Part shown: in pieces, positions 1 to 64,000 of the stretch
Position numbering within the stretch: position 1 is the first letter of the stretch
How the letters are laid out: every line of letters starts with the position of its first letter
Assembly (NCBI RefSeq): GCF_006539525.1
Contig: NZ_BJNE01000004.1
Coordinates: forward strand, 62,001-126,000
From: Glutamicibacter nicotianae
GTDB taxonomy: Bacteria; Actinomycetota; Actinomycetes; Actinomycetales; Micrococcaceae
Length of the DNA stretch: 64,000 nucleotides
Direction: 5' to 3'
Program-made: the position numbers and the translations under genes
The notes under the pieces: model-generated
What the model was told of the DNA's origin: nothing
Databases searched by the model: none
What the model saw: the letters and a program-made list of their open reading frames with translations, nothing else

Positions 1-85
1 CGTCTTGACCTGCCTGCATATCCTCGACTCTAATGTCCGGATACAGCTGTGGGCATCGCCCTCACGGATGATGCCTACAGGATGA

Positions 86-796
86 TCAGCTTTCGACAGC
101 CGTTTGGCTGTAGCCTGGCTCGCGCTTCTTGAACCATTTGATGACCATTGAGGTCACCGGAACGAACAGGATTTCCACTGCAGTCTTGTAGATGAAGCCC
201 ACCACCACATAATTGATGAAGCTCGGTACATCGGCGATGCCAATCACCGGCGCGGCAATGGCGCAGAAGATCAGGGTATCCAGGAATTCTCCAACACCGC
301 TGGAACCGATAAGCCGGAGAATCAGTCCACGCTCGCCGGAACGTTCCTTGAGTTTGACCAGCACCCATGAATTGGCGAACTGACCCACCAGGAAGCCGCA
401 GGCCGAGGCGACGACGATCTGCCAGATCGGGCCCAGCGTGCGTTCAAGAGCTTCCTGCCCGTCGTAGAACTCGGCTGCCGGCAGCTGGATCATGATCCAG
501 AAGCAGAACACCGCGAAGAATGCCAAGATGAACGTCACGAGGATCGAACGGCGGGCTGCCTTCAATCCATACACTTCCGAAATGACGTCGCCCAGGATAT
601 AGGCCAGAGGGAAGAGGAAGAAGCCGCCATCGGTGATGAGCGGTCCGAAGCTGACGCCTTTGGAGGCGCCGATGTTCGAAAGAATCACGACGGCACCCAT
701 CAACGTGAGCACCGTGGAGAAGTAAGGGGAACCCGAAGAAGCGAATACCGCGTTCTTGGTTCGAATCAAATTGTTGCCGGCGGTGGAATCGCCCAT
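86..796 (-). CDS. yhhQ: Queuosine-precursor transporter (YhhQ/VUT family)
   Basis: Integral membrane protein of about 236 residues with roughly six hydrophobic segments. The segment FPLAYILGDVISEVYG is the family hallmark, and charged GEFLDTLIFC follows later. Members import queuosine precursors (preQ0/preQ1 or queuine) for the Q34 modification of tRNA. I chose the ATG at 796 because AAGGAA lies 7 nt upstream. A longer reading from 880 has no ribosome site and adds a non-hydrophobic leader. The gene is divergent from the TetR gene, with 356 bp between them. No other queuosine synthesis gene is visible nearby, which fits salvage. The gluQ gene at 41.8 kb encodes an enzyme that acts on the Q nucleoside. 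The family assignment is firm; the exact substrate is inferred. Confidence 0.88.
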   Translation of the reverse strand: MGDSTAGNNLIRTKNAVFASSGSPYFSTVLTLMGAVVILSNIGASKGVSFGPLITDGGFFLFPLAYILGDVISEVYGLKAARRSILVTFILAFFAVFCFWIMIQLPAAEFYDGQEALERTLGPIWQIVVASACGFLVGQFANSWVLVKLKERSGERGLILRLIGSSGVGEFLDTLIFCAIAAPVIGIADVPSFINYVVVGFIYKTAVEILFVPVTSMVIKWFKKREPGYSQTAVES

Positions 797-1152
797 GAAA
801 TTTTCCTTGTCAAAGTGGTTCGCCAGAACACCGCTCACATGGCACAGCCCAACCCATGAATCAACAGGGTGGAGTTGCATGCCTACGCGCTGTCCCGCTG
901 TATTAGCACTTACGCAACAAGTATCCCACGCATAGCTGGGGCCAAGTTCTCACCTGTTGCCGGCCAACCATGTTTCGAGAATCAGGATTTTCTGAAATTC
1001 ATATCTCACTAGCCATTCTTCGGACTATGAATTCGAGGAAACAAATGGAGCAGTGACCGCTCTCCCGTACTTGAGCGTTAAATTTTTCCTTTTTTGAACG
1101 CGTTCAAATAATTGCTAGAATCGAATCCACCCGCTTTCCGTTCAAAGGCCCC
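797..1152. other. Intergenic region between yhhQ and tetR
   Basis: 356 bp without a credible gene. It holds the promoter/operator of the TetR gene near its right end. It also holds an 8-bp inverted repeat (AATTCATA at 996-1003, TATGAATT at 1026-1033) that could be a weak hairpin or operator on the yhhQ side. I see no preQ1 riboswitch consensus. Confidence 0.5.
1093..1121 (+). promoter_or_regulatory. Promoter with 16-bp palindromic operator of the TetR gene
   Basis: TTTGAACGCGTTCAAA at 1093-1108 is a perfect 16-bp palindrome. A TAGAAT -10 box sits at 1116-1121, and a TTGAAC -35-like element (1094-1099) lies inside the palindrome with a 16-bp spacer. The start codon at 1153 is about 25 nt past the expected transcription start. 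A palindrome covering the -35 of a TetR gene is the usual arrangement for autorepression. Binding itself is inferred. Confidence 0.7.
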
Positions 1153-1860
1153 ATGACAACGCAACCCCGCACCGAAAAAGGTCAGCAGACCCAAGCCAAG
1201 CTCTTGGCTACTGCTTTGGAGTGCTTTGCCAAGGATGGGTATAAGGCCTCGAGCATGCGTGTCATTGCCGCGAAGGCAGGGGTCTCCCTGTCGCATGCCT
1301 ACTACTACTTCAAGTCCAAAGAGGACATCGTTGCCCAACTGCTGCTCAACCTGCGCAGGGAGCAATATGAGCAATGTTCGGGAATGCTCAATGAAGGCAA
1401 CACGCTCGAAGCCAATATCCGCGCCGTGCTCGATTCGGGCGTCGAAGCGTTGGCCCGGTATCACGATTTCGGGCCGGCATTCCTGCGCTTGATGCTCTCG
1501 CGCGACATGGGCAACGACGAGATCTCGCGCATCGAGTTGGAGCTCTGGGAGGAGGTCGTTGCCGGATCCCGCCCATTGCCGCCAATGGGCATCCGACGGG
1601 ATCTGCCGAAGTTCCTGCTGCTCGTCTCCCGCCAGATCTTCTCCGCATGGGCCTTCGACCAGTCGCCGCAGCAGCGCCGCTCCAGGCTGCTGATGAAGAA
1701 TATGGCACCGGTTGCCGCCAAGTTTGCCGTGCTCTGCCGTTTGCCCGTGGTGCGCTCGCTCTTTGAAGATGTCCTCGCACTGATGGATCCCGGACCAGCA
1801 GAACTCGCCGCGGCAGCCAAGTCGACACCTGCCCAGCTAAGAAGACCCAAGGCCTCCTGA
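1153..1860 (+). CDS. TetR/AcrR family transcriptional regulator
   Basis: 235-residue one-component repressor. The N-terminal TetR helix-turn-helix spans about residues 10-56 (ATALECFAKDGYKASSMRVIAAKAGVS with the YYYFKSKEDI signature). It is followed by an all-helical ligand-binding domain with no recognisable ligand motif. ATG at 1153 is preceded by AAAGG. The perfect palindrome overlapping its own promoter points to negative autoregulation. The divergent neighbour yhhQ is 356 bp away, so control of that gene is possible but not shown. The C-terminal 20 residues are Ala/Pro-rich and probably disordered. The ligand is unknown. Confidence 0.88.
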   Translation: MTTQPRTEKGQQTQAKLLATALECFAKDGYKASSMRVIAAKAGVSLSHAYYYFKSKEDIVAQLLLNLRREQYEQCSGMLNEGNTLEANIRAVLDSGVEALARYHDFGPAFLRLMLSRDMGNDEISRIELELWEEVVAGSRPLPPMGIRRDLPKFLLLVSRQIFSAWAFDQSPQQRRSRLLMKNMAPVAAKFAVLCRLPVVRSLFEDVLALMDPGPAELAAAAKSTPAQLRRPKAS

Positions 1861-1984
1861 AATGCTGCGCATCGCGCTAGCTGGCAAACACCCAGACACA
1901 GAGTTCCGTATCACCGCGGGTTAAGGCGTAAAGTCAAAGATGCCGATAGGTGATCCCTAGCGAACCAAAGGAGAGCGCAGCACT

Positions 1985-2599
1985 ATGAGCGCAACGGCAC
2001 GAGCACTGCCAAGCTGGACCCACGACTACGCCACGCTGCGTGATCGCATTGCTTCTTTCCCGAACCAGCATGAGATTCGCTCGGTCAACCAGGACGGCGA
2101 GGACGTGGAAATCCTCCGCTACTGGCCTGATGCTTCCTGGACAGTGCCAAAGGATGCGCAGCGCTTGATCCTCTTGGGCCCGCCCAACGACAGCACCGCT
2201 GCAGAACTCGCCAAGGCAGGCTGGCAGCAAAGCACGACCATGCACCTGCTGGCCGGCAAGCCTGACGATGTCGAGCAGGTAGTCAAGCTCGCCGACACAT
2301 CCGGGCTTTTCGAAGCTCCCATGGACAACTACGACGTCGTCGAGGTGACCGACTTCGACCGCCCGGTAGCCCGAGGACGAATGCGCTACGGCGAGAACTA
2401 CGGCTTGCTCACCGACCCGGACCTTTTCTCTCCTGCAGATCCCGATACGGCCCGCCGTGCAGTGCTGGCAAACTTCGCTGGCGCCGCGTTCGGCCATGGA
2501 CTGCCTTGGCTGCTGCTGGTGGCCACCGCAGAACATGCCCAGCAGCTTCCAGAAGGCTGGTCCAAGGCAACAACGCTCAGCTTCTGGCAGCACGACTAA
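1985..2599 (+). CDS. Hypothetical protein, actinobacterial
   Basis: 204-residue soluble protein with no signal peptide or membrane segment. ATG at 1985 follows AAAGGAG about 11 nt upstream. I do not recognise a catalytic motif. The middle part (LLAGKPDDVEQVV, then YDVVEVTDFDRPVARGRMRYG) resembles the start of GNAT-type folds in being a beta/alpha sequence introduced by a short substrate-like region, but the acetyl-CoA loop R/Q-x-x-G-x-G/A is missing. The C-terminal AGAAFGHGLPWLLLVATAEHAQQL could be a helix-strand element. It lies 36 bp upstream of the pyridoxal kinase on the same strand, so the two may be co-transcribed. Function unknown. Confidence 0.75.
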   Translation: MSATARALPSWTHDYATLRDRIASFPNQHEIRSVNQDGEDVEILRYWPDASWTVPKDAQRLILLGPPNDSTAAELAKAGWQQSTTMHLLAGKPDDVEQVVKLADTSGLFEAPMDNYDVVEVTDFDRPVARGRMRYGENYGLLTDPDLFSPADPDTARRAVLANFAGAAFGHGLPWLLLVATAEHAQQLPEGWSKATTLSFWQHD

Positions 2600-2635
2600 A
2601 CCCATTCCCTACCCGCACTACCTGCAATTGAGACT

Positions 2636-3457
2636 ATGACTAATACAAACACCGCTTCTCCAGCAATGACCCTGACCATCGCCGGTTCCGAAGCCACTGG
2701 CGGCGCTGGCGCCCAGGCCGACCTGAAGACCTTCCAGGAACTGGGAACCTACGGCATCGTGGCCTTGACCTGCATCGTCTCCTTCGACCCGAAGGATTCC
2801 TGGAACCACCGCTTCGTTCCAGTTGACCAGCAGGTCATTGCCGATCAGCTCGAAGCCATCCAGACCTGCTACGAGGGCAAGCTCGGCACGGTCAAGTTGG
2901 GCATGATGGGCTCTCCAGCAACGATCAACACCGTCGCCACCGCGCTGAAGTCCCAGGACTGGGAGAACGTGCTGCTGGATCCGGTGCTGATCTGCAAGGG
3001 CCAGGAACCAGGCCACGCACTGGACACCGACGAAGCGCTCAAGTCCACCCTGCTGCCGCTGGCTACGTTTGTCACCCCGAACCACTTCGAGGCCGAGCAG
3101 CTCTCGGGAATCAAGATCACCACCGAAGATGACCTGGTCGAAGCCGCCAAGAAGATCCACGAGGCCTCCGGCGCAGCGGTCCTGGCCAAGGGCGGTGTCC
3201 GCATCGCCGGCGAAGACGCCGTGGACGTGTTCTACGACGGCAGCACCCTTGAGGTATTGCGCGAGAAGAAGATCGGCGAAGTCGCCGTCTCCGGCGCGGG
3301 CTGCTCGCTGGCCGCCGCCGTCACTGCAGAGCTGGCCAAGGGCGCGACCCCTCTGGAGGCTGCCCGCACCGCCAAGGCGTTTGTCACCGAAGGCATCCGC
3401 AACCGCGTGTCCGGCAAGACCCCGTTTGACGCACTGTGGCAGGGCGGCCGCCGCTAG
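2636..3457 (+). CDS. pdxK: Pyridoxal/HMP kinase, dual-cysteine ThiD-like type
   Basis: 273 residues, PfkB/ribokinase fold. It phosphorylates pyridoxal, pyridoxine or hydroxymethylpyrimidine with ATP in cofactor salvage. Visible features are the N-terminal IAGSEATGGAGAQADLKTF substrate loop, a lid cysteine at Cys120 in DPVLICKG, and the anion-hole/catalytic region VSGAGC with Cys223. A Cys in both the lid and the GxGC position is the signature of the ThiD-derived pyridoxal kinases of Gram-positive bacteria (Bacillus PdxK, Staphylococcus PdxK), where the cysteines hold pyridoxal as a hemithioacetal. That is why I prefer pdxK over thiD; dual activity is likely. A strong hairpin terminator follows the stop. 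Confidence 0.82.
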   Translation: MTNTNTASPAMTLTIAGSEATGGAGAQADLKTFQELGTYGIVALTCIVSFDPKDSWNHRFVPVDQQVIADQLEAIQTCYEGKLGTVKLGMMGSPATINTVATALKSQDWENVLLDPVLICKGQEPGHALDTDEALKSTLLPLATFVTPNHFEAEQLSGIKITTEDDLVEAAKKIHEASGAAVLAKGGVRIAGEDAVDVFYDGSTLEVLREKKIGEVAVSGAGCSLAAAVTAELAKGATPLEAARTAKAFVTEGIRNRVSGKTPFDALWQGGRR

Positions 3458-3476
3458 GCCCCAGCCGCTGGACTTG

Positions 3477-3512
3477 TTGCTGGCCACCGCCGTTCACGGC
3501 GGTGGCCAGCAA
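3477..3512 (+). terminator. Strong hairpin terminator after pdxK
   Basis: A 16-bp perfect stem: TTGCTGGCCACCGCCG (3477-3492), loop TTCA, and its exact complement (3497-3512). There is no long U-tract, but the stem is long and GC-rich, as is common for actinobacterial terminators. Confidence 0.8.
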
Positions 3513-3820
3513 ATTGCTTTAAGCGTGATCGCAGTCATTGGCCTAAGCCAACCGCACTTGCTATCGTTATTTCGGAAGTGCTCGGAATCAATGCGTGGAG
3601 AACCACAGGAAGGGGCGGTCGGCTATGCAAGCCACTTTGACGCTCTGCCCGTTCGTCTGCGCATCGAACGGGGTTGTCAACGTATTTTCCGCTTAGGACA
3701 CCTGCCTTGGGCGTTGTTCTAGCGCCCCCGAATTCTCGATGCCTCGCAGACCTCAAAACCTTTGACGATTAGAGACTCCGCGCGCCGGTAAAGTGCCCGC
3801 GGACCATTTGAGGATTTCCC
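3513..3820. other. Intergenic region upstream of the FBP gene
   Basis: 308 bp with no ORF I believe. It contains two small hairpins: TTGGC-CTAA-GCCAA at about 3539-3552 and GGGCG...CGCCC around 3710-3728. The ribosome site GAGGA of the next gene is near the right end. Confidence 0.4.
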
Positions 3821-4309
3821 ATGCAGCCATTGACCGAAAAAACCATCCGCTCTTCCTTCATCAACGCCAGCCGCCAAGAAGCGAAGAAATTGACCCTGCC
3901 CGAAAACTTCGACTCCCTCGATTGGGATTCGCTCGATTACCTGGGATGGCGCGACCCGAAAATGATGCAGCGCGGCTACCTGCTCCACACCGATGGAACG
4001 GGCCGGACCCGTGGCATCCTGCTGCGTCCCACCGACGGTGGCCGCAAGCCGAATAACGCCACCATGTGCGAGATGTGCCGCGATGTGAATATCCCCTGCG
4101 CAGTAGGCATGTGGACGACCAAGCGCGCAGGCCAGGCCGGGCGCGACGGCAACACCTTGGGGACCTTGATCTGCCTGAACTTCGAGTGCTCCCGCAACGT
4201 TCGGATTCCGCCTCCGAAGAATCCGATCTATCCGAATCCGATGGTCGTCGTTGCCGAGCGAATCCAGCTGCTCGACGAACGCGTGCATAGCTTCCTGAAC
4301 CGCCTCTAG
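3821..4309 (+). CDS. FBP-domain (FusB-like treble-clef zinc finger) protein
   Basis: 162 residues matching the elongation-factor-G-binding protein C-terminal (FBP_C) family. Four cysteines are placed as Cys83-x2-Cys86 (TMCEMC) and Cys118-x4-Cys123 (LICLNFEC), as expected for the treble-clef zinc site, with GTLICLNFECSRNVR as the most conserved stretch. In staphylococci the related FusB/FusC proteins bind EF-G and rescue it from fusidic acid. Actinobacterial homologues are widespread, and their role is taken to be ribosome/EF-G associated. ATG at 3821 has GAGGA about 8 nt upstream. Confidence is high for the family and low for any resistance role. Confidence 0.85.
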   Translation: MQPLTEKTIRSSFINASRQEAKKLTLPENFDSLDWDSLDYLGWRDPKMMQRGYLLHTDGTGRTRGILLRPTDGGRKPNNATMCEMCRDVNIPCAVGMWTTKRAGQAGRDGNTLGTLICLNFECSRNVRIPPPKNPIYPNPMVVVAERIQLLDERVHSFLNRL

Positions 4310-4340
4310 AAGGCAGGAGGAGCCAAGCCGATTCCGGCTC

Positions 4341-4432
4341 AACCCGCCCAGCAGGTAGTGAACTGATGAGTAACAAAGCGTCTAAAATTTTCTCAAGGAT
4401 TAGCGCACTCATCAGGCCTCGCTGGGCGGGTT
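4341..4432. other. Nested long stem-loop element, possible structured RNA or terminator
   Basis: Three nested complementary segments: AACCCGCCCAGC (4341-4352) with GCTGGGCGGGTT (4421-4432); CTGATGAGT (4363-4371) with ACTCATCAG (4407-4415); and an inner GCG-U-CTAA/TTAG-CGC around an AT-rich apical loop. The outer right arm ends in GGGTTTG. It may terminate the FBP transcript or be a leader/ncRNA upstream of the protease gene. Its function is unknown. Confidence 0.5.
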
Positions 4433-4663
4433 TGTCGCAGTGGTTCGCGGATTTCATTATGAAATTCCCAAGCCAGCCCGATATCCGGCCAAAGGTCACT
4501 ATTCAATAACCCCTTGATATATGAGCTGGGTCACCTAAGATTCCAGCTAGGGGTATACGCACTAGCGGACGTTTACCCCGGACGATCATCAAGGCTCGCA
4601 CTGCTTTAATGTCGCCCGCCCATGACGGGAGCAGTACCGCTATCCAGCCCAGCTAGGAGAATC
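4433..4663 (+). promoter_or_regulatory. Upstream region of the subtilisin gene
   Basis: 231 bp. A 15-bp palindrome ATTTCA-TTA-TGAAAT lies at 4451-4465, and AGCTGG...CCAGCT forms a short hairpin around 4522-4547. AGGAGA at 4655-4660 is the ribosome site that fixes the start at 4664. No confident -35/-10 pair can be named. Confidence 0.4.
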
Positions 4664-7600
4664 ATGGTCACTCGCCGCACGCAGAGAGTGCCGCGCCTGA
4701 TTTTGGGATCAGCCACTGCACTTGCACTGGCCGTTACCCTCTCAGGACCGGCAAGCGCAGCAGGAATCCCCCAACCAAGCGACGGCGAAAACGCCGCTTC
4801 CCTGCCAATCACCAATTCATCAGCGCTCTCCAATTTGAAAGTCTCCGGACCGCTTGCCAAAGCTACTGGCGAGGTGTCGGTTTACGTTCAGCTCCAAGGC
4901 GATGGCGCCTTCGAGACGGTGAAGAAGTCCGGCAAGAAGAAGGATGCCGCCAAGGTCAAGAAGATGGACAAGGAGGTCAAGGCCAAGGGCAAGAAGCTGG
5001 CCGCCGAGTCCAACTCGAAGGTCATCTACACCACGCATAACGCACTGCAGGGTGTCGCCCTGACCGGCGATGCCGCAGACCTGCGCAAGCTGGCCGAGCG
5101 CAGCGACGTTGCCAAGATCAGCTCCATCGTTCCCAAGAAGCCTTCAAACCGCAGCTCGGTAGTTGACACCGGAGCCCTGGAATCCTGGAAGGCCCTGGAC
5201 AAGACCGGCGAAGGCGTCAAGGTGGCCGTGCTGGACACCGGCGTGGACTACACCCACGCCAGCTTCGGCGGCCCGGGCACCCTGGAGGCCTACAAGGAAG
5301 CCCAGGCCTCTGAAGAGCTGCCCAGCGCAGACTCCGGCCTGATCGACCCCGACAAGTTCATTGGCGGCTGGGACCTGGTCGGCGACGACTACAACGCAAA
5401 CTCCGACGACCCCACCTACCAGCCAATCCCCCATCCCGACCCGAACCCACTTGACTGCCAGGCCGCCGGGCACGGCTCCCACGTTGCCGGCACCACCGCA
5501 GGCTACGGCGTCAACGCCGATGGCTCGACCTTCACCGGAGACTACTCCTCGCTGGACGCCGACGCACTGGCGAAGATGAAGGTCGGCCCGGGCTCGGCCC
5601 CTGACGCACAGCTCATCGGCATCCGCGTCTTCGGTTGCGGCGGCTCCTCCGCCGTCGTCGGCCAGGCGCTGGACTACGTCCTCGACCCGAACGGCGACGG
5701 CGACTTCTCCGACCGCGCCGACGTGGTCAACATGTCCCTCGGCTCGGATCATTCCCCGGCCAATGACCCTGAGAACGACATTGTCGATGCCCTGAGCGCA
5801 GCCGGCATCCTCTCGGTTGTCGCTTCCGGCAACGCTGGCGATGTCACCGACGTGGGCGGTTCCCCGGGCAACTCCCGTTCCTCGCTGACCGTCGCCAACT
5901 CCGTCGGCTCGCACGTCACCCTGGACAAGATCCAGATTGACGCTCCAGAAGATGTTGCCGGCTCGGCCTCGGGCCAGTACTCGGCAAACTTCAACTACAC
6001 CAATGCTGATCCGGCTGCCCTGTCCGGAGAAGCGGTGATGGCTCCGGCCGATAACGCATTCGGTTGCGAGGCGTTCGAAGAGGGTTCGCTGGAAGGCAAG
6101 TGGGTTTGGCTGCAGTGGAGCGAAGGCGGCGAGTTCCCTTGCGGTTCCGGCGTCCGCTTCAACAACGCTGAAGCCGCCGGTGCCACCGGCGTCCTCTTGG
6201 ATGCAGAAACCAACCTGTTCGATGCGGGCATCGCCGGCAACGCGACCATCCCGGGTGCGCAGTTCACCTTGGACGAGTCGAATCGGCTGCGTCCAGCAGC
6301 TGAAGCGGGCACGCTGAAGGTGACCCTGTCCCCTGAATTCGTTGGCGGTTCCTCCAGCGAGTCCGGCGTTGGCGACACGTTGAATTCTTCCTCCTCGCGT
6401 GGCGTCCACGGTTCCAACGGCGTGGTCAAGCCGGATGTGGCTGCCCCAGGCACCCAGATCGGCTCGGTTGGCGTCGGCACCGGTACCGGCACTGCCGTGA
6501 TGACCGGTACCTCTATGGCGACCCCGCTGGTCGCTGGCATCGCCGCGCTGGTGCTGGAAGACACGGACTACACCCCGTACGAAGCCAAGAGCATCATCAT
6601 GAACACCGCGGCCACCGACATCAAGGACGCCGACGGCGAAGCCTACGGTCCTAACCGTGTTGGTTCCGGTCGCGTCATGGCCGATGCGGCACTGCAGACT
6701 CCTGCCTTCGCCTACGATTCCGAAGCAGCGGACCTGACCAGCGTGGTCTTCGGCGTCATGGAACTGGACGGCAAGAAGCCGTTCACCGCGAAGCGGGAAA
6801 TCACCATCGAGAACACCAGCGGCAAGGCGCAGACCTACGATGCCAACTACGTGGCAGCTACCGAGATCCCGGGTGCAACCTTCACCCTGGATCGCAGCAG
6901 CGTCACCGTGCCGGCCGGCGGCAGCGCCAAGCTGAATGTCACCCTGAAGGTCGACCCGAAGCAGTGGGCCAAGACCATCGATCCGACCATGGCTACCAGC
7001 CAGTCCGGATTGGCCCGTGCCTGGGTCGCCGATGCAACCGGCCGTGTCGAGCTGACTGCTAACGATGCTCCAACCCTGCGCATTCCAGTCCAGGCAGCAC
7101 CAAAGCTGGCTGCTGACATGGAAGGCAAGCTCAAGAAGCTGAAGAAGGGCGCGGATACCACCAGCCTGAGCCTGAAGGGCAAGGACATCACCGCAGGCGA
7201 GGGCGCTACCTCGGTCACCTCGCTGCTCGGCGCTTTCGAGCTCGGCGCTTCGAGCGAACGCGGCGATGACTCGCTGGACAGCATCCCAGCTGCCCGCTCG
7301 ATGGACCTGCAGCACGTTGGCGCTTCGAGCACCGCAGGCCGAACCGGCATCGCTGACGGACTGCTGAATATCGGCATCTCCACCTGGGAAAACTGGGCCC
7401 ACCTGGCCGGCGGCACCGAGCTGGATGTCGAGATCGATACCAATGGCGATGGCAAAGCCGACTTCGTGACCTTCAATGCGGCATTCGATGAAGTGGACCT
7501 GGACCTGGCGGCGACCTTCAATCTCGCCACCGGCGAGCAGGTTGACCTGCAGCCGGTGAACGGCGTGCTGGGCGATGTCGATACCAACACCTTCGACACC

Positions 7601-7945
7601 AACGCGGCGATCTTCCCGATCTCCCTGGCGGCACTGGGACTCGATGAGGATTCGGCAGAGATCTCCTACCGTGTTCTGGGCTACTCCTGGTACAACACCG
7701 ATGAGAACGGTGCAATGATCCCGGTTGACCAGACCGACTGGATCGATTTCAACGTGGCGACGCCACAGGTTGATTTCGGTGCGGAGGGCACCCTGTTCAC
7801 CGATCTATCCGGAACCAGCATCCCGGTAACTGTCGCTGACAGCTCCAAGGCATCGAAGGCGCTGCTGCTGCACCTGCACAACGGCAGCGGCGACCGCGCC
7901 CAGGTTCTGGACGTGACTGACGGAAAGACGAAGGGCAAGAAGTAG
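4664..7945 (+). CDS. Secreted subtilisin-like serine protease (S8) with PA insert
   Basis: 1093-residue exported protease. From the chosen ATG (AGGAGA 3 nt upstream) the order is: signal peptide (about 1-33, basic then LGSATALALAVTLSGPASA); inhibitor I9-like propeptide (about 70-155) including a Lys-rich stretch; then the S8 domain. Its catalytic Asp191 is in VAVLDTGVDYTH, His270 in GHGSHVAGT, oxyanion Asn390 in ASGNAG and Ser617 in GTSMATP. A protease-associated (PA) domain is inserted at about 440-560 between Asn390 and Ser617. The C-terminal 450 residues are beta-rich (Fn3-like) and end in a basic tail. All catalytic residues are present. It likely degrades extracellular protein for nutrition. 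A hairpin terminator follows. Confidence 0.93.
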   Translation: MVTRRTQRVPRLILGSATALALAVTLSGPASAAGIPQPSDGENAASLPITNSSALSNLKVSGPLAKATGEVSVYVQLQGDGAFETVKKSGKKKDAAKVKKMDKEVKAKGKKLAAESNSKVIYTTHNALQGVALTGDAADLRKLAERSDVAKISSIVPKKPSNRSSVVDTGALESWKALDKTGEGVKVAVLDTGVDYTHASFGGPGTLEAYKEAQASEELPSADSGLIDPDKFIGGWDLVGDDYNANSDDPTYQPIPHPDPNPLDCQAAGHGSHVAGTTAGYGVNADGSTFTGDYSSLDADALAKMKVGPGSAPDAQLIGIRVFGCGGSSAVVGQALDYVLDPNGDGDFSDRADVVNMSLGSDHSPANDPENDIVDALSAAGILSVVASGNAGDVTDVGGSPGNSRSSLTVANSVGSHVTLDKIQIDAPEDVAGSASGQYSANFNYTNADPAALSGEAVMAPADNAFGCEAFEEGSLEGKWVWLQWSEGGEFPCGSGVRFNNAEAAGATGVLLDAETNLFDAGIAGNATIPGAQFTLDESNRLRPAAEAGTLKVTLSPEFVGGSSSESGVGDTLNSSSSRGVHGSNGVVKPDVAAPGTQIGSVGVGTGTGTAVMTGTSMATPLVAGIAALVLEDTDYTPYEAKSIIMNTAATDIKDADGEAYGPNRVGSGRVMADAALQTPAFAYDSEAADLTSVVFGVMELDGKKPFTAKREITIENTSGKAQTYDANYVAATEIPGATFTLDRSSVTVPAGGSAKLNVTLKVDPKQWAKTIDPTMATSQSGLARAWVADATGRVELTANDAPTLRIPVQAAPKLAADMEGKLKKLKKGADTTSLSLKGKDITAGEGATSVTSLLGAFELGASSERGDDSLDSIPAARSMDLQHVGASSTAGRTGIADGLLNIGISTWENWAHLAGGTELDVEIDTNGDGKADFVTFNAAFDEVDLDLAATFNLATGEQVDLQPVNGVLGDVDTNTFDTNAAIFPISLAALGLDEDSAEISYRVLGYSWYNTDENGAMIPVDQTDWIDFNVATPQVDFGAEGTLFTDLSGTSIPVTVADSSKASKALLLHLHNGSGDRAQVLDVTDGKTKGKK

Positions 7946-7965
7946 GCCTTACGTCTCCCAAAACC

Positions 7966-8009
7966 AGGCCCGGGGCACTTCCTAGCGAGTAAGGAAGAGC
8001 TCCGGGCCT
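7966..8009. terminator. Bidirectional terminator between protease and GH3 lipoprotein
   Basis: AGGCCCGG (7966-7973) pairs with CCGGGCCT (8002-8009), with an inner CTTCCT/AGGAAG stem. It is followed by ATCACTTTT on the + strand. It sits between convergent genes. Confidence 0.75.
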
Positions 8010-8036
8010 ATCACTTTTAATATTCCGTCCTATGGC

Positions 8037-9302
8037 CTATTGGCTGCGCAGCTTCTCTTCCAGGACGAGCACCGCCGCTTCCCTGACCTTGCCCGCGAAT
8101 TTGCTGTCGGATTTCGCTTCGGCAGCCAGCGCCTTCGCCATGGTGATGGCCGGAGCCGAATTCACGCATAACGGAACCGTTCCGCCAGCGGCAATGAATT
8201 TCACGGCACGCTCGCCCACCGGCACGTGGCCGACCTGCTTGGCTTCGCAGAGATCATCGGAAATCACGATACCGTCGTAGCCCATCTGCTCACGCAGCAA
8301 CCCGGTAATGATCTTCGAGGAGAACGGCGCATCATTCTTCGCATCGAGCCGGGCATAGCGGGCATTGGAGACCATGACCCAGGACTTGCCCTGCTCGATA
8401 GCCTGCTCGAATGGCTGCAGATCGCTGGAGTCCGCACCGATCTTCGTATCTGTCACCCCCGTATTGGTATCAGTATTCTCGGCAACCCTGCCCAGTCCTG
8501 GGAAGTGCTTGACCACCGGTTGCACCCCTTGGGCGTGCAGCGCTTCATTGACCATTGCGACGGCTTTGGAAACACCGGCGGCGTCATGGGCGTACTCGCG
8601 GCCGAAGTAGCCGATGGGTGCGTTGCTGGTGCCGATGCTGGATGGAACAACGTCAGCCACCGGAGCCAGATTCACGTTGATGCCGGCTTCAGCCAGCTGC
8701 TTTCCGGCGGTTCCCACTTCGCGTTCCAGCTTCGAGGTGGACCACTGGCCCTGCTTCAACGCCGTGGGCAGTTCGGCAAAACCGTCGCCCTGGAGCACCC
8801 GGACAAAGCCTCCCTCCTGATCGGTGGCCACCCAGACCGGCAGCTGCCCGGGAATGCTGGAGTCCAGGTCCTGGGTAATTTTTTGGACCTGGGCAGCAGT
8901 CTGCTTGACCGCCAGCTGGGAACGCCCGCGCAGGAAGACATTGGAAATCCCCTGCTTCTTCATCGCTGAAATTTCCGCGGCGGATGCGCCGGTTGCCGGA
9001 ACACCCGCCATCACCAGGCTCGCTGCCTGTTCGCTGGCGCTCAACTCGTCAACCAATTCTTCGGCTTGCTGGCGCAACGAAGGCTCTTTGCTCTGGCTAG
9101 GGGTTGAACTCTCCTCAACGCCGGCAGTGCTCGACGGGCTTGGAGAGTCCGGCTGCGCGGGCGCACTCGTGCCGCTCGGGCTGCTGGCGCTGGGGGCGGG
9201 CGTGCTTGGAGCTGGTTCTCCGGCATTCGGCGCACTGCAGCTGGCGAGCATCGCTGTCATCAGGATTCCGGCTGACATGATCTGCATGGCACGGGTCATC
9301 AT
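8037..9302 (-). CDS. Glycoside hydrolase family 3 lipoprotein (NagZ-like)
   Basis: About 421 residues. Start set at 9302 (ATG ATG) because GGGAGG lies 8 nt upstream. A signal peptide ending in the lipobox LASC predicts a lipid-anchored extracellular protein. It is followed by a Ser/Pro-rich linker (about residues 25-75) and a GH3 N-terminal barrel. The motifs WVATDQEGG, VVKHFPGLGRV and GYDGIVISDDLCEA are visible; the last carries the nucleophile Asp. Classical NagZ enzymes (beta-N-acetylhexosaminidase, peptidoglycan recycling) have KHFPGHG followed by DSH, whose His is the acid/base. Here the sequence is KHFPGLG followed by NTDTN, so that His is absent. The exact substrate is therefore uncertain. 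It is the last gene of the minus-strand umuDC run. Confidence 0.85.
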   Translation of the reverse strand: MMTRAMQIMSAGILMTAMLASCSAPNAGEPAPSTPAPSASSPSGTSAPAQPDSPSPSSTAGVEESSTPSQSKEPSLRQQAEELVDELSASEQAASLVMAGVPATGASAAEISAMKKQGISNVFLRGRSQLAVKQTAAQVQKITQDLDSSIPGQLPVWVATDQEGGFVRVLQGDGFAELPTALKQGQWSTSKLEREVGTAGKQLAEAGINVNLAPVADVVPSSIGTSNAPIGYFGREYAHDAAGVSKAVAMVNEALHAQGVQPVVKHFPGLGRVAENTDTNTGVTDTKIGADSSDLQPFEQAIEQGKSWVMVSNARYARLDAKNDAPFSSKIITGLLREQMGYDGIVISDDLCEAKQVGHVPVGERAVKFIAAGGTVPLCVNSAPAITMAKALAAEAKSDSKFAGKVREAAVLVLEEKLRSQ

Positions 9303-9369
9303 GAATTCATCCTCCCACCGGAAACTGCGAAGTTCCCGTAGAGCCGCCATTTTTTGCCGTTGGCCGGCC

Positions 9370-10662
9370 TCAGGCGCGCACCACCAGCAGCTCGTCCCAG
9401 TCGGTGGTGTAGCGCTGCGAGATATGCTCCCGTTTCATCGACCATTCGGGGCTCCTGGCCAATCCGGCATGCCCCAGGCCGATGGACTTGGCGCCGAATC
9501 GAAGCGAAATGTCCTGGACAACCGAGGAGACATTTTCCTGTTCCTGCGCAGCTGGGTCAACGTTCTGGCCAAAGAGATCCAGCTGCTGCTCGCCGGGGGT
9601 GTCGCTGAGCCCGGAGAGGATCACTCCCCCGCGGACGTAGTCCATTCCCGGTTGCATCAGATCCCGCATCGCGGCGATGGCCAGCTTGCTGAGCAGGATC
9701 GGATCCCGGGTCGGCCGTGGCAGTCTCACCTGGGCACTGGGGAATGACGCCTCTCCGCGCGCGAAGCGGCTGGTGCCTGCGGTGACGGTGAGCAGTGAAG
9801 CGTAGCGGCCTTCGCTCGCCAATCGGCTGGCGGCCTTCTGCGCATAGATGGACATGACTTCCTCCATCGCCTCATAGGTGCGCACCGGCGTGGAGAAGGA
9901 GCGTGTGAACATGACTTGGCCGCGGTCCGCGCGTTCTTCCACCGGACCGATGCAGCGTTGCCCATTGAGCTCGAATACCGTGCGCTGCAGGACAACCGAA
10001 AATTTCTTGCGGATCGCCAATGGGTCGGCCGCTTGGAGGTCAGCGATGGTTTCAATGCCCATGGCCGCAAGCTTGGCACCGGTTTTGCGTCCTACGCCCC
10101 AGACATCGGTCACCGGGACCCGGTTCATGATGCTGTCCAGGACCTCGGGATCCATGAGCTGCTGGACGCAGACGCCTCCGAGCCCCGGATTGTGCTTGGC
10201 GATGTGGTTGGCCAGCTTCGCCAGGGTTTTGGTGGATGAAACACCGACGCAGACCGGCACGCCAATCGTCTTGTCGATGGCGGCACGGATCTGGGCGGCG
10301 GTGCTGCGCACCTGCTCCAGGTTGCCTTCCAGCCCGACGAACGATTCATCGATGGAATACACTTCATGCCAAGTCCCGAAGCGCCCGAGCAATTCCATGA
10401 CCCGGGCAGACATGTCGCCGTATAGCTCATAGTTGCTCGACCGCACCGCAAGGTTGTGCGAGTCCATGTAGCGCTGGACCTTGAAGAACGGCTCGCCGGT
10501 CGGAATGCCCAGGTCCTTGGCTTCCTGAGAGCGCGCCACCACGCAGCCGTCATTGTTCGACAGCACCACCACCGGGCGATTGCGCAGCGAGTAGTCGAAG
10601 GCCCGCTCGCAGGAGACGTAGAAATTATTGACGTCCACCAGGGAGACGTGATCAGCGGACAT
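9370..10662 (-). CDS. umuC: Translesion DNA polymerase V catalytic subunit UmuC
   Basis: 430 residues, Y-family polymerase. The start at 10662 overlaps the umuD stop by 11 nt, typical translational coupling, and removes 46 unrelated N-terminal residues of the longer frame. Palm-domain metal ligands are visible in [16 protein letters not shown] (first Asp) and [11 protein letters not shown] (Asp-Glu). The fingers/thumb helix-hairpin-helix region [17 protein letters not shown] follows. Near the C-terminus QQLDLFGQ matches the beta-clamp binding motif of UmuC. It bypasses DNA lesions under SOS control together with processed UmuD. Its partner here lacks the catalytic residues needed for self-processing (see umuD), so activation must differ. 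Confidence 0.93.
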
Positions 10663-11068
10663 GATGCAAGCACCTGGTGATGACGCCGAAGACGCTGACT
10701 TCATCGCCTTCGGCCAAGATGACCGGCAAGGGCGATTCATCGCTGAGCAACCCGACCTGCTGGCCGTCGATCTGCCAGCGGCGCACCAGCATCTGGCCAT
10801 TCAGGTTGACGATGACCACCGATCCGTGGCGCACGGAAAGGGACCGGTCCACAATCACCTCATCGCCATCGAAGATCCCCGCTGACTGCATGGCATGGCC
10901 CGAGACGCGCATGATGAAGGTGGATACACGGTCGCGGACCAGCAACCGGTTCAGGTCCAGTCCGCCGTCGAAGTAATCGCGCGCTGGCGAGGGGAAACCC
11001 ATCGCCGAAACCGCTTGCACCGGCCCTTGGGTTGCTCCCGGAGGCATCAGCTCCTGCTCTTCAGCCAC
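10652..11068 (-). CDS. umuD: UmuD-like protein lacking the Ser/Lys catalytic dyad
   Basis: 138 residues from GTG at 11068, which has AGAAGGT 8 nt upstream; a longer ATG reading from 11131 has no ribosome site. S24/LexA-type fold. The N-terminal arm keeps the region around the cleavage point ([13 protein letters not shown]. coli has Cys24-Gly25, here Met23-Gly24). The nucleophile region reads [17 protein letters not shown], where E. coli has SGDSM, so Ala59 replaces Ser60. The general-base region reads MLVRRWQ where E. coli has FTVKKL, so Arg96 replaces Lys97. I re-read both codons on the minus strand (GCC; CGC CGC). The protein cannot self-cleave by the known mechanism. It is coupled to umuC. 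Confidence 0.9.
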
Positions 11069-11082
11069 ACCCCACCACCTTC

Positions 11083-11098
11083 TAGTACAAATATTCGA
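11083..11098 (-). promoter_or_regulatory. Candidate SOS (LexA) box upstream of umuD
   Basis: Minus strand TCGAATATTTGTACTA matches 9 of the 12 fixed positions of the actinobacterial LexA consensus TCGAAC-N4-GTTCGA. It lies 15 bp upstream of the GTG start, touching the ribosome site. umuDC operons are classic LexA targets. The match is imperfect and no binding evidence is available. Confidence 0.45.
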
Positions 11099-11146
11099 AT
11101 ACTTGAATTGTAGCGCGTTAACCAGCGTCATGCTTCCGGCGAGCGC

Positions 11147-12373
11147 CTACCCCACGGACTCGGCCACGGCGCGCTGGCGGCGAACGCCGCCCCGCGCCGT
11201 GCGGCCCAGGAGCACCGCGGGCAGGATGATCGCCAGCAGCGTCACGGCACCGGAGACTACGATGATCGTGCGGGCGGGGCCCACGAGCAGTCCCGGGGTG
11301 CCGATCAGGTAGCCCAGGGCAACCATGATGTTGATGAGCATCCGCAGCTGGGCCCAGGCAGCGCCATGGCGGCTTTCCGGCACATGCTCGTAGATGGCAG
11401 TGCGCACACCGGTGTTGTGCAGCCCGTTGCCCAGGCCGCCGGCCAGGAACACCATCGCCAAGCCGACCGCGTTGGCCCAGAGCCCTTCGATGAGGATCGA
11501 TGTACCCACCAGCCCGCCACCGAGCAAAATCGGCAGGGAGCTTCGGGCACCGAAGCGCCGATTGCCTCCCAACAGGGAACCGAGCACCGCGCCGACGGAC
11601 CAGGCACCGAGCAACACCGCATATCCCGTGTCGCTATCGGTGATCTCGCGCAGGTAGAACACCCCCGCAACCCCTTCAGCTGCGGTAAACAGGACGATCG
11701 CCGCTACTGGCAGCAGCAGGATCCGCAGTCGCGGATGGCGTACGAGCGCGGCACCGCCACCAGTAATCCTGGCATTAGGAGCGGGCTCAGAACCTGTCTG
11801 AACCTCATGCCGTCTGGCTGCCAGCGAGCGCGACAGGACCACGGCCGCCATTGCCAATCCCAGGAATCCCGCCGTCGCACACCACAGCACCGCACCGATC
11901 CCTGCCCTCGCGAAGGCGATCGAAGCGATTGCCGGCGCAATAATCCCGGCCAGGGAGGTAGCCACGACAAGGAAGCTGCTGGCACGGGCAAGGCTGAAGC
12001 CACCGCGGATGCGCGGAATGATCTTGAAGACCACCGCACCGTTGATCACCGCGCAAACACTGGCCACCGACATCAAGGCAAGGCTCAGGAGAATATTAGC
12101 GAAAATAGCCATCACCGCAAAAATCCCGATATGCACGCAGAGGTTCAGGATCCACACCCGGAACAGGGCAGCACCGTCAACCCAACGCCCAATGGCCGGA
12201 GCAGCAAGGATCGGCGGAACCAGGCCAATCAAAAATAATGCTGTCACGCCCCATGACCCCAGCTGGTCCGCGGATTCAAGGGTCAAGGCAAAGAGCGCCA
12301 TCCCCTCACCAAGCATGGATAGCAGCGCAATCACGCAGAACAGGACGCAACGCACTGACGACCGCACCTGCAC
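11147..12373 (-). CDS. MFS transporter, 12-TM
   Basis: About 408 residues with 12 hydrophobic segments in two halves split by a charged loop (SLAARRHEVQTGSEPAPNAR region, about residue 200). The GRWVDG-type loop after TM2 matches the MFS motif A position. Start is uncertain: ATG at 12397 has no ribosome site, while GTG at 12373 follows AAGGGA, so I use the latter. It is probably a drug- or metabolite-efflux protein by family, but no substrate can be read. It is divergent from the SDR gene with overlapping promoters around 12400-12440. umuD follows 78 bp downstream on the same strand, and any read-through is speculative. Confidence 0.82.
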   Translation of the reverse strand: MQVRSSVRCVLFCVIALLSMLGEGMALFALTLESADQLGSWGVTALFLIGLVPPILAAPAIGRWVDGAALFRVWILNLCVHIGIFAVMAIFANILLSLALMSVASVCAVINGAVVFKIIPRIRGGFSLARASSFLVVATSLAGIIAPAIASIAFARAGIGAVLWCATAGFLGLAMAAVVLSRSLAARRHEVQTGSEPAPNARITGGGAALVRHPRLRILLLPVAAIVLFTAAEGVAGVFYLREITDSDTGYAVLLGAWSVGAVLGSLLGGNRRFGARSSLPILLGGGLVGTSILIEGLWANAVGLAMVFLAGGLGNGLHNTGVRTAIYEHVPESRHGAAWAQLRMLINIMVALGYLIGTPGLLVGPARTIIVVSGAVTLLAIILPAVLLGRTARGGVRRQRAVAESVG

Positions 12374-12466
12374 CCCGTCCCTTCGCACATGCCGCATGGA
12401 TCTGGAGGTTCTATCCTATGGGTAGGAGGATCCGCCTCCAAGGACATCTCTCACCCAAGGAGTCTC

Positions 12467-13321
12467 GTGAAAGTTTTACTTGTCAGTTGCGGAGATGTCG
12501 CCACAGAGGCCGGACTGCGCTTCGAGCAGGCGGGCCATCGCATCACCGCTTGGCGGCGCAACAGCAGCAAGCTGCCCGCCGGATTCGACGGGCACAGCGC
12601 AGATCTGCTCGATGCGTCCCAGTGGCCAAGCATTGATCCCGGCACCGAGATCGCCGTGCTCACCCCCGTACCGGCAACCCGCGATGCCGAGGGCTACACG
12701 CGCAGCTATCTGCAGGTCGCCCAGGAACTGGTTTCCCGGCTGGAAACGCAATGCCCCGCTCTTCGCCGGCTAATCTATGTCTCCTCCACCGCGGTCATGG
12801 GCGGCGGCAACGGAGAGCTCGTCGACGAATCGGCGCCGCTGTCACCAGCCACCCCCACCGCGAAGGTTCTTGCGCAAACCGAGGAGGCGCTCGCCGGAAG
12901 CGGCCTGCCGGTCACCATCCTGCGGGCCTCCGGGATCTACGGTCCGGGCCGCACGCGCTTGATTGACCAAGTCCGCGCGGGCACCGCTCAATTGCCAACG
13001 CAGTCCCACTGGACCAACCGCATCCACCGCGATGATCTGGCAGCGGCGATTGTCCACGTCGCCGGGCTGGGCGAGCATGCTGCCGGGCTCTATCTGGCCA
13101 GCGACAGCACCCCCGCCCAGTTGGGCGAGGTCTACCAGTTCCTGGCCAAGGAACTTGGTCTTCCGGAGCCGGACATGGCGGGACAGGCCCCGGCTCGAAG
13201 GGCCGCCGACCGCAGGCTCGATAATGCCAGGCTGCTCGCCAGCGGGCTTGAACTGCAGTATCCGGGATATGCAGAGGGCTACCGCGCGATCCTTGCCGGG
13301 ACGTCAGTCCGACATCCGTAA
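12467..13321 (+). CDS. NAD(P)-dependent epimerase/oxidoreductase, YeeZ-like extended SDR
   Basis: 284 residues from GTG at 12467, with AAGGAG 6 nt upstream. Rossmann fold. The dinucleotide loop is degenerate (LLVSCGDVATEAGLRF instead of GxxGxxG). It keeps LIYVSSTAVMG with the Ser of the SDR active site, and ILRASGIYGPGR, typical of NAD-dependent epimerase/dehydratase proteins of the YeeZ type. No YxxxK is visible at the usual spacing after the Ser motif, so catalysis may be altered or absent. The substrate is unknown. It ends before a bidirectional terminator shared with the convergent D-amino-acid dehydrogenase gene. Confidence 0.82.
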   Translation: MKVLLVSCGDVATEAGLRFEQAGHRITAWRRNSSKLPAGFDGHSADLLDASQWPSIDPGTEIAVLTPVPATRDAEGYTRSYLQVAQELVSRLETQCPALRRLIYVSSTAVMGGGNGELVDESAPLSPATPTAKVLAQTEEALAGSGLPVTILRASGIYGPGRTRLIDQVRAGTAQLPTQSHWTNRIHRDDLAAAIVHVAGLGEHAAGLYLASDSTPAQLGEVYQFLAKELGLPEPDMAGQAPARRAADRRLDNARLLASGLELQYPGYAEGYRAILAGTSVRHP

Positions 13322-13348
13322 AGGGCAATAAGGACAGCAATAAAAGCA

Positions 13349-13391
13349 AACCGGCTTGCGGCGCATCTGAACGATGCACCGCAAGCCGGTT
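13349..13391. terminator. Bidirectional terminator
   Basis: Stem AACCGGCTTGCGG (13349-13361) with CCGCAAGCCGGTT (13379-13391), plus an inner GCATC/GATGC helix. A-rich on the left and CCCTTATTT on the right, so it can work for both convergent genes. Confidence 0.8.
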
Positions 13392-13424
13392 CCCTTATTT
13401 CGTTCCGGGTGTGGACCGAAACGC

Positions 13425-14702
13425 CTAGAAACCCTTGCGCAATGGGTTGAAGTGCCGGGCAATGCCGGGAACCTGCTGGCCGGCAATCTGGGCGGCCAGG
13501 ATCTTGCCAGTCAGCGGGCCGAGGGCAACGCCCCACATGCCGTGGCCGCCACCGACCGAAACCCGCGAAGATGCGGTCTGGCCGATCAATGGCAGGCCGT
13601 CGGCGGTGCATGGGCGTCCGCCCACCCATTCCTCCTTGCGGTTCTCCCAGTTGATGCCCTTGTAGACCGGGGTCGCCGCGGCAACGATGGCCTCGATGCG
13701 CTTCGGCTCCAGCTTGTGGTTGGCGTCGCGGAACTCCATGGTTCCGGCGATGCGGAAGCGATCGCCCAGCGGGGTGCAGGCAACGCGCTGGGTCGGGAAG
13801 TAGATCGGATGCGTTGGCATGTCCTCTGGCTCAACGGTGAACGAGTAGCCGCGGCCCGCCTGGACCACGACGTTCACGCCGAACTTGCTGGCCATGTCGG
13901 TCATCCACGCGCCGGTTGCCAGCACCACGTGATCCGCGGTGATTGCACGGCCTTCGGAACCGATGACGGTGACCGAACCGCCGTTGTCGCGCACATCAGT
14001 GACATTGAACGCGCCAATGATGTCGCCTCCGCGGGCAATCACGGACTCGGCCAGCGAATCCATGAACTTCGGCGGGTTGATGTAGCGCTGGTTCTTGATG
14101 GCCACACCGGCAGCGACCTTATTGGACAGGGTCGGTTCAATGCCGCGCAGCTCATCGCCGGTGAGCAATTCGTACTCGACATTGCCGCCGGTCTTCTCGA
14201 TCATTTCGAATTCGTGCAGCAGCGCATCACGGTCGCTGAGCGAGGTGAAACCGGTCAAGAATGGTTCAGCGGGCTTGGTCAGCTCCTGCACGCCAGGTCC
14301 TGCTGTGGTCGACTGCGCGATTTCGTCAAAGGCATCCAGACCGGTTGCGCCGATTTCCGAGAAGACCCGCATGGCTTCTTCCCACTTCTTCGGGGTCGAG
14401 TGCCATGCGAAGCCGATGAGGAAGCGCAGCAGCTTGGCGTCGGCTCTCAGCGGGATGTAGAGCGGCGATGCAGGGTCAAGCATCATCTTCAGGCCGTTCT
14501 TGAAAATCGACGGCTCGGCGATAGGCAGGGTCAGGGCCGGGGTCAGCCAGCCGGCATTGCCCCAAGAGGATCCGGATGCGACGCCGCCACGGTCCACAAC
14601 GGTGACTTTAATGCCCGCTTCCTGCAGATACCACGCGGTCGACAGTCCAACAAAGCCGGCGCCCACAACAACTACATGATCTGGCACGTTTCCTCCAGCC
14701 AT
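13425..14702 (-). CDS. dadA: D-amino-acid dehydrogenase (FAD-dependent, DadA family)
   Basis: 425 residues. ATG at 14702 has AGGAGAG about 8 nt upstream; the ORF's first ATG overlaps that ribosome site and is rejected. The N-terminal FAD-binding motif VVVVGAGFVGLSTAWYLQEAG is followed by GGVASGSSWGNAGWLTP, the DAO/DadA signature. A second FAD region HVVLATGAWM and the C-terminal VGGRPCTADGLPLIGQT...GHGMWGVALGP are also present. It oxidises D-amino acids to 2-oxo acids, passing electrons to the respiratory chain rather than oxygen in DadA-type members. No racemase lies beside it, so D-Ala catabolism is possible but not demonstrated. Confidence 0.87.
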   Translation of the reverse strand: MAGGNVPDHVVVVGAGFVGLSTAWYLQEAGIKVTVVDRGGVASGSSWGNAGWLTPALTLPIAEPSIFKNGLKMMLDPASPLYIPLRADAKLLRFLIGFAWHSTPKKWEEAMRVFSEIGATGLDAFDEIAQSTTAGPGVQELTKPAEPFLTGFTSLSDRDALLHEFEMIEKTGGNVEYELLTGDELRGIEPTLSNKVAAGVAIKNQRYINPPKFMDSLAESVIARGGDIIGAFNVTDVRDNGGSVTVIGSEGRAITADHVVLATGAWMTDMASKFGVNVVVQAGRGYSFTVEPEDMPTHPIYFPTQRVACTPLGDRFRIAGTMEFRDANHKLEPKRIEAIVAAATPVYKGINWENRKEEWVGGRPCTADGLPLIGQTASSRVSVGGGHGMWGVALGPLTGKILAAQIAGQQVPGIARHFNPLRKGF

Positions 14703-15025
14703 GATCCACTCTCCTAGCATTTCGGCGGGCTCTCCACACGAGCCCGCATGTGTTCACTGTCGCGCGATCCCCAGGGAAAATCAACGCGTGCTGACGATTC
14801 GACGGTGAGCGCCACCACAGTGGCGCCAAGTTCGCTCTTTTTGCGGAAAATTATGGCTTACCCCAAATTTCCAACAAAGACTTGGCCGTGCATGACAACT
14901 TTCCCCATTGACTGCGTCACCATGGCGCAACGGGAACTTTTGCCGAATCGCGTCCTGCGTAGACTGGAGGCAAGCGATTTGCCAACCCTGCCGATCAGCC
15001 ATTTCTAAGGAACCGCACCACACTT
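14703..15025. other. Intergenic region, divergent promoters
   Basis: 323 bp between divergent genes. It includes an AT-rich centre (14838-14885) suitable for promoters. No convincing hairpin, operator palindrome or small gene. Confidence 0.4.
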
Positions 15026-16231
15026 ATGGCCTCACGTAAACCAGCCAAGAAGAAGCCTGCCCAGGGCCACCCAGCCCGCCGTACCGGCGCCAGCAACGTG
15101 CCTTTCGAGTCGGAAGTGCGCCAAGCTCTTCAGCCATTCAAGTCCTCGCTCTTCCGCCACTTCCATGAAGAGGGCCAATCAGCCAGCGAGACCCGTGCAG
15201 CGCTGGAAGGCCTGACCACCCTGCTGACCGTTCATGCCCAGCTGCGCAAGAGCGTTGACGTCAAAACCCTGGATCCGACGATTCTGGGCGAGCAGCTCGG
15301 CCACCTGACCTCGCTGGGCAAGGAAGTTTCGGAAGCCAGCGCTGCGATCCTCAAGCATTACCTGACCTTCCTGGGCACGACCGCTAATTTCGGCGGAAGC
15401 GTGGATGAGTTCAAGCAGACCTTCGAGTTCCTCTCCCGCATGGCCGGGGATTCGCCAATTGTGGCCCCTTACCTCGAAGATGACGAGGCCAACGGCAACC
15501 TCGAAGCGATGCCTTTCGTTTTCGCGGCTCGCGAATTGATCGACTGGGTTGGCGAAGGCAAGCCAACGACCCCTGCTGGAGTGCTCACCGGCCAGACGCT
15601 GCAGGATGCAGCCGGCGCACTTGGCTTATTCGTCAAGGTAGATGAGTCAGCCGGCATTCCAGAGGATTCCCAGTGGGAGCCGGAAGACGGCACGGTTGTT
15701 TCGTCGCTGGCCGACGTTCCACGCCTGTCGGCATATTGGGATGCCTTGATCGGCACGGCCATGCTGCGCTACGAGGCACCGAACGCGACCCCCACGGAGT
15801 CGCTCAGCGATGCACTGCTGGCCTCCAGCGGGCAAGGCGCACGCCTGGTCAAGGAGTTGATTGCCGAGGTTCTCTATTCGCATATCCTGATCAACACCTT
15901 GGAGGAGCCTGGCAAGGCGCAGATCGCCGAGATGGTAGCCGGCGTATTGAGCAATGCCGCGTCATCAACCCCGCCGCGTGCCGAGTTTGCGTTGCAGGTT
16001 CCAACCGAAGAAGACCTGCCCGCCGAGCAGCATCACCTGATTGCCAGCCTCGAAGAGGTGGTCCCCCAGGTCGAGTCACTGCTGCGGGTTTTCGAACGCG
16101 AAGGCCTTGTCGAGATCAACGACGAGATCACGGTTCCCGTTGTCTTGCGTTCTTCGCTGGAACGCGCTCTGGCCAAGGTTTCGGATCACGTCTTGAAGGG
16201 CGCCGAAGAAGCAGCAGATCCTCAGGCTTAG
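15026..16231 (+). CDS. Conserved hypothetical protein, helical
   Basis: 401 residues, no signal peptide and no membrane segment. The first 22 residues are Lys/Pro/Arg-rich (KPAKKKPAQ), perhaps a disordered nucleic-acid- or membrane-contacting tail. The rest is predicted mostly alpha-helical, with an acidic middle (VAPYLEDDEANG; WEPEDGT) and a C-terminal helix LRSSLERALAKVSDHVLKGAEEAA. I recognise no catalytic motif and no family. AAGGAA lies well upstream of ATG 15026, leaving some doubt about the start. It is followed directly by a 20-bp-stem terminator and stands alone as a transcription unit. Confidence 0.75.
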   Translation: MASRKPAKKKPAQGHPARRTGASNVPFESEVRQALQPFKSSLFRHFHEEGQSASETRAALEGLTTLLTVHAQLRKSVDVKTLDPTILGEQLGHLTSLGKEVSEASAAILKHYLTFLGTTANFGGSVDEFKQTFEFLSRMAGDSPIVAPYLEDDEANGNLEAMPFVFAARELIDWVGEGKPTTPAGVLTGQTLQDAAGALGLFVKVDESAGIPEDSQWEPEDGTVVSSLADVPRLSAYWDALIGTAMLRYEAPNATPTESLSDALLASSGQGARLVKELIAEVLYSHILINTLEEPGKAQIAEMVAGVLSNAASSTPPRAEFALQVPTEEDLPAEQHHLIASLEEVVPQVESLLRVFEREGLVEINDEITVPVVLRSSLERALAKVSDHVLKGAEEAADPQA

Positions 16232-16240
16232 GGCTCCAAA

Positions 16241-16286
16241 AACGACGAAGGTGCGGGAACGATCAAGTTCCCGCACCTTCGTCGTT
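16241..16286. terminator. Bidirectional terminator, 20-bp stem
   Basis: AACGACGAAGGTGCGGGAAC (16241-16260) pairs perfectly with 16267-16286 around the loop GATCAA. It lies between convergent genes, with A-runs on the left. Confidence 0.85.
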
Positions 16287-16296
16287 GAATCATCGA

Positions 16297-16917
16297 TCAG
16301 ATGCTGCGCGTCGCCAACTCGGCGTCATGCCGTGGCAGGCGATCAAACCATGGGTTCTCGCCCGGCTTGCCAACATTGACGACCAGGAAGGACTTATGGT
16401 TGTTGCCTGCGTTAATCGCGGCATCTACCGCATCGCTGTCAAAGCCACCCATCGGGCCAGCCGCCAGACCAACTGCGCGGACAGCCATGATGAAGTAGCC
16501 AGCCTGCAGCCACGCATTATTGCTGCCCACTGCGGTGCGGACTCCAGCGTCCTGGAACATCTCCTTGCGTTCCGGAGCGTGGGGGAAGAAATTCGCGAAT
16601 TCCTCGTGCCACTCGGTATCGAACGATAGAACAGCCAAGGCAGGTGCCGAAAGCGCCTTCGCGGCATTGCTTCCGGGCATGGTGCTCGCTACTGCCTGAC
16701 GCGCTTCAGGACTCTTGATCCAGGTGATGCGCAACGGCTGATTGTTCATCATCGTCGGCCCCATTTTCATGGCCTCATAGATTGCGTCCAGCACGTCGTC
16801 GGTCACCGGTTCATCGCTGAACGAATTGGCGCTGCGGGCTTCGAAGAACAGCTGATCTGCGGCTGCCTGGCCGATAGCCATCGATTCGTAAAGGTTGGTT
16901 TCTGCCTGGACGCTCAT
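16297..16917 (-). CDS. Malonic semialdehyde reductase / nitroreductase family (RutE-like)
   Basis: 206 residues, FMN-dependent nitroreductase fold. LFFEARSANSFSDEPVTDDVLDAIYEAMKMGPTMMNNQPLRI is the RutE/HadB-type N-terminus, with the Arg-x-x-x-x-F flavin site (ARSANSF) and the Asn-x-Gln-Pro loop. Later come AVGSNNAWLQAGYFIMAVRAVGLAAGPMGGFD and the C-terminal NVGKPGENPWFDRLPR. RutE reduces malonic semialdehyde from uracil breakdown. No other rut gene is nearby, so the substrate is inferred from sequence only. ATG at 16917 has only a weak GAAAG ribosome site. Confidence 0.82.
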   Translation of the reverse strand: MSVQAETNLYESMAIGQAAADQLFFEARSANSFSDEPVTDDVLDAIYEAMKMGPTMMNNQPLRITWIKSPEARQAVASTMPGSNAAKALSAPALAVLSFDTEWHEEFANFFPHAPERKEMFQDAGVRTAVGSNNAWLQAGYFIMAVRAVGLAAGPMGGFDSDAVDAAINAGNNHKSFLVVNVGKPGENPWFDRLPRHDAELATRSI

Positions 16918-17033
16918 GCGGACTCGCTTTCAAGACGGGAAGTTCTCTCCCTAGGCACAACGCCACGTCCTTCAAGCCAATTCCAAGCTAAGATGTGAGT
17001 CAGAGCACAGAACTGTGGTCTGGAGTTAAGTTA

Positions 17034-17130
17034 TAAAAGGTACGTTGCATTACTGACAGACAGCGGCGTGCGATGGGGGCACAGCGCCGATGAAAGATCA
17101 GTCCGTTTACGCAATGCAACGTACCTTTTA
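17034..17130. repeat. 97-nt nested inverted-repeat element with 17-bp perfect terminal arms
   Basis: TAAAAGGTACGTTGCAT (17034-17050) is the exact reverse complement of 17114-17130. Inside are further nested complements: ACTGA/TCAGT (17052-17056, 17098-17102) and CGGCG/CGCCG (17064-17068, 17085-17089), leaving a G-rich apical loop. It could be a MITE-like element, a structured RNA or a very long terminator for the kinase gene. No obvious target-site duplication is present. Confidence 0.55.
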
Positions 17131-17169
17131 ATCACCCTTGGATCCTCAGTGATGCCACTCGCAAAACAC

Positions 17170-17205
17170 CACCGAGTACCTTCTCGGTGATCGGTCTTCA
17201 CCGAT
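17170..17205 (-). terminator. Tandem hairpins after the sensor-kinase gene
   Basis: CACCGAG-TACCTT-CTCGGTG (17170-17189) followed by ATCGGT-CTTC-ACCGAT (17190-17205), downstream of the kinase stop on the minus strand. The rest of 16918-17267 holds only the 97-nt inverted repeat described separately. Confidence 0.55.
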
Positions 17206-17267
17206 ACATGTCTAACTTATCGCGTCCTGCAAAATTCCGAAATCATACTTTAGTAGGAGGGCAGGAG

Positions 17268-18452
17268 TCAGAACGGGATACTCGCGCGCAGTCTCCAAAC
17301 ACCATTTTTGGCATCGGTTGCAAACTTTCCACCGAATGCCCGCATTCTGTCGCCCATGCCGATCAGCCCCGTCCCGCCCTCCGGAAGGCCACTCGCTTTC
17401 TTGCCAGAATTCTCTATCTGATTAGTAATTTCCAGGACAGCTTCAGCTCCGACGACCGTGAGGCTGAAAGTGCACTTCGCGCCTAAAGCCCCGTGCTTTA
17501 TCACATTCGTTGTACCTTCTTGCATGACGCGGTAAATCGCAGTCTGGGCAGAACGGGGCAATTCGGAAATTTTCTCATCCGTGGTGGAGCTCACCTTGAA
17601 ATTTGCATCCTTTAGCCTCTGGACAAAAAGTTCGGCGCCCTGAAGCGCATACACAGTTGTAGCGGCCGGCTTGTCATTGCTGCGGGACAAAGAATCAGCC
17701 ATGGTTCCGTCGGCCCTCAGGACATTGAGCATCAGGCGCAAGTCATGCAAGGTTTCCGTACTCAGTTTGGCGATGATATCGAGCGCTTCAAGAGCCTTCT
17801 GCCCATCGTTGGCGAATTTCGCGGCCTTCGACTGCATGGCCACAACCGTTATGTCATGGGCGACAATATCGTGCAGGTCCCGGGCGATGTTCTTTCTCTC
17901 CCGGTCGACAGCAAGACGAGTCTGCTCTTCGACAGTTTGCATTTGCTGTTGCGCAACGGCATTCTTCTCTCGCAGCAAGTAGATGCTTCGCGTCACGACA
18001 TAGGCCATGGCTGCCAAGGGCACAATCGCGATCAGAAGCACAGCGTCGTTATGCGCTTGGAAGGCGAATTGCACGGCCCACGCCAGGCAGAGGGTCAAGT
18101 AGGCGGCGCGGATGCTGCGCGCCGAAGCAGTGGCCGCCAATGCGGAAAACGCCATGAAGGACACGATGGCCCAGAAGAACATCACGCCATCAGCCAGGAA
18201 GAAGAATGCCACGGCAACGAACAGGCCCAGAGAGGCAGCGGTCCAGCGCAGTCCTAGGAAGAGGATGACGCAGAGCCCAAGGCCCACCAGGGCGCCTCGA
18301 ACGGAACGGTCCGTCGAATCTGCGAGGCCATCTTGCAGGAGGGTGATGACCTCGCTGCTGGACACGGCCAGCAGCACCACGATCCCTACCCAGACAATGA
18401 CACCCCGGCCAGCGAAAAGCCTGGCCAGGGTGCCTTTGAGTCGTTCATTCAT
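17268..18452 (-). CDS. Sensor histidine kinase, NarL/LiaS (HisKA_3) type
   Basis: 394 residues. The N-terminal 160 residues contain about five or six membrane helices with very short loops and no large extracellular domain, as in intramembrane-sensing kinases. The linker REKNAVAQQQMQTVEEQTR is a probable coiled coil. The dimerisation/phosphoacceptor helix is ERKNIARDLHDIVAHD with His194. The ATPase domain ends with VIKHGALG (N box), GGTGLIGMGDRMRAFGG (G box) and a short C-terminus. The gene for a small secreted two-cysteine peptide lies 47 bp upstream on the same strand, and the response-regulator gene is divergent just beyond it. It probably senses the peptide or a membrane signal. Codon use is visibly more A/T-rich than in neighbours. 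Confidence 0.88.
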   Translation of the reverse strand: MNERLKGTLARLFAGRGVIVWVGIVVLLAVSSSEVITLLQDGLADSTDRSVRGALVGLGLCVILFLGLRWTAASLGLFVAVAFFFLADGVMFFWAIVSFMAFSALAATASARSIRAAYLTLCLAWAVQFAFQAHNDAVLLIAIVPLAAMAYVVTRSIYLLREKNAVAQQQMQTVEEQTRLAVDRERKNIARDLHDIVAHDITVVAMQSKAAKFANDGQKALEALDIIAKLSTETLHDLRLMLNVLRADGTMADSLSRSNDKPAATTVYALQGAELFVQRLKDANFKVSSTTDEKISELPRSAQTAIYRVMQEGTTNVIKHGALGAKCTFSLTVVGAEAVLEITNQIENSGKKASGLPEGGTGLIGMGDRMRAFGGKFATDAKNGVWRLRASIPF

Positions 18453-18499
18453 ATGCCGAATGATTCACGGCGATGTCAATCAAGTCAAATGGCGATGCC

Positions 18500-18682
18500 T
18501 TAGGGGCAGGCCACTCCGTAGTTCCGACAGAACCAATCAGCAAAATCCGTGCCCCAACCAGCAGGCGTGGCAACCGAACCGCCGTTAATGGCCGATGCCG
18601 GAGCAGCGGAGGCCGGAGCAGCAACCACTGCTACAGGCGACAGTGCCAATGCGGCGATTGCCAGCATTTTAAGACCTTTCAT
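18500..18682 (-). CDS. Small secreted two-cysteine peptide, candidate signal or bacteriocin-like peptide
   Basis: 60 residues. ATG at 18682 has GGGGG 6 nt upstream. It carries a textbook Sec signal peptide: basic MKGLK, hydrophobic LAIAALALSPVAVV, then A-x-A sites (APASA, about residue 26). The predicted mature part is only about 30-35 residues, Gly/Ala-rich, and ends in DWFCRNYGVACP. Its two cysteines, six residues apart, could close a disulfide ring just before the C-terminal Pro. There are no lanthionine, lasso or leader-peptidase genes nearby. It lies 47 bp upstream of the sensor-kinase gene on the same strand, with the response regulator divergent. I infer a peptide ligand or product of the two-component system; no family is recognised. 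Confidence 0.72.
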   Translation of the reverse strand: MKGLKMLAIAALALSPVAVVAAPASAAPASAINGGSVATPAGWGTDFADWFCRNYGVACP

Positions 18683-18764
18683 AACAAACCCCCATCACGT
18701 CTACTTATATACTTTCAGGTGAGCAGGACGTCGCAGGGACTTCACCATCGATCAAAGGAATCAA
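18683..18764. promoter_or_regulatory. Divergent promoter region between peptide and response-regulator genes
   Basis: 82 bp. TATACT (18708-18713) is a good -10 for the + strand, and the overlapping minus-strand TATAAG (18709-18704) serves the peptide gene, so the two promoters are face to face. A GGTGA...TCACC inverted repeat lies in the right half. AAGGA precedes the GTG start at 18765. This is a natural target for the regulator itself. Confidence 0.5.
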
Positions 18765-19439
18765 GTGGAAAAGATCAAGGTTCTTATCGTCGATGATGAA
18801 CCCCTTATTCGTCATGCGTTGGGCACAATCCTAGCAATAGATAGCGGAATTGTAACGGTTAATTCTGTTGAAAATGGGCGGGCCGCCGTCGAATATTGCA
18901 AGGACCATCAAGTAGACGTTGTGCTCATGGATTTGCAGATGCCAATTATGGATGGAGTTAGTGCTACCAAAGCCATCAAATCCGTCGAAGACAGCCCATC
19001 TGTGCTTGCTATTACCGCCTTTTCCTCCGATGAATATCTGGTTCCTGTTCTGACCGCTGGGGCCAGTGGATACTTGGTCAAGGATTCTGAACCGGATGAA
19101 ATTATCCGCGCGGTTCATGCCGTTCATCAAGGAACGGCAGCCATTTCCCCGTCAGTTTCTTCCGATCTCGTTTCTGCCGTTCGCGAGGCTTACCGCGACA
19201 ATTCCCAAGACATTCAAGATCTTGCCTATGATCTGGGAATCACCAATCGGGAATTCGAAATTCTAAAGCTGCTGGCCCGGGGGCTAAACAACACCGAGAT
19301 TTCAAGAACTCTGGCTATTTCCGAGACAACGGTTAAAACCCACATGGCCAAGATTTTCGTTAAGCTGGATGTTCGCGACAGGGTCCAGGCGTTGGTTGCC
19401 GCCGCCCGCATGGGACTCATCGAAATCCCGAAAGACTAG
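18765..19439 (+). CDS. Response regulator, NarL/FixJ family
   Basis: 224 residues from GTG at 18765 (AAGGA 6 nt upstream). Receiver domain with the acidic pocket Asp10-Asp11, phosphoacceptor Asp56 in VVLMDLQMPIMDG, a Thr/Ser switch in LAITAFSS and Lys in GYLVKDSE. The C-terminal LuxR-type helix-turn-helix (about 155-215) reads LTNREFEILKLLARGLNNTEISR with ETTVKTHMAKIFVKL; the family motif is slightly divergent. It is divergent from the peptide-kinase genes and very likely their partner. The AT-rich codon choice matches the kinase and differs from the flanking ClpC gene, suggesting the cassette moved in as a block. Confidence 0.9.
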   Translation: MEKIKVLIVDDEPLIRHALGTILAIDSGIVTVNSVENGRAAVEYCKDHQVDVVLMDLQMPIMDGVSATKAIKSVEDSPSVLAITAFSSDEYLVPVLTAGASGYLVKDSEPDEIIRAVHAVHQGTAAISPSVSSDLVSAVREAYRDNSQDIQDLAYDLGITNREFEILKLLARGLNNTEISRTLAISETTVKTHMAKIFVKLDVRDRVQALVAAARMGLIEIPKD

Positions 19440-19528
19440 CCGCTGGCTGCCTGCCATTTGTGTGAACTCAACCTCTTTGACACCTCTCCCGCTTGGTCCG
19501 GGAATATTTGCGCGCCGTATGCGTTGAA

Positions 19529-19549
19529 CATGAGCATAGACCGCTCAAG
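19529..19549 (+). promoter_or_regulatory. HAIR-like HspR operator upstream of the Clp ATPase gene
   Basis: CATGAGC-N7-GCTCAAG matches the HspR inverted repeat CTTGAGT-N7-ACTCAAG in spacing. The left arm is 6/7 complementary to the right arm. It lies 20 bp before the start codon. HspR represses dnaK and clpB operons in actinobacteria, so heat-shock control is inferred. Confidence 0.55.
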
Positions 19550-19568
19550 TTTCTAATAGGAGGCTCAC

Positions 19569-22127
19569 TTGCCAGCATTCTTCGGCGCACCATCAGATGG
19601 CTCGTTTGAGGAATTCCTCTCTCGGTTCCTGTCGTCGCGAGCTCAAGCTGCGCGCCCCATCGACATCACGCGTCTGCTTTCTGCCCGTACCCACGAAGCG
19701 GTAGCCACCGCGGCGGCGATTTCCCAAGAGCACGGCCATGACGAGATCGATTCGCTGCATCTGCTGATGGCTCTGCTGCGCACCGAACCAGTTGGCGAGC
19801 ACCTGACCGCCATGGGAATCGACATCGAGGCTTTGAGTGCCGACGCCATCGCACGCATGCCCAAGGCACAGGAGCGGGACGAGAAGCCGTCCCGCCTCTC
19901 GTCGGCAGCCCAGCGCAGCCTCTTTGACGCCTATCAGGTTGCCCGTAACTACGGCTCGACCTACATCGACCCGGATCACCTTTTCCTGGCCTTCGTCTTC
20001 AATCCGGAATCACCGGTCAGCCAGCTCTTGGCCCAGCATGGCGTCACCGGACAGTCGCTGCAACAAGCTGCCATGGAGCAGGCCCAGCGGGGCAGCAATG
20101 ATGCCCAGAACCAGAACGATGCCGAGTCCGACGTGTCCATGCTCGAACGCTACGGAACCGATCTGACCTTGCTCGCGGCCGACGGCCAGATCGATCCGGT
20201 GATCGGCCGCAAAGAGGAAATGGACCAGGTAATCGAGATCCTGGCCCGCCGCACCAAGAACAACCCAGTGCTGATCGGCGAGGCCGGCGTGGGCAAGACC
20301 GCCATTGCCGAGGGCCTGGCCCGCGCCATCATCGACGACGAGGTTCCAGCGCAGCTGCGCAATGCGGCCCTGATCTCGGTGGACCTTCCGGGCATGCTCG
20401 CCGGCACCCGCTACCGCGGCGATTTCGAACAGCGGCTGACCGGCCTGCTCGACGAGGTAGCCGCCGCCGAAGGCCAGGTGCTGCTGTTCATCGATGAGAT
20501 GCACCTGCTGGTCGGTGCTGGTTCCGGCGAGTCCGGAAACATGGATGCCGCGAATATCCTCAAGCCGCGCCTGGCGCGCGGCGAGCTGCACATGATCGGC
20601 GCCACCACGCTGGATGAATTCCGCAAGGTGGAGAAGGACAGCGCGCTGGCACGGCGCTTCGGCAAGGTCACTGTCGCCGAGCCATCGGAGGAAACCGCGT
20701 TGGCCATCTTGGAAGGGCTGCGCGAATCCTACGAGGAGCACCACCAGGTGCAGTACACCCCCGAAGCGCTCAAGGCCGCGGTCACGCTCTCTGCCCGCTA
20801 CCTGAGCGACCGGCAGCTTCCGGACAAGGCCATCGACCTGATCGACATCGCCGGCGCCCGCCGCTCCATCGCCGCGGGAGATGCCGAAGACGTGCAGTCC
20901 TTGCGCGCCGAATTGGTGGATGCCGAACGCGAGAAGTCGCGCGCCATCGGCGAGGAGCGGTTCGAGGAAGCTGGCGCATGGCGCGACCACATCGCGGAAA
21001 TGACCGCGCGGATCAAGGCCGCCGAGGAATCCGGCGATGCCGAAGTGACCCGCGTGGTGGACGAAATGCAGATTTCGCAAGTGATCTCCCGCTCCACCGG
21101 CATTCCGACCTCGCGCATCTCGGGCGACGACAAGGCGCGGCTGGCATCACTGGAAGATTCGCTGCATGCTTCGGTCATCGGCCAGCACGATGCCGTCGCC
21201 GCGGTGGCTAGCGCCGTTCGCCGGAACCGCACCGGAATGTCCCCGGCTGGCCGCCCGATCGGCTCGTTCCTGTTCCTGGGTCCAACCGGTGTCGGCAAGA
21301 CCGAGCTGGCCAAGGCCCTGGCCGCAAACCTGTTCGGCTCGGCTGATTCGCTGGTGCGCATCGACATGAGCGAATACGGGGAGAAGCACACCGTGGCACG
21401 CCTGATCGGTGCGCCTCCGGGCTACGTCGGCCACGACGAGCCCGGCCAGCTCACAGAGAAGATCCGCCGCAACCCGTACTCGGTCGTCCTGCTCGATGAA
21501 ATCGAGAAGGCCCACCCGGACGTGTTCAATGTGCTGCTGCAGGTGCTCGATGACGGCCGGTTGACCGATTCGGCCGGCCGCACCGTCGATTTCTCCAACA
21601 CGCTGATCCTCATGACCAGCAACCTCGGCGGCGAGTACCTGGCCAACAAGGCCGGGAACTTCGGCTTCACTTCCGCGAATGCGGCCAGCGAAGCCGGCGA
21701 GGTCCGCGCCAAGGTCATGGGCAAGGTGCGCGAGTTCATGCGTCCGGAGTTCCTGAACCGCCTGGACGAGGTGCTGCTGTTCTCCAAGCTCTCGCCATCG
21801 GAAATCGGCCAGATCGTCAAGTTGGTCATCGCCGAGACCGAGGCGCGGCTGGCAGACCAGGAGCTGAAGCTGGAGGTGAGCGACGCTGCCGTGCAGTGGC
21901 TGGCTGGCGAAGGCTACGATCCCGAGTTCGGCGCCCGCCCGCTGCGCCGGCTGGTGCAGCGCAAGGTGCAAGATGCCATTGCGGACCTGCTGATCAGCGA
22001 TGCGCTTGCCGCTGGCGATACTGTGTCGGTGGACTATGTCGCGGACAAGCTGAAGGTGCAGAAGAAAGTCGACCTGCCGACGCCACCTGCCCACAGCGAG
22101 CATGCGCCAAGCTACTTCGATAGCTGA
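19569..22127 (+). CDS. ATP-dependent Clp protease ATP-binding subunit, ClpC-like
   Basis: 852 residues, starting at TTG 19569 with AGGAGG 5 nt upstream. It is a AAA+ unfoldase that feeds substrates to ClpP or disaggregates proteins. Order: Clp_N repeats (about 35-170); first AAA+ domain with Walker A GEAGVGKT (237-244) and LLFIDEMHLL; a short middle region with a UVR-like motif (EKSRAIGEERFEEAGAWRDH, about 455-475) rather than the long ClpB coiled coil; second AAA+ with GPTGVGKT (571-578), VVLLDEIEKAHPDVF and D2 C-terminal domain. NFGFTSA after the second sensor region sits where ClpC/ClpA carry the xGF/IGL ClpP-binding loop. The N-terminus differs from the housekeeping ClpC1, so it is a paralogue. 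A HAIR operator suggests heat-shock control. Confidence 0.9.
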   Translation: MPAFFGAPSDGSFEEFLSRFLSSRAQAARPIDITRLLSARTHEAVATAAAISQEHGHDEIDSLHLLMALLRTEPVGEHLTAMGIDIEALSADAIARMPKAQERDEKPSRLSSAAQRSLFDAYQVARNYGSTYIDPDHLFLAFVFNPESPVSQLLAQHGVTGQSLQQAAMEQAQRGSNDAQNQNDAESDVSMLERYGTDLTLLAADGQIDPVIGRKEEMDQVIEILARRTKNNPVLIGEAGVGKTAIAEGLARAIIDDEVPAQLRNAALISVDLPGMLAGTRYRGDFEQRLTGLLDEVAAAEGQVLLFIDEMHLLVGAGSGESGNMDAANILKPRLARGELHMIGATTLDEFRKVEKDSALARRFGKVTVAEPSEETALAILEGLRESYEEHHQVQYTPEALKAAVTLSARYLSDRQLPDKAIDLIDIAGARRSIAAGDAEDVQSLRAELVDAEREKSRAIGEERFEEAGAWRDHIAEMTARIKAAEESGDAEVTRVVDEMQISQVISRSTGIPTSRISGDDKARLASLEDSLHASVIGQHDAVAAVASAVRRNRTGMSPAGRPIGSFLFLGPTGVGKTELAKALAANLFGSADSLVRIDMSEYGEKHTVARLIGAPPGYVGHDEPGQLTEKIRRNPYSVVLLDEIEKAHPDVFNVLLQVLDDGRLTDSAGRTVDFSNTLILMTSNLGGEYLANKAGNFGFTSANAASEAGEVRAKVMGKVREFMRPEFLNRLDEVLLFSKLSPSEIGQIVKLVIAETEARLADQELKLEVSDAAVQWLAGEGYDPEFGARPLRRLVQRKVQDAIADLLISDALAAGDTVSVDYVADKLKVQKKVDLPTPPAHSEHAPSYFDS

Positions 22128-22145
22128 GTCGGCGTCGCCAGTTGA

Positions 22146-22199
22146 GGCGCTGGTTTGGCTGGGACTGGAATCCCAGCCAAACCAGCGCCTTTTGCTTTT
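22146..22199 (+). terminator. Intrinsic terminator after the Clp gene
   Basis: A 19-bp perfect stem (22146-22164 with 22171-22189), loop CTGGAA, followed directly by TTTTGCTTTT. This is one of the strongest terminators in the window. Confidence 0.92.
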
Positions 22200-22276
22200 C
22201 CGCATTTGGCCTCGTCGAACCGCGGATTGCAGGCGGCCTCTAGCTAAGCGGAGAGACTGGCGGTACCTTTGTCAGC

Positions 22277-22633
22277 ATGGCGAATATTGGAATGATCACC
22301 CTCGATGCCCTTGATGAACGGTCAGCGTCTGCCTGGTGGAGGGCGGTCTTGGGCGGGCAATATCTGGGCCAGTACCCGGGATTCACGATGATCAGCGTCC
22401 CTGGCTTCAGCGCGCGACTGGGGTTCCAGAAAGTCGATGAGGTAACCGCAGGCAAGAATCGCGTCCATCTGGATTTGGAAGCCGGCTCGAGCCGTGAACA
22501 GGAAGTCGCCCGTTTCGTTGCCGCCGGCGCAACCCGCGTTGAGGACCACACCGACGATCCCTCTTTCGGCTGGACCATACTGCGTGATCCCTACGGCATC
22601 GTCTTTTGCGTTTCAGACCCGCACGAGGATTGA
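22277..22633 (+). CDS. VOC-family protein (glyoxalase-like)
   Basis: 118 residues of the vicinal-oxygen-chelate fold: two beta-alpha-beta-beta-beta modules, with NRVHLDLEAG and the C-terminal FGWTILRDPYGIVFCVSDP typical of the Glyoxalase_6 group. Members are metal-dependent lyases, dioxygenases or resistance proteins; no specific activity can be assigned. TACCTT (22264-22269) lies exactly 7 nt before the ATG and no ribosome site exists, so the mRNA is probably leaderless. The next gene starts 4 nt after the stop. Confidence 0.85.
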   Translation: MANIGMITLDALDERSASAWWRAVLGGQYLGQYPGFTMISVPGFSARLGFQKVDEVTAGKNRVHLDLEAGSSREQEVARFVAAGATRVEDHTDDPSFGWTILRDPYGIVFCVSDPHED

Positions 22634-22637
22634 CGCC

Positions 22638-23224
22638 ATGTCGCTGTTCGCCAGGAAAACATCAGAAGCCTCAACGCACCGGGTGCACATCCATTTTGCC
22701 CAGCCAATGACCGAACGGCTGCGCAAAGACCATGAGGCGGGCCTGATCGATACGCTGCTGCCCGCATGCAATTCTTCCGGGTCCATCACCAACGCCAAGT
22801 CCACGCTGGACGCTGCCGAAGAACCGATCTCCAGCGACATTGAACTCGAAGTGACCACCTCCGATCCGAAAAAGCTGTTTGCCAAGATGCTCTCTTCGCT
22901 CACCGCGAGCGGGTTGGGGCGGGGTTCCTGGCTGATTATTGATGGCCAGCGCACCGACGTAGGCGACAGCGAGTACGTTTTGCTGAGAACCAGGCTCTCA
23001 GACGAATCGGATGCGCATCTGGAGCCAACCGTCAGGGCGCTGCAGCATGCCTTGGGCGACGGCAGCATCGGTTGGCACGAGGATGTCTACTACCGTCACG
23101 ATGGCCCGGTATTCGTCTATAAGGCAACTCCGCCCAGGCCATTATCCATACCTTGGAAGCAGAACTGGTCAAGCATCCGTTGCTTAGCAAGGCCGAAATC
23201 GTTCCGGTTTCCCCTCAGCAGTAA
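22638..23224 (+). pseudogene. Hypothetical protein gene with an apparent frameshift near its 3' end
   Basis: The ATG at 22638 has GAGGA 8 nt upstream and sits 4 nt after the VOC stop. The frame is clean up to HDGPVFVYKA (about 23126). It then turns into Arg/Ser/Pro-rich non-protein-like sequence that runs past the start of the next gene to 23345. In the frame starting at 23132 a normal C-terminus appears, AQAIIHTLEAELVKHP then LLSKAEIVPVSPQQ, ending in TAA at 23222-23224, just before the ribosome site of the GNAT gene. A single missing base around 23124-23131 explains both observations (AAACTCC would restore the frame). The roughly 195-residue ancestral protein has no family I recognise. It could be a real mutation or a sequencing error. 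Confidence 0.7.
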
Positions 23225-23233
23225 AAGGACTCG

Positions 23234-23650
23234 ATGGAACTCTCTACCACCAAGGTGCCTTCCGGAGAAGAAGTGCTCTCGCTCTACAACTCGGTCGGCT
23301 GGAGCGCTTACACAGACCAGCCAGAGGTGCTCTTCGAAGGCCTGAAGAATTCAGCCTGCGCGATCTATGCCTACGATGACGAACACCAGCTCGTCGGTCT
23401 TGTGCGTGTGGTCTCCGATAACGCCACCATCTGCTATGTCCAGGACATCCTGGTGCGCCCGTCTGCGCATCGCTCCGGCGTAGGCCGCGCCTTGTTCTCC
23501 GCCGTTCAAGCGAAGTATGAGCATGTTCGCCAGCTGGTCCTGATCACCGATGACGAACCCGGGCAACGGGCTTTCTACGAATCCATGGGACTCGCCGAGG
23601 GGTCGGACTTCCGTCCCGGCGTCATCCGGCTCTTCGCCAAATTCTCTTAA
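23234..23650 (+). CDS. GNAT-family N-acetyltransferase
   Basis: 138 residues. Acetyl-CoA binding core: DILVRPSAHRSGVGRALFSAV, containing the R/Q-x-x-G-x-G/A pyrophosphate loop as HRSGVG, about residues 72-90. The C-terminal beta-alpha unit is QRAFYESMGL. The substrate is unknown. Close relatives include small YitI-type acetyltransferases. ATG at 23234 has AAGGA 4 nt upstream. It follows the frameshifted gene by 9 nt and is probably the last gene of that small operon. Confidence 0.88.
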   Translation: MELSTTKVPSGEEVLSLYNSVGWSAYTDQPEVLFEGLKNSACAIYAYDDEHQLVGLVRVVSDNATICYVQDILVRPSAHRSGVGRALFSAVQAKYEHVRQLVLITDDEPGQRAFYESMGLAEGSDFRPGVIRLFAKFS

Positions 23651-23713
23651 CAGATCGCTCCTCGTGGCCTGGCCTATATAGACTGGCCGTTCATCACTTG
23701 CGAGGAGTTATTC

Positions 23714-24628
23714 ATGCACGCCAGGTCGGTTATTGCCTTATCATCGTTGGCTTTGCTTGCAGCAGGGTGCAGCGCCGCTCCTGAGCAAGCAGCGCCCGCT
23801 GATTCGACGGTATCTGCGGTCGCTGAATCCAGTCCAGCTGCGAAACCCACGGCAGCATTTCGTGAAACTGCTGAATCTGCTGAAACCAGTCCTGCTACCG
23901 TCGCTGAAGCCGACGCCAACGTTAATTCAGGACAAGCCTGGGCAGATTCCAAGATTGAGATGTGGAAAGAAAACTCCGGTATCAAGTCCACAAAAGGGTT
24001 TTTGTATCCCTACAATCTAATGGCTTCTTGGGAGTCTCCATCCCCCGGCGTCATCAATATCTTCTTGGACAACAGCATGGAATTTGGCACTCAAATGCCG
24101 CAAAGCTACGAAACCAATGAGGATGAGTTGCGCACAATGGGACTCATCATGTTCGAGAGCGTCGGCGAGGCTTCGCCAGAGCTCGAGTCCGTCACTTTCG
24201 CAACAGAGAATGGCAAGCATTCCGGAACTTACACGCGTGCACGAACCGGGGCTGATCCCAAGGATCGAAAAGCATGGGCCGAGGAAAAGATTGTGCAGTG
24301 GCTCGACTCCATGAATGATACGTACGAATCCTTCTGCCACAGCGAAATCACCGAGCTCGAGGTGTATCGCAATTGCTTGCCAACCGATCCGCATGGCTAC
24401 GTTGAGAAGGTAGAGTCTCCTGCTTTCGGTGAACTCGTCGTCACCCTTGAAGACGGTCCATGGATCGATGGTGAATACGACATTCCCGCTTCAGTGTTCG
24501 TAGGTTCAAATATGAGTATCAGAATCAACCAAAAGGCCGCTCAAGGCGAGAAGGTCGAGAAACTGACCGTCATCGCCAGAAACGGTGCTGATACTCATAC
24601 AGAGACGATCTCGACGGCCATTAATTAG
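23714..24628 (+). CDS. Hypothetical lipoprotein
   Basis: 304 residues with a lipoprotein signal (basic MHARS, hydrophobic VIALSSLALL, lipobox LAAGC, acylated Cys at about residue 19). An Ala/Glu/Ser-rich tether (about 20-72) follows. Two similar modules may exist: one with AWADSKIEMWKENSGI and a later one with AWAEEKIVQWLDSMND, each followed by a beta-rich stretch, suggesting an internal duplication. No enzymatic motif is seen. GAGGAG precedes the ATG. GC content is noticeably lower than in flanking genes, hinting at recent acquisition or relaxed codon selection. Confidence 0.8.
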   Translation: MHARSVIALSSLALLAAGCSAAPEQAAPADSTVSAVAESSPAAKPTAAFRETAESAETSPATVAEADANVNSGQAWADSKIEMWKENSGIKSTKGFLYPYNLMASWESPSPGVINIFLDNSMEFGTQMPQSYETNEDELRTMGLIMFESVGEASPELESVTFATENGKHSGTYTRARTGADPKDRKAWAEEKIVQWLDSMNDTYESFCHSEITELEVYRNCLPTDPHGYVEKVESPAFGELVVTLEDGPWIDGEYDIPASVFVGSNMSIRINQKAAQGEKVEKLTVIARNGADTHTETISTAIN

Positions 24629-24684
24629 TACGTCTGGTTTCCGGACAATCATCCGCCACCTATCGAGCCGATAGGCTGGAAACC

Positions 24685-25347
24685 ATGACGCAGGAATTTT
24701 CCATCCCCTTTGACGAGATCGAGCTCAGTGCCCTCTGGGACCGCGCAGAGAATGCGAAAGCTGTTGTGGTGCTCGCTCACGGTTCAGGTGCCGGCAAGGA
24801 TCACGACTTCATGGCTGGCTTTGCGCTAGCCGTTGCGAATCTCGGTGCCAGCGTCCTGCGTTTCAACTTCCCCTACATGGATGCCGGAAAGAAGTTTCCC
24901 GACAAGTCTCCCGTAGCGGTTGCAGTTTGGCACCAAGTCCGCCGTTGGGTGGAAGAAAACCTTGCTGAGGGCCTGCCCATCTTCACTGCAGGAAAGTCCT
25001 TCGGCGGACGCATCGCCTCGCTTGCAGTTGCCGAGGGCATGCCATCGGCAGGCTTGATCTTCCTGGCTTACCCGTTGCATGCGCCGAAGAAGGAAGAGAA
25101 GCTGCGCGATGAGCACCTTTACCCGCTTGAAGTGCCGATGCTCTTCCTCGAAGGCACCCGTGATCCGTTTGCCAACCCCGAAAAGATGGAGAACGTGGTC
25201 AGCAAGCTGAACTCGCACAGCGAACTTTCCTGGTTCGAAGGTGGCAACCATTCCTTCAAGGTCGCCCGTTCCGGCCGCACTGTGTCCCAGGACGGCGCAT
25301 GGCTCGCGGATCCTGCTCTCGACTTCATCGCCAAGCACACCGCGTAG
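24685..25347 (+). CDS. Alpha/beta hydrolase, KANL3/TEX30-like
   Basis: 220 residues. Strand-loop VVVLAHGSGAGKDHDFM gives the oxyanion region, GKSFGGRIA carries the nucleophile Ser (about 107), GTRDPFANPEKM the catalytic Asp and FEGGNHSF the His, so the catalytic triad is complete. The KANL3/TEX30 (dienelactone-hydrolase-related) group has no settled substrate. TAGGCT lies exactly 7 nt before the ATG and no ribosome site is visible: probable leaderless mRNA. It converges on the ramB gene with only 10 bp between stop codons. Confidence 0.85.
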   Translation: MTQEFSIPFDEIELSALWDRAENAKAVVVLAHGSGAGKDHDFMAGFALAVANLGASVLRFNFPYMDAGKKFPDKSPVAVAVWHQVRRWVEENLAEGLPIFTAGKSFGGRIASLAVAEGMPSAGLIFLAYPLHAPKKEEKLRDEHLYPLEVPMLFLEGTRDPFANPEKMENVVSKLNSHSELSWFEGGNHSFKVARSGRTVSQDGAWLADPALDFIAKHTA

Positions 25348-25357
25348 CCCAGCAGCC

Positions 25358-26848
25358 CTAGTCCACCTGCTTTTCCAGGAATCGATAGACCTCGGTTTCA
25401 TCCACGCCGGGAAAGGCACCGGTCGGCATGGCTGCCAGCAGGTGCGTATTGGCACGCGTTGCAGGCCACGCATTGCCGAACCATTGGCTGGACAGGTCGG
25501 CAGGTGGTCGGCGGCAGCAATTCTCGTCTGGGCAGGTGGACTGGCAGCGTTCCTTGGTATCGCGTCCCCGGAACCACTTCACGTGTTCAAAAGGCACGCC
25601 AATGGATAATGAATACAGTCCCGAAGAGTGACGCTCGGTGCGTGCGGTGCACCAGAAGGTTCCATTGACGGTATCGGTGTACTGCTCGAAGGAGCGGAAC
25701 TTGTCCATCTGCTCGAACACCACTCGGCTTGTCCAATAGCGGCAGATGGTCTGCCCTTCAATGGCACCGGTGTGGTCGGCCGGGAAATTCACCCGATCAT
25801 TTTCATAGGCCTTGTGCAGAATGCCTGATTCGTGGACTTTCTGGAAGTGGCAGGTCATTCCCAGATGCTCGGTGGCAAGGTTGGTGAAGCGGTGGGCCGC
25901 GGACTCATAGGACACGGCGAAGGCATCGCGCAGATCCTCGACGGCCAATTCACGATTGTCTTTGGCGCGCCGCAGGTACTCCACCGTGGACTTCTCCGGC
26001 ATCATCAATGCCGCTGCAAAATAATTGGTCGCCACGCGCTGCGAGAGGAAATCGAAATAATCGGTTGGCGGCTTATGCCCCAATACATGATGCCCTAGCG
26101 CCTGCAACAGCACCGAGCGGGGATCATGTTCCGAGCGGTTGGTCTGGGTCAGGTAGATGCGCTTGTTCTTCTGATCAGTCACCGAACGCGTGGAATGCGG
26201 AAGATTGCCCACGAAGCGCAGGCTGAATCCCAGATGCTCGGCAATATCCGCTGCTCGATGATGCGAGAGCGGGCCTGCATCGTGCCCAACTGCCGCGAGG
26301 ACTTTGGCGGCTTCCTGCTCAATGTCCTTGTAGTAGTTATTGCGCTGGCGCATCTCATGGCGCAACGCGGTATTGGCCCGCCGCGCTTCCTCAGGGGTAG
26401 CGGCCTGCTCATTCAAACGGCGTTCCAATTCATTCTGCAAACCCACCAACGACTCGAGAACATCCATCGGCAGGCGTGCGCCAACGCGCACAGTCGGCAA
26501 TCCCAAGGAAGCGTACAAGGGGCCGCGCTGGGCACGTTCCAATTCGATCTCCAAGGCAGCGCGTCGCGATGGCGGTTCGGTCCCCAGAAGATCATCGACG
26601 CCGACTCCCAAAGCGCCTGCCAAGGATTTGAGCAAAGAGAGCTTCGGTTCGCGCTTTCCGTTTTCAATCAACGACAGTTGGCTCGGCGCGGTATCGACCA
26701 GGGCCGAAACATCATCCAAGGTCAGTTGCTTACTTTTGCGCAGAAAACGGATTCTCCGGCCTAGGGCGATGGAGTCGAGTTCCGTATCTTCGCTGCCAGC
26801 GTCGTTGCCCGCTGAGTTCACTGAGCGATTCCATGTGGTTGCAGTCAC
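25358..26848 (-). CDS. ramB: RamB-type regulator of acetate/glyoxylate metabolism (XRE + ImmA/IrrE-like + DUF2083)
   Basis: 496 residues. The XRE helix-turn-helix (about 28-86) reads LGRRIRFLRKSKQLTLDDVSALVDTAPSQLSLIENGKREP. A central ImmA/IrrE-like region contains LLQALGHHVLGHKPPTDYFDF (HH-x3-H rather than the metallopeptidase HExxH). The C-terminal short-chain-fatty-acyl regulator domain carries a cysteine cluster (ERCQSTCPDENCC). This architecture and length match RamB of Corynebacterium, which controls ack-pta, aceA and aceB. Here aceA and aceB lie only 2 kb downstream on the opposite strand, supporting the same role. Near-palindromic CAGGAAA-T-TTTCCAG upstream of its start may be an autoregulatory site. 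Confidence 0.87.
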   Translation of the reverse strand: MTATTWNRSVNSAGNDAGSEDTELDSIALGRRIRFLRKSKQLTLDDVSALVDTAPSQLSLIENGKREPKLSLLKSLAGALGVGVDDLLGTEPPSRRAALEIELERAQRGPLYASLGLPTVRVGARLPMDVLESLVGLQNELERRLNEQAATPEEARRANTALRHEMRQRNNYYKDIEQEAAKVLAAVGHDAGPLSHHRAADIAEHLGFSLRFVGNLPHSTRSVTDQKNKRIYLTQTNRSEHDPRSVLLQALGHHVLGHKPPTDYFDFLSQRVATNYFAAALMMPEKSTVEYLRRAKDNRELAVEDLRDAFAVSYESAAHRFTNLATEHLGMTCHFQKVHESGILHKAYENDRVNFPADHTGAIEGQTICRYWTSRVVFEQMDKFRSFEQYTDTVNGTFWCTARTERHSSGLYSLSIGVPFEHVKWFRGRDTKERCQSTCPDENCCRRPPADLSSQWFGNAWPATRANTHLLAAMPTGAFPGVDETEVYRFLEKQVD

Positions 26849-27057
26849 ATATCAAGATTAGGCCAAAAACCAGGAAATTTTCCAGATCTTCCTGCTTTTG
26901 ACGGTAATTCTTAGACTCATCCTGAGTTCGGCATCAAAACTTTCCAGTTCTTCTTTCATGCCGGGACGAGCTTCTCTCATCAAACACACAGCCGTTCTGC
27001 GGAATCATCGTTGCCGCACACACGTTGAAACTTCAAAGACGCTTTCCGAGGAGCAGC

Positions 27058-27678
27058 ATGCACGCAATTTCCACCAGCCCGCTACCCGTCACGAGCCCTG
27101 CCCACGACCCACCCCAAACATTGGTCATCGTCGGAACGGATGGCGCAGGCAAGAGCACCAGCATCGATACCCTAGTGCATCAGTTGCGCAACGAACGCAT
27201 TCAAGCACGCAAGCTCGCAAACGTCGCCGCCCGAAGCTGGCTGACCAAATTCTCCCGCGCGGCGGGAATCGCCTTCCCGACCTTCACCCAGGATTTCCTC
27301 GAAACGTCCATCCGCTGCTTCAACGTTGCACGCAACACGTTCATTGCCGCGCATTCCCCCGGGCTCAGCGTGATGGACCGCCACCTTTATTGCCAGCTGG
27401 TGCTGCGGCGCCTGCGTGGACATCCTGACGGATTGCTCCTGCCCTGGCTTGCCCGGAAAAGTACCGAGGAGGCGAGAATTGTCCTGCTCGATGTGGATCC
27501 CCACCTTGCCTTCAAGCGAATCAATACCCGCGGCACAGACGAAGAAAGCTTGGAGTACCTTGAAGCGAGCCGAGCTGAATACCTCCGCCTGGCGCAACAT
27601 CATGGCTGGATCATCCTTGATGCCTCGATACCCACACCTCAATTGGTTGAACAGCTTCGCATGATCGCCGGCAAGTAG
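27058..27678 (+). CDS. dTMP-kinase-like P-loop nucleoside/nucleotide kinase
   Basis: 206 residues from ATG at 27058 (GAGGAG 4 nt upstream). Walker A is VIVGTDGAGKSTSIDTL (about residues 24-40). A DRH motif (VMDRHLYCQLVL) stands where thymidylate kinases have the DRY/DRF catalytic loop. The sequence ends IVLLDVDPHLAFKRINTRGTDEESLEYLE, as in dTMP kinase LID/base regions. The housekeeping tmk is normally more conserved, so this is likely a paralogue with an unknown nucleotide substrate. It is divergent from ramB and followed after 9 bp by the HutD gene. Confidence 0.78.
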   Translation: MHAISTSPLPVTSPAHDPPQTLVIVGTDGAGKSTSIDTLVHQLRNERIQARKLANVAARSWLTKFSRAAGIAFPTFTQDFLETSIRCFNVARNTFIAAHSPGLSVMDRHLYCQLVLRRLRGHPDGLLLPWLARKSTEEARIVLLDVDPHLAFKRINTRGTDEESLEYLEASRAEYLRLAQHHGWIILDASIPTPQLVEQLRMIAGK

Positions 27679-27687
27679 ACTCATCCT

Positions 27688-28290
27688 ATGAGCGAAGCAC
27701 AGGCATCTCTAGCACCAGGTTCCATCCTCGAATTGGCGCAGAGCACCAAGAAGCAGTGGGAGCTGGGCCAGATCCGGCTCATTGCCAGCGGCACTCTGGC
27801 GCAGGACGGAACTTTGCAGCCCAGCAGCCCGCGCGAAGGCACCTGGCAGCTGTCGATTCGCTCCATAGAGAAAGCCGCAAGCTTCACACCGGCGCCCTCG
27901 GCTCAAGTATTCACCTTGATCGCCGGCGACTTCGCGCAACTGGAAGTTGATGGGCACCAACACGGACTGGAACCGCTGCGCCCCCTGAAGTTCGACACCG
28001 GCAATCCCGTCGAGGCGAGCCAGCCCGCCGAGGAATTGCTCATCGTCCACGTGGCTGCCGAACCGGCGCAGGTGCGGGCCACCGTTCGCATTGTGGAACT
28101 GTCCAAGAAACGCGAGCAGTACCTCTTTGACGGGCAGCTGGGCATCATGGTTCAAGGTTCTGCCAAGCTCTTGCTCGGCGACAGCGAACAGCAGCTGAAT
28201 CTGCGCGACACCGTCGTAGGCTCCGATGCCGCTGAACCACGCATCTCGGGCCGCGGCTTCATGGCCGTAGCCTCTTTCGACCAGCCCTAA
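27688..28290 (+). CDS. HutD/Ves family protein
   Basis: 200 residues, double beta-barrel cupin-like fold of the HutD family. WQLSIRSIEKAASFTPAPSAQVFTLIAG matches the family core (W-x-x-S-x-A-x-V then a hydrophobic T-x-L-x-G), followed by a G-x3-L-x-P-x-F/L-x-F motif (GLEPLRPLKFDTG). HutD accompanies histidine-utilisation genes in proteobacteria, but no hut gene is nearby and the biochemical role is unknown. TAGACT (27676-27681), which includes the preceding stop codon, lies exactly 6 nt before the ATG, so a leaderless transcript is likely besides read-through. Confidence 0.78.
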   Translation: MSEAQASLAPGSILELAQSTKKQWELGQIRLIASGTLAQDGTLQPSSPREGTWQLSIRSIEKAASFTPAPSAQVFTLIAGDFAQLEVDGHQHGLEPLRPLKFDTGNPVEASQPAEELLIVHVAAEPAQVRATVRIVELSKKREQYLFDGQLGIMVQGSAKLLLGDSEQQLNLRDTVVGSDAAEPRISGRGFMAVASFDQP

Positions 28291-28819
28291 CCCGTTCCAG
28301 CGCTCCTACCCATTTTCGCAAGGTCCGCGGATCTTCGCGCCCGCCTCTTGCGGCTCCGGCCAGCCATCCCGAGGTATGAGTGCAATCCCCATCGCTCATC
28401 CGAAAGCGTCCGCGACCCGTCCGAAACTCGGACATTTCACGTTTCCTGGCTCGTTCCACGGCGAACTAATGGGCGAGCCAGCACCTGCGGATTACCGGAA
28501 ATGCCAGCTCACCGGCGATTCATGGGCTTCTGCGAAGGTCCGTTCTGAGAGGCCCTTCACCCTTCAGCTGCCCGAAGTTTGAGTTAAATTTCATTCTTCT
28601 TCGCAGCCAAATCGGTCACTTTCACCAACTTTCCATGCTTTGGCTCACAAATGCAGCAAGAATCCAAAAATTTTCATTTTCGCGAAGAACCGCAAATCTT
28701 AATTCAAAAAACCTCTGGTGAACCCCTTGCCCCTGCGGAAAAGTAGTTGTCACGAAGAAGTTCACAAGATCACCTTCCGATCAACATGAACCCGCAGCTT
28801 GTGCGAAGGAGCCAAGGCA
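28291..28819 (+). promoter_or_regulatory. Long upstream region of aceA
   Basis: 529 bp without a credible gene. The left half is GC-rich with a CTGGCTCG/CGAGCCAG hairpin (28446-28481). The right half, from about 28580, is strikingly AT-rich and contains TTCGCGAA and three CAAAT elements at about 28608, 28648 and 28693. Such a long AT-rich leader before isocitrate lyase is a likely binding region for RamB and cAMP- or acetate-responsive regulators. I cannot assign the sites. Confidence 0.5.
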
Positions 28820-30133
28820 ATGACTACCGAGAACACCAACGAAACCTCGATCGACAACCGCATCGCAGCCATCGAAACCGACTGGGAAAACAACCCCCGC
28901 TGGGCCGGCGTCACCCGCGATTACAGCGCCGCAGACGTTGTGAAGCTCCAGGGCCGGGTCCAGGAAGAGCACACCCTGGCCAAGCGCGGATCCGAGAAGC
29001 TGTGGAAGCAGCTCACCGAGGAAACCCCTACCGGCGGCTACACCAACGCATTGGGCGCACTGACCGGCAACCAGGCAGTGCAGCAGGTCAAAGCCGGCCT
29101 GCGAGCCATCTATCTTTCGGGCTGGCAGGTGGCAGCAGATGCCAACCTCTCGGGCCAGACCTACCCGGACCAGTCGCTGTACCCGGCAAACTCGGTGCCG
29201 CAGGTTGTCCGCCGCATCAACAACGCCTTGCAGCGTGCCGACCAGATCGAATTCTCCGAAGGCATCCAGACCGTCGAGGACTGGATGGTCCCGATCGTCG
29301 CTGACGCCGAGGCAGGCTTCGGCGGCCCGCTGAACGCCTACGAGCTGATGAAATCCATGATCACCGCGGGCGCCTCGGGCGTCCACTGGGAAGACCAGCT
29401 GGCATCCGAAAAGAAGTGCGGCCACCTCGGTGGCAAGGTGCTGATCCCGACCCAGCAGCACATCCGCACCCTGAACGCGGCCCGCCTGGCTGCCGATGTG
29501 GCTGGCACCCCTTCGGTGGTCATCGCCCGCACCGACGCCGAAGCGGCAACGCTGATCACCTCGGATGTCGACGAGCGCGACCAGGAATTCATCACCGGCG
29601 AGCGCACCCCCGAAGGCTTCTACAAGGTCCGCAACGGCATCGAGCCATGCATCGCCCGCGCCAAGGCCTACGCACCGTATTCGGATCTGATCTGGATGGA
29701 AACCGGCACCCCTGACCTGGAGCTGGCCCGCAAGTTCGCCGAAGCGGTCAAGAAGGACTTCCCGGACCAGATGCTTTCATACAACTGCTCGCCATCGTTC
29801 AACTGGAAGAAGCACCTGGACGACGCAACCATCGCCAAGTTCCAACGCGAACTCGGTGCCATGGGCTTCAGCTTCCAGTTCATCACCCTGGCCGGCTTCC
29901 ACGCCTTGAACCACTCTATGTTCGATCTGGCCCAGGGCTACGCGAAGGACGGCATGAGCGCCTACGTCGAGCTGCAGGAACGCGAATTCGCATCCGAGGC
30001 TGCCGGCTACACCGCCACCAAGCACCAGCGCGAAGTCGGCACCGGCTACTTCGATGCAATCTCCACGGCGCTGAATCCCAACGCCTCCACCCTGGCCCTA
30101 GTGGGATCCACCGAAGAAGGCCAATTCCATTAG
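28820..30133 (+). CDS. aceA: Isocitrate lyase
   Basis: 437 residues. It splits isocitrate to glyoxylate and succinate, the first step of the glyoxylate bypass that allows growth on acetate and fatty acids. The catalytic motif KKCGH is at 198-202 (Cys200), the Mg site includes DAEAGFGGP, and [10 protein letters not shown] lies in the C-terminal lid region. Length equals that of typical actinobacterial enzymes. ATG at 28820 is preceded by AAGGAG (8 nt) and rejects a 7-residue TTG-started extension. aceB follows after 80 bp with a hairpin between them, and RamB is encoded 2 kb upstream. Confidence 0.97.
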
Positions 30134-30149
30134 ACCCTGATGGGTCGAT

Positions 30150-30181
30150 GGTGCTAGCCGGCAAAGGCGCCGGCTAGCACC
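30150..30181 (+). terminator. Hairpin between aceA and aceB
   Basis: GGTGCTAGCCGGC (30150-30162) pairs with GCCGGCTAGCACC (30169-30181), a perfect 13-bp stem with no U-tract. It may attenuate transcription into aceB or protect the aceA 3' end. Confidence 0.6.
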
Positions 30182-30213
30182 AACACCATTTACAAGTTTT
30201 TAAGGACGCTGCC

Positions 30214-31851
30214 ATGAACTCCCCCATCACCCTGAACAACATCACCATTACCGCTACCCCCGTTCGCTACCAGGAGCAGATCCTGACCAGCGAAGCCCTG
30301 GACTTCCTTTCGGCCCTGCACACCGCATTCGAACCGCGCCGTGCCGAACTGATGCAGCGCCGCCAGGTCAACCGGGCCCGCATTGCCAACGGCCGCGATC
30401 CGAAATTCCTGGACGAGACCCGCGCAATCCGCGACGATGAATCATGGCAGGTGGCCCCGATTGCACCGGGGCTGGAAGACCGCCGGGTGGAAATCACCGG
30501 CCCGATCGAACGCAAGATGGCCATCAACGCGCTGAACTCCGGCGCCAAGGTCTGGCTGGCCGACATGGAGGACGCATCCTCGCCGACCTGGCAAAACGTC
30601 ATCAAGAACCAGGTCAACCTGATCCGCGTGCTGGATCAGGAACTGGACTTCACCGCACCTGATGGCCGCGAGTACAAGCTGAACACCTACGACTTGAAGC
30701 AGCTGCCGACCATCGTTGTCCGCCCTCGCGGCTGGCACCTGCCGGAGAAGCACCTGCTGGTTGCCGGCACCCCGATGTCCGGTGCGCTGGTGGACTTCGG
30801 ACTGCACTTCTTCCACAACGCCAAGCGTCTGCTGGCCGCCGGACGCGGTCCGTACTACTACCTGCCGAAGCTGGAAAACCACCTGGAGGCGCGGTTGTGG
30901 AACGACGTGTTCAACCTGGCCCAGGACCTGATGGATATCGATCGCGGCACCATCCGTGCCACCGTGCTGATCGAGACCATCACCGCAGCCTTCGAGATGG
31001 AAGAAATCCTCTACGAGCTGCGCGAGCACTCCTCGGGGCTGAATGCAGGACGCTGGGACTACATCTTCTCGATCATCAAGAGCTTCCGTTCCCGCGGACC
31101 GCGCTTCGTCTTCCCGGATCGCGACACCGTCACCATGACCGCACCGTTCATGCGGGCCTACACCGAGCAGCTGGTGCGTGCATGCCACCGCCGCGGCGCT
31201 TCGGCCATTGGCGGGATGAGCGCTTTCGTTCCGAACCGCAAGGACGCCTCGATCAACGAGATGGCCTTCGGCAAGGTCCGCGAGGACAAGGCCCGCGAAG
31301 CCGCTGACGGCTTCGACGGCTCCTGGGTGGCCCATCCGGACCTGGTGCCGGTGGCCCGCGAGGTGTACGACGAGGTGCTGGGCGAGAACCCCAACCAGTT
31401 GCAGCGCACCCGCGAAGATGTGGAGGTGTCGGGTGCTGCCCTGCTGAACGTGGAAAGCGTGACCGGCAAGATCACCGAACGCGGCATCCGCGACAACATC
31501 GAGATCGGCATCCGCTACATCGAGTCCTGGCTGCGCGGCAATGGCGCGGTGGCCCTGCGCAACCTGATGGAAGATGCCGCCACCGCGGAGATCTCCCGTT
31601 CGCAGCTGTGGCAGTGGATCCACCAGTCGGCAATCACCGACGAGGGCGAGATCATCACCCGCCGCTGGGTGCAGGAACTGACGGAGGAAACCATGGATTC
31701 CCTGGAGCGCTTCGAAGGCGATCGCTTCGAGGAAGCCGTGGAGATCTTCGAGGCTTGCGCACTGCGCGACGACTTCCCGACCTTCCTGACCAAGAACGCC
31801 TACCTGCGCTACCTGGACGCACCAGCGCGCACCTTGGAAATGGCAGGCTAG
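30214..31851 (+). CDS. aceB: Malate synthase A
   Basis: 545 residues, the length of the A-type enzyme (isoform G is about 720). It condenses glyoxylate with acetyl-CoA to malate. Visible are VWLADMEDASSPTWQNVIKNQ (Mg and substrate site), VRPRGWHLPEKH with the catalytic Arg, RATVLIETITAAFEMEEILYEL with the metal-binding Glu, AGRWDYIFSIIK, and the C-terminal DAATAEISRSQLWQW with the catalytic Asp. It works with AceA immediately upstream. A clear terminator follows at 31907. Confidence 0.97.
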   Translation: MNSPITLNNITITATPVRYQEQILTSEALDFLSALHTAFEPRRAELMQRRQVNRARIANGRDPKFLDETRAIRDDESWQVAPIAPGLEDRRVEITGPIERKMAINALNSGAKVWLADMEDASSPTWQNVIKNQVNLIRVLDQELDFTAPDGREYKLNTYDLKQLPTIVVRPRGWHLPEKHLLVAGTPMSGALVDFGLHFFHNAKRLLAAGRGPYYYLPKLENHLEARLWNDVFNLAQDLMDIDRGTIRATVLIETITAAFEMEEILYELREHSSGLNAGRWDYIFSIIKSFRSRGPRFVFPDRDTVTMTAPFMRAYTEQLVRACHRRGASAIGGMSAFVPNRKDASINEMAFGKVREDKAREAADGFDGSWVAHPDLVPVAREVYDEVLGENPNQLQRTREDVEVSGAALLNVESVTGKITERGIRDNIEIGIRYIESWLRGNGAVALRNLMEDAATAEISRSQLWQWIHQSAITDEGEIITRRWVQELTEETMDSLERFEGDRFEEAVEIFEACALRDDFPTFLTKNAYLRYLDAPARTLEMAG

Positions 31852-31906
31852 GCAACCGCCAGACCTGGCCGGCAAGAAACAGTCGTCCCTGAACACCGGC
31901 CGCGGG

Positions 31907-31956
31907 AAACGGCATTCACCAGTTGGCAACCGCTCCAACGGGTGAGTGCCGTTTTT
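31907..31956 (+). terminator. Intrinsic terminator after aceB
   Basis: AAACGGCATTCACC (31907-31920) pairs with GGTGAGTGCCGTTT (31941-31954; one G-U pair), with an inner GTTGG/CCAAC helix, followed by a run of T. It ends 17 bp before the next gene's -10 box. Confidence 0.88.
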
Positions 31957-31972
31957 CGTGCGCAAAAGTGGA

Positions 31973-31985
31973 TACGCTATACCCA
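31973..31985 (+). promoter_or_regulatory. Leaderless promoter of the alpha/beta hydrolase gene
   Basis: TACGCT at 31973-31978 is separated by 6 nt from the ATG at 31985, so transcription should begin on the start codon. No Shine-Dalgarno sequence is present. Confidence 0.6.
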
Positions 31986-33049
31986 TGGCCTTCCAGTTCA
32001 AGAACCCGGCCGAGGACCTGTGGCAGCCAGACCTGCTTGGCGAGGATTTCTCGCAACGGCCGCTGCCGATGTCCGATGGTTCCACCGCGACTCTGGTCAG
32101 GCACCGTCCGCGCAGATCGCTGCGCTGGCCGCCTCCGTTGCGCGGAATCGCGGTGCTCTATGTGCATGGCTGGTCCGACTACTTCTTCCAGTCCGAGCTG
32201 GCCGAGTTCCTTTCCGAGGCCGGCGCGGATTTCTACGCCCTGGACCTGCGCCACTATGGGCGGAACCTGCCCTTGGACCGGGCCAGGGGCATCGCCGAGC
32301 ACAGCAGCCCCGGCTTCACCACCGATCTGGAAGAGTACTTCGAGGAGTTCGACGCGGCTCATCGGATCATTTCCAGCGCGCATCCGGGAACCCGCTTCGT
32401 GCTGCTCGCCCATTCCACCGGCGGGCTCAGCGCATCACTGTATGCGGCAGTCAACCCGCAGAAGGTCGATGCGCTGGCGTTGAACAGCCCGTGGCTGGAA
32501 TTCCAGGCCAGCGAGATCGGGCGCACCGCGTTGGCCCGGATCGTCCAGGCTGCCAGCAACCGGAACCCGCACCGCCTGTTGCCCACCGTGGACCCCGGGT
32601 TCTACACCCGCACGGTCTCCAGCCAGTTCTCCGGGGAATGGGACTACGACCTGGGCTGGCGTCCAGCAAACGGCTTCAAGCTCACCGCAGGTTTCATTTC
32701 TGCGGTCTTCGCAGCGCAAGCCAAGGTGAAGAAGGGGTTGGACCTGCAAATGCCCACGCTGGTGATGCTCTCGGCGGAAGACTACCTGCTGCCCCGCTGG
32801 CATGACACCGCTACCCGCGCCGATGTGGCGCTGAATGTGCAGGTCGTTGCCCAGCGCAGCATTGATCTGGGCCGGGAACTGCATCTGGTGCGCCTGCCCG
32901 GCGCGCTGCACGATGTGTTCCTCTCCTCGCCGAAGATCCGCTCCAAGGCCTACATGGCGCTGGGTTCATGGCTGGCGGTGGTCAAGAACCGCCAACGGGA
33001 TTCGCAGCTGGCCTCCGCAATCCGCCGGATCCTTCCTTCCGGCAGCTAG
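31985..33049 (+). CDS. Alpha/beta hydrolase, lysophospholipase-like
   Basis: 354 residues. GIAVLYVHGWSDYFFQSELAEFL is the oxyanion loop strand, FVLLAHSTGGLSASLYA holds the nucleophile Ser (about 147), LVMLSAEDYLL the Asp, and RLPGALHDVFLS the His. This is the serine aminopeptidase S33/monoacylglycerol-lipase (PldB) pattern, so a lipid or ester substrate is expected. There is no signal peptide, so it acts in the cytoplasm. The start is the ATG at 31985 rather than the upstream ATG at 31946, because a -10 box sits at leaderless spacing and the extension lies inside the aceB terminator. It converges on the phosphatase gene with 6 bp between. Confidence 0.86.
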   Translation: MAFQFKNPAEDLWQPDLLGEDFSQRPLPMSDGSTATLVRHRPRRSLRWPPPLRGIAVLYVHGWSDYFFQSELAEFLSEAGADFYALDLRHYGRNLPLDRARGIAEHSSPGFTTDLEEYFEEFDAAHRIISSAHPGTRFVLLAHSTGGLSASLYAAVNPQKVDALALNSPWLEFQASEIGRTALARIVQAASNRNPHRLLPTVDPGFYTRTVSSQFSGEWDYDLGWRPANGFKLTAGFISAVFAAQAKVKKGLDLQMPTLVMLSAEDYLLPRWHDTATRADVALNVQVVAQRSIDLGRELHLVRLPGALHDVFLSSPKIRSKAYMALGSWLAVVKNRQRDSQLASAIRRILPSGS

Positions 33050-33055
33050 CATGGC

Positions 33056-33622
33056 CTAGCCCGCTACCCGGTTGGGCACCTGGTCGTTGACCAGTTCCAG
33101 CTGCCAGGACCCGGACTCATTGCCAATGATTGCTACCGAGCCATTGCGGATGGTGTCCAGCTTGTAGCCGGCGAAGTGCGAGAGCGTGTAGCGGATAATG
33201 GTGCCGTGGCAGATCACCGCGACGTTCATGCCAGGGTAGTCGGCGGCAATCTGCTCGATGGCGCGCAATCCGCGCTCGACCACCGAATCCAGCGGCTCGA
33301 TTCCGCCGCCGTGCTTATCCGGCCACAGGGCCAGGGCCTCGGTTTCCACCATGCCCTCGCCCTGCGCGTAGTCGCGCTCGATCAGCAAGTCATAGCTCGG
33401 GCCCAATTCAAGACCAAGCCCGTCGGCGATGATCTGCGCGGTCTCGCGCGCACGAGACAGCGGCGAGGAGACGATGGCATCCCACTGGCCGGGCTCCAGC
33501 ACGGAGACGGCCTCGCGGGCCTGGGCGCGCCCGGTGTCGTTCAAGGGGATGTCGCTTGAACCCTGCAAGCGGCCTTCGAGATTCCATTGCGTCTGTCCGT
33601 GGCGGACGAATCCAAGTTTCAT
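33056..33622 (-). CDS. Histidine phosphatase family protein (phosphoglycerate-mutase-like)
   Basis: 188 residues from ATG at 33622. MKLGFVRHGQTQWN starts with the catalytic RHG triad (His8). SSPLSRARETAQIIADGL gives the second Arg, and AVICHGTIIRYTL the second catalytic His. The acid/base Glu is in LLIERDYAQGEGM. It is a broad-specificity phosphatase of the PhoE/CobC group rather than glycolytic mutase (too short, no mutase insert). An in-frame ATG three codons upstream is also possible. Substrate unknown. Confidence 0.88.
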   Translation of the reverse strand: MKLGFVRHGQTQWNLEGRLQGSSDIPLNDTGRAQAREAVSVLEPGQWDAIVSSPLSRARETAQIIADGLGLELGPSYDLLIERDYAQGEGMVETEALALWPDKHGGGIEPLDSVVERGLRAIEQIAADYPGMNVAVICHGTIIRYTLSHFAGYKLDTIRNGSVAIIGNESGSWQLELVNDQVPNRVAG

Positions 33623-33808
33623 GACCCCCATTCTTCCACCCGGTCCAGTGGCCCGTGTACTGGCTGGTGGCAAAGCTCACGATAGATCTGCAACACTTAA
33701 GTGCGTCAAAAATCCTGGGAACACATAAGATTTTCACGGCTGCGTCCTGCCATTTGCACGGGCCCGCCCCATCGAACGCACCCCTTACAGGATCCGAGCA
33801 TTACTATC

Positions 33809-35215
33809 GTGAACGAAATAAAGGCGTCTCTCGCCCGCGGGCTGACTGCCCGCCACATCCGCTTCATGGCCCTCGGCTCAGCTATCGGAACGGGCCTTTT
33901 CTACGGCTCCTCTTCTGCCATCCAGGCTGCTGGCCCTGCCGTTCTCTTCGCGTACATGATTGGCGGCGCTGCCGTTTTCATCGTGATGCGCGCCATGGGC
34001 GAGATGGCTGTCAAGCATCCGGTGTCCGGATCCTTCGCTCACTACGCTTCGCGCTACCTTGGCCGCTTCGCAGGCTTCGTCACCGGGTGGACCTTCGCCT
34101 TCGAGATGGCCATTGTCGCGATTGCTGATGTCACCGCGTTCGGCATCTACATGGGATTCTGGTTCCCGCAGGTCGCGCAGTGGATCTGGGTCCTGGCCAT
34201 CGTCTTGCTGATCGCCGCGATCAACCTGATGAAGGTGAAGGTCTTCGGCGAAACCGAATTCTGGCTGGCCATCGTCAAGGTGACCGCGATTATCGCGATG
34301 ATCGTTGGCGGCGCGGCGCTGATCATCTTCGGCTTCAATACCCCTGAGACCGAAACGGCTACCGGCTTCGCCACCCTGATGAGCGCCGGCACCCTGTTCC
34401 CCAATGGCTTCGTGGGCCTGCTGCTATCCTTCTCCGTGGTGATGTTCGCCTTCGGCGGCATTGAAACCATCGGCATCACCGCAGGCGAAGCTGACGATCC
34501 GGCCAAGTCGGTTCCGGCTGCCATCAACACCGTGCCGTGGCGCATCCTGCTCTTCTACGTAGCTTCGCTGGCAGTGGTCATGATGCTTTTCGACTGGCGC
34601 CAGATCGACGGCTCGGCGTCGCCGTTCGTGCAGATTTTCGACGGACTGGGCATCCCGGCCGCGGCCCACGTGCTCAATGCCGTGGTGATCACCGCGGCCG
34701 TCTCGGCGATCAACGCCGATACCTTTGGCGCTGGACGCATGCTCTTCGCCATGTCCGAAATCGGCCATGCCCCGAAATCGTTCGGCCGGATCTCCCGCAA
34801 CGGCGTGCCATGGATGACCGTGGTCGTCATGGCCATCGTGCTGCTGGTCGGCGTGGTGCTCAACGCCCTGCTGCCCGAAGCGCTCTTCACCATCATCGCT
34901 TCCATCGCCACCTTCGCCACCGTCTGGGTGTGGATCATGATCCTGACCTCGTACCTGTCGATGCGGCGCAAGGAAGCCGCGGCGGGCCGTGGACCGGGTG
35001 TTGCCCGCGAGTATGCGGTGCCCGGCGGTACCGTAGCCGCGTGGATCGCGTTGGCCTTCATGGTCTTCGTCGTTGTGCTCCTGGCCCTGAGCCCGGCTAC
35101 ACGCGTAGCCCTGTACACCGGCATCGCCTGGCTCGTACTCCTGGCCGTGCTCTTCAAGCTGCTGGTTCGCCCTGCGGCTCCGGTCAAGCAGGACAGCGAC
35201 TCGCTGCTGGGCTAA
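33809..35215 (+). CDS. Amino-acid permease (APC superfamily, AAT family)
   Basis: 468 residues, 12 membrane helices. [42 protein letters not shown] is the classic AAT N-terminus with the GSAIGTGLF substrate loop. [29 protein letters not shown] is the second family signature. Relatives carry proline, GABA, aromatic or D-serine/D-alanine/glycine; I cannot choose. The start is the GTG at 33809; the longer frame from 33701 adds hydrophilic, His/Pro-rich residues not seen in the family. There is no good ribosome site. A strong terminator follows. Confidence 0.9.
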
Positions 35216-35227
35216 CCACCGAGAAAT

Positions 35228-35275
35228 AAAATATGCTTGGCTTCGCATATAGCAAAGCCAAGCATATTTTTTCTT
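35228..35275. terminator. Bidirectional intrinsic terminator
   Basis: AAAATATGCTTGGCTT (35228-35243) pairs with 35255-35270, with an 11-nt loop and a T6 tract on the + side. A-rich on the other side, so it serves both the permease and the convergent YoaK gene. Confidence 0.9.
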
Positions 35276-35276
35276 C

Positions 35277-35999
35277 TTACTCGATCTCGGTCAGGGATCC
35301 GTTCCGCGGTCCCGGGGAAGCATCCGGGCCCCTGGATGCGCGCTGCTCCTGGATTAGCGCCAAGCTCGCCCAAGCAAGCATGCCGGCAGCAACTATCCAC
35401 AGGCTGCCCAAACCCAGCCGCAGATAGGCCAGGACGCCACCCAGCGATCCGATGGTGATCATCAGCCACAGCAGTGCGTAGCGTGCCCATAGCATTCGGT
35501 AGCCGCCACGATCCGAGCCGGTGGCCAGCCCGATGATTGCTCCGCCCAACGCCTGGCCGAGCTTGACCAATGTGCCGGTCATATACGTCAGGCCCAATGC
35601 AACCTCGCCCGAACGGGTGTAGGAAACATTCACCGCTCCCATGGCGGCGGCCAGCAGCAGCGCCGTCAGCTGCGGCAGGGCCTGCCCTGAAATGGCCGCA
35701 GCGAGCAGCAGTACCGCACTGAAGTACATGGCCACTGGCCGGCGCAGCTTCTCCAGCCGGAGAGTCAGCAGGGTTGCGAGGATGACGCCGCCAACGAAGC
35801 AGCCGACCAGTGACATGGCCAGGGCCCATCCGGCAAAATCTCCTGTCATCAGAGCTGCGGAGGAACGGGTGGAGTTGCCTGACATGAACGACAGGAAGTA
35901 GCCGCCGAAGTGCACGAATCCGACACCATCGACGAACCCTGCCATCGCCGTAATCGTCCCGGCGAAAAGGATCCCCCGCCATCGAAGATTCTTTGCCAC
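35277..35999 (-). CDS. YoaK/DUF1275 family membrane protein
   Basis: About 240 residues with six or seven membrane helices. ITAMAGFVDGVGFVHFGGYFLSFMSGNSTRSSAAL is the DUF1275 signature (GxxDxxG...F.S.MSGN). The role is unknown; the family is widespread in bacteria as small transporters or channels of undefined substrate. The start is uncertain. GTG at 35999 gives normal family length; an in-frame TTG at 36077 would add 26 basic residues without a better ribosome site. It converges on the permease over a shared terminator. Confidence 0.82.
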   Translation of the reverse strand: MAKNLRWRGILFAGTITAMAGFVDGVGFVHFGGYFLSFMSGNSTRSSAALMTGDFAGWALAMSLVGCFVGGVILATLLTLRLEKLRRPVAMYFSAVLLLAAAISGQALPQLTALLLAAAMGAVNVSYTRSGEVALGLTYMTGTLVKLGQALGGAIIGLATGSDRGGYRMLWARYALLWLMITIGSLGGVLAYLRLGLGSLWIVAAGMLAWASLALIQEQRASRGPDASPGPRNGSLTEIE

Positions 36000-36122
36000 C
36001 TGTCTCGCTTTCTCTCGCCATCGCCGTTGTCCCCATTCCGCAGGAACCCTCCCATTATCTCTAGCCGGAGTCGGCAACCACGGATGCGGAATGCCCGGGG
36101 AGCAAAAGTTGTTACCTCAAGC

Positions 36123-36812
36123 ATGAGTGAAAATACTGCTGCCCCATCCCTGGAAGAAAAGCGCATCCGCGTCGATATCTTCTCCGACATTGCCTGCCCA
36201 TGGTGCTTCATCGGCAAGCGCCGCTTCGAGCGGGGTGTCGAAGCGTTCGAATACTCCCAGAACGTGGACGTCTACTGGCATTCGTACCAGCTGGATCCAA
36301 GCCTGCCAGAGAACTACGACGGCAGCGAAGCCGAATACCTCTCCAAGATGAAGGGCTTGGGCCAGGAACAGGTGTCCCAGATGCTTGATCATGTCACCGC
36401 CCAGGCAGCTGGCGAAGGCCTGGACTACGACTTCGCCAATCTGAAGGTCGCTAATTCCTTCACCGCGCTTCGAGTTCTGGAATATGCCAAGCAGCATGGC
36501 GCTGGAAGCGAAATGAAGGAAGCGCTGCTTTCTGCGCACTTCGAAAAAGGCCTGGATACCGGGGATGAAGAAACCCTGCTACAGCTGGCCGGATCGCTAG
36601 GCTTGGATACTGGCGAACTCCGCGCAGATCTGGCTTCCGGCGCCTATGCCGAAGAAGTCAACGCAGATATCGCCCAGGCCCGTGAGCTGGGAATCAGCGG
36701 AGTCCCCTTCTTCATCATCGATGGGAAGTACGGCATTTCCGGCGCGCAGCCAGCCGCGGTCTTTGCCAACGCCCTGACCCAGGTCCACTCCGGAAACGTG
36801 CAGACCCGGTAG
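36123..36812 (+). CDS. DsbA-family oxidoreductase, FrnE-like
   Basis: 229 residues, thioredoxin fold with the helical insertion of the FrnE/HCCA-isomerase group. Active-site Cys25-Pro-Trp-Cys28 follows the first strand (IRVDIFSDIACPWCFIGKRRFERG). The cis-Pro loop is ISGVPFFIIDGKYGISGAQPA. No signal peptide: a cytosolic thiol-disulfide protein, perhaps protective under oxidative stress as in Deinococcus FrnE. ATG 36123 has no ribosome site; TTACCT five nt upstream may again indicate a leaderless message, less clearly than for other genes. It converges on the LytR_C gene with 4 bp between stops. Confidence 0.88.
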   Translation: MSENTAAPSLEEKRIRVDIFSDIACPWCFIGKRRFERGVEAFEYSQNVDVYWHSYQLDPSLPENYDGSEAEYLSKMKGLGQEQVSQMLDHVTAQAAGEGLDYDFANLKVANSFTALRVLEYAKQHGAGSEMKEALLSAHFEKGLDTGDEETLLQLAGSLGLDTGELRADLASGAYAEEVNADIAQARELGISGVPFFIIDGKYGISGAQPAAVFANALTQVHSGNVQTR

Positions 36813-36816
36813 CGGG

Positions 36817-37440
36817 CTATTTAGCGCAGACGAGCTTGCCATCCGAAGTATCGAGCTTGCGTTCTTTTACGAGGCCTTCGAACTTCTCCCCCAGCGCCAG
36901 GTCCACCCGGCTTCCCCACTTCGTCTCGTCGTAGATGAAGACGATGCCGGGGATCTGGCGCTGCACGGTGAATGCCTGGGCATAGCCATCAGGTCCGGCA
37001 ATGACTGCACCGGCGGTATCGGAGAGCGATTTCCACCCGGAAGTCAACGAAGAAATCTTGAAGCCGCGCTTTTCCAGTGCCTTGGCGGTGTCACCGGCAA
37101 GCCCTGGAATGCTGGTCGTATTCAGCACGCGTATTTCTACTTCTGCAGGCGTCTGGTACTTGAAGTCGATGGCCGGGCAGTTTGGATTCTCGATTTCTGC
37201 TTCGCTTGGCTCCGGGCTCTCAACTGCGGCGGGTTCGGCACCCAATTTGATCGTTCCATTGAAAACCAGCACGGCGCCGACCAGTACCGCGATCACCAGC
37301 AGGGCCATCACGGAGAAAACAATATTCTGGCGTCTGCGGGCACGCTTCTTTGCTTGTCCATCCGAGCTGAAACTCAATTCCTGCTCGTCGACAATATGCG
37401 CACCGTGCCATTGCCCCGGATCATCGCGATCACGCATCAT
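36817..37440 (-). CDS. LytR_C-domain membrane protein
   Basis: 207 residues. A cytoplasmic basic N-terminus (about 1-38, KKRARRRQ), one transmembrane helix (IVFSVMALLVIAVLVGAVLVF, about 40-60), an acidic linker, then a C-terminal extracellular domain. VEIRVLNTTSIPGLAGDTAKALEKRGFKI is the LytR/CpsA C-terminal (LytR_C) signature. There is no LCP catalytic domain, so it is a stand-alone LytR_C protein, probably acting at the cell wall. AAGG precedes the ATG. The gene order with the upstream 100-residue protein is typical of actinobacteria and suggests a linked role. Confidence 0.85.
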   Translation of the reverse strand: MMRDRDDPGQWHGAHIVDEQELSFSSDGQAKKRARRRQNIVFSVMALLVIAVLVGAVLVFNGTIKLGAEPAAVESPEPSEAEIENPNCPAIDFKYQTPAEVEIRVLNTTSIPGLAGDTAKALEKRGFKISSLTSGWKSLSDTAGAVIAGPDGYAQAFTVQRQIPGIVFIYDETKWGSRVDLALGEKFEGLVKERKLDTSDGKLVCAK

Positions 37441-37518
37441 TCCACCTTGCTCTGGTCAGCCTTCGGCAGCCGCTGGCCTGAAGGAGACCTCATCGTCATC
37501 CTCGTGGCGCTAGCTTAT

Positions 37519-37821
37519 CTAACTGGCGTCCAGATCCAATACGCGCGCGTGTATTACGGAGCGATGATGAAGCGCCGAACGCAGCGCACGGTGCATCCCG
37601 TCTTCCAGATACAACACGCCCCGATAGCGCACCACGTGCGGGAACAAATCGCCGTAGAAGGTGGAATCCTCGGAGAGCAATGTTTCAAGATCCAGGGTCG
37701 CTTTGGTGGTGACCAGGTCGGCCAACTTCACCTGCTGAGGGGGAAGGCCGCTCCAATCACGCGTCGACGAATAGCCGTGGTCTGGGTATGGCCGGCCCTC
37801 ACCGACCGCTCGAAAAATCAC
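37519..37821 (-). CDS. Conserved actinobacterial hypothetical protein (upstream of LytR_C gene)
   Basis: 100 residues, GTG start at 37821. LADLVTTKATLDLETLLSEDSTFYGDLFPHVVRYRGVLYLEDGMHRALRSALHHRSVIHARVL is highly conserved in actinobacteria, and the YLEDGMHRALRAAL pattern recalls ParB-like substrate loops. No function is established to my knowledge. TATGCT (37833-37828 on the minus strand) is separated by 6 nt from the GTG and no ribosome site is present: a leaderless gene. It is followed by the LytR_C gene after 78 bp. Confidence 0.82.
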   Translation of the reverse strand: MIFRAVGEGRPYPDHGYSSTRDWSGLPPQQVKLADLVTTKATLDLETLLSEDSTFYGDLFPHVVRYRGVLYLEDGMHRALRSALHHRSVIHARVLDLDAS

Positions 37822-38010
37822 TATTCAAGCATACGGACAAACTCTTGCGAGCCCCATATTTCCAGATCAGTGAGGGGTTCGCGGTTGCCGGAGACACCGG
37901 TTCCGAAGACGGTGCGGGCTGGCCGCCAGCACCCGGGCTCGGCCCCCGAACGCCGGGAACATAATACAAGTGAATGCGAATAATCGGGCACGCAATGGGA
38001 AAATGCAAGG

Positions 38011-38066
38011 ATTGTTACGCTGCGGGAAACGTGGGGGAACCGGGCGTAACTTTAGCTAGTAACAAT
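38011..38066 (+). promoter_or_regulatory. Competing hairpins / GTAAC repeats upstream of the 2OG oxygenase
   Basis: ATTGTTACGC (38011-38020) can pair either with GCGTAAC (38044-38050) or with GTAACAAT (38059-38066); the two helices exclude each other. The three GTTAC/GTAAC copies could equally be protein-binding half-sites. They end 27 bp before the start codon. Function unknown. Confidence 0.4.
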
Positions 38067-38092
38067 CGCGTCATAAGGTGCACTCTAGGTTT

Positions 38093-39133
38093 ATGAATAA
38101 CGTAGTCACCGAGATCCCACTGCTCGATATTTCTACCGCGCGCAATGCTGACGGCTCCTTCAACGAGGAATTCGTAACCGCGCTTCGCGATGCCGCACAC
38201 CGCGTCGGGTTCTTCCAGATCGTCGCCTACGGCGCGTACGCCGGCCAGGACCAGGAGCTGCTCGACACCATCGCGGAGTTCTTCCGCAAGCCGGTCGGGC
38301 AGAAGGTCAAGCTCGATAACCGCAACAGCGCCCAGTTCCGCGGCTACACCCGCATGGGCACGGAAATCACCCGCGGCCGCGCCGACGCCCGCGAGCAGAT
38401 TGACTACGGACCGGAACGCGAGGCCCTGAGCGTCGTTCCCGAGGACAAGCCGTATTTGAACCTGCAGGGCCCTAACCAGTTCCCTGCAGACTTCCCCCAG
38501 CTCGAAGAGCGCGCCATGGCGTGGGCCGAACTGATGAACAAGACCGGCCACGAGCTGCTTTCGGCCATCGCCGTAGGCCTGGGCCTGCCCGAAGACCACT
38601 TCGATGAGCCATTCGCCGATACCCCGTCATGGATGGGCAAGCTGGTGCACTACGTTTCGGGCGACGTTGTCCCGGAGTCGGGCAACCAGGGCGTTGGCCT
38701 GCACGCGGACTACGGCTTCGTCACCCTGCTGCTGCAGGACCAGGTTGGAGGCCTGCAGGTGCAGCCCTACGGCCAGGAAGAGTGGATCGAGGTGCCGCCT
38801 ACCCCAGGTGCACTGGTAGTGAACCTCGGGGAAATGCTTGAAGTGGCCACCAATGGCTACCTGATGGCCACCATCCACCGCGTCATTGCTCCTCCAGCCG
38901 GTGTAGACCGCTACTCGGTGCCGTTCTTCTACTCCCCTCGCCTGGATGCAGTGATCGACAAAGTCGAGCTGCCAGCCGACCTGGCTGCCGACGCCCGTGG
39001 CGTTTCCGATGATCCAGAGAATCCAATGCTGGCTTCCTATGGCGCAAACGTGCTCAAGGGCTGGCTGCGAGCCCACCCGCAGACCGCGGCCATCCACTAC
39101 CCGGAGCTGGCCAAAGGGCGCAAGAGCGCCTAG
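38093..39133 (+). CDS. 2-oxoglutarate/Fe(II)-dependent oxygenase (isopenicillin N synthase family)
   Basis: 346 residues. N-terminal DIOX_N region (IPLLDISTARNADGSFNEEFVTALRDAAHRVGFFQI) and C-terminal jelly roll. Iron ligands His204-x-Asp206 (GLHADYGFVTLLLQD) and His262 (ATIHRVIAPP), and the 2-oxoglutarate pair Arg273-x-Ser275 (DRYSVPFFY), are all present, so it should be active. The substrate is unknown; such proteins hydroxylate or desaturate small metabolites. The start is ATG at 38093, with a short TAGG upstream. There are no biosynthetic partners nearby, so it is probably a stand-alone catabolic or detoxifying enzyme. Confidence 0.88.
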   Translation: MNNVVTEIPLLDISTARNADGSFNEEFVTALRDAAHRVGFFQIVAYGAYAGQDQELLDTIAEFFRKPVGQKVKLDNRNSAQFRGYTRMGTEITRGRADAREQIDYGPEREALSVVPEDKPYLNLQGPNQFPADFPQLEERAMAWAELMNKTGHELLSAIAVGLGLPEDHFDEPFADTPSWMGKLVHYVSGDVVPESGNQGVGLHADYGFVTLLLQDQVGGLQVQPYGQEEWIEVPPTPGALVVNLGEMLEVATNGYLMATIHRVIAPPAGVDRYSVPFFYSPRLDAVIDKVELPADLAADARGVSDDPENPMLASYGANVLKGWLRAHPQTAAIHYPELAKGRKSA

Positions 39134-39140
39134 GCATTGA

Positions 39141-39161
39141 GCTCCTGCGGGGATCAGGAGC
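39141..39161 (+). terminator. Short hairpin after the oxygenase gene
   Basis: GCTCCTG-CGGGGAT-CAGGAGC, a 7-bp stem without a U-tract. A weak terminator candidate. Confidence 0.45.
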
Positions 39162-39237
39162 CCAACCGCGAATCCTGTTGGCGTCGAGCCGGTGACAAAT
39201 TGCCGACCCGGCGCCACAGGTCATTAAAGCGGCTTGC

Positions 39238-39603
39238 TCATTCAAGGCTTGAAAGCACGCAGAATTCATTTCCCTCAGGATCAGCCATCACGATCCAGCT
39301 CTCGTCCTCTTGCTGGCCCACTTCGGCATAGCTGGCCCCCAAGGCAAGGAGACGGTCGACTTCTTCTTGCTGGCTGGAGCCTTGAGGACGCAGATCCAGA
39401 TGGAGGCGATTCTTGACGCTCTTGGCTTCAGGCACTTGAGCGAACGTCAGCTTCAACCCGTCCTCGCCTTGGGCTTCGGATCCAATGCTGACCAATCCGG
39501 CTTCTTCTTCCAGCACCTCGAAGTCCAGTGCTTCGCACCAGAACCTGGCCACCAGCATCGGGGTGGCGCAATCGACAGCGATTTCGCTCAATACACTTGC
39601 CAT
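39238..39603 (-). CDS. VOC-family protein (glyoxalase-like)
   Basis: 121 residues. SEIAVDCATPMLVARFWCEALDFEVLEEE is the typical first module, and NRLHLDLRPQG then VMADPEGNEFCVL the second: the Glyoxalase_6 group, as in the other VOC protein at 22.3 kb but with clear divergence. The specific reaction is unknown. ATG at 39603 has AAGG 7-8 nt upstream. It lies downstream of the tRNA-Ser terminator on the same strand and so is probably transcribed separately. Confidence 0.85.
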   Translation of the reverse strand: MASVLSEIAVDCATPMLVARFWCEALDFEVLEEEAGLVSIGSEAQGEDGLKLTFAQVPEAKSVKNRLHLDLRPQGSSQQEEVDRLLALGASYAEVGQQEDESWIVMADPEGNEFCVLSSLE

Positions 39604-39679
39604 AGTCTTACCTTGTCGAAAGATTGCTGAACAGTTGCCACGGATACTACCCCTCAGATTCGGGCAATGCCGGCAAGCA

Positions 39680-39727
39680 AAAAAATAATGTCTCGGGACA
39701 TCGTTCGTACGATGTCCCGAGACATTA
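39680..39727 (-). terminator. Intrinsic terminator of the tRNA-Ser gene
   Basis: A 19-bp perfect stem (39686-39704 with 39709-39727), loop TCGT, followed on the minus strand by a run of seven T. It begins 3 bp after the tRNA 3' end. Confidence 0.93.
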
Positions 39728-39730
39728 CAT

Positions 39731-39818
39731 TGGCGGAGGATAGGGGATTTGAACCCCTGAGGGCGTTAACCCAACACGCGTTCCAGGCGTGCGCCATAGG
39801 CCGCTAGGCGAATCCTCC
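39731..39818 (-). tRNA. tRNA-Ser (anticodon GGA)
   Basis: 88 nt on the minus strand, with a 7-bp acceptor stem GGAGGAT/ATCCTCC, discriminator G and encoded CCA. The anticodon arm is CACGC-CTGGAAC-GCGTG, giving anticodon GGA (reads UCC/UCU). The variable arm is long, as required for serine tRNA, and the T loop is GGTTCAAATC. A dedicated intrinsic terminator follows. Confidence 0.95.
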
Positions 39819-40006
39819 TCAGTTTGCTCCGAGGAGCAGGATCCAGCATATCTAAATTCTCGCTCAATCACGAATCGAGCACTCCCCCGACGATCCCCGG
39901 AGCATCTCCAAGGTGCCAAACCCCTGAAATTCGGCGGTATTTCACCTTTTCACCACCTCGATTCTTTCTTTGAAAACCGCAGTTTGAACAGATCGATACT
40001 GTAAGC

Positions 40007-41548
40007 ATGAGTAAAAGAGAGGCATTTCACAGCCAAGATGATCCTCGGCGGCTGCCCATTAGCCCTCCGGGGACAAGGCGCATCCCCGGATTTGACGGGC
40101 TTTGGGCAGCGAACCTGGATAAGGACAATCTCTTTACCCAGATTGCCGCCACCGCCACACACCTCTACGAGCAGCCACCGGTCTCAAGTTCCGCCCAAGG
40201 GCTGGAACGGCTGAAGGCCATTGCACGGTTGCACAGCATGCTCGATGCTGCCGAGGCAGCAGTACTGGCCGATAGCTACGAATATTTGGTTGCCGAGACA
40301 GTCAGCCAGGGATCCCAAGAACCTCTGCTGGATGACCTTGGGGAATTTGAAGAGCCCGTTGAAGATCAATCCGCATATTTCTACGGCGTCAATCGTTCCG
40401 ATGAATCGCTGATCCGTTCATCTTTTGTCGCCGAAGCAGCGGTGGCCCTGCGATCCTCAGAAAGGAAAGTCCAGGACAAGTTATTCTTTGCCGAAGGGCT
40501 GCGCCATCTTTGCCCAGATATCTTGGACGCGCTGAGCGTCGGCGAGATCACGACGAGATCCGCGCAAGAGATCGTCAAGCACTCCCAGGATCTAGCACCC
40601 GAGGATGCGCAGCTGATGCAGCAAACCTTGCTGCCGATAGCTCGGCAGGCCACCGACTCCGCAGTTGCCCAACGCGCTCGGAAAATGCATGAACGCCTGC
40701 ACCCCAAGCCGATCGAGGAACGCCACAAGAAAAGTGCAGAGGACCGCAAGGTCATCTATTGGCACGAGGCCAATGGCATGAGCGTCATCCAACTCCACCT
40801 GCCAGCAGAAAAAGCATTGGCCATCATCAATACGGTCAATTGGCATGCAGTACGCAATGCTGATCCAGATGATCACCGGACCGAACAGCAACGACGGCTG
40901 GATATTATCTGCGATGCCTTGCTCGATGGCTGGCCGGCAACCGAAGGGACCCCGCTGAAAGCCCGTGTCGCTGTCACGATTCCTGCCCTGGAAATGCTCG
41001 CTGATCCTAAACGCGCATTGGCGGATCTCGAAGGCTACGGACCCATCCCCGTAGGGACGGCACTGCTGATTGCCAAGGATGCCCCGTCTTTCATCAAGGT
41101 GCTCACCGACCCCTGGTCCGGGGCGGCCATAGACGTCGGCCGCGAAAAGTACCGTCCGTCGAAGGCACTGCGTGATCTGCTGCGGAGCCGGGATGTGGTT
41201 TGCAGATTCCCAGGATGCAATCGGCCAGCCGAATCAGCTGAGATAGACCATATCGATGCATGGGCCAAGGGCGGGCATACCACCCGGAGCAACACTCATC
41301 TATTGTGCAAGCGGCATCAGATGTTCAAGCATGTGCTGGGGTGGCAGGCGACATACCTTCCGGACGGTTCGGTGAACTGGCGCTCCCCCAACGGCATGAT
41401 CTGCGTTGAGCTTCCCGGCAGCGTCACCAGCGTGCAGAACTTCGATTTCGAGAAAGAGCAAACGCCCATGCTGCCGACCATCGAACTCAATGACCGTGTT
41501 CGCCGCGTGCTTGGCTGGTTAGAACCGCCTGAAGAAAGCACCGCCTGA
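40007..41548 (+). CDS. DUF222 / HNH endonuclease domain protein (13E12 family)
   Basis: 513 residues. The N-terminal DUF222 domain (about 45-330) is followed by an HNH nuclease module. CRFPGCNRPAESAEIDHIDAWAKGGHTTRSNTHLLCKRHQMFKH carries the Cys pair (C-x4-C and C-x2-H) and the catalytic D-H/N/H set. The family is the REP13E12-like group, abundant and multicopy in actinobacteria and often linked to mobile DNA; no defined cellular role is known. The reading frame is intact. Codon use is somewhat more A/T-rich than in the flanking dnaX region. A GATACT box six nt before the ATG may be another leaderless promoter. Confidence 0.87.
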   Translation: MSKREAFHSQDDPRRLPISPPGTRRIPGFDGLWAANLDKDNLFTQIAATATHLYEQPPVSSSAQGLERLKAIARLHSMLDAAEAAVLADSYEYLVAETVSQGSQEPLLDDLGEFEEPVEDQSAYFYGVNRSDESLIRSSFVAEAAVALRSSERKVQDKLFFAEGLRHLCPDILDALSVGEITTRSAQEIVKHSQDLAPEDAQLMQQTLLPIARQATDSAVAQRARKMHERLHPKPIEERHKKSAEDRKVIYWHEANGMSVIQLHLPAEKALAIINTVNWHAVRNADPDDHRTEQQRRLDIICDALLDGWPATEGTPLKARVAVTIPALEMLADPKRALADLEGYGPIPVGTALLIAKDAPSFIKVLTDPWSGAAIDVGREKYRPSKALRDLLRSRDVVCRFPGCNRPAESAEIDHIDAWAKGGHTTRSNTHLLCKRHQMFKHVLGWQATYLPDGSVNWRSPNGMICVELPGSVTSVQNFDFEKEQTPMLPTIELNDRVRRVLGWLEPPEESTA

Positions 41549-41639
41549 GAACTAACAGCAACCCTGCTCAGGATTGGCCAGTTGAGATCAAGCGCACGCC
41601 TGCCGATTTTATCCAAGCGCCAACCTCAGGTAGTATTTT

Positions 41640-41736
41640 GGGTGACCCCTCGTGTGGTGTCATCCTGTTGAACTCCCCCAGGACCGGAAGGTAGCAAGGG
41701 TAGATGGGCTCTGGCAGGTGCATGAGGGGTCTTTTA
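41640..41736 (+). ncRNA. ffs: Signal recognition particle RNA, small bacterial (4.5S) type
   Basis: The closing stem GACCCCTCGTG (41644-41654) pairs with CATGAGGGGTC (41721-41731). The apical domain has the universal SRP sequence TGTTGAACTCCCCCAGGACC and GGAAGGTAGCAAGGG, which includes the GNAR tetraloop GGAA and the symmetric/asymmetric loops that bind Ffh. TTTTA follows as a terminator-like tail. It targets ribosomes making membrane proteins. Ends are accurate to a few nt. Confidence 0.95.
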
Positions 41737-41765
41737 CTTTCTTACGCAAGCCGAATGGAGTCCAC

Positions 41766-42683
41766 GTGGGCGCTGGCCGTTTCGCCCCTAGCCCTTCGGG
41801 GCCGCTCCATCTTGGCAATTTGCGCACGGCAATTCTCGCCTGGCTTTTCGCCCGCTCCACGCAACGCGAATTCCTGTTGCGCATTGAGGACCTGGACCGT
41901 GTTCGTTCCGGCGCCGAAACCACCCAGATTGCCGAGCTAGCGTCCTTGGGCATTGACTTCGACGGTGACATGCTCCGCCAGTCCGACCGCCTTCCGATAT
42001 ATCTTGAAGCCGTTGAGCGGCTCAAAGCGCGCGGTCTGGTCTACGAATGCTACTGCTCGCGCAAGGATATTGCCGAAGCCGGAAGCGCTCCGCATGCTGC
42101 GCCCGGTGCCTACCCGGGAACCTGCCGCAATCTGAGCGCCAGCGAGCGCTCGGCCAAAGCGCAGAACCGCCCGGCCGCCTTGCGCCTGCGTTCAGAAGTG
42201 AACGAATTTTCCGTTCACGATGAACTATTCGGCGACTACACCGGCGCGGTTGATGATTTTGTCCTGGTGCGCAACGACGGCGCACCAGCCTACAATCTTG
42301 CGGTGGTCGTCGATGATGCTTTCTCAAGCATCGACCAGGTCGTACGCGGAGATGATTTGCTCTCTTCCGCGCCACGTCAGGCCTATCTGGCAACGCTTCT
42401 GGGCCACCCAATCCCCTCCTATGCACACGTCCAGCTTGCACTGAATGCCAAAGGCCAGCGCCTGGCCAAGCGCGATGGCGCGGTAACACTCGAAGAGATC
42501 ACCGAACAAGGTGTGCATCCAGCCAACGTTGTGGCGGTTTTGCTAGAGTCATTGGGCTTGCCCAGCACAAGTTTGCAGGCAGCCTTGGAAGCTTTCGATC
42601 CGGCGAATCTGCCACGCGAGCCGTGGATCGTCGAACCAGAGAATATTGTCCAACAGCTGATGCCCAGGGCATCAGGAAACTGA
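41766..42683 (+). CDS. gluQ: Glutamyl-Q tRNA(Asp) synthetase
   Basis: 305 residues from GTG at 41766 (TGGAG 5 nt upstream); the open frame upstream runs through the SRP RNA and is not coding. A truncated glutamyl-tRNA synthetase without an anticodon-binding domain: GRFAPSPSGPLHLGNLRTA carries the HIGH-type motif as HLGN, and LAKRDGA replaces KMSKS. Zinc ligands Cys-x-Cys...Tyr-x3-Cys are seen in ECYCSRKD and GAYPGTC. It attaches glutamate to queuosine-34 of tRNA-Asp independently of tRNA-Glu charging, so the host should contain queuosine; yhhQ at the start of the window would supply the precursor. dnaX follows after 12 bp. Confidence 0.93.
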   Translation: MGAGRFAPSPSGPLHLGNLRTAILAWLFARSTQREFLLRIEDLDRVRSGAETTQIAELASLGIDFDGDMLRQSDRLPIYLEAVERLKARGLVYECYCSRKDIAEAGSAPHAAPGAYPGTCRNLSASERSAKAQNRPAALRLRSEVNEFSVHDELFGDYTGAVDDFVLVRNDGAPAYNLAVVVDDAFSSIDQVVRGDDLLSSAPRQAYLATLLGHPIPSYAHVQLALNAKGQRLAKRDGAVTLEEITEQGVHPANVVAVLLESLGLPSTSLQAALEAFDPANLPREPWIVEPENIVQQLMPRASGN

Positions 42684-42695
42684 TAGGGAACCGGT

Positions 42696-45600
42696 GTGAG
42701 TACAGCGCTTTATCGCAGATATCGTCCCGATACGTTTGGCGACGTCATCGGGCAGGAGCACGTTACTGCGCCCTTGATGACGGCTCTGGAGAAGAACCGC
42801 GTCAACCATGCGTACTTGTTCTCCGGCCCGCGCGGTTGCGGCAAGACGACTTCGGCCCGCATCCTGGCCCGCTGCTTGAACTGCGAGCAAGGTCCTACTC
42901 CGGTTCCTTGTGGCACCTGCCCAAGCTGCGTGGATCTGGCCAATGGCGGACCAGGTTCGCTGGATGTCATCGAGATCGACGCGGCCAGCCACGGTGGCGT
43001 CGATGACGCCCGCGACCTGCGCGAGCGCGCAACGTTCGCGCCTACCCGCGACCGCTACAAGATCTTCATCATCGATGAGGCCCATATGGTCACCGCGGCA
43101 GGCTTCAACGCCCTGCTGAAGATCGTTGAAGAGCCGCCGGCGCACATCAAGTTCATCTTCGCGACAACCGAGCCGGAAAAGGTCATTGGCACCATCCGCT
43201 CGCGTACCCACCACTACCCATTCCGCCTGGTTCCGCCCGAGGCGCTGCTGGCGTACCTGCAAGTGCTCTGCGAACGGGAAAGCGTCGCAGTAGCCGAAGG
43301 CGTGCTGCCGCTGGTGATCCGTGCTGGCGGCGGTTCGGTCCGCGATACCCTCTCGGTGCTGGACCAGCTGATCTCTGGCGCCCGCGATGGCAGCCTTGAT
43401 TACGAGACCGCGGTTGCGCTGCTGGGCTACACCCACTCGACGCTGCTCGACGAGGTCACCTTGTCGCTGCACGAATCCGATGGCGCCGGGCTGTTCGGCG
43501 CGATCGACCGCATCATCCAGACCGGTCTGGATCCTCGGCGCTTCGTTGAAGATGTGCTGGAGCGCTTCCGCGATCTGATCATCGCCAAGGCGATGCCCGA
43601 AGGCCTTGAGAAGATCTTGCGCGGCGTGCCAGAAGACCAGCTCGAAGCCCTGCGCTTGCAGGCGGGACTGGTCGGCGCAGGCGAACTGTCGCGATGGGCA
43701 GACGTCACCAACAAGGCCCTGAGCGAGATGACCGGCGCTACCTCGCCTCGGCTGCACTTGGAATTGCTGGCGGCGCGCTTGATGCTGCCGGGTTCGCAGA
43801 ACTCCGACAGCTCCTTCGCTGCCCGTCTAGATCGCCTGGAGCGCCATGCGATGACCGGTGGAGCGCTGCCTGCGCTTAATGAAGACGACGCCGCGGGTGC
43901 TGCACCCTCAACGAATGCTGCCCCGAATCCTGGAGCCGCGCGTCAGGGTGCTGCCGCTGTGCGCGAGGCCTTGGCCGCTGCCAAGTCCCGTCGAGGCGCT
44001 GCCCCGGAACCGGCTGAAGAGCAGGAACCACAGGTCCAGTCGGCTCAGGCTCAGCCGCAGCAGGATGAGCAGGCTCCCGCACCGGCACAGCAGCCTGCGC
44101 AGCACGCAGAATCAGCGCAGGCACAGCGCACCGAGCAGCCGCAGCAGTCCATGCCGCCACAGCCACAGCCACAGCCACAGCCGCAGCCGCAGCCGGCTGA
44201 TGATGACCCAAATGCCCCGCTGGATCCTGGCGCGGCAGCTTCCCTGAACACCGGCGAAGCCGCTGACTGGGGCGCCACTTGGGGGCCAAAGGGCGAAAAC
44301 TACTCGGTGACCACCGAGGTGCAGCCTGGTCCGAGCATTCCGGCAGCCCGTCCGGAAGGCGTGGCACCATTCAGCTTGGTTCCTGATCCATCCAGCGGTG
44401 AAGATCTGTCGTTCGGCACCGGTGTCTCCATCGATGACGTGAAGCAGAATCCTGCCATGGCCGAATTCGCACGTCGCGCGGCAGCCAACCGCGCAGCACA
44501 AGCACCGCAGCCTGCCCAGCCGCAGCAGTCGCAACAGGCGCAACAGGCGCCGGAGGCCAGCCAGCCTGGCATGGATGCCCAGCGCAACGCTGCCCATCCG
44601 GCGCAGGAACATGCCCAGCGCCAGCAAGCAGAACGCGAAGCACAACAGCGCGCCGCACAAGAACAAGCACAACGCGAGCAAGCAGAACGCGAAGCACAAC
44701 AGCGCGCCGCACAAGAACAAGCACAACGCGAGCAAGCACAACAGCAACAACGGCCGCAGTCTCCCCAGCAGCCTCAGCACGGCGCGCCCGGCGGAACCCC
44801 GCAGGGCCAGCAGCCAGCACCACAGGGCGCCGGCTCGCCGGTGGCGATGTTCCAGCAGGCGTGGCCTACGATCCTGCAGCAGTTGCAGGGCAGTTCGCGT
44901 GTCCTGCATTCCATGGTCGCCACCTATGGCTCCGTGGCAGGCTTCGATGGCCGTACACTTACCTTGGCGTTCAGCAACACCGGCCCCATCGTGAATCTGC
45001 GCAACCGGCCGGATTTGATGAATACATTGACCGGAGTCCTCTCCCAGGTCGCAGGTTCGCCAATCGAAGTGGTCCTGACCGAAGGCGGATCCAACCCCAA
45101 CGGTGGTGGTTCCCCAAAAGGTGAGCGCCGGCCAATCCCGGCGCCAACCCCAGCACCAACTAAGTTCACCAAGGCTGTAAGTTCTGCTGGGGCTGCTGCG
45201 CGCGCCGCAGCACGGGCCCAAGCTGCCGCTCCGGCACCGCAGCATCGTCCTGCCTCTGCAGTGCAGACCTCGGCACCAGCCGCACCTGCGCCACGCGCCC
45301 ATGAGGGGTACGCCAGCTCCTACGACGACGTTCCGCCACCCGCGGAAGAGCCGTATTTCGACGAGCCGCCGTTCCCGGATGACCCGTACTATTCGCCGGC
45401 TGGCTCCGTCCCGGTGGCACCGCAGGTTCAGCCGCAGCAGCAGTCTCCGGCCCCGGCTACCCAGCCAGAGCCGGTGGCGCCCGCCCCGGCAACCAGTGCG
45501 CCACGCAGTTTCGACGGGCCTCCGGTGGCCCCCAAGCCCCGGATGACTGCCGGCATGGCAGCGCGCCAGGCCGAAGGCGGAGTTCCGAATATTGCGCGCC

Positions 45601-46175
45601 CGGTGTCTTCGACTCCGTTGCACCCGGACAGCACCACCGATTCCTTCGAGAATCTGGCGGTTGATGCACCAGAACAGCCGGCTCCGCAAACTCCAGAGCG
45701 ATCGGTTCCGGAGCCTGCGCCCGCCCCTGCACAGCCTCAGGTTCGCCCACGCGAGCAGGAGCAGCCCCGCCCGGAGCCGCTTGCACCGGCGCCTTCGCCA
45801 GCAGCCCCGGCACCCGCTCCGGAGGCGGCACCGCGCTGGGGTGCTCCGCAGCCTGAGCCTGAACCAGCCCCCGCTGCATCGGCACCGGCAAGCACGGGCC
45901 GCATGAGCCGGTACCAGCAGCTGATGAACCAGGCGAAGAACGCACCAAGCGCGCCAGCGCCTGCCCAGTCGGCACGCGGCTGGGGCGGCCCGGCATCGGC
46001 TCCCGATCCTGCCCCGGTGCAGGAGCCGGAGGAGTTCGTCCCCAGCGACGATGACATCGAGGTCGAGGATTCGGCACTGATCGGCGTTCCAGCCGTGGAG
46101 CGCCTGCTTGGCGGGATGGTCATCGAGCAGCGCGACGTGAACGGGAATGTAGTGGAAATCAAACGCAGCTTGTAG
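42696..46175 (+). CDS. dnaX: DNA polymerase III subunits gamma and tau
   Basis: 1159 residues from GTG at 42696. Clamp-loader AAA+ domain: YRRYRPDTFGDVIGQEHVT, Walker A FSGPRGCGKTTSARILAR, a zinc module with four Cys in CLNCEQGPTPVPCGTCPSC, Walker B IFIIDEAHMVTAAGFNALLKIVEEPP and sensor 1 KFIFATTEPEKV. Domain III ends at about residue 370. The remaining two thirds is Pro/Gln/Ala-rich, apparently disordered, with a globular tau-like segment at about 710-820 (MFQQAWPTILQQLQGSSRVLHSMVA). It contains a 54-bp perfect tandem duplication. No A-AAA-AAG slippery site is seen, so a separate gamma form by frameshifting is not suggested. It is followed by recR. Confidence 0.95.
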   Translation: MSTALYRRYRPDTFGDVIGQEHVTAPLMTALEKNRVNHAYLFSGPRGCGKTTSARILARCLNCEQGPTPVPCGTCPSCVDLANGGPGSLDVIEIDAASHGGVDDARDLRERATFAPTRDRYKIFIIDEAHMVTAAGFNALLKIVEEPPAHIKFIFATTEPEKVIGTIRSRTHHYPFRLVPPEALLAYLQVLCERESVAVAEGVLPLVIRAGGGSVRDTLSVLDQLISGARDGSLDYETAVALLGYTHSTLLDEVTLSLHESDGAGLFGAIDRIIQTGLDPRRFVEDVLERFRDLIIAKAMPEGLEKILRGVPEDQLEALRLQAGLVGAGELSRWADVTNKALSEMTGATSPRLHLELLAARLMLPGSQNSDSSFAARLDRLERHAMTGGALPALNEDDAAGAAPSTNAAPNPGAARQGAAAVREALAAAKSRRGAAPEPAEEQEPQVQSAQAQPQQDEQAPAPAQQPAQHAESAQAQRTEQPQQSMPPQPQPQPQPQPQPADDDPNAPLDPGAAASLNTGEAADWGATWGPKGENYSVTTEVQPGPSIPAARPEGVAPFSLVPDPSSGEDLSFGTGVSIDDVKQNPAMAEFARRAAANRAAQAPQPAQPQQSQQAQQAPEASQPGMDAQRNAAHPAQEHAQRQQAEREAQQRAAQEQAQREQAEREAQQRAAQEQAQREQAQQQQRPQSPQQPQHGAPGGTPQGQQPAPQGAGSPVAMFQQAWPTILQQLQGSSRVLHSMVATYGSVAGFDGRTLTLAFSNTGPIVNLRNRPDLMNTLTGVLSQVAGSPIEVVLTEGGSNPNGGGSPKGERRPIPAPTPAPTKFTKAVSSAGAAARAAARAQAAAPAPQHRPASAVQTSAPAAPAPRAHEGYASSYDDVPPPAEEPYFDEPPFPDDPYYSPAGSVPVAPQVQPQQQSPAPATQPEPVAPAPATSAPRSFDGPPVAPKPRMTAGMAARQAEGGVPNIARPVSSTPLHPDSTTDSFENLAVDAPEQPAPQTPERSVPEPAPAPAQPQVRPREQEQPRPEPLAPAPSPAAPAPAPEAAPRWGAPQPEPEPAPAASAPASTGRMSRYQQLMNQAKNAPSAPAPAQSARGWGGPASAPDPAPVQEPEEFVPSDDDIEVEDSALIGVPAVERLLGGMVIEQRDVNGNVVEIKRSL
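44626..44733 (+). repeat. Perfect 54-bp tandem duplication inside dnaX
   Basis: 44626-44679 is identical to 44680-44733. Each copy encodes the 18-residue unit QAEREAQQRAAQEQAQRE, a charged Gln-rich probable helix in the tau linker, and a partial third copy follows. The perfect identity implies recent expansion or homogenisation. Confidence 0.9.
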
Positions 46176-46265
46176 CCAGCACCACGGCGAGCTGTCGGAG
46201 TGAGACACTAGGGTGTACCACGGAACAATTTCAAGGTAGTGAAGCAAGCTAGAAAGTAGGCGCAC

Positions 46266-47060
46266 GTGTACGAAGGTGCTGTACAGGAATTGATCGACGA
46301 GCTCGGTCGCTTGCCTGGCATCGGCCCGAAGTCGGCTCAGCGCATTGCTTTCCACATTCTCGATGCCGATGCCGAGGACATGACCCGGCTCGCCGCCTCG
46401 ATCCAGCTGGTCAAGGAAAAGGTGAAATTCTGCGAGATCTGCTTCAACATCTCGGAGCAGGATACCTGCGCCATTTGCCGCGATGAGCGCCGCGATGGAA
46501 CAAAGATCTGCATCGTGGAGGAGTCCAAGGACGTCCTGGCCATTGAACGCACCCGGGCGTTCTCCGGCAAGTACCACGTGCTCGGCGGTTCCATCAATCC
46601 ACTGGCAGGCATTGGCCCGGAACAGCTGCACATCCGCGAGCTGGTCACCCGCTTGGCCGATGACTCGATCACCGAGCTGATCCTTGCCACCGATCCGAAT
46701 CTCGAGGGCGAAGCCACCGCCGTGTACCTGGTGCGCGCGTTGGCTCCCCTGGGCATCCGCATTACCCGCCTGGCTTCCGGCCTGCCGGTGGGCGGCGATC
46801 TGGAATACGCCGATGAAGTGACCTTGGCCCGCGCCTTCGAAGGACGCCGGTCCGCCGGCCGCACCGCACCCGGCCCGGCCCGGCTCAAGGCAGAGAAGCA
46901 GGAGTCCGAGCAGGAAGCACCGCAGGCAGAAGCCGGGGATGCCGCAGAAAAGCCGAAGGCGCAGCTTTCCGAGCCACGCCTGCTGCGCGTTGCCGGCGAC
47001 ACTGGCGAAGCGTCGTCGCATCCAGTTGTTCCCGAGATGGACAGCCGCCGCAGCCACTAA
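46266..47060 (+). CDS. recR: Recombination protein RecR with a C-terminal extension
   Basis: 264 residues from GTG at 46266; typical RecR is about 200. N-terminal Hh[18 protein letters not shown], Cys4 zinc finger [16 protein letters not shown], and a Toprim domain with [12 protein letters not shown] and [16 protein letters not shown], then [24 protein letters not shown], where ordinary RecR ends. The last 60 residues or so are Lys/Glu/Ala-rich and appear unstructured ([24 protein letters not shown]). RecR with RecFO loads RecA at gaps. The dnaX-recR order is conserved in bacteria. Followed by an intrinsic terminator. Confidence 0.94.
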
Positions 47061-47075
47061 TTCCCGCAGTTTTTG

Positions 47076-47123
47076 AACGCCCTGCACTCGACCGCTTCAC
47101 CGGCATGAGTGCAGGGCGTTTTT
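47076..47123 (+). terminator. Intrinsic terminator after recR
   Basis: AACGCCCTGCACTC (47076-47089) pairs with GAGTGCAGGGCGTT (47107-47120), followed by TTTC. Confidence 0.88.
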
Positions 47124-47160
47124 CATTCCTGCAGCGCGATGTGCGGTGAAACACGCTTAG

Positions 47161-47193
47161 TTGATAAAGGTCAACTATCGTCGTATAGTTGAC
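47161..47193 (+). promoter_or_regulatory. Promoter and MarR-type operator of the exporter operon
   Basis: A TTGATA -35 (47161-47166) and a TATAGT -10 (47184-47189) are separated by exactly 17 bp. The inverted repeat GTCAACTAT-N6-ATAGTTGAC (47170-47193) covers the spacer and the -10 box. The MarR regulator of the same operon is its obvious ligand, so repression by occlusion is inferred. Confidence 0.75.
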
Positions 47194-47246
47194 ATCAATC
47201 AACCATTCAGGCTTTCCACGCCTGACCCTATTTTTTTGGAGCTTTA

Positions 47247-48869
47247 ATGACCGCAACCGCACCGGTCGCCAAGCCCAAGATGACTCACCGCGAAATCCTC
47301 ACTGCCCTCACGGGCATTTTGATGGGCATGTTCGTCTCCATCTTGGCCAACACCGTTGTTTCCAGCTCGCTGCCGCTGATCGTCTCGGATCTCAACGGCA
47401 GCCAGACCTCCTACACCTGGGTGGTCACCGCCACGCTGCTGGCGACCACCATCGCCACCCCGATCTGGGGCAAGCTCGCCGACCTGGGCAACCGCAAGCT
47501 GCTGCTGCAGATCTCGCTTTCCATCTTCGTCCTGGCCTCGGCCGCGGCAGGCTTCTCGCAGGACACCAGCTTCCTGATCGCCATGCGCGTGGTCCAGGGC
47601 CTGGCTGGCGGTGGCGTTGGCGCCTTGGCACAGATTGTCATGGCCGATTTCCTCTCCCCTCGTGAACGCGGCAAGTACATGGGCCTGTTCGGCGCTGTCA
47701 TGGCCGTTGGCACCGTGGGCGGCCCGTTGATCGGCGGCTTCGTTACCGATGCCATCAACTGGCGCTGGAACTTCTTCATCGCCTTGCCGTTCGCCATCGC
47801 CGCGGTCATCCTGATCCAGCGCACCTTGCACCTGCCGGCCATTGCCAAGCGCAAGGTCAAGATCGACTACTGGGGCATCGTCCTGCTGTCCGCCGGCGTC
47901 TCGCTGCTGCTGATCTGGATGTCGCTGGGCGGCTCCCAGTTCGAGTGGGCCTCGGCGACCAGTTACCTGATGATTGCCGGCGCGGTAGTCCTGCTGGCAC
48001 TGTTCATCCTGGTTGAGACCAAGGCTACGGAGCCGCTGCTGAGCCTGGGCCTGTTCAAGAACCGCACCTTCGCCTTCGCGGTCATCGCCTCGCTGGCCAT
48101 TGGTGTTTCGATGTTCGGCACCTCGGTGTTCCTCAGCCAGTACATGATCATGGCCCGTGGCGCATCAGCCACCATGGCCGGCCTGATGACCTTCCCGCTG
48201 ATGGGCGGCTTGCTGGTCATCTCCACCATCGGCGGTGCGCTGATCTCGCGCACCGGCAAGTGGAAGGCGCTGGTCGTCACCGGTTCTGTGCTGGTTGTCA
48301 TCGGCTTGTTCCTGCTGGGAACCATCCACTACGACACCAACTATGCGCTGGTCGCTACCTACATGTTCATTCTCGGCGCCGGCATGGGCCTGGTCATGCA
48401 GAACATGGTGCTGGTGGTGCAGAACTCGGTCCACGTCAAGGAACTGGGCGTAGCTTCCTCGGCCGTGAACTTCTTCCGCACCCTCGGCGGCACTGCAGGT
48501 ACCGCGGGACTGGGCGCCGTACTGGCGACTACCGTGCCGAGCATGATCGCCGACCGCCAGTCCGATTTGGCCGCAGCCCTGGCCTCCCTGGGCGACCAGG
48601 CCAAGGAACTGACCGCGGCTCTGGGATCCGGAAACCTGCCTTCGGTGGCCGCGATGCCTGAACCGGTCCGCGTGATCTTCGAGTCCATCTACGGCGATGC
48701 AGTGCCTTCGCTGTTCGCCATTGCCGCTCCGCTGTCGCTGATTGTCGTCGTGGCTGTCTGCCTGATCCCCAACCAGTCGCTGAAGACCCAGACCGCAAGC
48801 GAACGCATGCAGGATCTGGACGCGGAGGACAAGGGCGCAACCAAGGCAGAAAAGCCAGCTGGCAACTAG
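47247..48869 (+). CDS. Multidrug MFS exporter, EmrB/QacA (DHA2, 14-TM) family
   Basis: 540 residues, 14 hydrophobic segments. VVTATLLATTIATPIWGKLADLGNRKLLLQ contains MFS motif A (GKLADLGNRK), and AMRVVQGLAGGGVGALAQIVMADFLSPRERGKYMG contains motif B plus the DHA2 pattern. The C-terminal 25 residues are charged. It exports drugs or toxic metabolites using the proton gradient; the substrate cannot be read. ATG at 47247 has GGAGC 5 nt upstream. It is co-transcribed with the MarR gene 8 bp downstream and controlled by the palindromic operator at 47170-47193. Confidence 0.92.
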   Translation: MTATAPVAKPKMTHREILTALTGILMGMFVSILANTVVSSSLPLIVSDLNGSQTSYTWVVTATLLATTIATPIWGKLADLGNRKLLLQISLSIFVLASAAAGFSQDTSFLIAMRVVQGLAGGGVGALAQIVMADFLSPRERGKYMGLFGAVMAVGTVGGPLIGGFVTDAINWRWNFFIALPFAIAAVILIQRTLHLPAIAKRKVKIDYWGIVLLSAGVSLLLIWMSLGGSQFEWASATSYLMIAGAVVLLALFILVETKATEPLLSLGLFKNRTFAFAVIASLAIGVSMFGTSVFLSQYMIMARGASATMAGLMTFPLMGGLLVISTIGGALISRTGKWKALVVTGSVLVVIGLFLLGTIHYDTNYALVATYMFILGAGMGLVMQNMVLVVQNSVHVKELGVASSAVNFFRTLGGTAGTAGLGAVLATTVPSMIADRQSDLAAALASLGDQAKELTAALGSGNLPSVAAMPEPVRVIFESIYGDAVPSLFAIAAPLSLIVVVAVCLIPNQSLKTQTASERMQDLDAEDKGATKAEKPAGN

Positions 48870-48877
48870 GAGATCCA

Positions 48878-49354
48878 GTGCAGGTTCCAAGCAAAGCCGA
48901 TGAGGCCCCGGTGGCGGAACGTCCCGATTTGTACGCCAGTGCCGAACAGGAGCTGTTCTCGCTGATCGCGCTGACGGCGCGCGCCAAGCGGGAACTGGCC
49001 ACCCGGCTCGACAGCAGGCTCACCCCAGGCTATCTACCGGTGCTGGGCATGATCCTGCGCAGCCAGCGCATCACCCAGTCCGAAATCTGCGAAAGACTGC
49101 TGGTCGACAAGGCCTCGCTGTCGCGAATGATCACGAAACTGGAACAGCTGGAACTGGTCAAGCGAGAAGTCGACCCGGACGACCGTCGGGTATTCCACCT
49201 CCTGCCTGCCGAATTTGCGGCAGAAAGGTGGCATGAAACCTTCCAGGGGTGGCGCACGGAACTGCGCTCGCGGATGACCGATTGGGACGATGAGGATCTG
49301 TCGAAACTCATCGATCTGCTCAGTCGATTGAACTTGGAAATCCAGTCACTCTAG
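48878..49354 (+). CDS. MarR-family transcriptional regulator
   Basis: 158 residues from GTG at 48878, with TAGGAGA overlapping the exporter stop. Winged helix: LGMILRSQRITQSEICERLLVDKASLSRMITKLEQLELVKREVDPDDRRVFHLL, with the DxRR wing tip (DPDDRR) intact. Flanking helices form the dimer interface. The gene order exporter-MarR with an operator overlapping the shared promoter indicates that it represses its own operon and releases on binding an exported compound. A 19-bp stem terminator closes the unit. Confidence 0.92.
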   Translation: MQVPSKADEAPVAERPDLYASAEQELFSLIALTARAKRELATRLDSRLTPGYLPVLGMILRSQRITQSEICERLLVDKASLSRMITKLEQLELVKREVDPDDRRVFHLLPAEFAAERWHETFQGWRTELRSRMTDWDDEDLSKLIDLLSRLNLEIQSL

Positions 49355-49365
49355 TTCGCTTCACC

Positions 49366-49408
49366 CTCTGGCCGGTCTTCTCGGAAATACCGAGAAGACC
49401 GGCCAGAG
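49366..49408 (+). terminator. Terminator after the marR gene
   Basis: A 19-bp perfect stem: CTCTGGCCGGTCTTCTCGG (49366-49384) with 49390-49408, loop AAATA. Only a short T-poor tail follows. Confidence 0.82.
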
Positions 49409-49498
49409 AAGCTTAAATTCCCTTGCTTGCAGGGGCATTCCTCCGCGCTGGAATGTGCAGCAGCCATCCTGTCGGTTCGGGTTGCTACGTTCATGCAC

Positions 49499-49708
49499 AT
49501 GAGCGAATCCTTGAGCAAAGCAGAGAAAATCGAAGACCACACCGGTTCAAGCATGGGCGAATGGGCAGGCACGATGGACGCCGCCGGCCTGCGCGACTTG
49601 AAGCAGAGCGAACAGGTGCAGATGCTGCTTCCACTGATGAAGGACCGTGATGAAAGCCAGAGGCTTCTCTGGGCCCGGCGCATTGCCTCCGAGTACCGGC
49701 AGCTCTAA
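49499..49708 (+). CDS. Small acidic hypothetical protein
   Basis: 69 residues (MSESLSKAEKIEDHTGSSMG to RRIASEYRQL), soluble, helical, no known motif. TACGTT at 49486-49491 stands exactly 7 nt before the ATG at 49499, which makes a leaderless transcript likely; an in-frame ATG at 49493 overlaps that box and is less likely. It is followed after 20 bp by another leaderless gene. Function unknown. Confidence 0.6.
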   Translation: MSESLSKAEKIEDHTGSSMGEWAGTMDAAGLRDLKQSEQVQMLLPLMKDRDESQRLLWARRIASEYRQL

Positions 49709-49728
49709 GCGGGTCGTAGACTGAGCTC

Positions 49729-50280
49729 ATGGCAATCAAAAGCAGCAACACGTCAGCCATCGCCAATGCCACCGGCATCGAGTGGGACCAGTGGTGCGCC
49801 AAACTGCGTGCCGGCGGAGCCGACGAGATGACGCATAAGGAGATGGCCGAACTGGCCATCACCGGCATTCCCGCAACAGTCGAAAATCCAGAATGGTGGG
49901 CCCAATCCGTCGCGGTGGCCTATGAGCAGCACATCGGAAGGCGCGTACCTGGCCAAGCCCAGGACGGCACCTTCCAGGGCTCGGTCAGCAGCACCATCGA
50001 TGCCGATTTGGATACGGCACTGGAGCGCTGGGTCGCCTGCGTGAAAGACCGCAAGGAATTCAACGGGAACGAACTATCCGAACCTGCACGCACCAGCGGT
50101 TCCGAGCGCTGGCGCTACTGGCGGGCGGACTTCAGCGATGGCACCAAGGCACAGGTAGACATTGGGCTCAAGGGCGAAAAATCCTCGGTAGCCATAAACA
50201 TCACTAAGGCTGAATCACCTGAGCAGGTGTCTGAATGGAAGAGCTTTTGGCGACAAATTTTGGCTGAATTCAAGGGATAG
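49729..50280 (+). CDS. Hypothetical protein, DUF4287-like N-terminus
   Basis: 183 residues. The first half (ATGIEWDQWCAKLRAGGADEMTHKEMAELAITGI then NPEWWAQSVAVAYEQHIGRR) resembles DUF4287-type proteins, with conserved WxxW/WWAQ and YEQ elements. The second half (ALERWVACV, then RWRYWRADFSDGTKAQVDIGLKGEKSSVAINITK) is beta-rich and resembles an SRPBCC/AHSA1 ligand-binding barrel. No catalytic residue can be named. TAGACT (49717-49722) is 6 nt before the ATG with no ribosome site: a leaderless gene. Confidence 0.75.
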   Translation: MAIKSSNTSAIANATGIEWDQWCAKLRAGGADEMTHKEMAELAITGIPATVENPEWWAQSVAVAYEQHIGRRVPGQAQDGTFQGSVSSTIDADLDTALERWVACVKDRKEFNGNELSEPARTSGSERWRYWRADFSDGTKAQVDIGLKGEKSSVAINITKAESPEQVSEWKSFWRQILAEFKG

Positions 50281-50461
50281 CCAGTGCTTTTCGACAACTC
50301 ACACTGGGGTTTCTAGGCAATATGACCAATGGTTACCGCCCCAACTAGGACATGGCACCTCGTAGCTGTCACAATATTTATCTGGTAGATGCCTCACGCC
50401 AAAGTTCTATCAGCAACCCCCGGCGGCGAGGCACAGCTTTCAACAGGTGGAGTGAGTGCCC

Positions 50462-51748
50462 ATGGGCCTAATTGTTCAAAAATTTGGCGGTTCTTCCGTT
50501 TCAGATGCCGACGGCATCAAGCGTGTAGCGCGCCGAATTATTGATACCAAGTCCAAGGGCCATGACGTCGTCGTCGTTGTTTCCGCAATGGGCGACACCA
50601 CCGATGACCTGCTGGATCTAGCAGGCCAGCTCACCGACAATGCACCTGCCCGCGAAATGGACATGCTGCTCTCCGCCGGTGAACGCATCTCGATGTCGCT
50701 GCTGGCAATGGCCATCAACCAGTTCGGCGAGCAGGCCGCATCATTCACCGGCTCGCAGGCAGGCCTGATCACCGATTCGACCCACGGCAAGGCCCGCATC
50801 ATGGAGGTCTCCCCGCAGCGGGTGCGCCGGGCCATCGACCGCGGATTCGTTGCCATCGTCGCTGGATTCCAGGGCATGAGCAAGGAATCCAAGAACATCA
50901 CCACCATGGGCCGTGGCGGCTCGGACACCACTGCCGTGGCACTGGCCGCGGCTCTGGGCGCCGATGTCTGCGAGATCTACACCGATGTGGACGGCGTCTA
51001 CACCGCCGACCCACGCGTGGTCGCCTCGGCAAAGAAGATCGAGAAGATCACCAGCGAGGAAATGCTGGAAATGGCCGCCAGCGGCTCGAAGATCTTGCAC
51101 CTGCGCTGCGTTGAATACGCTCGCCGCTTCGGCGTGCCGCTGCACGTGCGCTCCTCATTCAGCACCAACGAGGGCACCTGGGTGCTCCCGGATCCCGAAG
51201 ACAAAATCAAAATTCAAGAGGGAGAACCCTTGGAACAGCCAATCATCTCAGGTGTCGCCCACGACCACTCCGAAGCCAAGGTCACCATCATTGGCGTACC
51301 TGACATTCCGGGCAAGGCCGCACAGATTTTCGGTGTGATCGCCGCTGCGCAAGCCAATATCGACATGATTGTGCAGAACATCTCGACCCGCGGCTCTGGT
51401 GCCACCGATATTTCCTTCACCCTGCCGATGACCGAAACCAAGCACGTGCTGGAAGCGCTGAATACCGCAAAGCCTGAGATTGGCTTCGAGGATATCGAGC
51501 ACAATGACGAGGTTGGCAAGCTTTCGCTGATCGGCGCAGGCATGCGCTCGAACCCAGGCGTATCCTTCACCTTCTTCGAAGCACTGCACCGTGCAGGGGT
51601 GAACGTGGACATGATCTCGACGTCCGAAATCCGCATCTCCGTGGTCACCGATGCCCACAAGCTCAATGACGCAGTACGCGCAATCCACACCGCGTTCGAT
51701 CTGGACACCGACGTGGAAGCCACCGTCTACGGCGGCACCGGACGCTAA
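50462..51748 (+). CDS. lysC: Aspartokinase, alpha subunit reading
   Basis: 428 residues. It phosphorylates aspartate, the first step to lysine, threonine, methionine and diaminopimelate. The catalytic domain starts [32 protein letters not shown] and [39 protein letters not shown] follow. Two ACT domains lie at about 260-420 and should give feedback control by lysine/threonine. ATG at 50462 fits GGAG at 9 nt; GTG two codons upstream is an alternative. An internal TTG at 51230 with its own ribosome site probably makes a separate beta subunit of 172 residues. No asd gene follows, unlike Corynebacterium. An intrinsic terminator closes the unit. Confidence 0.95.
51216..51232 (+). promoter_or_regulatory. 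Internal ribosome site and TTG start for an aspartokinase beta subunit
   Basis: AAGAGGGAG at 51216-51224, then 5 nt, then TTG at 51230, in frame with lysC (codon 257). The product would be 172 residues covering both ACT domains, the same size as the beta subunit known from the overlapping lysC genes of Corynebacterium and Bacillus-type enzymes. It is inferred from position and spacing. Confidence 0.6.
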
Positions 51749-51769
51749 GCGCTGATTAGCCAAGCGAAG

Positions 51770-51808
51770 AACGCCTGCGAAACAATTTTTGTTTCGCAGG
51801 CGTTTTTC
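51770..51808 (+). terminator. Intrinsic terminator after lysC
   Basis: AACGCCTGCGAAAC (51770-51783) pairs with GTTTCGCAGGCGTT (51791-51804), with T-run loop and TTTC tail. Confidence 0.9.
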
Positions 51809-51818
51809 ATTTTGGTTT

Positions 51819-53426
51819 CTACTTGGCCGGTTCCAGCGTCTTGGTGTAGACGATGTCGCCCAGCCCATTGCGCAGCGTGACGGTGAACAAGTCCTGCTCG
51901 TCAAGATCGACGTGGCCGAAGAACTGGCCCTTGCCATCGCGCGGCGACTGGTTCGTGGTGCCTGCGAGCGAGAAGTCCACACGCGGCCCGAAAGTACCGT
52001 CCATCTGGTTCGGCCCGAAGGAACCGGCATTCACTGGCCCGGCCACGAATTCCCAGAACTCATTGAACTCGCGGAATGCCGCGCGTTCGGGCGAGTAGTG
52101 GTGGGCTGCGCAGTAGTGGACATCGGCAGTCAGGAAAACGACGTTCTTGATGCCGCGGTCCGTGACCGCCTTGAGCAGCCGGGCCAATTCCAGCTCGCGG
52201 CCCAGCGGTGCCCCATGGTCAGCGTTGGAAATTGATTCCTGGGCTTTGCCATCTGGAACGATGATGCCCAGCGGAAGGTCATTGAGAATGACCTTCCAAG
52301 TGGCCTTGGACTTGGCTAGGGAATCCACCAGCCAATTCAGCTGATCTTCGCCGAGAATGGATGTGGACTTCCCTTCCATTCCAGCGGTGTTCTCCGACTT
52401 GTAGCTGCGCATGTCCAACGCGAACAGGTCAAGCGCAGGGCCGCGGGAGATCTTGCGGTAAATTCGAGCCGCCTCGAAACCGGTGCCTGGGCGCAGGGCG
52501 CGCGGGTCGGCGATGGGCTGGTATTCCTGCCAGGCCTGGCGTCCGCGAGCTGCCAAGGTGTTGATATCGCGAACGGTGTAGCGCTCATCTTCGATGATCT
52601 CGCCCGGCCACCAGTTGTTGTGGGTCTCGTGGTCATCCCACTGGGCAATCACCGGAACTTCGGAATACATGGCCCGCACGTTGCGGTCCATCAGGTTGTA
52701 GCGGTGCCGGCCGCGGTACTCGTCCAGGGTTTCGGCCACCTTGGAGACTTCTTCGGTGACCAGGTTGCGCCAGATCTGGCCATCAGGCTCCACGACCTCT
52801 GCGGCGATCGGGCCATCGGCGTAGATGGTGTCGCCGCTGTGCACGAAGAAATCCGGCTTGGTCGCATGCATGGCCGCGTAGGCGCGCATGCCGCCGATCT
52901 CTTCATTGATGCCCCAGCCCTGGCCAGCGGTGTCGCCGGACCAGACAAAGCTCTGGGCTCGGGAGGCGTCATGATTGCGGCGACCGGTCAGTGCAGGTGC
53001 GGTGCTGAACCAGCCATCCTGCGTCTCGCCAAGGGTTCCATTGTCGTCCTCAAAACCGATGGTGACTGCGAAGCGGGTTCCGGCAGGCAGATGCTGGGCA
53101 TTGATCTTTGCGGTGAAGTCGGTGGCCTCGCGGGCGTAGGCGCCGTGCAGTGTCCTGGCGAATGATCCACGGCCACGGATGATTTCCCCGGTCTCGTCTA
53201 CCGCGCGCAGTTGAGCACGCAAGCGGCCTTCGCCGGAGCTGCGTGCCCAGAGCACGGCATTGCTCGTGGAGACATCACCCATGGAAAACCCGCTGGTCAG
53301 GCCAAGTCGGGAACGCACGAGGCGGGGGCTGCTGGAAGCCAGCGCTGCTCCCGTCGGCCCGACCAAGGTCAGGGCGCTGGCACCGAGAGCACCGGTGAGC
53401 AATTTGCGACGCGAAATATCAGTCAT
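51819..53426 (-). CDS. phoD: PhoD-family alkaline phosphatase, Tat-exported
   Basis: 535 residues. Twin-arginine signal ISRRKLLTGALGASALTLVGP, so it is folded in the cytoplasm and exported by Tat. N-terminal beta domain (GFSMGDVSTSNAVLWARSSGEGRLRAQL) and a metallophosphatase core with WSGDTAGQGW, FFVHSGDTIYADGP, IAQWDDHETHNNWWPGE and FLTADVHYCAAHHY, the Ca/Fe ligands of PhoD. It hydrolyses phosphodiesters/monoesters outside the cell, usually under phosphate starvation. I see no clear PHO box upstream. It converges on lysC over the lysC terminator. Confidence 0.93.
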   Translation of the reverse strand: MTDISRRKLLTGALGASALTLVGPTGAALASSSPRLVRSRLGLTSGFSMGDVSTSNAVLWARSSGEGRLRAQLRAVDETGEIIRGRGSFARTLHGAYAREATDFTAKINAQHLPAGTRFAVTIGFEDDNGTLGETQDGWFSTAPALTGRRNHDASRAQSFVWSGDTAGQGWGINEEIGGMRAYAAMHATKPDFFVHSGDTIYADGPIAAEVVEPDGQIWRNLVTEEVSKVAETLDEYRGRHRYNLMDRNVRAMYSEVPVIAQWDDHETHNNWWPGEIIEDERYTVRDINTLAARGRQAWQEYQPIADPRALRPGTGFEAARIYRKISRGPALDLFALDMRSYKSENTAGMEGKSTSILGEDQLNWLVDSLAKSKATWKVILNDLPLGIIVPDGKAQESISNADHGAPLGRELELARLLKAVTDRGIKNVVFLTADVHYCAAHHYSPERAAFREFNEFWEFVAGPVNAGSFGPNQMDGTFGPRVDFSLAGTTNQSPRDGKGQFFGHVDLDEQDLFTVTLRNGLGDIVYTKTLEPAK

Positions 53427-53604
53427 GCGCCTCAGTGTTCACGACTCGATCAGCCGTTTCCTTGAGCCAAGATGAACACAAGAAGAAATTAATTCCTGGC
53501 AATCCAGTGGCTGTGCACGAGCGAGCGCACCTGCGCGAATTTGCAAGCCGCTTGGCGTTCCTCCAGCCTGCCACCGGAACTCCGAATGCTGGCAGACTTG
53601 GACA

Positions 53605-54360
53605 ATGAGTTCAACGCGAGTGATTTCTGGCCCGCCCTCGGCGGATCATCCTGTTCCCCCGGCGGTGCGCGCAGCAGCTGGTCCGGCAGAAATCGAGGGT
53701 ATCTGGCAAAACGCGCTTGGCGGAGTCACCTACCGCATCGGCTCGGGCGAACAGATACGCTTCGCCAAGTGGTCACCGGGATGCCCTCCGGAAGCGGAAG
53801 GCGATCTGAAAACTGAAGCCCAGCGCATGACATGGGCAGGAAAATTCATTCGGGTCCCGGAAGTGCTCTCCTGCGAAGAACAGGCTGACGGCCAGCTGCT
53901 CATCACCGCCGCATTGCACGGGCACAGCGCAGCCAGCAGCCTGGGCAAAAGCGACCCTGCGCGTTCAGCCCACGCTGTCGGCCACGGACTGCGGCAAATG
54001 CACGATGCCTTGCCCATTGGAGCATGTCCCTTCGACTGGGATCTGGAATCCCGTATTCAGCATCTGCCAGCCGATCAGCAGGCCGAGTTTCTCGACAACG
54101 CCCCGGAACTGGATCTTGTGGTGTGCCATGGCGATGCGTGCCTGCCAAACACGATCATCACCGACGACCATCAATTCAGCGCGCATGTGGATTTGGGCAT
54201 GCTGGGACTCGCAGACCGCTGGGCAGATCTGGCCATTGCCGCGTGGAGCACCGAGTGGAACTACGGGCCTGGTTTCGAACAGTACGTCTACGCGGGCTAC
54301 GGCATCGAACCGGATGAGCGGAAGATCTCTTTCTATCGCCGGGTCTGGGACGCAGCCTAG
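53605..54360 (+). CDS. Aminoglycoside 3'-phosphotransferase-like kinase
   Basis: 251 residues, close to the length of APH(3') enzymes. The catalytic loop is VVCHGDACLPNTII (HGD at 175-177, Asn182), and the metal-binding Asp196 is in HVDLGMLGLADRWADLAIA. Both are strikingly like APH(3'): HGDACLPN and D-x-G-R-x-G-V-A-D-R. Nucleotide Lys may be Lys55 in IRFAKW. A kanamycin/neomycin-type substrate is plausible but resistance is not shown; chromosomal homologues in soil actinobacteria can be silent or act on other substrates. CAGACT six nt upstream of the ATG hints at another leaderless start. Confidence 0.83.
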   Translation: MSSTRVISGPPSADHPVPPAVRAAAGPAEIEGIWQNALGGVTYRIGSGEQIRFAKWSPGCPPEAEGDLKTEAQRMTWAGKFIRVPEVLSCEEQADGQLLITAALHGHSAASSLGKSDPARSAHAVGHGLRQMHDALPIGACPFDWDLESRIQHLPADQQAEFLDNAPELDLVVCHGDACLPNTIITDDHQFSAHVDLGMLGLADRWADLAIAAWSTEWNYGPGFEQYVYAGYGIEPDERKISFYRRVWDAA

Positions 54361-54370
54361 GGCGCCTTCG

Positions 54371-55042
54371 CTAACGTGCCACGTATCGGTGTTCAGGTCG
54401 GCCACGGGTTCCGTATCCAAGCTGGAGCTCCAGGGATTCATTAGCCACCAGCGCCGCCAAATAGCGTTGCGCTGTCGCACGGGCAACCCCCACCGCTTCT
54501 GCAACCTCGGCAACGCTCATCGGTTCGGCCGCTTCTTTCACGCAGGAAAGCACTGCATGCTCGGTCGGGGCGGCGCCCACTGACGCACTGGATTCCTCGC
54601 CGCCTTGGAGCGACCGGTACAACCGGTCCACGCCCTGCTGGTTGAACTCCGTGGTCCCGGCCAATTGGCGGCGGTAGCGCGCCCAGCCTTTGAGCTTGGA
54701 AGCCAGGGTCTTGGCATCGAAAGGCTTGATGATGAAGGCCAGCGCGCCTGAGCGCAGCGCCTTGTCGATGTTCTTCGGCTCAATCGCCGCGGAGATCATG
54801 ATCGCATCGACATCGAGTTCTCTGAGCAGCTCGATTCCGCTCACATGCGGCAGGTAGAGGTCCAGCAGGACCAAATCGGGTTTCAGGCTCTGCACCAATT
54901 TGGGGACCACGCGCGGATCCTGCACAGGTTCCAAAGCCTGGAACCCGGGGATGGCATTGACCATCTCCGCATGCAGCTCGCCAACCCGGAAATCGTCATC
55001 AACGATCAGCACCCGATAATTTCCGCTGCTGTTCTCGTTCAA
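54371..55042 (-). CDS. citB: CitB/DcuR-type response regulator
   Basis: 223 residues. Receiver with VLIVDDDFRVGELHAEMV, phosphoacceptor Asp61 in LVLLDLYLPHVSG, and Lys in FIIKPFD. The C-terminal helix-turn-helix (AEPMSVAEVAEAVGVARATAQRYLAALVANESLELQLGYGTRGRPEHRY) is of the CitB/DcuR winged type. Its start overlaps the kinase stop by 4 nt (ATGA-type coupling). It forms a two-component pair with the next gene and is expected to activate the divergent citrate transporter. No operator was identified with confidence. Confidence 0.92.
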   Translation of the reverse strand: MNENSSGNYRVLIVDDDFRVGELHAEMVNAIPGFQALEPVQDPRVVPKLVQSLKPDLVLLDLYLPHVSGIELLRELDVDAIMISAAIEPKNIDKALRSGALAFIIKPFDAKTLASKLKGWARYRRQLAGTTEFNQQGVDRLYRSLQGGEESSASVGAAPTEHAVLSCVKEAAEPMSVAEVAEAVGVARATAQRYLAALVANESLELQLGYGTRGRPEHRYVAR

Positions 55043-56745
55043 AGTTGCACTCCTTCACTGTGGTCATTTTCTGAACTGGATGGTTCAGCCAGCACCGCCG
55101 GCAAGCGTGCTGCAAACACTGCACCTGAACCATCGGTGCCGCGATCCGCGATCCAGACATCCCCGCTGCGGGCCTGGGCGAGCCGCTTGATCAGCGGCAG
55201 TCCTACGCCACGCCCATGCTCGTTGCCCAGATGGGATCCGGTGCTGACGTCCCGCGCGAAGACATCCTCGTCAGTGGTGATGCCAGGTCCCGAATCGGCC
55301 ACGGCAATGTGCAGGGTGTTCCCCTCGGACAGCAGATCGATTTCCACCCAGGGTTCAGCATCCGCACTAAGCGCCGCGGTGAAGGCGTTATCCAGCAGAT
55401 TTCCCAGGACCGCGGTGGCATCCTGGGCATCATGGGCCGAGGCGATCTGCCCGAAAAGCATGGATTGCGGGGACACCCTCAGTTCGATACCCAATTCGTG
55501 GGCACGCACCGCCTTCGCCGAAATGAACGCCGCGAGGTAGGCATCCTGGATGGCCTCCAGCCCGGGAACCTGGGCGATCTTCGGCCCTGCTTCCATCACC
55601 TCGCGCAGGTAGTCTTCGGCCTGTTCAATCTTCCCCAGATTGATCAACCCGAGGACCGCATGCATGCGATTGGCGAATTCATGGCGTTGGGCGCGCAGCG
55701 CGTCGGCCATGTCCTGCACCGCGTCGAGCTTGGTGCCCAGCGCTTCGAGCGTGGTGACGTCATGCAGCAGCACGACCAGCCCGAGATCCACCCCGTCACG
55801 GACCACCTTGTTCACGCGGGCGATAAGCGAATTCCCATTCGCCCCGATGCGCACCGGCGCGGGGTCGCATTCCTTGATCGCCTTGACCAGCCGGGGATCC
55901 AGGCCAGCGGATTCGAAGTGGCGGCCCACCACGTCTTCCAATTCCGTGCGGTGCGGCAGGCCCAGCAGCTGCCGGGCAGCCTTGTTGCGCACGGTGATCC
56001 GCTTGTCTGCGCCAATGCCCATGACGCCTTCGGTGACACCGTAGAGCACAGCCTGCTGGTCCCTGACCAGCTGGGCGATTTCGGCCGGTTCCAGCCCCAG
56101 GGTCTGGCGCTTCAAGCGGCGGACGGTCACCCGTCCGGCGAACACTGCCACGGCCGCGGCGAGCACCGCGAACAAGACGATCCAGGCGAAGGATTCAAGC
56201 AGCGCCCCGGTCAGGGAATCAGTGGTCACGCCCACGGAAACCTCGCCGACAACGTCACCCGAGGCGGCATAGATCGGGACCTTGGCGCGCACCGATTCCC
56301 CGAGGGTTCCGTGTTCCCGGGAAACCGCTTCAATGCCCTCCAAAGCGACCGGGTCGGTGGAAACCATCTGGCCCAGTTCTTCGGGGTTCGGATGGCTCAG
56401 GCGCAGTCCGCGGTCTTCGGTGATCACCACGAAATAGGCTTGCTCCTGCTCGATGACGGCGTCAGCAAGACGTTGCAGCTCTCCCTCGGCGAGCGCCTGC
56501 GGATCCAGCTTGTCCTGCTGGGCGTAGCGTGAAACCTGCTCGACGACTTCCGGCAGCACCGCCACGGTGCGGGCGATGGTCAGCGAAGTGTCCTCCGCTT
56601 TCGAATACACCCGGTCATAGCTGGCGAAAAGCGTTCCTGCGGTAACCAGGACAATCAAGACACCTACGACCAGGAATTGCAGTCGCATGATGCGGGAGGC
56701 GAAATGCCGGGTGCCGGCGCCAGAACGGAACATGCCACCCAGCAT
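55039..56745 (-). CDS. citA: CitA/DcuS-type sensor histidine kinase
   Basis: About 568 residues from ATG 56745 (GGAAG 8 nt upstream). Two membrane helices (about 20-40 and 180-205) flank an extracytoplasmic PAS-like sensor (about 45-175) that binds C4/C6 carboxylates in the family. A cytoplasmic PAS domain follows (LYGVTEGVMGIGADKRITVRNKAARQLLG). The phosphoacceptor helix is ALRAQRHEFANRMHAVLGLI with RHE-x-x-N. The ATPase domain is seen as LGNLLDNAFTAAL and VADSGPGI then GRGVGLPLIKRLAQA. It lies opposite the CitMHS gene, so citrate (possibly metal-citrate) is the likely ligand. Confidence 0.92.
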   Translation of the reverse strand: MLGGMFRSGAGTRHFASRIMRLQFLVVGVLIVLVTAGTLFASYDRVYSKAEDTSLTIARTVAVLPEVVEQVSRYAQQDKLDPQALAEGELQRLADAVIEQEQAYFVVITEDRGLRLSHPNPEELGQMVSTDPVALEGIEAVSREHGTLGESVRAKVPIYAASGDVVGEVSVGVTTDSLTGALLESFAWIVLFAVLAAAVAVFAGRVTVRRLKRQTLGLEPAEIAQLVRDQQAVLYGVTEGVMGIGADKRITVRNKAARQLLGLPHRTELEDVVGRHFESAGLDPRLVKAIKECDPAPVRIGANGNSLIARVNKVVRDGVDLGLVVLLHDVTTLEALGTKLDAVQDMADALRAQRHEFANRMHAVLGLINLGKIEQAEDYLREVMEAGPKIAQVPGLEAIQDAYLAAFISAKAVRAHELGIELRVSPQSMLFGQIASAHDAQDATAVLGNLLDNAFTAALSADAEPWVEIDLLSEGNTLHIAVADSGPGITTDEDVFARDVSTGSHLGNEHGRGVGLPLIKRLAQARSGDVWIADRGTDGSGAVFAARLPAVLAEPSSSENDHSEGVQL

Positions 56746-56919
56746 AAACCCATCTTCCCACGCTCGTGATTTTAATGAGCAAAAAGATGGCAAAGAACTT
56801 AACCGTTCAACAATAAGCACAAGACGCGCAAAGTGAGCACCGCCACGTACCTTGGATTAGTGCCTCGCCCGGCTTGCGGGGCCAAAGGATTCACTCACAC
56901 TGAAATGGAGGTCGGGTCA
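56746..56919. promoter_or_regulatory. Divergent control region between citA and the citrate transporter gene
   Basis: 174 bp, AT-rich near 56765-56815. It contains the inverted repeat GAAC-TTAACC-GTTC (56795-56808), a possible CitB target. A GGAGG ribosome site precedes ATG 56920. Confidence 0.4.
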
Positions 56920-58344
56920 ATGCTTGTTGCACTCGGATTCCTCATGGTCGCCACCTTCATGGTGCTGATCATGACAAAGCGCATGACGCCCTTGCTGGCA
57001 TTGATTCTGGTACCGACCATCTTCGGCTTATTCACCGGTGCCGGATTCGGCCTGGGCGACATGGTCATGGACGCAGTCAAGGACATGTCCGGAACCGCAG
57101 CCCTGCTGATGTTCGCGATCATGTACTTCGGCATCATGATCGACGTCGGATTGTTCGACCGCCTGGTCTCCGGCATCCAGAAACTGGTTGGCAACGACCC
57201 GGCCAAGGTCGTCATGGGCACCGCGCTGCTCACCGCAGTCATCTCGCTGGATGGCGATGGATCGACCACCTTCATCGTGGTCACCGCCGCCATGCTGCCG
57301 ATCTACCAGCGCCTGGGCATGAGCCCAGTGGTCCTGACCTGTGTCGCCGGCCTGACCAACGGCACCCTGAACATCGTTCCGTGGGGCGGCCCAACGGCCC
57401 GCGCCGCCGCGGCACTGGGTGTGGACGCTTCGGAAATCTTCGTGCCGATGCTGCCTTCGCTGGGCATTGCCCTCATTGTCATTGCCCTGTTCGCCTGGCA
57501 GATGGGTGTTTCCGAGCGCCGCCGCCTGCAGCGCGAGCGTCCGGAAATCTGGGGCACCGAGCTCGGCGGCGGCAACGTTGCCACCCCAACCGAAGGCAAG
57601 ACCCCGGGTGGCACCTCCCCTGCCGGTGGCAACCTGGCAGTTCTGGAATCCGTGGCCCGCAAGGGCGATGGCACCGAATTCTCCACCATGGACGGCACCG
57701 TGCTGGATCCGGACCGCGAGACCCTGCGTCCCAAGGTGTTCTACTTCAACCTTGCGTTGACCGTCGCCATCATGGTGCTGCTGGTGGTCGATGTCATGCC
57801 GCTGCCATACCTGTTCATGGTGGGTACCGCGATCGCGCTGATTGCCAACTTCCCGAAGGTCTCCGACCAGGTGAAGATGATCGCCGCTCACTCCAGCGAA
57901 ATCATTGCAGTGGTCTCCATGGTGCTCGCAGCGGCAGTGCTCACCGGCGTGCTCTCCGGCACCGGCATGGTTGACGCCATGAGCCAGTGGCTGGTGGATG
58001 TCATTCCTGCCTCCATGGGCCCCTACATGGCGGTGCTGACCGGCTTGATCTCGATTCCTGCCACCTTCCTGATGAGCAACGACGCCTTCTACTTCGGTGT
58101 CTTGCCGGTTCTCGCCGAAGCCGGCGCGCACTTCGGTGTTCCAGCGGTGGATATGGCTCGCGCCTCCATCACCGGTCAGCCGGTGCACATGCAGTCTCCG
58201 CTCGTTCCAGCCATCCTGCTGCTGGTGTCGCTCTCTCGTGTGGACTTGGGCGATCACCACAAGAAGGTGCTGTGGCGCGCGTTGGTGGTCTCCCTGGTCA
58301 TGCTTGCTTCAGGCATGCTCCTCGGTGTCATCCACATGGGCTAA
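56920..58344 (+). CDS. Citrate:H+ (metal-citrate) symporter, CitMHS family
   Basis: 474 residues from ATG 56920 (GGAGG 8 nt upstream); the GTG-started extension from 56833 is polar and rejected. About 12 membrane helices; VISLDGDGSTTFIVVTAAMLPIYQRL and TNGTLNIVPWGGPTARAAAAL are the two family re-entrant signatures, repeated later as SNDAFYFGVLPVLAEAG and ITGQPVHMQSPLVPA. A hydrophilic 75-residue cytoplasmic loop (about 195-270) lies mid-protein. Such proteins import citrate complexed with Mg, Ca or other divalent ions. Control by the divergent CitAB pair is likely. Confidence 0.94.
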   Translation: MLVALGFLMVATFMVLIMTKRMTPLLALILVPTIFGLFTGAGFGLGDMVMDAVKDMSGTAALLMFAIMYFGIMIDVGLFDRLVSGIQKLVGNDPAKVVMGTALLTAVISLDGDGSTTFIVVTAAMLPIYQRLGMSPVVLTCVAGLTNGTLNIVPWGGPTARAAAALGVDASEIFVPMLPSLGIALIVIALFAWQMGVSERRRLQRERPEIWGTELGGGNVATPTEGKTPGGTSPAGGNLAVLESVARKGDGTEFSTMDGTVLDPDRETLRPKVFYFNLALTVAIMVLLVVDVMPLPYLFMVGTAIALIANFPKVSDQVKMIAAHSSEIIAVVSMVLAAAVLTGVLSGTGMVDAMSQWLVDVIPASMGPYMAVLTGLISIPATFLMSNDAFYFGVLPVLAEAGAHFGVPAVDMARASITGQPVHMQSPLVPAILLLVSLSRVDLGDHHKKVLWRALVVSLVMLASGMLLGVIHMG

Positions 58345-58376
58345 TGCCCCAAGGACCGATGGTCCGTCGTCAGCCT

Positions 58377-58420
58377 GGCTCCGCGCCACCCGGATTTATC
58401 GATTCGGGTAGCGCGGAGCC
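58377..58420 (+). terminator. Terminator after the citrate transporter gene
   Basis: GGCTCCGCGC (58377-58386) pairs with GCGCGGAGCC (58411-58420), with inner ACCCG/CGGGT and an AT-rich loop. Confidence 0.75.
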
Positions 58421-58599
58421 CGGTGTTTAAGCTGGGCCCAGCACTTTGAGCCGGACACCCATAGCGGCTCTCGGCAAACCGCCACTTCCGCATCCGCTCG
58501 GCAAGCTCGGCCTCTCGTGGAATGCTGGAGTCAGGGCCAACCCTCCGGGATTCAAGGAATTCACCCACCCCGTCCCCAAGCGAAGGAAGCATCCAGCGC

Positions 58600-59493
58600 A
58601 TGGAAAGAGAACCTCTCGAGAACAGCATTTCCCTGGCCCAGCTCGAAGCCGTGGTCATGATCGTGGACTACGGCTCATTCACGGCCGCCGCGGATATCCT
58701 CGGCATTTCCCAGCCCTCCTTGTCCCGCCGCATCAGCGCCCTGGAACGCACCTTGGGCCTGCCCGTCTTCCGGGCCTCCGGCAGGGACATGGTCCTGACC
58801 GAGATCGGCCGGAGCATCATTCCCGCCGGACGCCGCTCATTGCTCGAAGTAGCCGCGATCGGAAGCATCGCTTCCTCCACCCGTGCGCTGGCCACCGGGT
58901 CCCTGCGCATCGCAGGCCTGCCCTCGCTGGTTGGCGGAATCATGCCCGAGTTCGTCGGCCCATTCCATCGCCGCCATCCCGGCGTCCGGATCGAGATCCT
59001 GAGCGTGGAGGATGGCGAGCAGCTTGCCGACGCGCTTCGCTTGAATCGCGCCGATCTGGCCTTCGGCGTGAACGAGCGCATCCCTGCAGACCTCATCGGA
59101 AAATCATTGCGCGATCAGCAGTTCTCGGCGGTCGTATCCGAGGAGACCGAGGTGGACCCCGATACCGGGCTGAGCGCTGAACTGCTCAATTCCCTCACCC
59201 TTGCCACGCTCCCGCAGGGCACCTCGATCCGCAAGATCACCGACGAGGTGTACCGCAGCTTCAAGGCCACCGCTCCACGGCTCATCACCACAACGCAACG
59301 TGACGCGCTGGTGCATCTGAGTGTCGCGACCGGCGGGATCACCTTGGTTCCGCGAATCATGGCCAGCACCGCCGTGATCTTCGGCGGCAAGCAGGTTCCA
59401 CTGCTCTTGCCGGCCAGCAGGCCGTTGGGCGTGATCTATCGACGCGACGAGTACCGCAATCCGGCAGTGGACGAGTTCCTCAAGTTCCTCTGA
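58600..59493 (+). CDS. LysR-family transcriptional regulator
   Basis: 297 residues from ATG 58600 (AAGGAAG 9-10 nt upstream). N-terminal winged helix: LAQLEAVVMIVDYGSFTAAADILGISQPSLSRRISALERTLGLPVFRASGRDMVLTEIG, a full LysR signature. A periplasmic-binding-like effector domain follows (about 100-295; GSLRIAGLPSLVGGIMPEFVGPFHRRHPGVRIEIL). It lies downstream of and in the same direction as the citrate transporter, separated by a terminator, so it may govern a related carboxylate pathway. Target and inducer are unknown. Confidence 0.92.
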   Translation: MEREPLENSISLAQLEAVVMIVDYGSFTAAADILGISQPSLSRRISALERTLGLPVFRASGRDMVLTEIGRSIIPAGRRSLLEVAAIGSIASSTRALATGSLRIAGLPSLVGGIMPEFVGPFHRRHPGVRIEILSVEDGEQLADALRLNRADLAFGVNERIPADLIGKSLRDQQFSAVVSEETEVDPDTGLSAELLNSLTLATLPQGTSIRKITDEVYRSFKATAPRLITTTQRDALVHLSVATGGITLVPRIMASTAVIFGGKQVPLLLPASRPLGVIYRRDEYRNPAVDEFLKFL

Positions 59494-59660
59494 GACCGAA
59501 GTCTCGGTGCGGCTGCAGTGCCCTTGGGCTTCTGCGGGAAATTGGCGTTTCATGCGCTGAATGCATGGATCGTCCCAGCCTTGCTATTGGTTCCTTCCGC
59601 GTTTGACGTGGTCAGCTGGAGGGGTAATCCAGCCAAGGCTTGACCAAGGAGTGCAGAATC

Positions 59661-61043
59661 GTGAATTCCCTGCGGACGGCATCCGCTGCCATGCGAAATT
59701 CCAAGCGGACGCGGCGCAGGATGTTCGCCATCATGGCTGTTGCCCTGGTTCTGGCTCTCCTCGTGACTGCGGGCTTCGCGTTCCTGCGCCTGCAGGGGAA
59801 CATTTCGGTGTCTGCGCTCAGGGCGTCAGACTCGGAAATCCCCGATTCCAGCGAAGGGCTGAGTGTGCTGGTGCTCGGTTCGGATAGCCGGGATTTCAGT
59901 TCCGCCGGTTTCGGCTCCGACACCGGTTCCCGGCGCAGCGATTCGATGCTTCTGGTCCATGTGTCTCCCGGGAATGAGCGCATCGAAGCGATCCAGATTC
60001 CCCGCGATACCGTTATGCAGCGTCCCGCCTGCGCGGATACCGGATCTGGTGCCTATGCCGGTGGCTACGGCATGATCAACTCCGCGCTGAATTACGGGCC
60101 CGCGTGCTCCGTCGCAGCGGTGGAAGCCCTCACGGCAGTTCGCCTCGACCATTTCATCGAAGTGGACTTCGAAGGATTCATTTCGATCATCGACGCGCTG
60201 GGAGGTGTCAAGGTGTGCCTTGCCCAGCCGATGTCGGATCCGAAAGCGAATCTGGATCTTCCGGCCGGGCGGCAGGAACTGGACGGAACCGACGCGCTGG
60301 CCTTGGCCAGGACGCGCCATGCCGTTGGCGATGGCAGCGACCTGGCTCGGCTGGGAAACCAGCAGAAGGTCATGTCCGCGATAGTCCAGCGTGCCACGAG
60401 CAAGGAAGTCCTCGCACGCCCTGACCGGCTCTATTCCTTCCTCGACGCCACCACCTCTTCGATGACCGTCGACCCGCAGCTCAGTTCGCTGCAGGACCTT
60501 GCGTCACTGGCTGCAAGGATCAAGGAGGTCCCCACTGACAAGATCGTCTTCATGACCATGCCGAACCAGCCTGCGCCATCAAACGCCAACCGGGTGGTCC
60601 CAGCCCCTGACGCAACCCTCATCTTCGAACGCATCAAGCAAGGCATCCCAGTTAATCCCGATTCCGATTCCGCGACAGTAACATCTGCTGCTGAGCAATC
60701 CGCCAACCGGAAGTTGCCTCTCAGCATCGTCAACGGCGCGCACGTAAGCGGTCTTGCCGGACAGTTCGCGAACGACGCCACGAAGCAGGGCTACACGGTC
60801 ATCTCGATCGCTACTGCAGCGACTTTGCAGGCGCAGTCCAAGCTGCTGATTCCGGACACCGATGATGCCACGAGCACAGCCGCTGCATTCGCAAAAGCAA
60901 TGAATCTCGATATCACGGCCTCGGTCGCCGAAGTCGAAAGCATCGAATTAATCCTGGGCCAGGACTACCAGGATCTGGAGCGGCCCGAGAAGAAGCCCGT
61001 CCAGTTGAACAGCCGCAACGCCGACCAGGATCTTTGCGGCTAG
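59661..61043 (+). CDS. LytR-CpsA-Psr (LCP) family cell-wall ligase with LytR_C domain
   Basis: 460 residues from GTG at 59661 (AAGGAG 9 nt upstream). Short basic N-terminus, one membrane helix (MFAIMAVALVLALLVTAGFAFL, about 21-43), then the LCP catalytic domain outside the membrane: LSVLVLGSDSRDF, RSDSMLLVHVSPGNERIEAIQIPRDT (the Arg and Asp that bind the polyprenyl diphosphate), HFIEVDFEGFISIIDALGGVKVCL and ALALARTRHAVGDGSDLARLGNQQKVM. A LytR_C domain (LSIVNGAHVSGLAGQFANDATKQGY) ends the protein. LCP enzymes transfer teichoic acids, arabinogalactan or capsule to peptidoglycan. Confidence 0.93.
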   Translation: MNSLRTASAAMRNSKRTRRRMFAIMAVALVLALLVTAGFAFLRLQGNISVSALRASDSEIPDSSEGLSVLVLGSDSRDFSSAGFGSDTGSRRSDSMLLVHVSPGNERIEAIQIPRDTVMQRPACADTGSGAYAGGYGMINSALNYGPACSVAAVEALTAVRLDHFIEVDFEGFISIIDALGGVKVCLAQPMSDPKANLDLPAGRQELDGTDALALARTRHAVGDGSDLARLGNQQKVMSAIVQRATSKEVLARPDRLYSFLDATTSSMTVDPQLSSLQDLASLAARIKEVPTDKIVFMTMPNQPAPSNANRVVPAPDATLIFERIKQGIPVNPDSDSATVTSAAEQSANRKLPLSIVNGAHVSGLAGQFANDATKQGYTVISIATAATLQAQSKLLIPDTDDATSTAAAFAKAMNLDITASVAEVESIELILGQDYQDLERPEKKPVQLNSRNADQDLCG

Positions 61044-61121
61044 CCCGGCGCCAAGGCGGGCAACACCGGGAATCCCGGCTGCTTCTGTCTGGCCAAGCTC
61101 TACATTGCGAGGTGGTTCCCC

Positions 61122-61502
61122 GTGAGCATTGCAGGCATCAACGGCAATGAATTCATCGTCCTGGCCATTCTGGCGGCCGTTCTGCTCGGGCCCGAGAAAC
61201 TGCCAGACTATGCGCGGAAAACTGCCACGCTGATTCGGCAGTTGCGCCGTCTCGCCCTTGATGCCGAAGAACAGCTCCGCGAGGATCTCGGTGATGAATT
61301 CGAGGATCTGGATCTGAAAAGACTCGACCCTCGGCAATATGATCCTCGCAGGATCATCAACGACGCGCTACGCGAGAATCTCGATGAACTGACAGGCCAG
61401 GCGCTCTCGGATTCCGCTACTGCGAGGAAGCCGGCTCCGCCTCGCTCACCGCCACCGCCAGCGCCTTCCGGCCCGGCTCCCTTTGACGACGAAAGCACCT
61501 AG
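61122..61502 (+). CDS. tatB: Twin-arginine translocase subunit TatB
   Basis: 126 residues from GTG at 61122 (GAGG about 10 nt upstream). One N-terminal membrane helix EFIVLAILAAVLLGPEKLPDYARK with the conserved Gly-Pro-Glu hinge, followed by an amphipathic helix TATLIRQLRRLALDAEEQLREDLG and an acidic/proline-rich tail (PPRSPPPPAPSGPAP). The length and the Glu in the helix favour TatB over TatA. It helps export folded proteins such as the PhoD phosphatase encoded 9 kb away. tatA and tatC are not in the window. Confidence 0.88.
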   Translation: MSIAGINGNEFIVLAILAAVLLGPEKLPDYARKTATLIRQLRRLALDAEEQLREDLGDEFEDLDLKRLDPRQYDPRRIINDALRENLDELTGQALSDSATARKPAPPRSPPPPAPSGPAPFDDEST

Positions 61503-61689
61503 TTGGCTTCGCTATCAGGTGCCCGGGCGGCCGCGGGCCACGCAGGGTCGGCAAAGCCAGGCTTGATCCAGCAGAAACCAATCATCGATGATTCGGAAAG
61601 CCGGCCCTGTTTCGTAGCCCGCGGCACTCGGGATCATCATCGCGCGCACACGAATTCCGGACCCAACGAGGACCGTTGCAGTTCCGGTG

Positions 61690-61720
61690 GCTTGCCAGCC
61701 AACAGTGATGGCCAGCAAGC
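61690..61720. terminator. Imperfect hairpin between tatB and hemH
   Basis: GCTTGC-CA-GCC / GGC-CA-GCAAGC with a 9-nt loop, lying between two convergent genes. The remainder of 61503-61730 shows nothing convincing; a 67-codon minus-strand frame there is doubtful. Confidence 0.5.
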
Positions 61721-61730
61721 AACTGCCTGC

Positions 61731-62861
61731 CTAGCTTGCGGGCTTATCGAGGTTCCAATTCGGAACAGTATTTTTTCCCCTGGTGCCTTCGCAGCAATTC
61801 CGGGAGCAGGCACCGCTGCCCGGGCCCAGCGCCTTGCTGCCGGAGATGGTTCTTTGCTCCGGGTGCTCTCCACGCACTTGAGCTGCGCGTTCCAAGACCA
61901 AATCGACCAAGCCGCTGACAAAGGCGGGCAAAATGCCGACGCTATCGGCACGGAGAAACGCCATCCCCAACTCACGCGCTGTCTGCGCCGCTTCGGTATC
62001 CAAATCGAATTTCACCTCCATGTGGTCGGAGACGAAACCTAGCGGAACCACCAGTACCGCTTCAGTTCCAGATTCCGAAAGCTCGCGCATGCGGTCATTG
62101 ATGTCCGGTTCCAGCCAAGGGGTGTGCGCAGATCCGGATCGGGAGCAGAACACCAGCTCGGCATCCAATTGTTCATCTCCATGCAATTCCCCGCTAAGCC
62201 ACGCCATGAGCTCTTCATGCTGCCCCTGGTAGCCAGCGGTGAACTTCTCCGATGATTTCTGCATCGCCGTCGGAATTGAATGTGTTACGAAGAGGATCTT
62301 GTGGCGACTGCGATCCAGGCTGCCGACAAGCCGTTTGAGATCTGCCAGCCCTCGCCGGAGGCATTCGAGCTGGGCCTGGGCGAATCCCGGGTGGTTATAG
62401 TACTGGCGGACTTTGTCAATCATCACCTCGATGCCTTCTGCTTCCAGTGCGGCCACGGCACCTGCAAAATCCTCCCGGTATTGCCGGCAAGAGGAATACG
62501 AGGAGTATGCCGAAGTATCAATAGCCAGGAACCTGCGCGAGCCGTGCATGCGCGCATGGTTACCGACCACTTCAGCGAGATACGGTTCCCAGTTCCGGTT
62601 GCCCCAGAGCAGCGGCGCATCAATGCCTCGGCTCGCGAATTCATCTTGGAGCGCCCGCAGCAAAGCCTGGTTCTGCTCGTTGATCGGTGATTTTCCACCG
62701 AACATGTAGTAATGCTCGCCCACCTCTTCGAGACGTTCATCTGGAATCCCTCGTCCCCGAGTGACGTTCTGCAGGAAGGGAAGGACATCAGCTGGCTTCT
62801 CCGGTCCGCCAAACGACATCAACAGGATTGCATCGAACGGGGCTACCGACATGTTTCCCAT
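61731..62861 (-). CDS. hemH: Coproporphyrin III ferrochelatase
   Basis: 376 residues. Start chosen at ATG 62861 (GGAAG 6 nt upstream). It inserts Fe2+ into coproporphyrin III in the coproporphyrin-dependent haem pathway of Gram-positives (CpfC). FDAILLMSFGGPEKPADVLPFLQNVTRGRGIP is the family N-terminus, the catalytic His194 is in ILFVTHSIP, and VLVVPLGFVSDHMEVKFDLD holds the second metal-site Glu. Cys125 (SYSSCRQY) plus three C-terminal cysteines (ACSRNCCEG, 352/356/357) probably ligate a [2Fe-2S] cluster, as in actinobacterial enzymes. No other haem gene is adjacent. The upstream region is AT-rich with an ATTATC...GATAAT repeat that may be an iron-regulator site. Confidence 0.94.
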   Translation of the reverse strand: MGNMSVAPFDAILLMSFGGPEKPADVLPFLQNVTRGRGIPDERLEEVGEHYYMFGGKSPINEQNQALLRALQDEFASRGIDAPLLWGNRNWEPYLAEVVGNHARMHGSRRFLAIDTSAYSSYSSCRQYREDFAGAVAALEAEGIEVMIDKVRQYYNHPGFAQAQLECLRRGLADLKRLVGSLDRSRHKILFVTHSIPTAMQKSSEKFTAGYQGQHEELMAWLSGELHGDEQLDAELVFCSRSGSAHTPWLEPDINDRMRELSESGTEAVLVVPLGFVSDHMEVKFDLDTEAAQTARELGMAFLRADSVGILPAFVSGLVDLVLERAAQVRGEHPEQRTISGSKALGPGSGACSRNCCEGTRGKNTVPNWNLDKPAS

Positions 62862-62934
62862 CAGGATCTTCCACACTTTCTCCTGGAACAACTGCCGGCA
62901 TGGGCAAGCTCCTCCCGCCGCCGGCAGATGCAAA

Positions 62935-63002
62935 AACTTATCTAGATTGGCTATTATCTAGCTAAGTTAATGATAATCCGTTGGCTGGCTTATCTCCAAT
63001 TC
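62935..63002. promoter_or_regulatory. AT-rich region upstream of hemH
   Basis: It contains repeated TTATCTAG (about 62939 and 62954), an ATTATC-N13-GATAAT inverted repeat and, on the minus strand, a half-site resembling a DtxR/IdeR box (TTAACTTAGC). Iron control of ferrochelatase would make sense, but the match is weak. Confidence 0.35.
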
Positions 63003-63084
63003 GCCTGCACCCGGCTGGGCGAGCCCAGTTCCCTGCAGCGACCTAGCGCTGGAGCATTCGAAGCGTGGCAGGGGGTTCCAGCAC

Positions 63085-64000
63085 CTAGCTCGCGCCGAGG
63101 CTATGGGCCAGTTCGAGCTCTATCCGCTCGTTGCGGAATTGATGCCCGGAATCAAGCAGCTTGCGCGGGACGATCCGCTGATCGGCCATGGCCAGCAGTT
63201 GCGACCCTTCGGCGCCAAGCACCAATTTCGGGGCAGCACCGGGGACTGGTATTACTGCGGGCCGGTGCACCGCGCGCGCCAGGGACCGGGTGAATTCGGC
63301 GTTGCTGACCGGCTGCGGCGCTACCGCATTGACGGGGCCAGCCAATTGCGAATCCCAGAGCGCGCGATGGTAGATGTCCAGCAGGTCATCAAGGCCGATC
63401 CACGACAGCATCTGCTGTCCACCGCCCAAGGGTCCGCCCAGGCCTGCGGAGAATATCGGGCGCAGAACAGCGAGCATCCCGCCCTTGGGGCTGAGCACGA
63501 CACCGGTGCGGATCTGCACCCGGCGCATTGAACCGCCGCCTTCTTCGGCGGCTTGCTCCCAGCGCTGCACGACGCCGGAAAGGAAGTCCGGGGTGCCGGC
63601 CGGCGGGGAATCGAACTCGTCCAGCGGGTCCGGTCCGGCTGAAGCGCCATAGAACCCGATGGCCGAGGCGCTGATGAAGGTGCGGACATCTGAACGTGCC
63701 GCCAGCAGGGCGAGGGAGCGGGTGGGTTCGATGCGGCTGGAGGCGATCGCCTGGCGATGGGCCTGGCTGAATCGTCCGAAGATGCTCGCCCCAGCCAGAT
63801 GGATGACCGCATCGCACCCTTCGAGCAGGCTTTCGTCGGGGTCCGCCGGGTCCCAGCGCCGTTCACCAGCCGTGTTCGGCGCGTGCCGCACGAGCTTGAT
63901 GACCCGGTGCCCTCCGGTGGACAAGAAGGCGCAGAGGGCCTGGCCGACCAGTCCGCTTGAGCCGGTTACGGCGATCACCTGCGGTTCCAGCCCGGACTGC
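63085..64000 (-). CDS. TIGR01777-family NAD(P)-dependent oxidoreductase (5' end probably outside the window)
   Basis: At least 297 residues in the window. Extended SDR fold: VIAVTGSSGLVGQALCAFLSTGGHRVIKLVRH (TGxxGxxG), AVIHLAGASIFGRFSQAHRQAI, and FISASAIGFYGASA with the Ser/Tyr pair of the family. The C-terminal domain is RRVQIRTGVVLSPKGGML, GGGQQMLSWIGLDD and VPGAAPKLVLGAEGSQLLAMADQRIVPRKLLDSGHQFRN. A GTG at 63978 could be a start but has no ribosome site, and the frame stays open to the window edge (GLEPQ upstream). Some actinobacterial members carry an extra N-terminal SRPBCC domain, so the gene is probably partial here. Biochemical role not established. Confidence 0.82.
   Translation of the reverse strand, partial: QSGLEPQVIAVTGSSGLVGQALCAFLSTGGHRVIKLVRHAPNTAGERRWDPADPDESLLEGCDAVIHLAGASIFGRFSQAHRQAIASSRIEPTRSLALLAARSDVRTFISASAIGFYGASAGPDPLDEFDSPPAGTPDFLSGVVQRWEQAAEEGGGSMRRVQIRTGVVLSPKGGMLAVLRPIFSAGLGGPLGGGQQMLSWIGLDDLLDIYHRALWDSQLAGPVNAVAPQPVSNAEFTRSLARAVHRPAVIPVPGAAPKLVLGAEGSQLLAMADQRIVPRKLLDSGHQFRNERIELELAHSLGAS

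Follow-up and report, generated by a model that had tools for sequence, protein, structure and literature searches.

Does the small gene lodged between a histidine kinase and a divergent response regulator in the 64-kb window (the whole stretch of Glutamicibacter nicotianae DNA analyzed here) encode a signal that the kinase perceives, and is the unit complete with these three genes? Most known cases of peptide quorum sensing by way of two-component systems come from Firmicutes. A 2016 review places Arthrobacter among those actinobacterial genera for which the evidence is solely bioinformatic and of LuxR type (PMC4748050). A preliminary description of the window had proposed a minimal peptide-signaling unit, not typical of Micrococcaceae, in which an exported two-cysteine peptide is sensed by the adjacent kinase.

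The layout given in that description, with the peptide ORF 47 bp before the kinase on the same strand and a NarL-type regulator divergent across 82 bp, agreed with both the coordinates (Table 1) and the protein domains. The kinase matched HisKA_3 (PF07730) with 58 bits against a Pfam cut-off of 24, and the regulator, of NarL type, matched PF00072 (Response_reg) with 104 bits and PF00196 (GerE) with 63.9 bits. The best solved-structure matches of the kinase were to DesK, and the six N-terminal helices of its predicted model were read as transmembrane (TM); this sensor part differed most between species (0.469 versus 0.271 for the catalytic part). Regulator identity ranged from 63 to 93% in 17 other Glutamicibacter loci. 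The block was also confirmed as more A/T-rich (GC 54.3%, with 60.9% over the window as a whole; of 310 same-size sliding windows, about 1% had so low a value). The horizontal island that this composition might suggest was ruled out, since the cassette is present in all 18 Glutamicibacter genomes searched and its center was GC-poorer than the whole locus in five of the five long Glutamicibacter loci examined.

Table 1. Features of the cassette, in window coordinates
Feature	Position	Strand	Remarks
60-aa pre-peptide ORF	18500..18682	minus	product ends DWFCRNYGVACP
Pre-peptide parts: Sec-type signal, variable linker, conserved core ATPAGWGTDFADWFCRNYGVACP	18500..18682	minus	C-x6-C one residue from stop
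Histidine kinase, 394 aa, HisKA_3 class	17268..18452	minus	N-terminus modeled as six helices, taken to be TM; extracytoplasmic domain lacking
NarL-type response regulator, receiver and LuxR/GerE DNA-binding domain, 224 aa, GTG start, divergent	18765..19439	plus	domain matches
TATATAAG, -10-like element of putative peptide promoter	18704..18711	minus	kept in most genus loci (intergenic alignment); predicted function
Promoter-like TTGACT-17-AATCAT	18460..18488	minus	7 nt before kinase ATG; no evident Shine-Dalgarno
Structured non-coding RNA candidate	17031..17235 (ends approximate)	minus	58-pair consensus structure; 3' rod ending CTTTTAT
AGTATGAT, -10-like start of non-coding element	17242..17249	minus	inside conserved CCCTCCTACTAAAGTATGATTTCG; L021 differs at two bases
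C-rich loop GCCCCCATC of RNA candidate	17072..17080	minus	invariant in 16 aligned loci

The short ORF is a conserved coding gene, as the preliminary description had supposed: one strong match was found in each of the 18 Glutamicibacter genomes, and pN/pS within the genus indicated constraint on the signal (0.21) and the core (0.32), with a value of 0.86 in the linker. The signal was called by eye and with a simple hydropathy rule, no trained predictor being used. The peptide family had no Pfam, NCBIfam or PHROG match at the thresholds applied, and an AlphaFold model (mean pLDDT 60) was uninformative, the core showing only a helix at 45-55. A strict mechanical filter (signal-like N-terminus, 38-115 aa, C-x4-8-C at the C-terminus) returned this ORF as its single match on both strands of the window. 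Over the window and ten 12-kb loci of other genomes together (372 kb of strand sequence), 11 of 11 matches were cassette peptides; a laxer filter gave 15 matches in the ten loci, four of which were not.

The linkage of peptide, kinase and regulator proved to be conserved. Each of the 18 Glutamicibacter peptides is flanked by a NarL/DesK-type kinase on one side and a divergent NarL-type regulator on the other; absence of the ORF beside orthologous kinases of close relatives, which had been named as evidence against the proposal, was thus encountered in no genome of the genus. A peptide profile (A1) searched against 395 family genomes yielded 15 further strong matches in three other genera, every one in the same cassette, after 11 of its 44 matches (E 3e-4 to 9e-4) had been dropped, nine of them ending by position 42 and two crossing a stop. 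A second profile (A2), applied order-wide, matched 32 of 396 genomes: two of the genus, G031 (the peptide of cassette L136) and 29 weak cases, none with an E better than 6e-6 or extending past position 49 of 62. Kinases were taken as bait for the wider search in place of this peptide profile. Of the 93 loci so chosen, L235 proved to be a poorly placed stretch lacking a kinase, and four that were present twice (L239, L242, L244 and L245) were excluded from the totals. With the relaxed filter, a signal-like ORF ending in a cysteine pair was present in 55 of the 66 distinct loci with a divergent regulator and in 3 of the 22 that were otherwise arranged or had no regulator in the stretch. None was found beside 28 unrelated NarL kinases drawn from seven genomes (strict filter) or beside 29 phylum-wide kinases (both filters). 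Distinct peptides numbered 89 in total; beyond the first 33, found by profile, the cysteine pair was demanded by the filter itself.

In a kinase tree of 136 rows, all 67 peptide-bearing kinases fell into one clade, with 4 changes as against about 45.8 when shuffled. The tree took 21 of the first 33 loci; 15 rows that repeated or nearly duplicated others were left out, as were 21 without a recognized H-box pattern, and three excluded rows (L167, L218 and L226) carry the peptide. The clade also includes L208, eight g13 kinases that have no peptide and eight kinases in a different gene order. Such a kinase can thus occur with no peptide linked to it: the peptide-bearing kinases form one clade with losses. 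The co-occurrence anticipated by the preliminary description therefore held across many genera, at the expense of its remark that such a unit is not typical of Micrococcaceae; given the count of 55 in 66, the cassette is widespread in that family, and it reaches other families of the same order. The companion expectation, covariation of peptide and kinase TM regions, did not separate from phylogeny within the genus (partial Mantel r 0.14, p 0.12). Over 32 loci the peptide correlated equally with the TM and catalytic parts of the kinase (0.33 and 0.33), which points to phylogeny.

Nor is the unit minimal: it is accompanied by a conserved non-coding element. Behind the kinase, an RNA candidate was seen in all 18 Glutamicibacter loci, and its secondary structure is supported by covariation: in an alignment of 16 loci (A6, leaving out the near-copies L013 and L017), 16 of 58 pairs showed compensatory change (0 of 500 shuffles), and 97.9% of cells were paired, compared with at most 52.5% when the consensus was slid. 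A scan of 16850-17400 with Rfam covariance models was negative at E<=1. A leader or riboswitch of the nitroreductase was ruled out, as the RNA persists in L053, where no nitroreductase frame follows. The loop might act as an antisense to the peptide's own ribosome-binding site, which in the window contains GATGGGGG, the exact complement of the C-rich loop; this 8-mer occurs four times in the window, counting both strands. The G-runs at this site are shorter in relatives, with only TGGAG in L009 and L010.

Of the face-to-face promoters proposed for the 82-bp gap, a putative one on the peptide side is marked by the -10-like element conserved in most loci of the genus; no regulator promoter was established. 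The promoter-like sequence before the kinase is probably that gene's own leaderless promoter; its TTGACTT and the following block are kept in 16 of 18 genus loci (the exceptions being L020 and L021). No second genomic copy of the peptide promoter element was found at up to three mismatches, and thus no regulon could be proposed.

Taken together, we think it fairly probable that the locus is a four-part autoinducing-peptide signaling cassette, similar to agr/RNAIII in its working and built of unrelated parts. The small gene would give rise to a Sec-exported pre-peptide; once the signal is removed, and perhaps after further cutting in the linker, which is free of constraint, the last 15-25 residues would be active extracellularly, as a ring held by a disulfide that joins the two cysteines. 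This ring would bind inside the membrane sensor, six helices in all, of the neighboring DesK/NarL-type kinase and alter that kinase's activity, the direction of the change being presumed as much as the binding. The kinase would then phosphorylate the divergent NarL-type regulator, which would control the intergenic promoters of peptide and regulator as well as the element after the kinase. Presumably transcribed as a structured RNA, that element could pair through its C-rich loops with G-rich ribosome-binding sites and so pass the signal on post-transcriptionally. A bolder claim is that a complete agr-like circuit evolved in the order of the Micrococcaceae independently of the Firmicutes, with a two-cysteine ring pheromone, a six-helix DesK-type receptor, a divergent NarL-type regulator, an RNA whose C-rich loops block ribosome-binding sites, and dozens of pherotypes; we offer it tentatively, as possible and on balance doubtful. 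A widespread ring-peptide system, if true, would provide a testable communication circuit for Micrococcaceae and about 90 natural peptide-receptor pairs for specificity studies. Were the RNA the effector, it would be an independent case of a pheromone circuit ending in a regulatory RNA.

Three other readings must be weighed against this one. The exported peptide could be a private modulator that reports envelope or thiol-redox state to its kinase by the opening and closing of the disulfide, and not a population signal. The linkage of one peptide to one kinase, its presence in 18 of 18 genomes, the two C-terminal cysteines in all 33 profile-found peptides, and a core that is conserved and not hypervariable within Glutamicibacter would all suit such a role. 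Between genera, however, the ring varies widely except for the cysteines, so a ligand with its own receptor fits better than a fixed redox sensor, and for some peptides the predicted mature form is no longer than about 15 residues (L165); we consider the modulator unlikely. A looser association, in which peptide and kinase are mere neighbors, the kinase responds to some other stimulus and the RNA is a 3' processing structure or a conserved element with no connection to them, would accord with the non-significant partial Mantel correlation, the kinase's apparent promoter and the eight g13 orthologs lacking the peptide. It is decidedly improbable in view of the skewed occurrence of the cysteine-pair ORF (55/66 against 3/22 and 0/28), the single kinase clade with few changes, and the persistence of the RNA candidate behind the kinase of L053.

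Bacteriocins are usually patchy in their spread, and the single strong match in every Glutamicibacter genome speaks against a small disulfide antimicrobial induced by the two-component pair, even though the signal-like N-terminus, the hydrophobic, aromatic ring (rich in F, L and Y) and the adjoining regulator and kinase genes would fit one. The immediate neighbors of the cassette are a Clp ATPase and a nitroreductase, with no recognizable immunity gene among them, and the nearest transporter seen, an MFS protein at 11147-12397, is about 5 kb away. As the peptide has moreover been kept with the kinase through deep divergence, an antimicrobial role seems very improbable.

The preferred reading, a signaling cassette, invites comparison with known systems; no published description of the cassette itself was found in the open-access literature searched. 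The agr locus of Staphylococcus aureus encodes a secreted ring peptide, a multi-TM kinase without a sensor domain, a regulator of the LytTR type, and a structured RNA with C-rich loops; its AgrD-type precursor bears a thiolactone ring on one cysteine and has no Sec signal. The cassette likewise unites these four kinds of component in one locus, with secretion and ring predicted, and its conserved structured element may correspond to RNAIII as a candidate RNA under putative control of the regulator. It differs in that the AgrD/AgrB thiolactone chemistry is replaced by a signal peptide and a pair of cysteines (AgrB, PF04647, was found at E<=0.01 in none of six cassette-carrying genomes), a HisKA_3/DesK-like kinase, and a NarL-type regulator with GerE in place of LytTR. 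ComP and ComA of Bacillus are also NarL-type. Peptide, kinase and regulator are encoded together in ComQXPA (PMC4008528), and so they are here; the cassette is distinguished by a cleavable-looking signal, the cysteine pair, the divergent regulator and the RNA candidate after the kinase, and no ComQ isoprenyl-transferase-like gene was recognized among the neighbors (regulator, kinase, Clp ATPase, nitroreductase). The catalytic half of the kinase and the regulator are ordinary members of the DesK/NarL-type systems, from which the cassette is set apart by its peptide, absent beside the 28 unrelated NarL kinases. As in peptide-pheromone two-component systems generally, the peptide is co-conserved with kinase and regulator, and its signal-like N-terminus suggests secretion. 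The Ms1/6S-like RNAs of Actinobacteria are likewise conserved structured intergenic RNAs of this phylum; Ms1 adjoins a HAD hydrolase in most species (PMC9130861), whereas the present element, compared with it by position, lies behind the kinase.

A conserved element also lies behind the kinase in several other genera, often preceded by a common 23-bp palindromic box. These elements may not be homologous between genera, because model R1 did not find the RNA in the g15, g48 and g4 genomes searched; Rfam gave no match at E<=0.1 at the elements of L102, L294, L302, L050 and L316. In A8, which left out L297 and L311 (anchor inexact, similar stretch visible), one covariation measure was not above shuffles (486/500), and the compensated pairs all lay in a terminator-like hairpin and mostly split g4 from g15. 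In g6, what comes after the kinase is a protein-coding frame, and a box was not seen. Genus g44 has its own 80-pair structure, with 13 pairs compensated and three C-rich loops.

The box stands upstream of the element in g44, g4, g15 and g48. A box common to Glutamicibacter and g44, first thought to be present by eye, received no support from the tests, and none was seen at the Glutamicibacter RNA. At the peptide promoter, the same box occurs in both g48 loci; a matrix scan there was not significant in g44 (z 2.0), g4 (1.0), g15 (-1.4) or Glutamicibacter (0.5). In a pairwise 20-mer test of peptide against RNA promoters, the two g48 loci alone reached significance (p 0.005, the lowest value that 200 shuffles allow); among the 41 others the lowest p was 0.10. 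Since g48 is the one genus with the box at its peptide promoter, joint control of peptide and RNA by the regulator is unproven, especially for Glutamicibacter. The box matrix, built from g44, g4, g15 and g48, gave high scores in a fifth genus (11 of 12 loci), and in six g13 loci the box lies on the opposite strand.

The cassette consists of the peptide ORF, a NarL/DesK-type kinase and a divergent NarL-type regulator, with a downstream non-coding element as a fourth part. All coordinates in the preliminary description were confirmed, as were its gaps of 47 bp between peptide and kinase and 82 bp between peptide and regulator; the block that it called AT-rich has 54.3% GC, against 60.9% for the window. 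The genome containing the window measures 3.55 Mb.

Features of the cassette and its surroundings, in coordinates of the window
Feature	Position	Strand	Basis
Peptide ORF	18500-18682	-	ORF check
Kinase	17268-18452	-	HisKA_3 class (domain search)
Regulator	18765-19439	+	Receiver + GerE (domain search)
Clp/Hsp100 ATPase (neighbour)	19569-22127		
Malonic semialdehyde reductase/nitroreductase (neighbour)	16297-16917		226.7 bits (cut-off 152)
Bacterial small SRP RNA (ordinary)	41641-41737		Rfam RF00169, 65 bits

The peptide had no Pfam, NCBIfam or PHROG family match at the thresholds applied. Comparison of related sequences indicates that its ORF is a real gene. Its absence beside orthologous kinases in close relatives would have counted against the preliminary description, but it was present in all 18 Glutamicibacter genomes among the 58 searched; in the other 40, the best peptide match was no better than E 0.007. 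At each of the 18 loci the kinase came next downstream, with 49-81% identity to the window kinase at the 17 other loci, and the regulator was divergent (63-93% identity to the window regulator). The ratio of nonsynonymous to synonymous polymorphism (pN/pS) over these loci was lowest in the signal (0.21), intermediate in the core (0.32) and highest in the linker (0.86), which is the profile of an exported precursor with an important C-terminal end. Core residues invariant in the genus include P-A-G, W, C, Y and C.

The peptide profile A1 matched in 44 of 395 Micrococcaceae genomes, 18 of them Glutamicibacter; 15 strong matches beyond the genus belonged to genera g44 (11), g48 (2) and g15 (2), and 11 weak matches were left out. 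All 15 strong matches lay inside the same cassette (kinase 28-41% identical, regulator 45-52%). To avoid circularity, loci were then selected by the kinase alone, using the kinase profile A3 on the 395 family genomes and 356 genomes of the order. Part of the listed matches, 93 loci from strong to weak, was taken; the kinase was present in 92, and four repeat loci were removed before counting. A divergent regulator lay upstream in 66 loci, 55 of which carried a signal-like ORF with a Cys pair at its C-terminal end under a relaxed filter (4 false matches in 372 kb of strand sequence); with the same filter, such an ORF was found in 3 (L163, L218, L251) of the 22 loci that were arranged otherwise or lacked a regulator within the stretch. 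Cassettes from outside the family occurred at L240, L241, L243 and L246. Among unrelated NarL kinases of seven genomes, a strict filter found the peptide at 0 of 28 loci, two further loci of the 30 being cassettes. A phylum-wide search of 376 genomes gave no peptide at the 29 best kinase loci, where the regulator was co-directional in 28.

Among 89 distinct peptide sequences the ring was C-x6-C in 70, with sizes of 4, 5 or 7-9 in 19. At most one residue followed the last cysteine in 68, the residue preceding the ring was L, V, F, I, M or W in 83, and F, G, R, L and Y were abundant within the ring. Past the first 33 loci, a Cys pair close to the end is a requirement of the filter, and the independent results are limited to spacing and composition. 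The predicted mature product can be very short, for example at L165 after the AXA-like site APGYVVCGWFPVFCR (cleavage judged by eye).

In a FastTree phylogeny of 136 kinase catalytic parts, in which long branches were flagged and 21 uncuttable rows (three of them peptide-bearing) were left out, all 67 peptide-bearing rows fell inside one clade of 84 (support 95); its 17 peptide-less rows stood in three places. Peptide presence required 4 changes on the tree, compared with about 45.8 in shuffles. A divergent regulator but no peptide was found at L208, L247, L249 and eight g13 loci (L147-L154). These eight g13 kinases, nested in the peptide-bearing clade and with a short gap to the regulator, possibly belong to listeners or to systems with a changed ligand. 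The AlphaFold model of the window kinase (69 sequences; mean pLDDT 79, pTM 0.50) has six N-terminal helices joined by short loops (16-41, 48-66, 71-85, 89-107, 112-132 and 134 onward), which we read as putative membrane helices; among solved structures the best matches were DesK, covering the catalytic half. The kinase also has a probable leaderless promoter of its own, a promoter-like sequence that is kept in 16 of the 18 genus loci.

A conserved stretch lies directly 3' of the kinase in all 18 Glutamicibacter loci; single-base indels argue against its coding for protein. In 16 aligned loci it forms a 58-pair structure with pairing kept in 97.9% of cells and compensatory changes in 16 pairs; none of 500 shuffles reached any of five measures, and sliding the partners lowered pairing to at most 52.5%. 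It comprises a conserved AGTATGAT start, a hairpin whose loop sequence GCCCCCATC does not vary, and a long rod end with CTTTTAT. Rfam had no match at the element, the SRP RNA being its only match across the window. A covariance model found one strong full-length copy behind the kinase in each of two genus genomes, with further matches elsewhere (E 0.004-0.02) and an echo of the rod on the opposite strand. Of five genomes from other genera, G111 had a partial match to the model behind the kinase and the remaining four had no match. In a smaller locus set, 12 of 15 g44 genomes had partial matches behind the kinase (E 2.5e-5 to 0.2), and the three without a match have only about 105 nt there. Eight bases of the GCCCCCATC loop (17072-17080) form a perfect complement to GATGGGGG in the peptide ribosome-binding region (18689-18693), and relatives have shorter complementarity between the two; this could be feedback or chance.

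Some other genera also have an element behind the kinase. In g44, a stretch of about 310 nt is common to ten loci (mean column identity 86%) and has a fold of 80 pairs, 13 compensated, for which four of five measures were reached by 0 of 500 shuffles and one by 21; its hairpin loops are GCCCCCAAG, CCCCCAA and ACCCCAAG. A third element, common to 13 g4 and g15 loci, has GCCCCAtGAGACGGTGCAC and a terminator-like hairpin that holds all 11 compensated pairs; in the number of pair types it does no better than shuffles. Two g48 loci have about 100 nt in common, including a terminator-like hairpin. Upstream of the elements in g44, g4, g15 and g48 stands a roughly palindromic 23-bp box (consensus AAGTCTGGACAAAGGTCTAATGT), picked by eye from alignments and used to build a matrix. 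In g13, outside the training set, matrix scores well beyond those of shuffles placed the box downstream of the kinase on the opposite strand in all six peptide-bearing loci (z 21.9), and behind the kinase in five of six peptide-less loci (L318-L323, downstream side; z 6.5); the matrix found it in 0 of 14 g6 and g3 downstream regions. At the peptide promoter, g48 alone has a clear copy, with 17 and 19 of 20 bases identical. The box is a reasonable candidate for the operator of the regulator.

We class the cassette under peptide-pheromone two-component signalling, and it is most simply explained as an autoinducing-peptide circuit: the ring peptide would be sensed by the membrane part of the kinase, the regulator would act on the cassette, and the RNA would carry the output. 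The sole computational test of pairing, peptide/sensor covariation, gave a partial Mantel r of 0.14 (p 0.12) within the genus. An agr-like four-part reading is the bolder case. The cassette would work like agr with RNAIII, yet is not a member, because AgrB had no match in any of six genomes, the kinase and regulator classes both differ, and the cassette precursor has a signal-like N-terminus. Searches confined to open-access papers, of which PMC4748050, PMC9659744 and PMC9130861 were consulted, listed no description of the cassette.

By eye, a nitroreductase also lies 3' of the kinase in one g44 genome (L048) and is absent there in G002 (L053), and in g6 a protein-coding frame, which resembles an alkyltransferase-like (MGMT-type) domain, takes the place of the RNA (L305-L310, L325-L330). 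Most aligned g4/g15 loci (L292-L304, L052) have a palindrome TGTGA-N6-TCACA upstream of the RNA candidate, which we take to be Crp-like and which suggests a second input. The g48 cassette L050 has three SAM riboswitches within 12 kb, at 4935-5025, 9229-9319 and 10851-10967.
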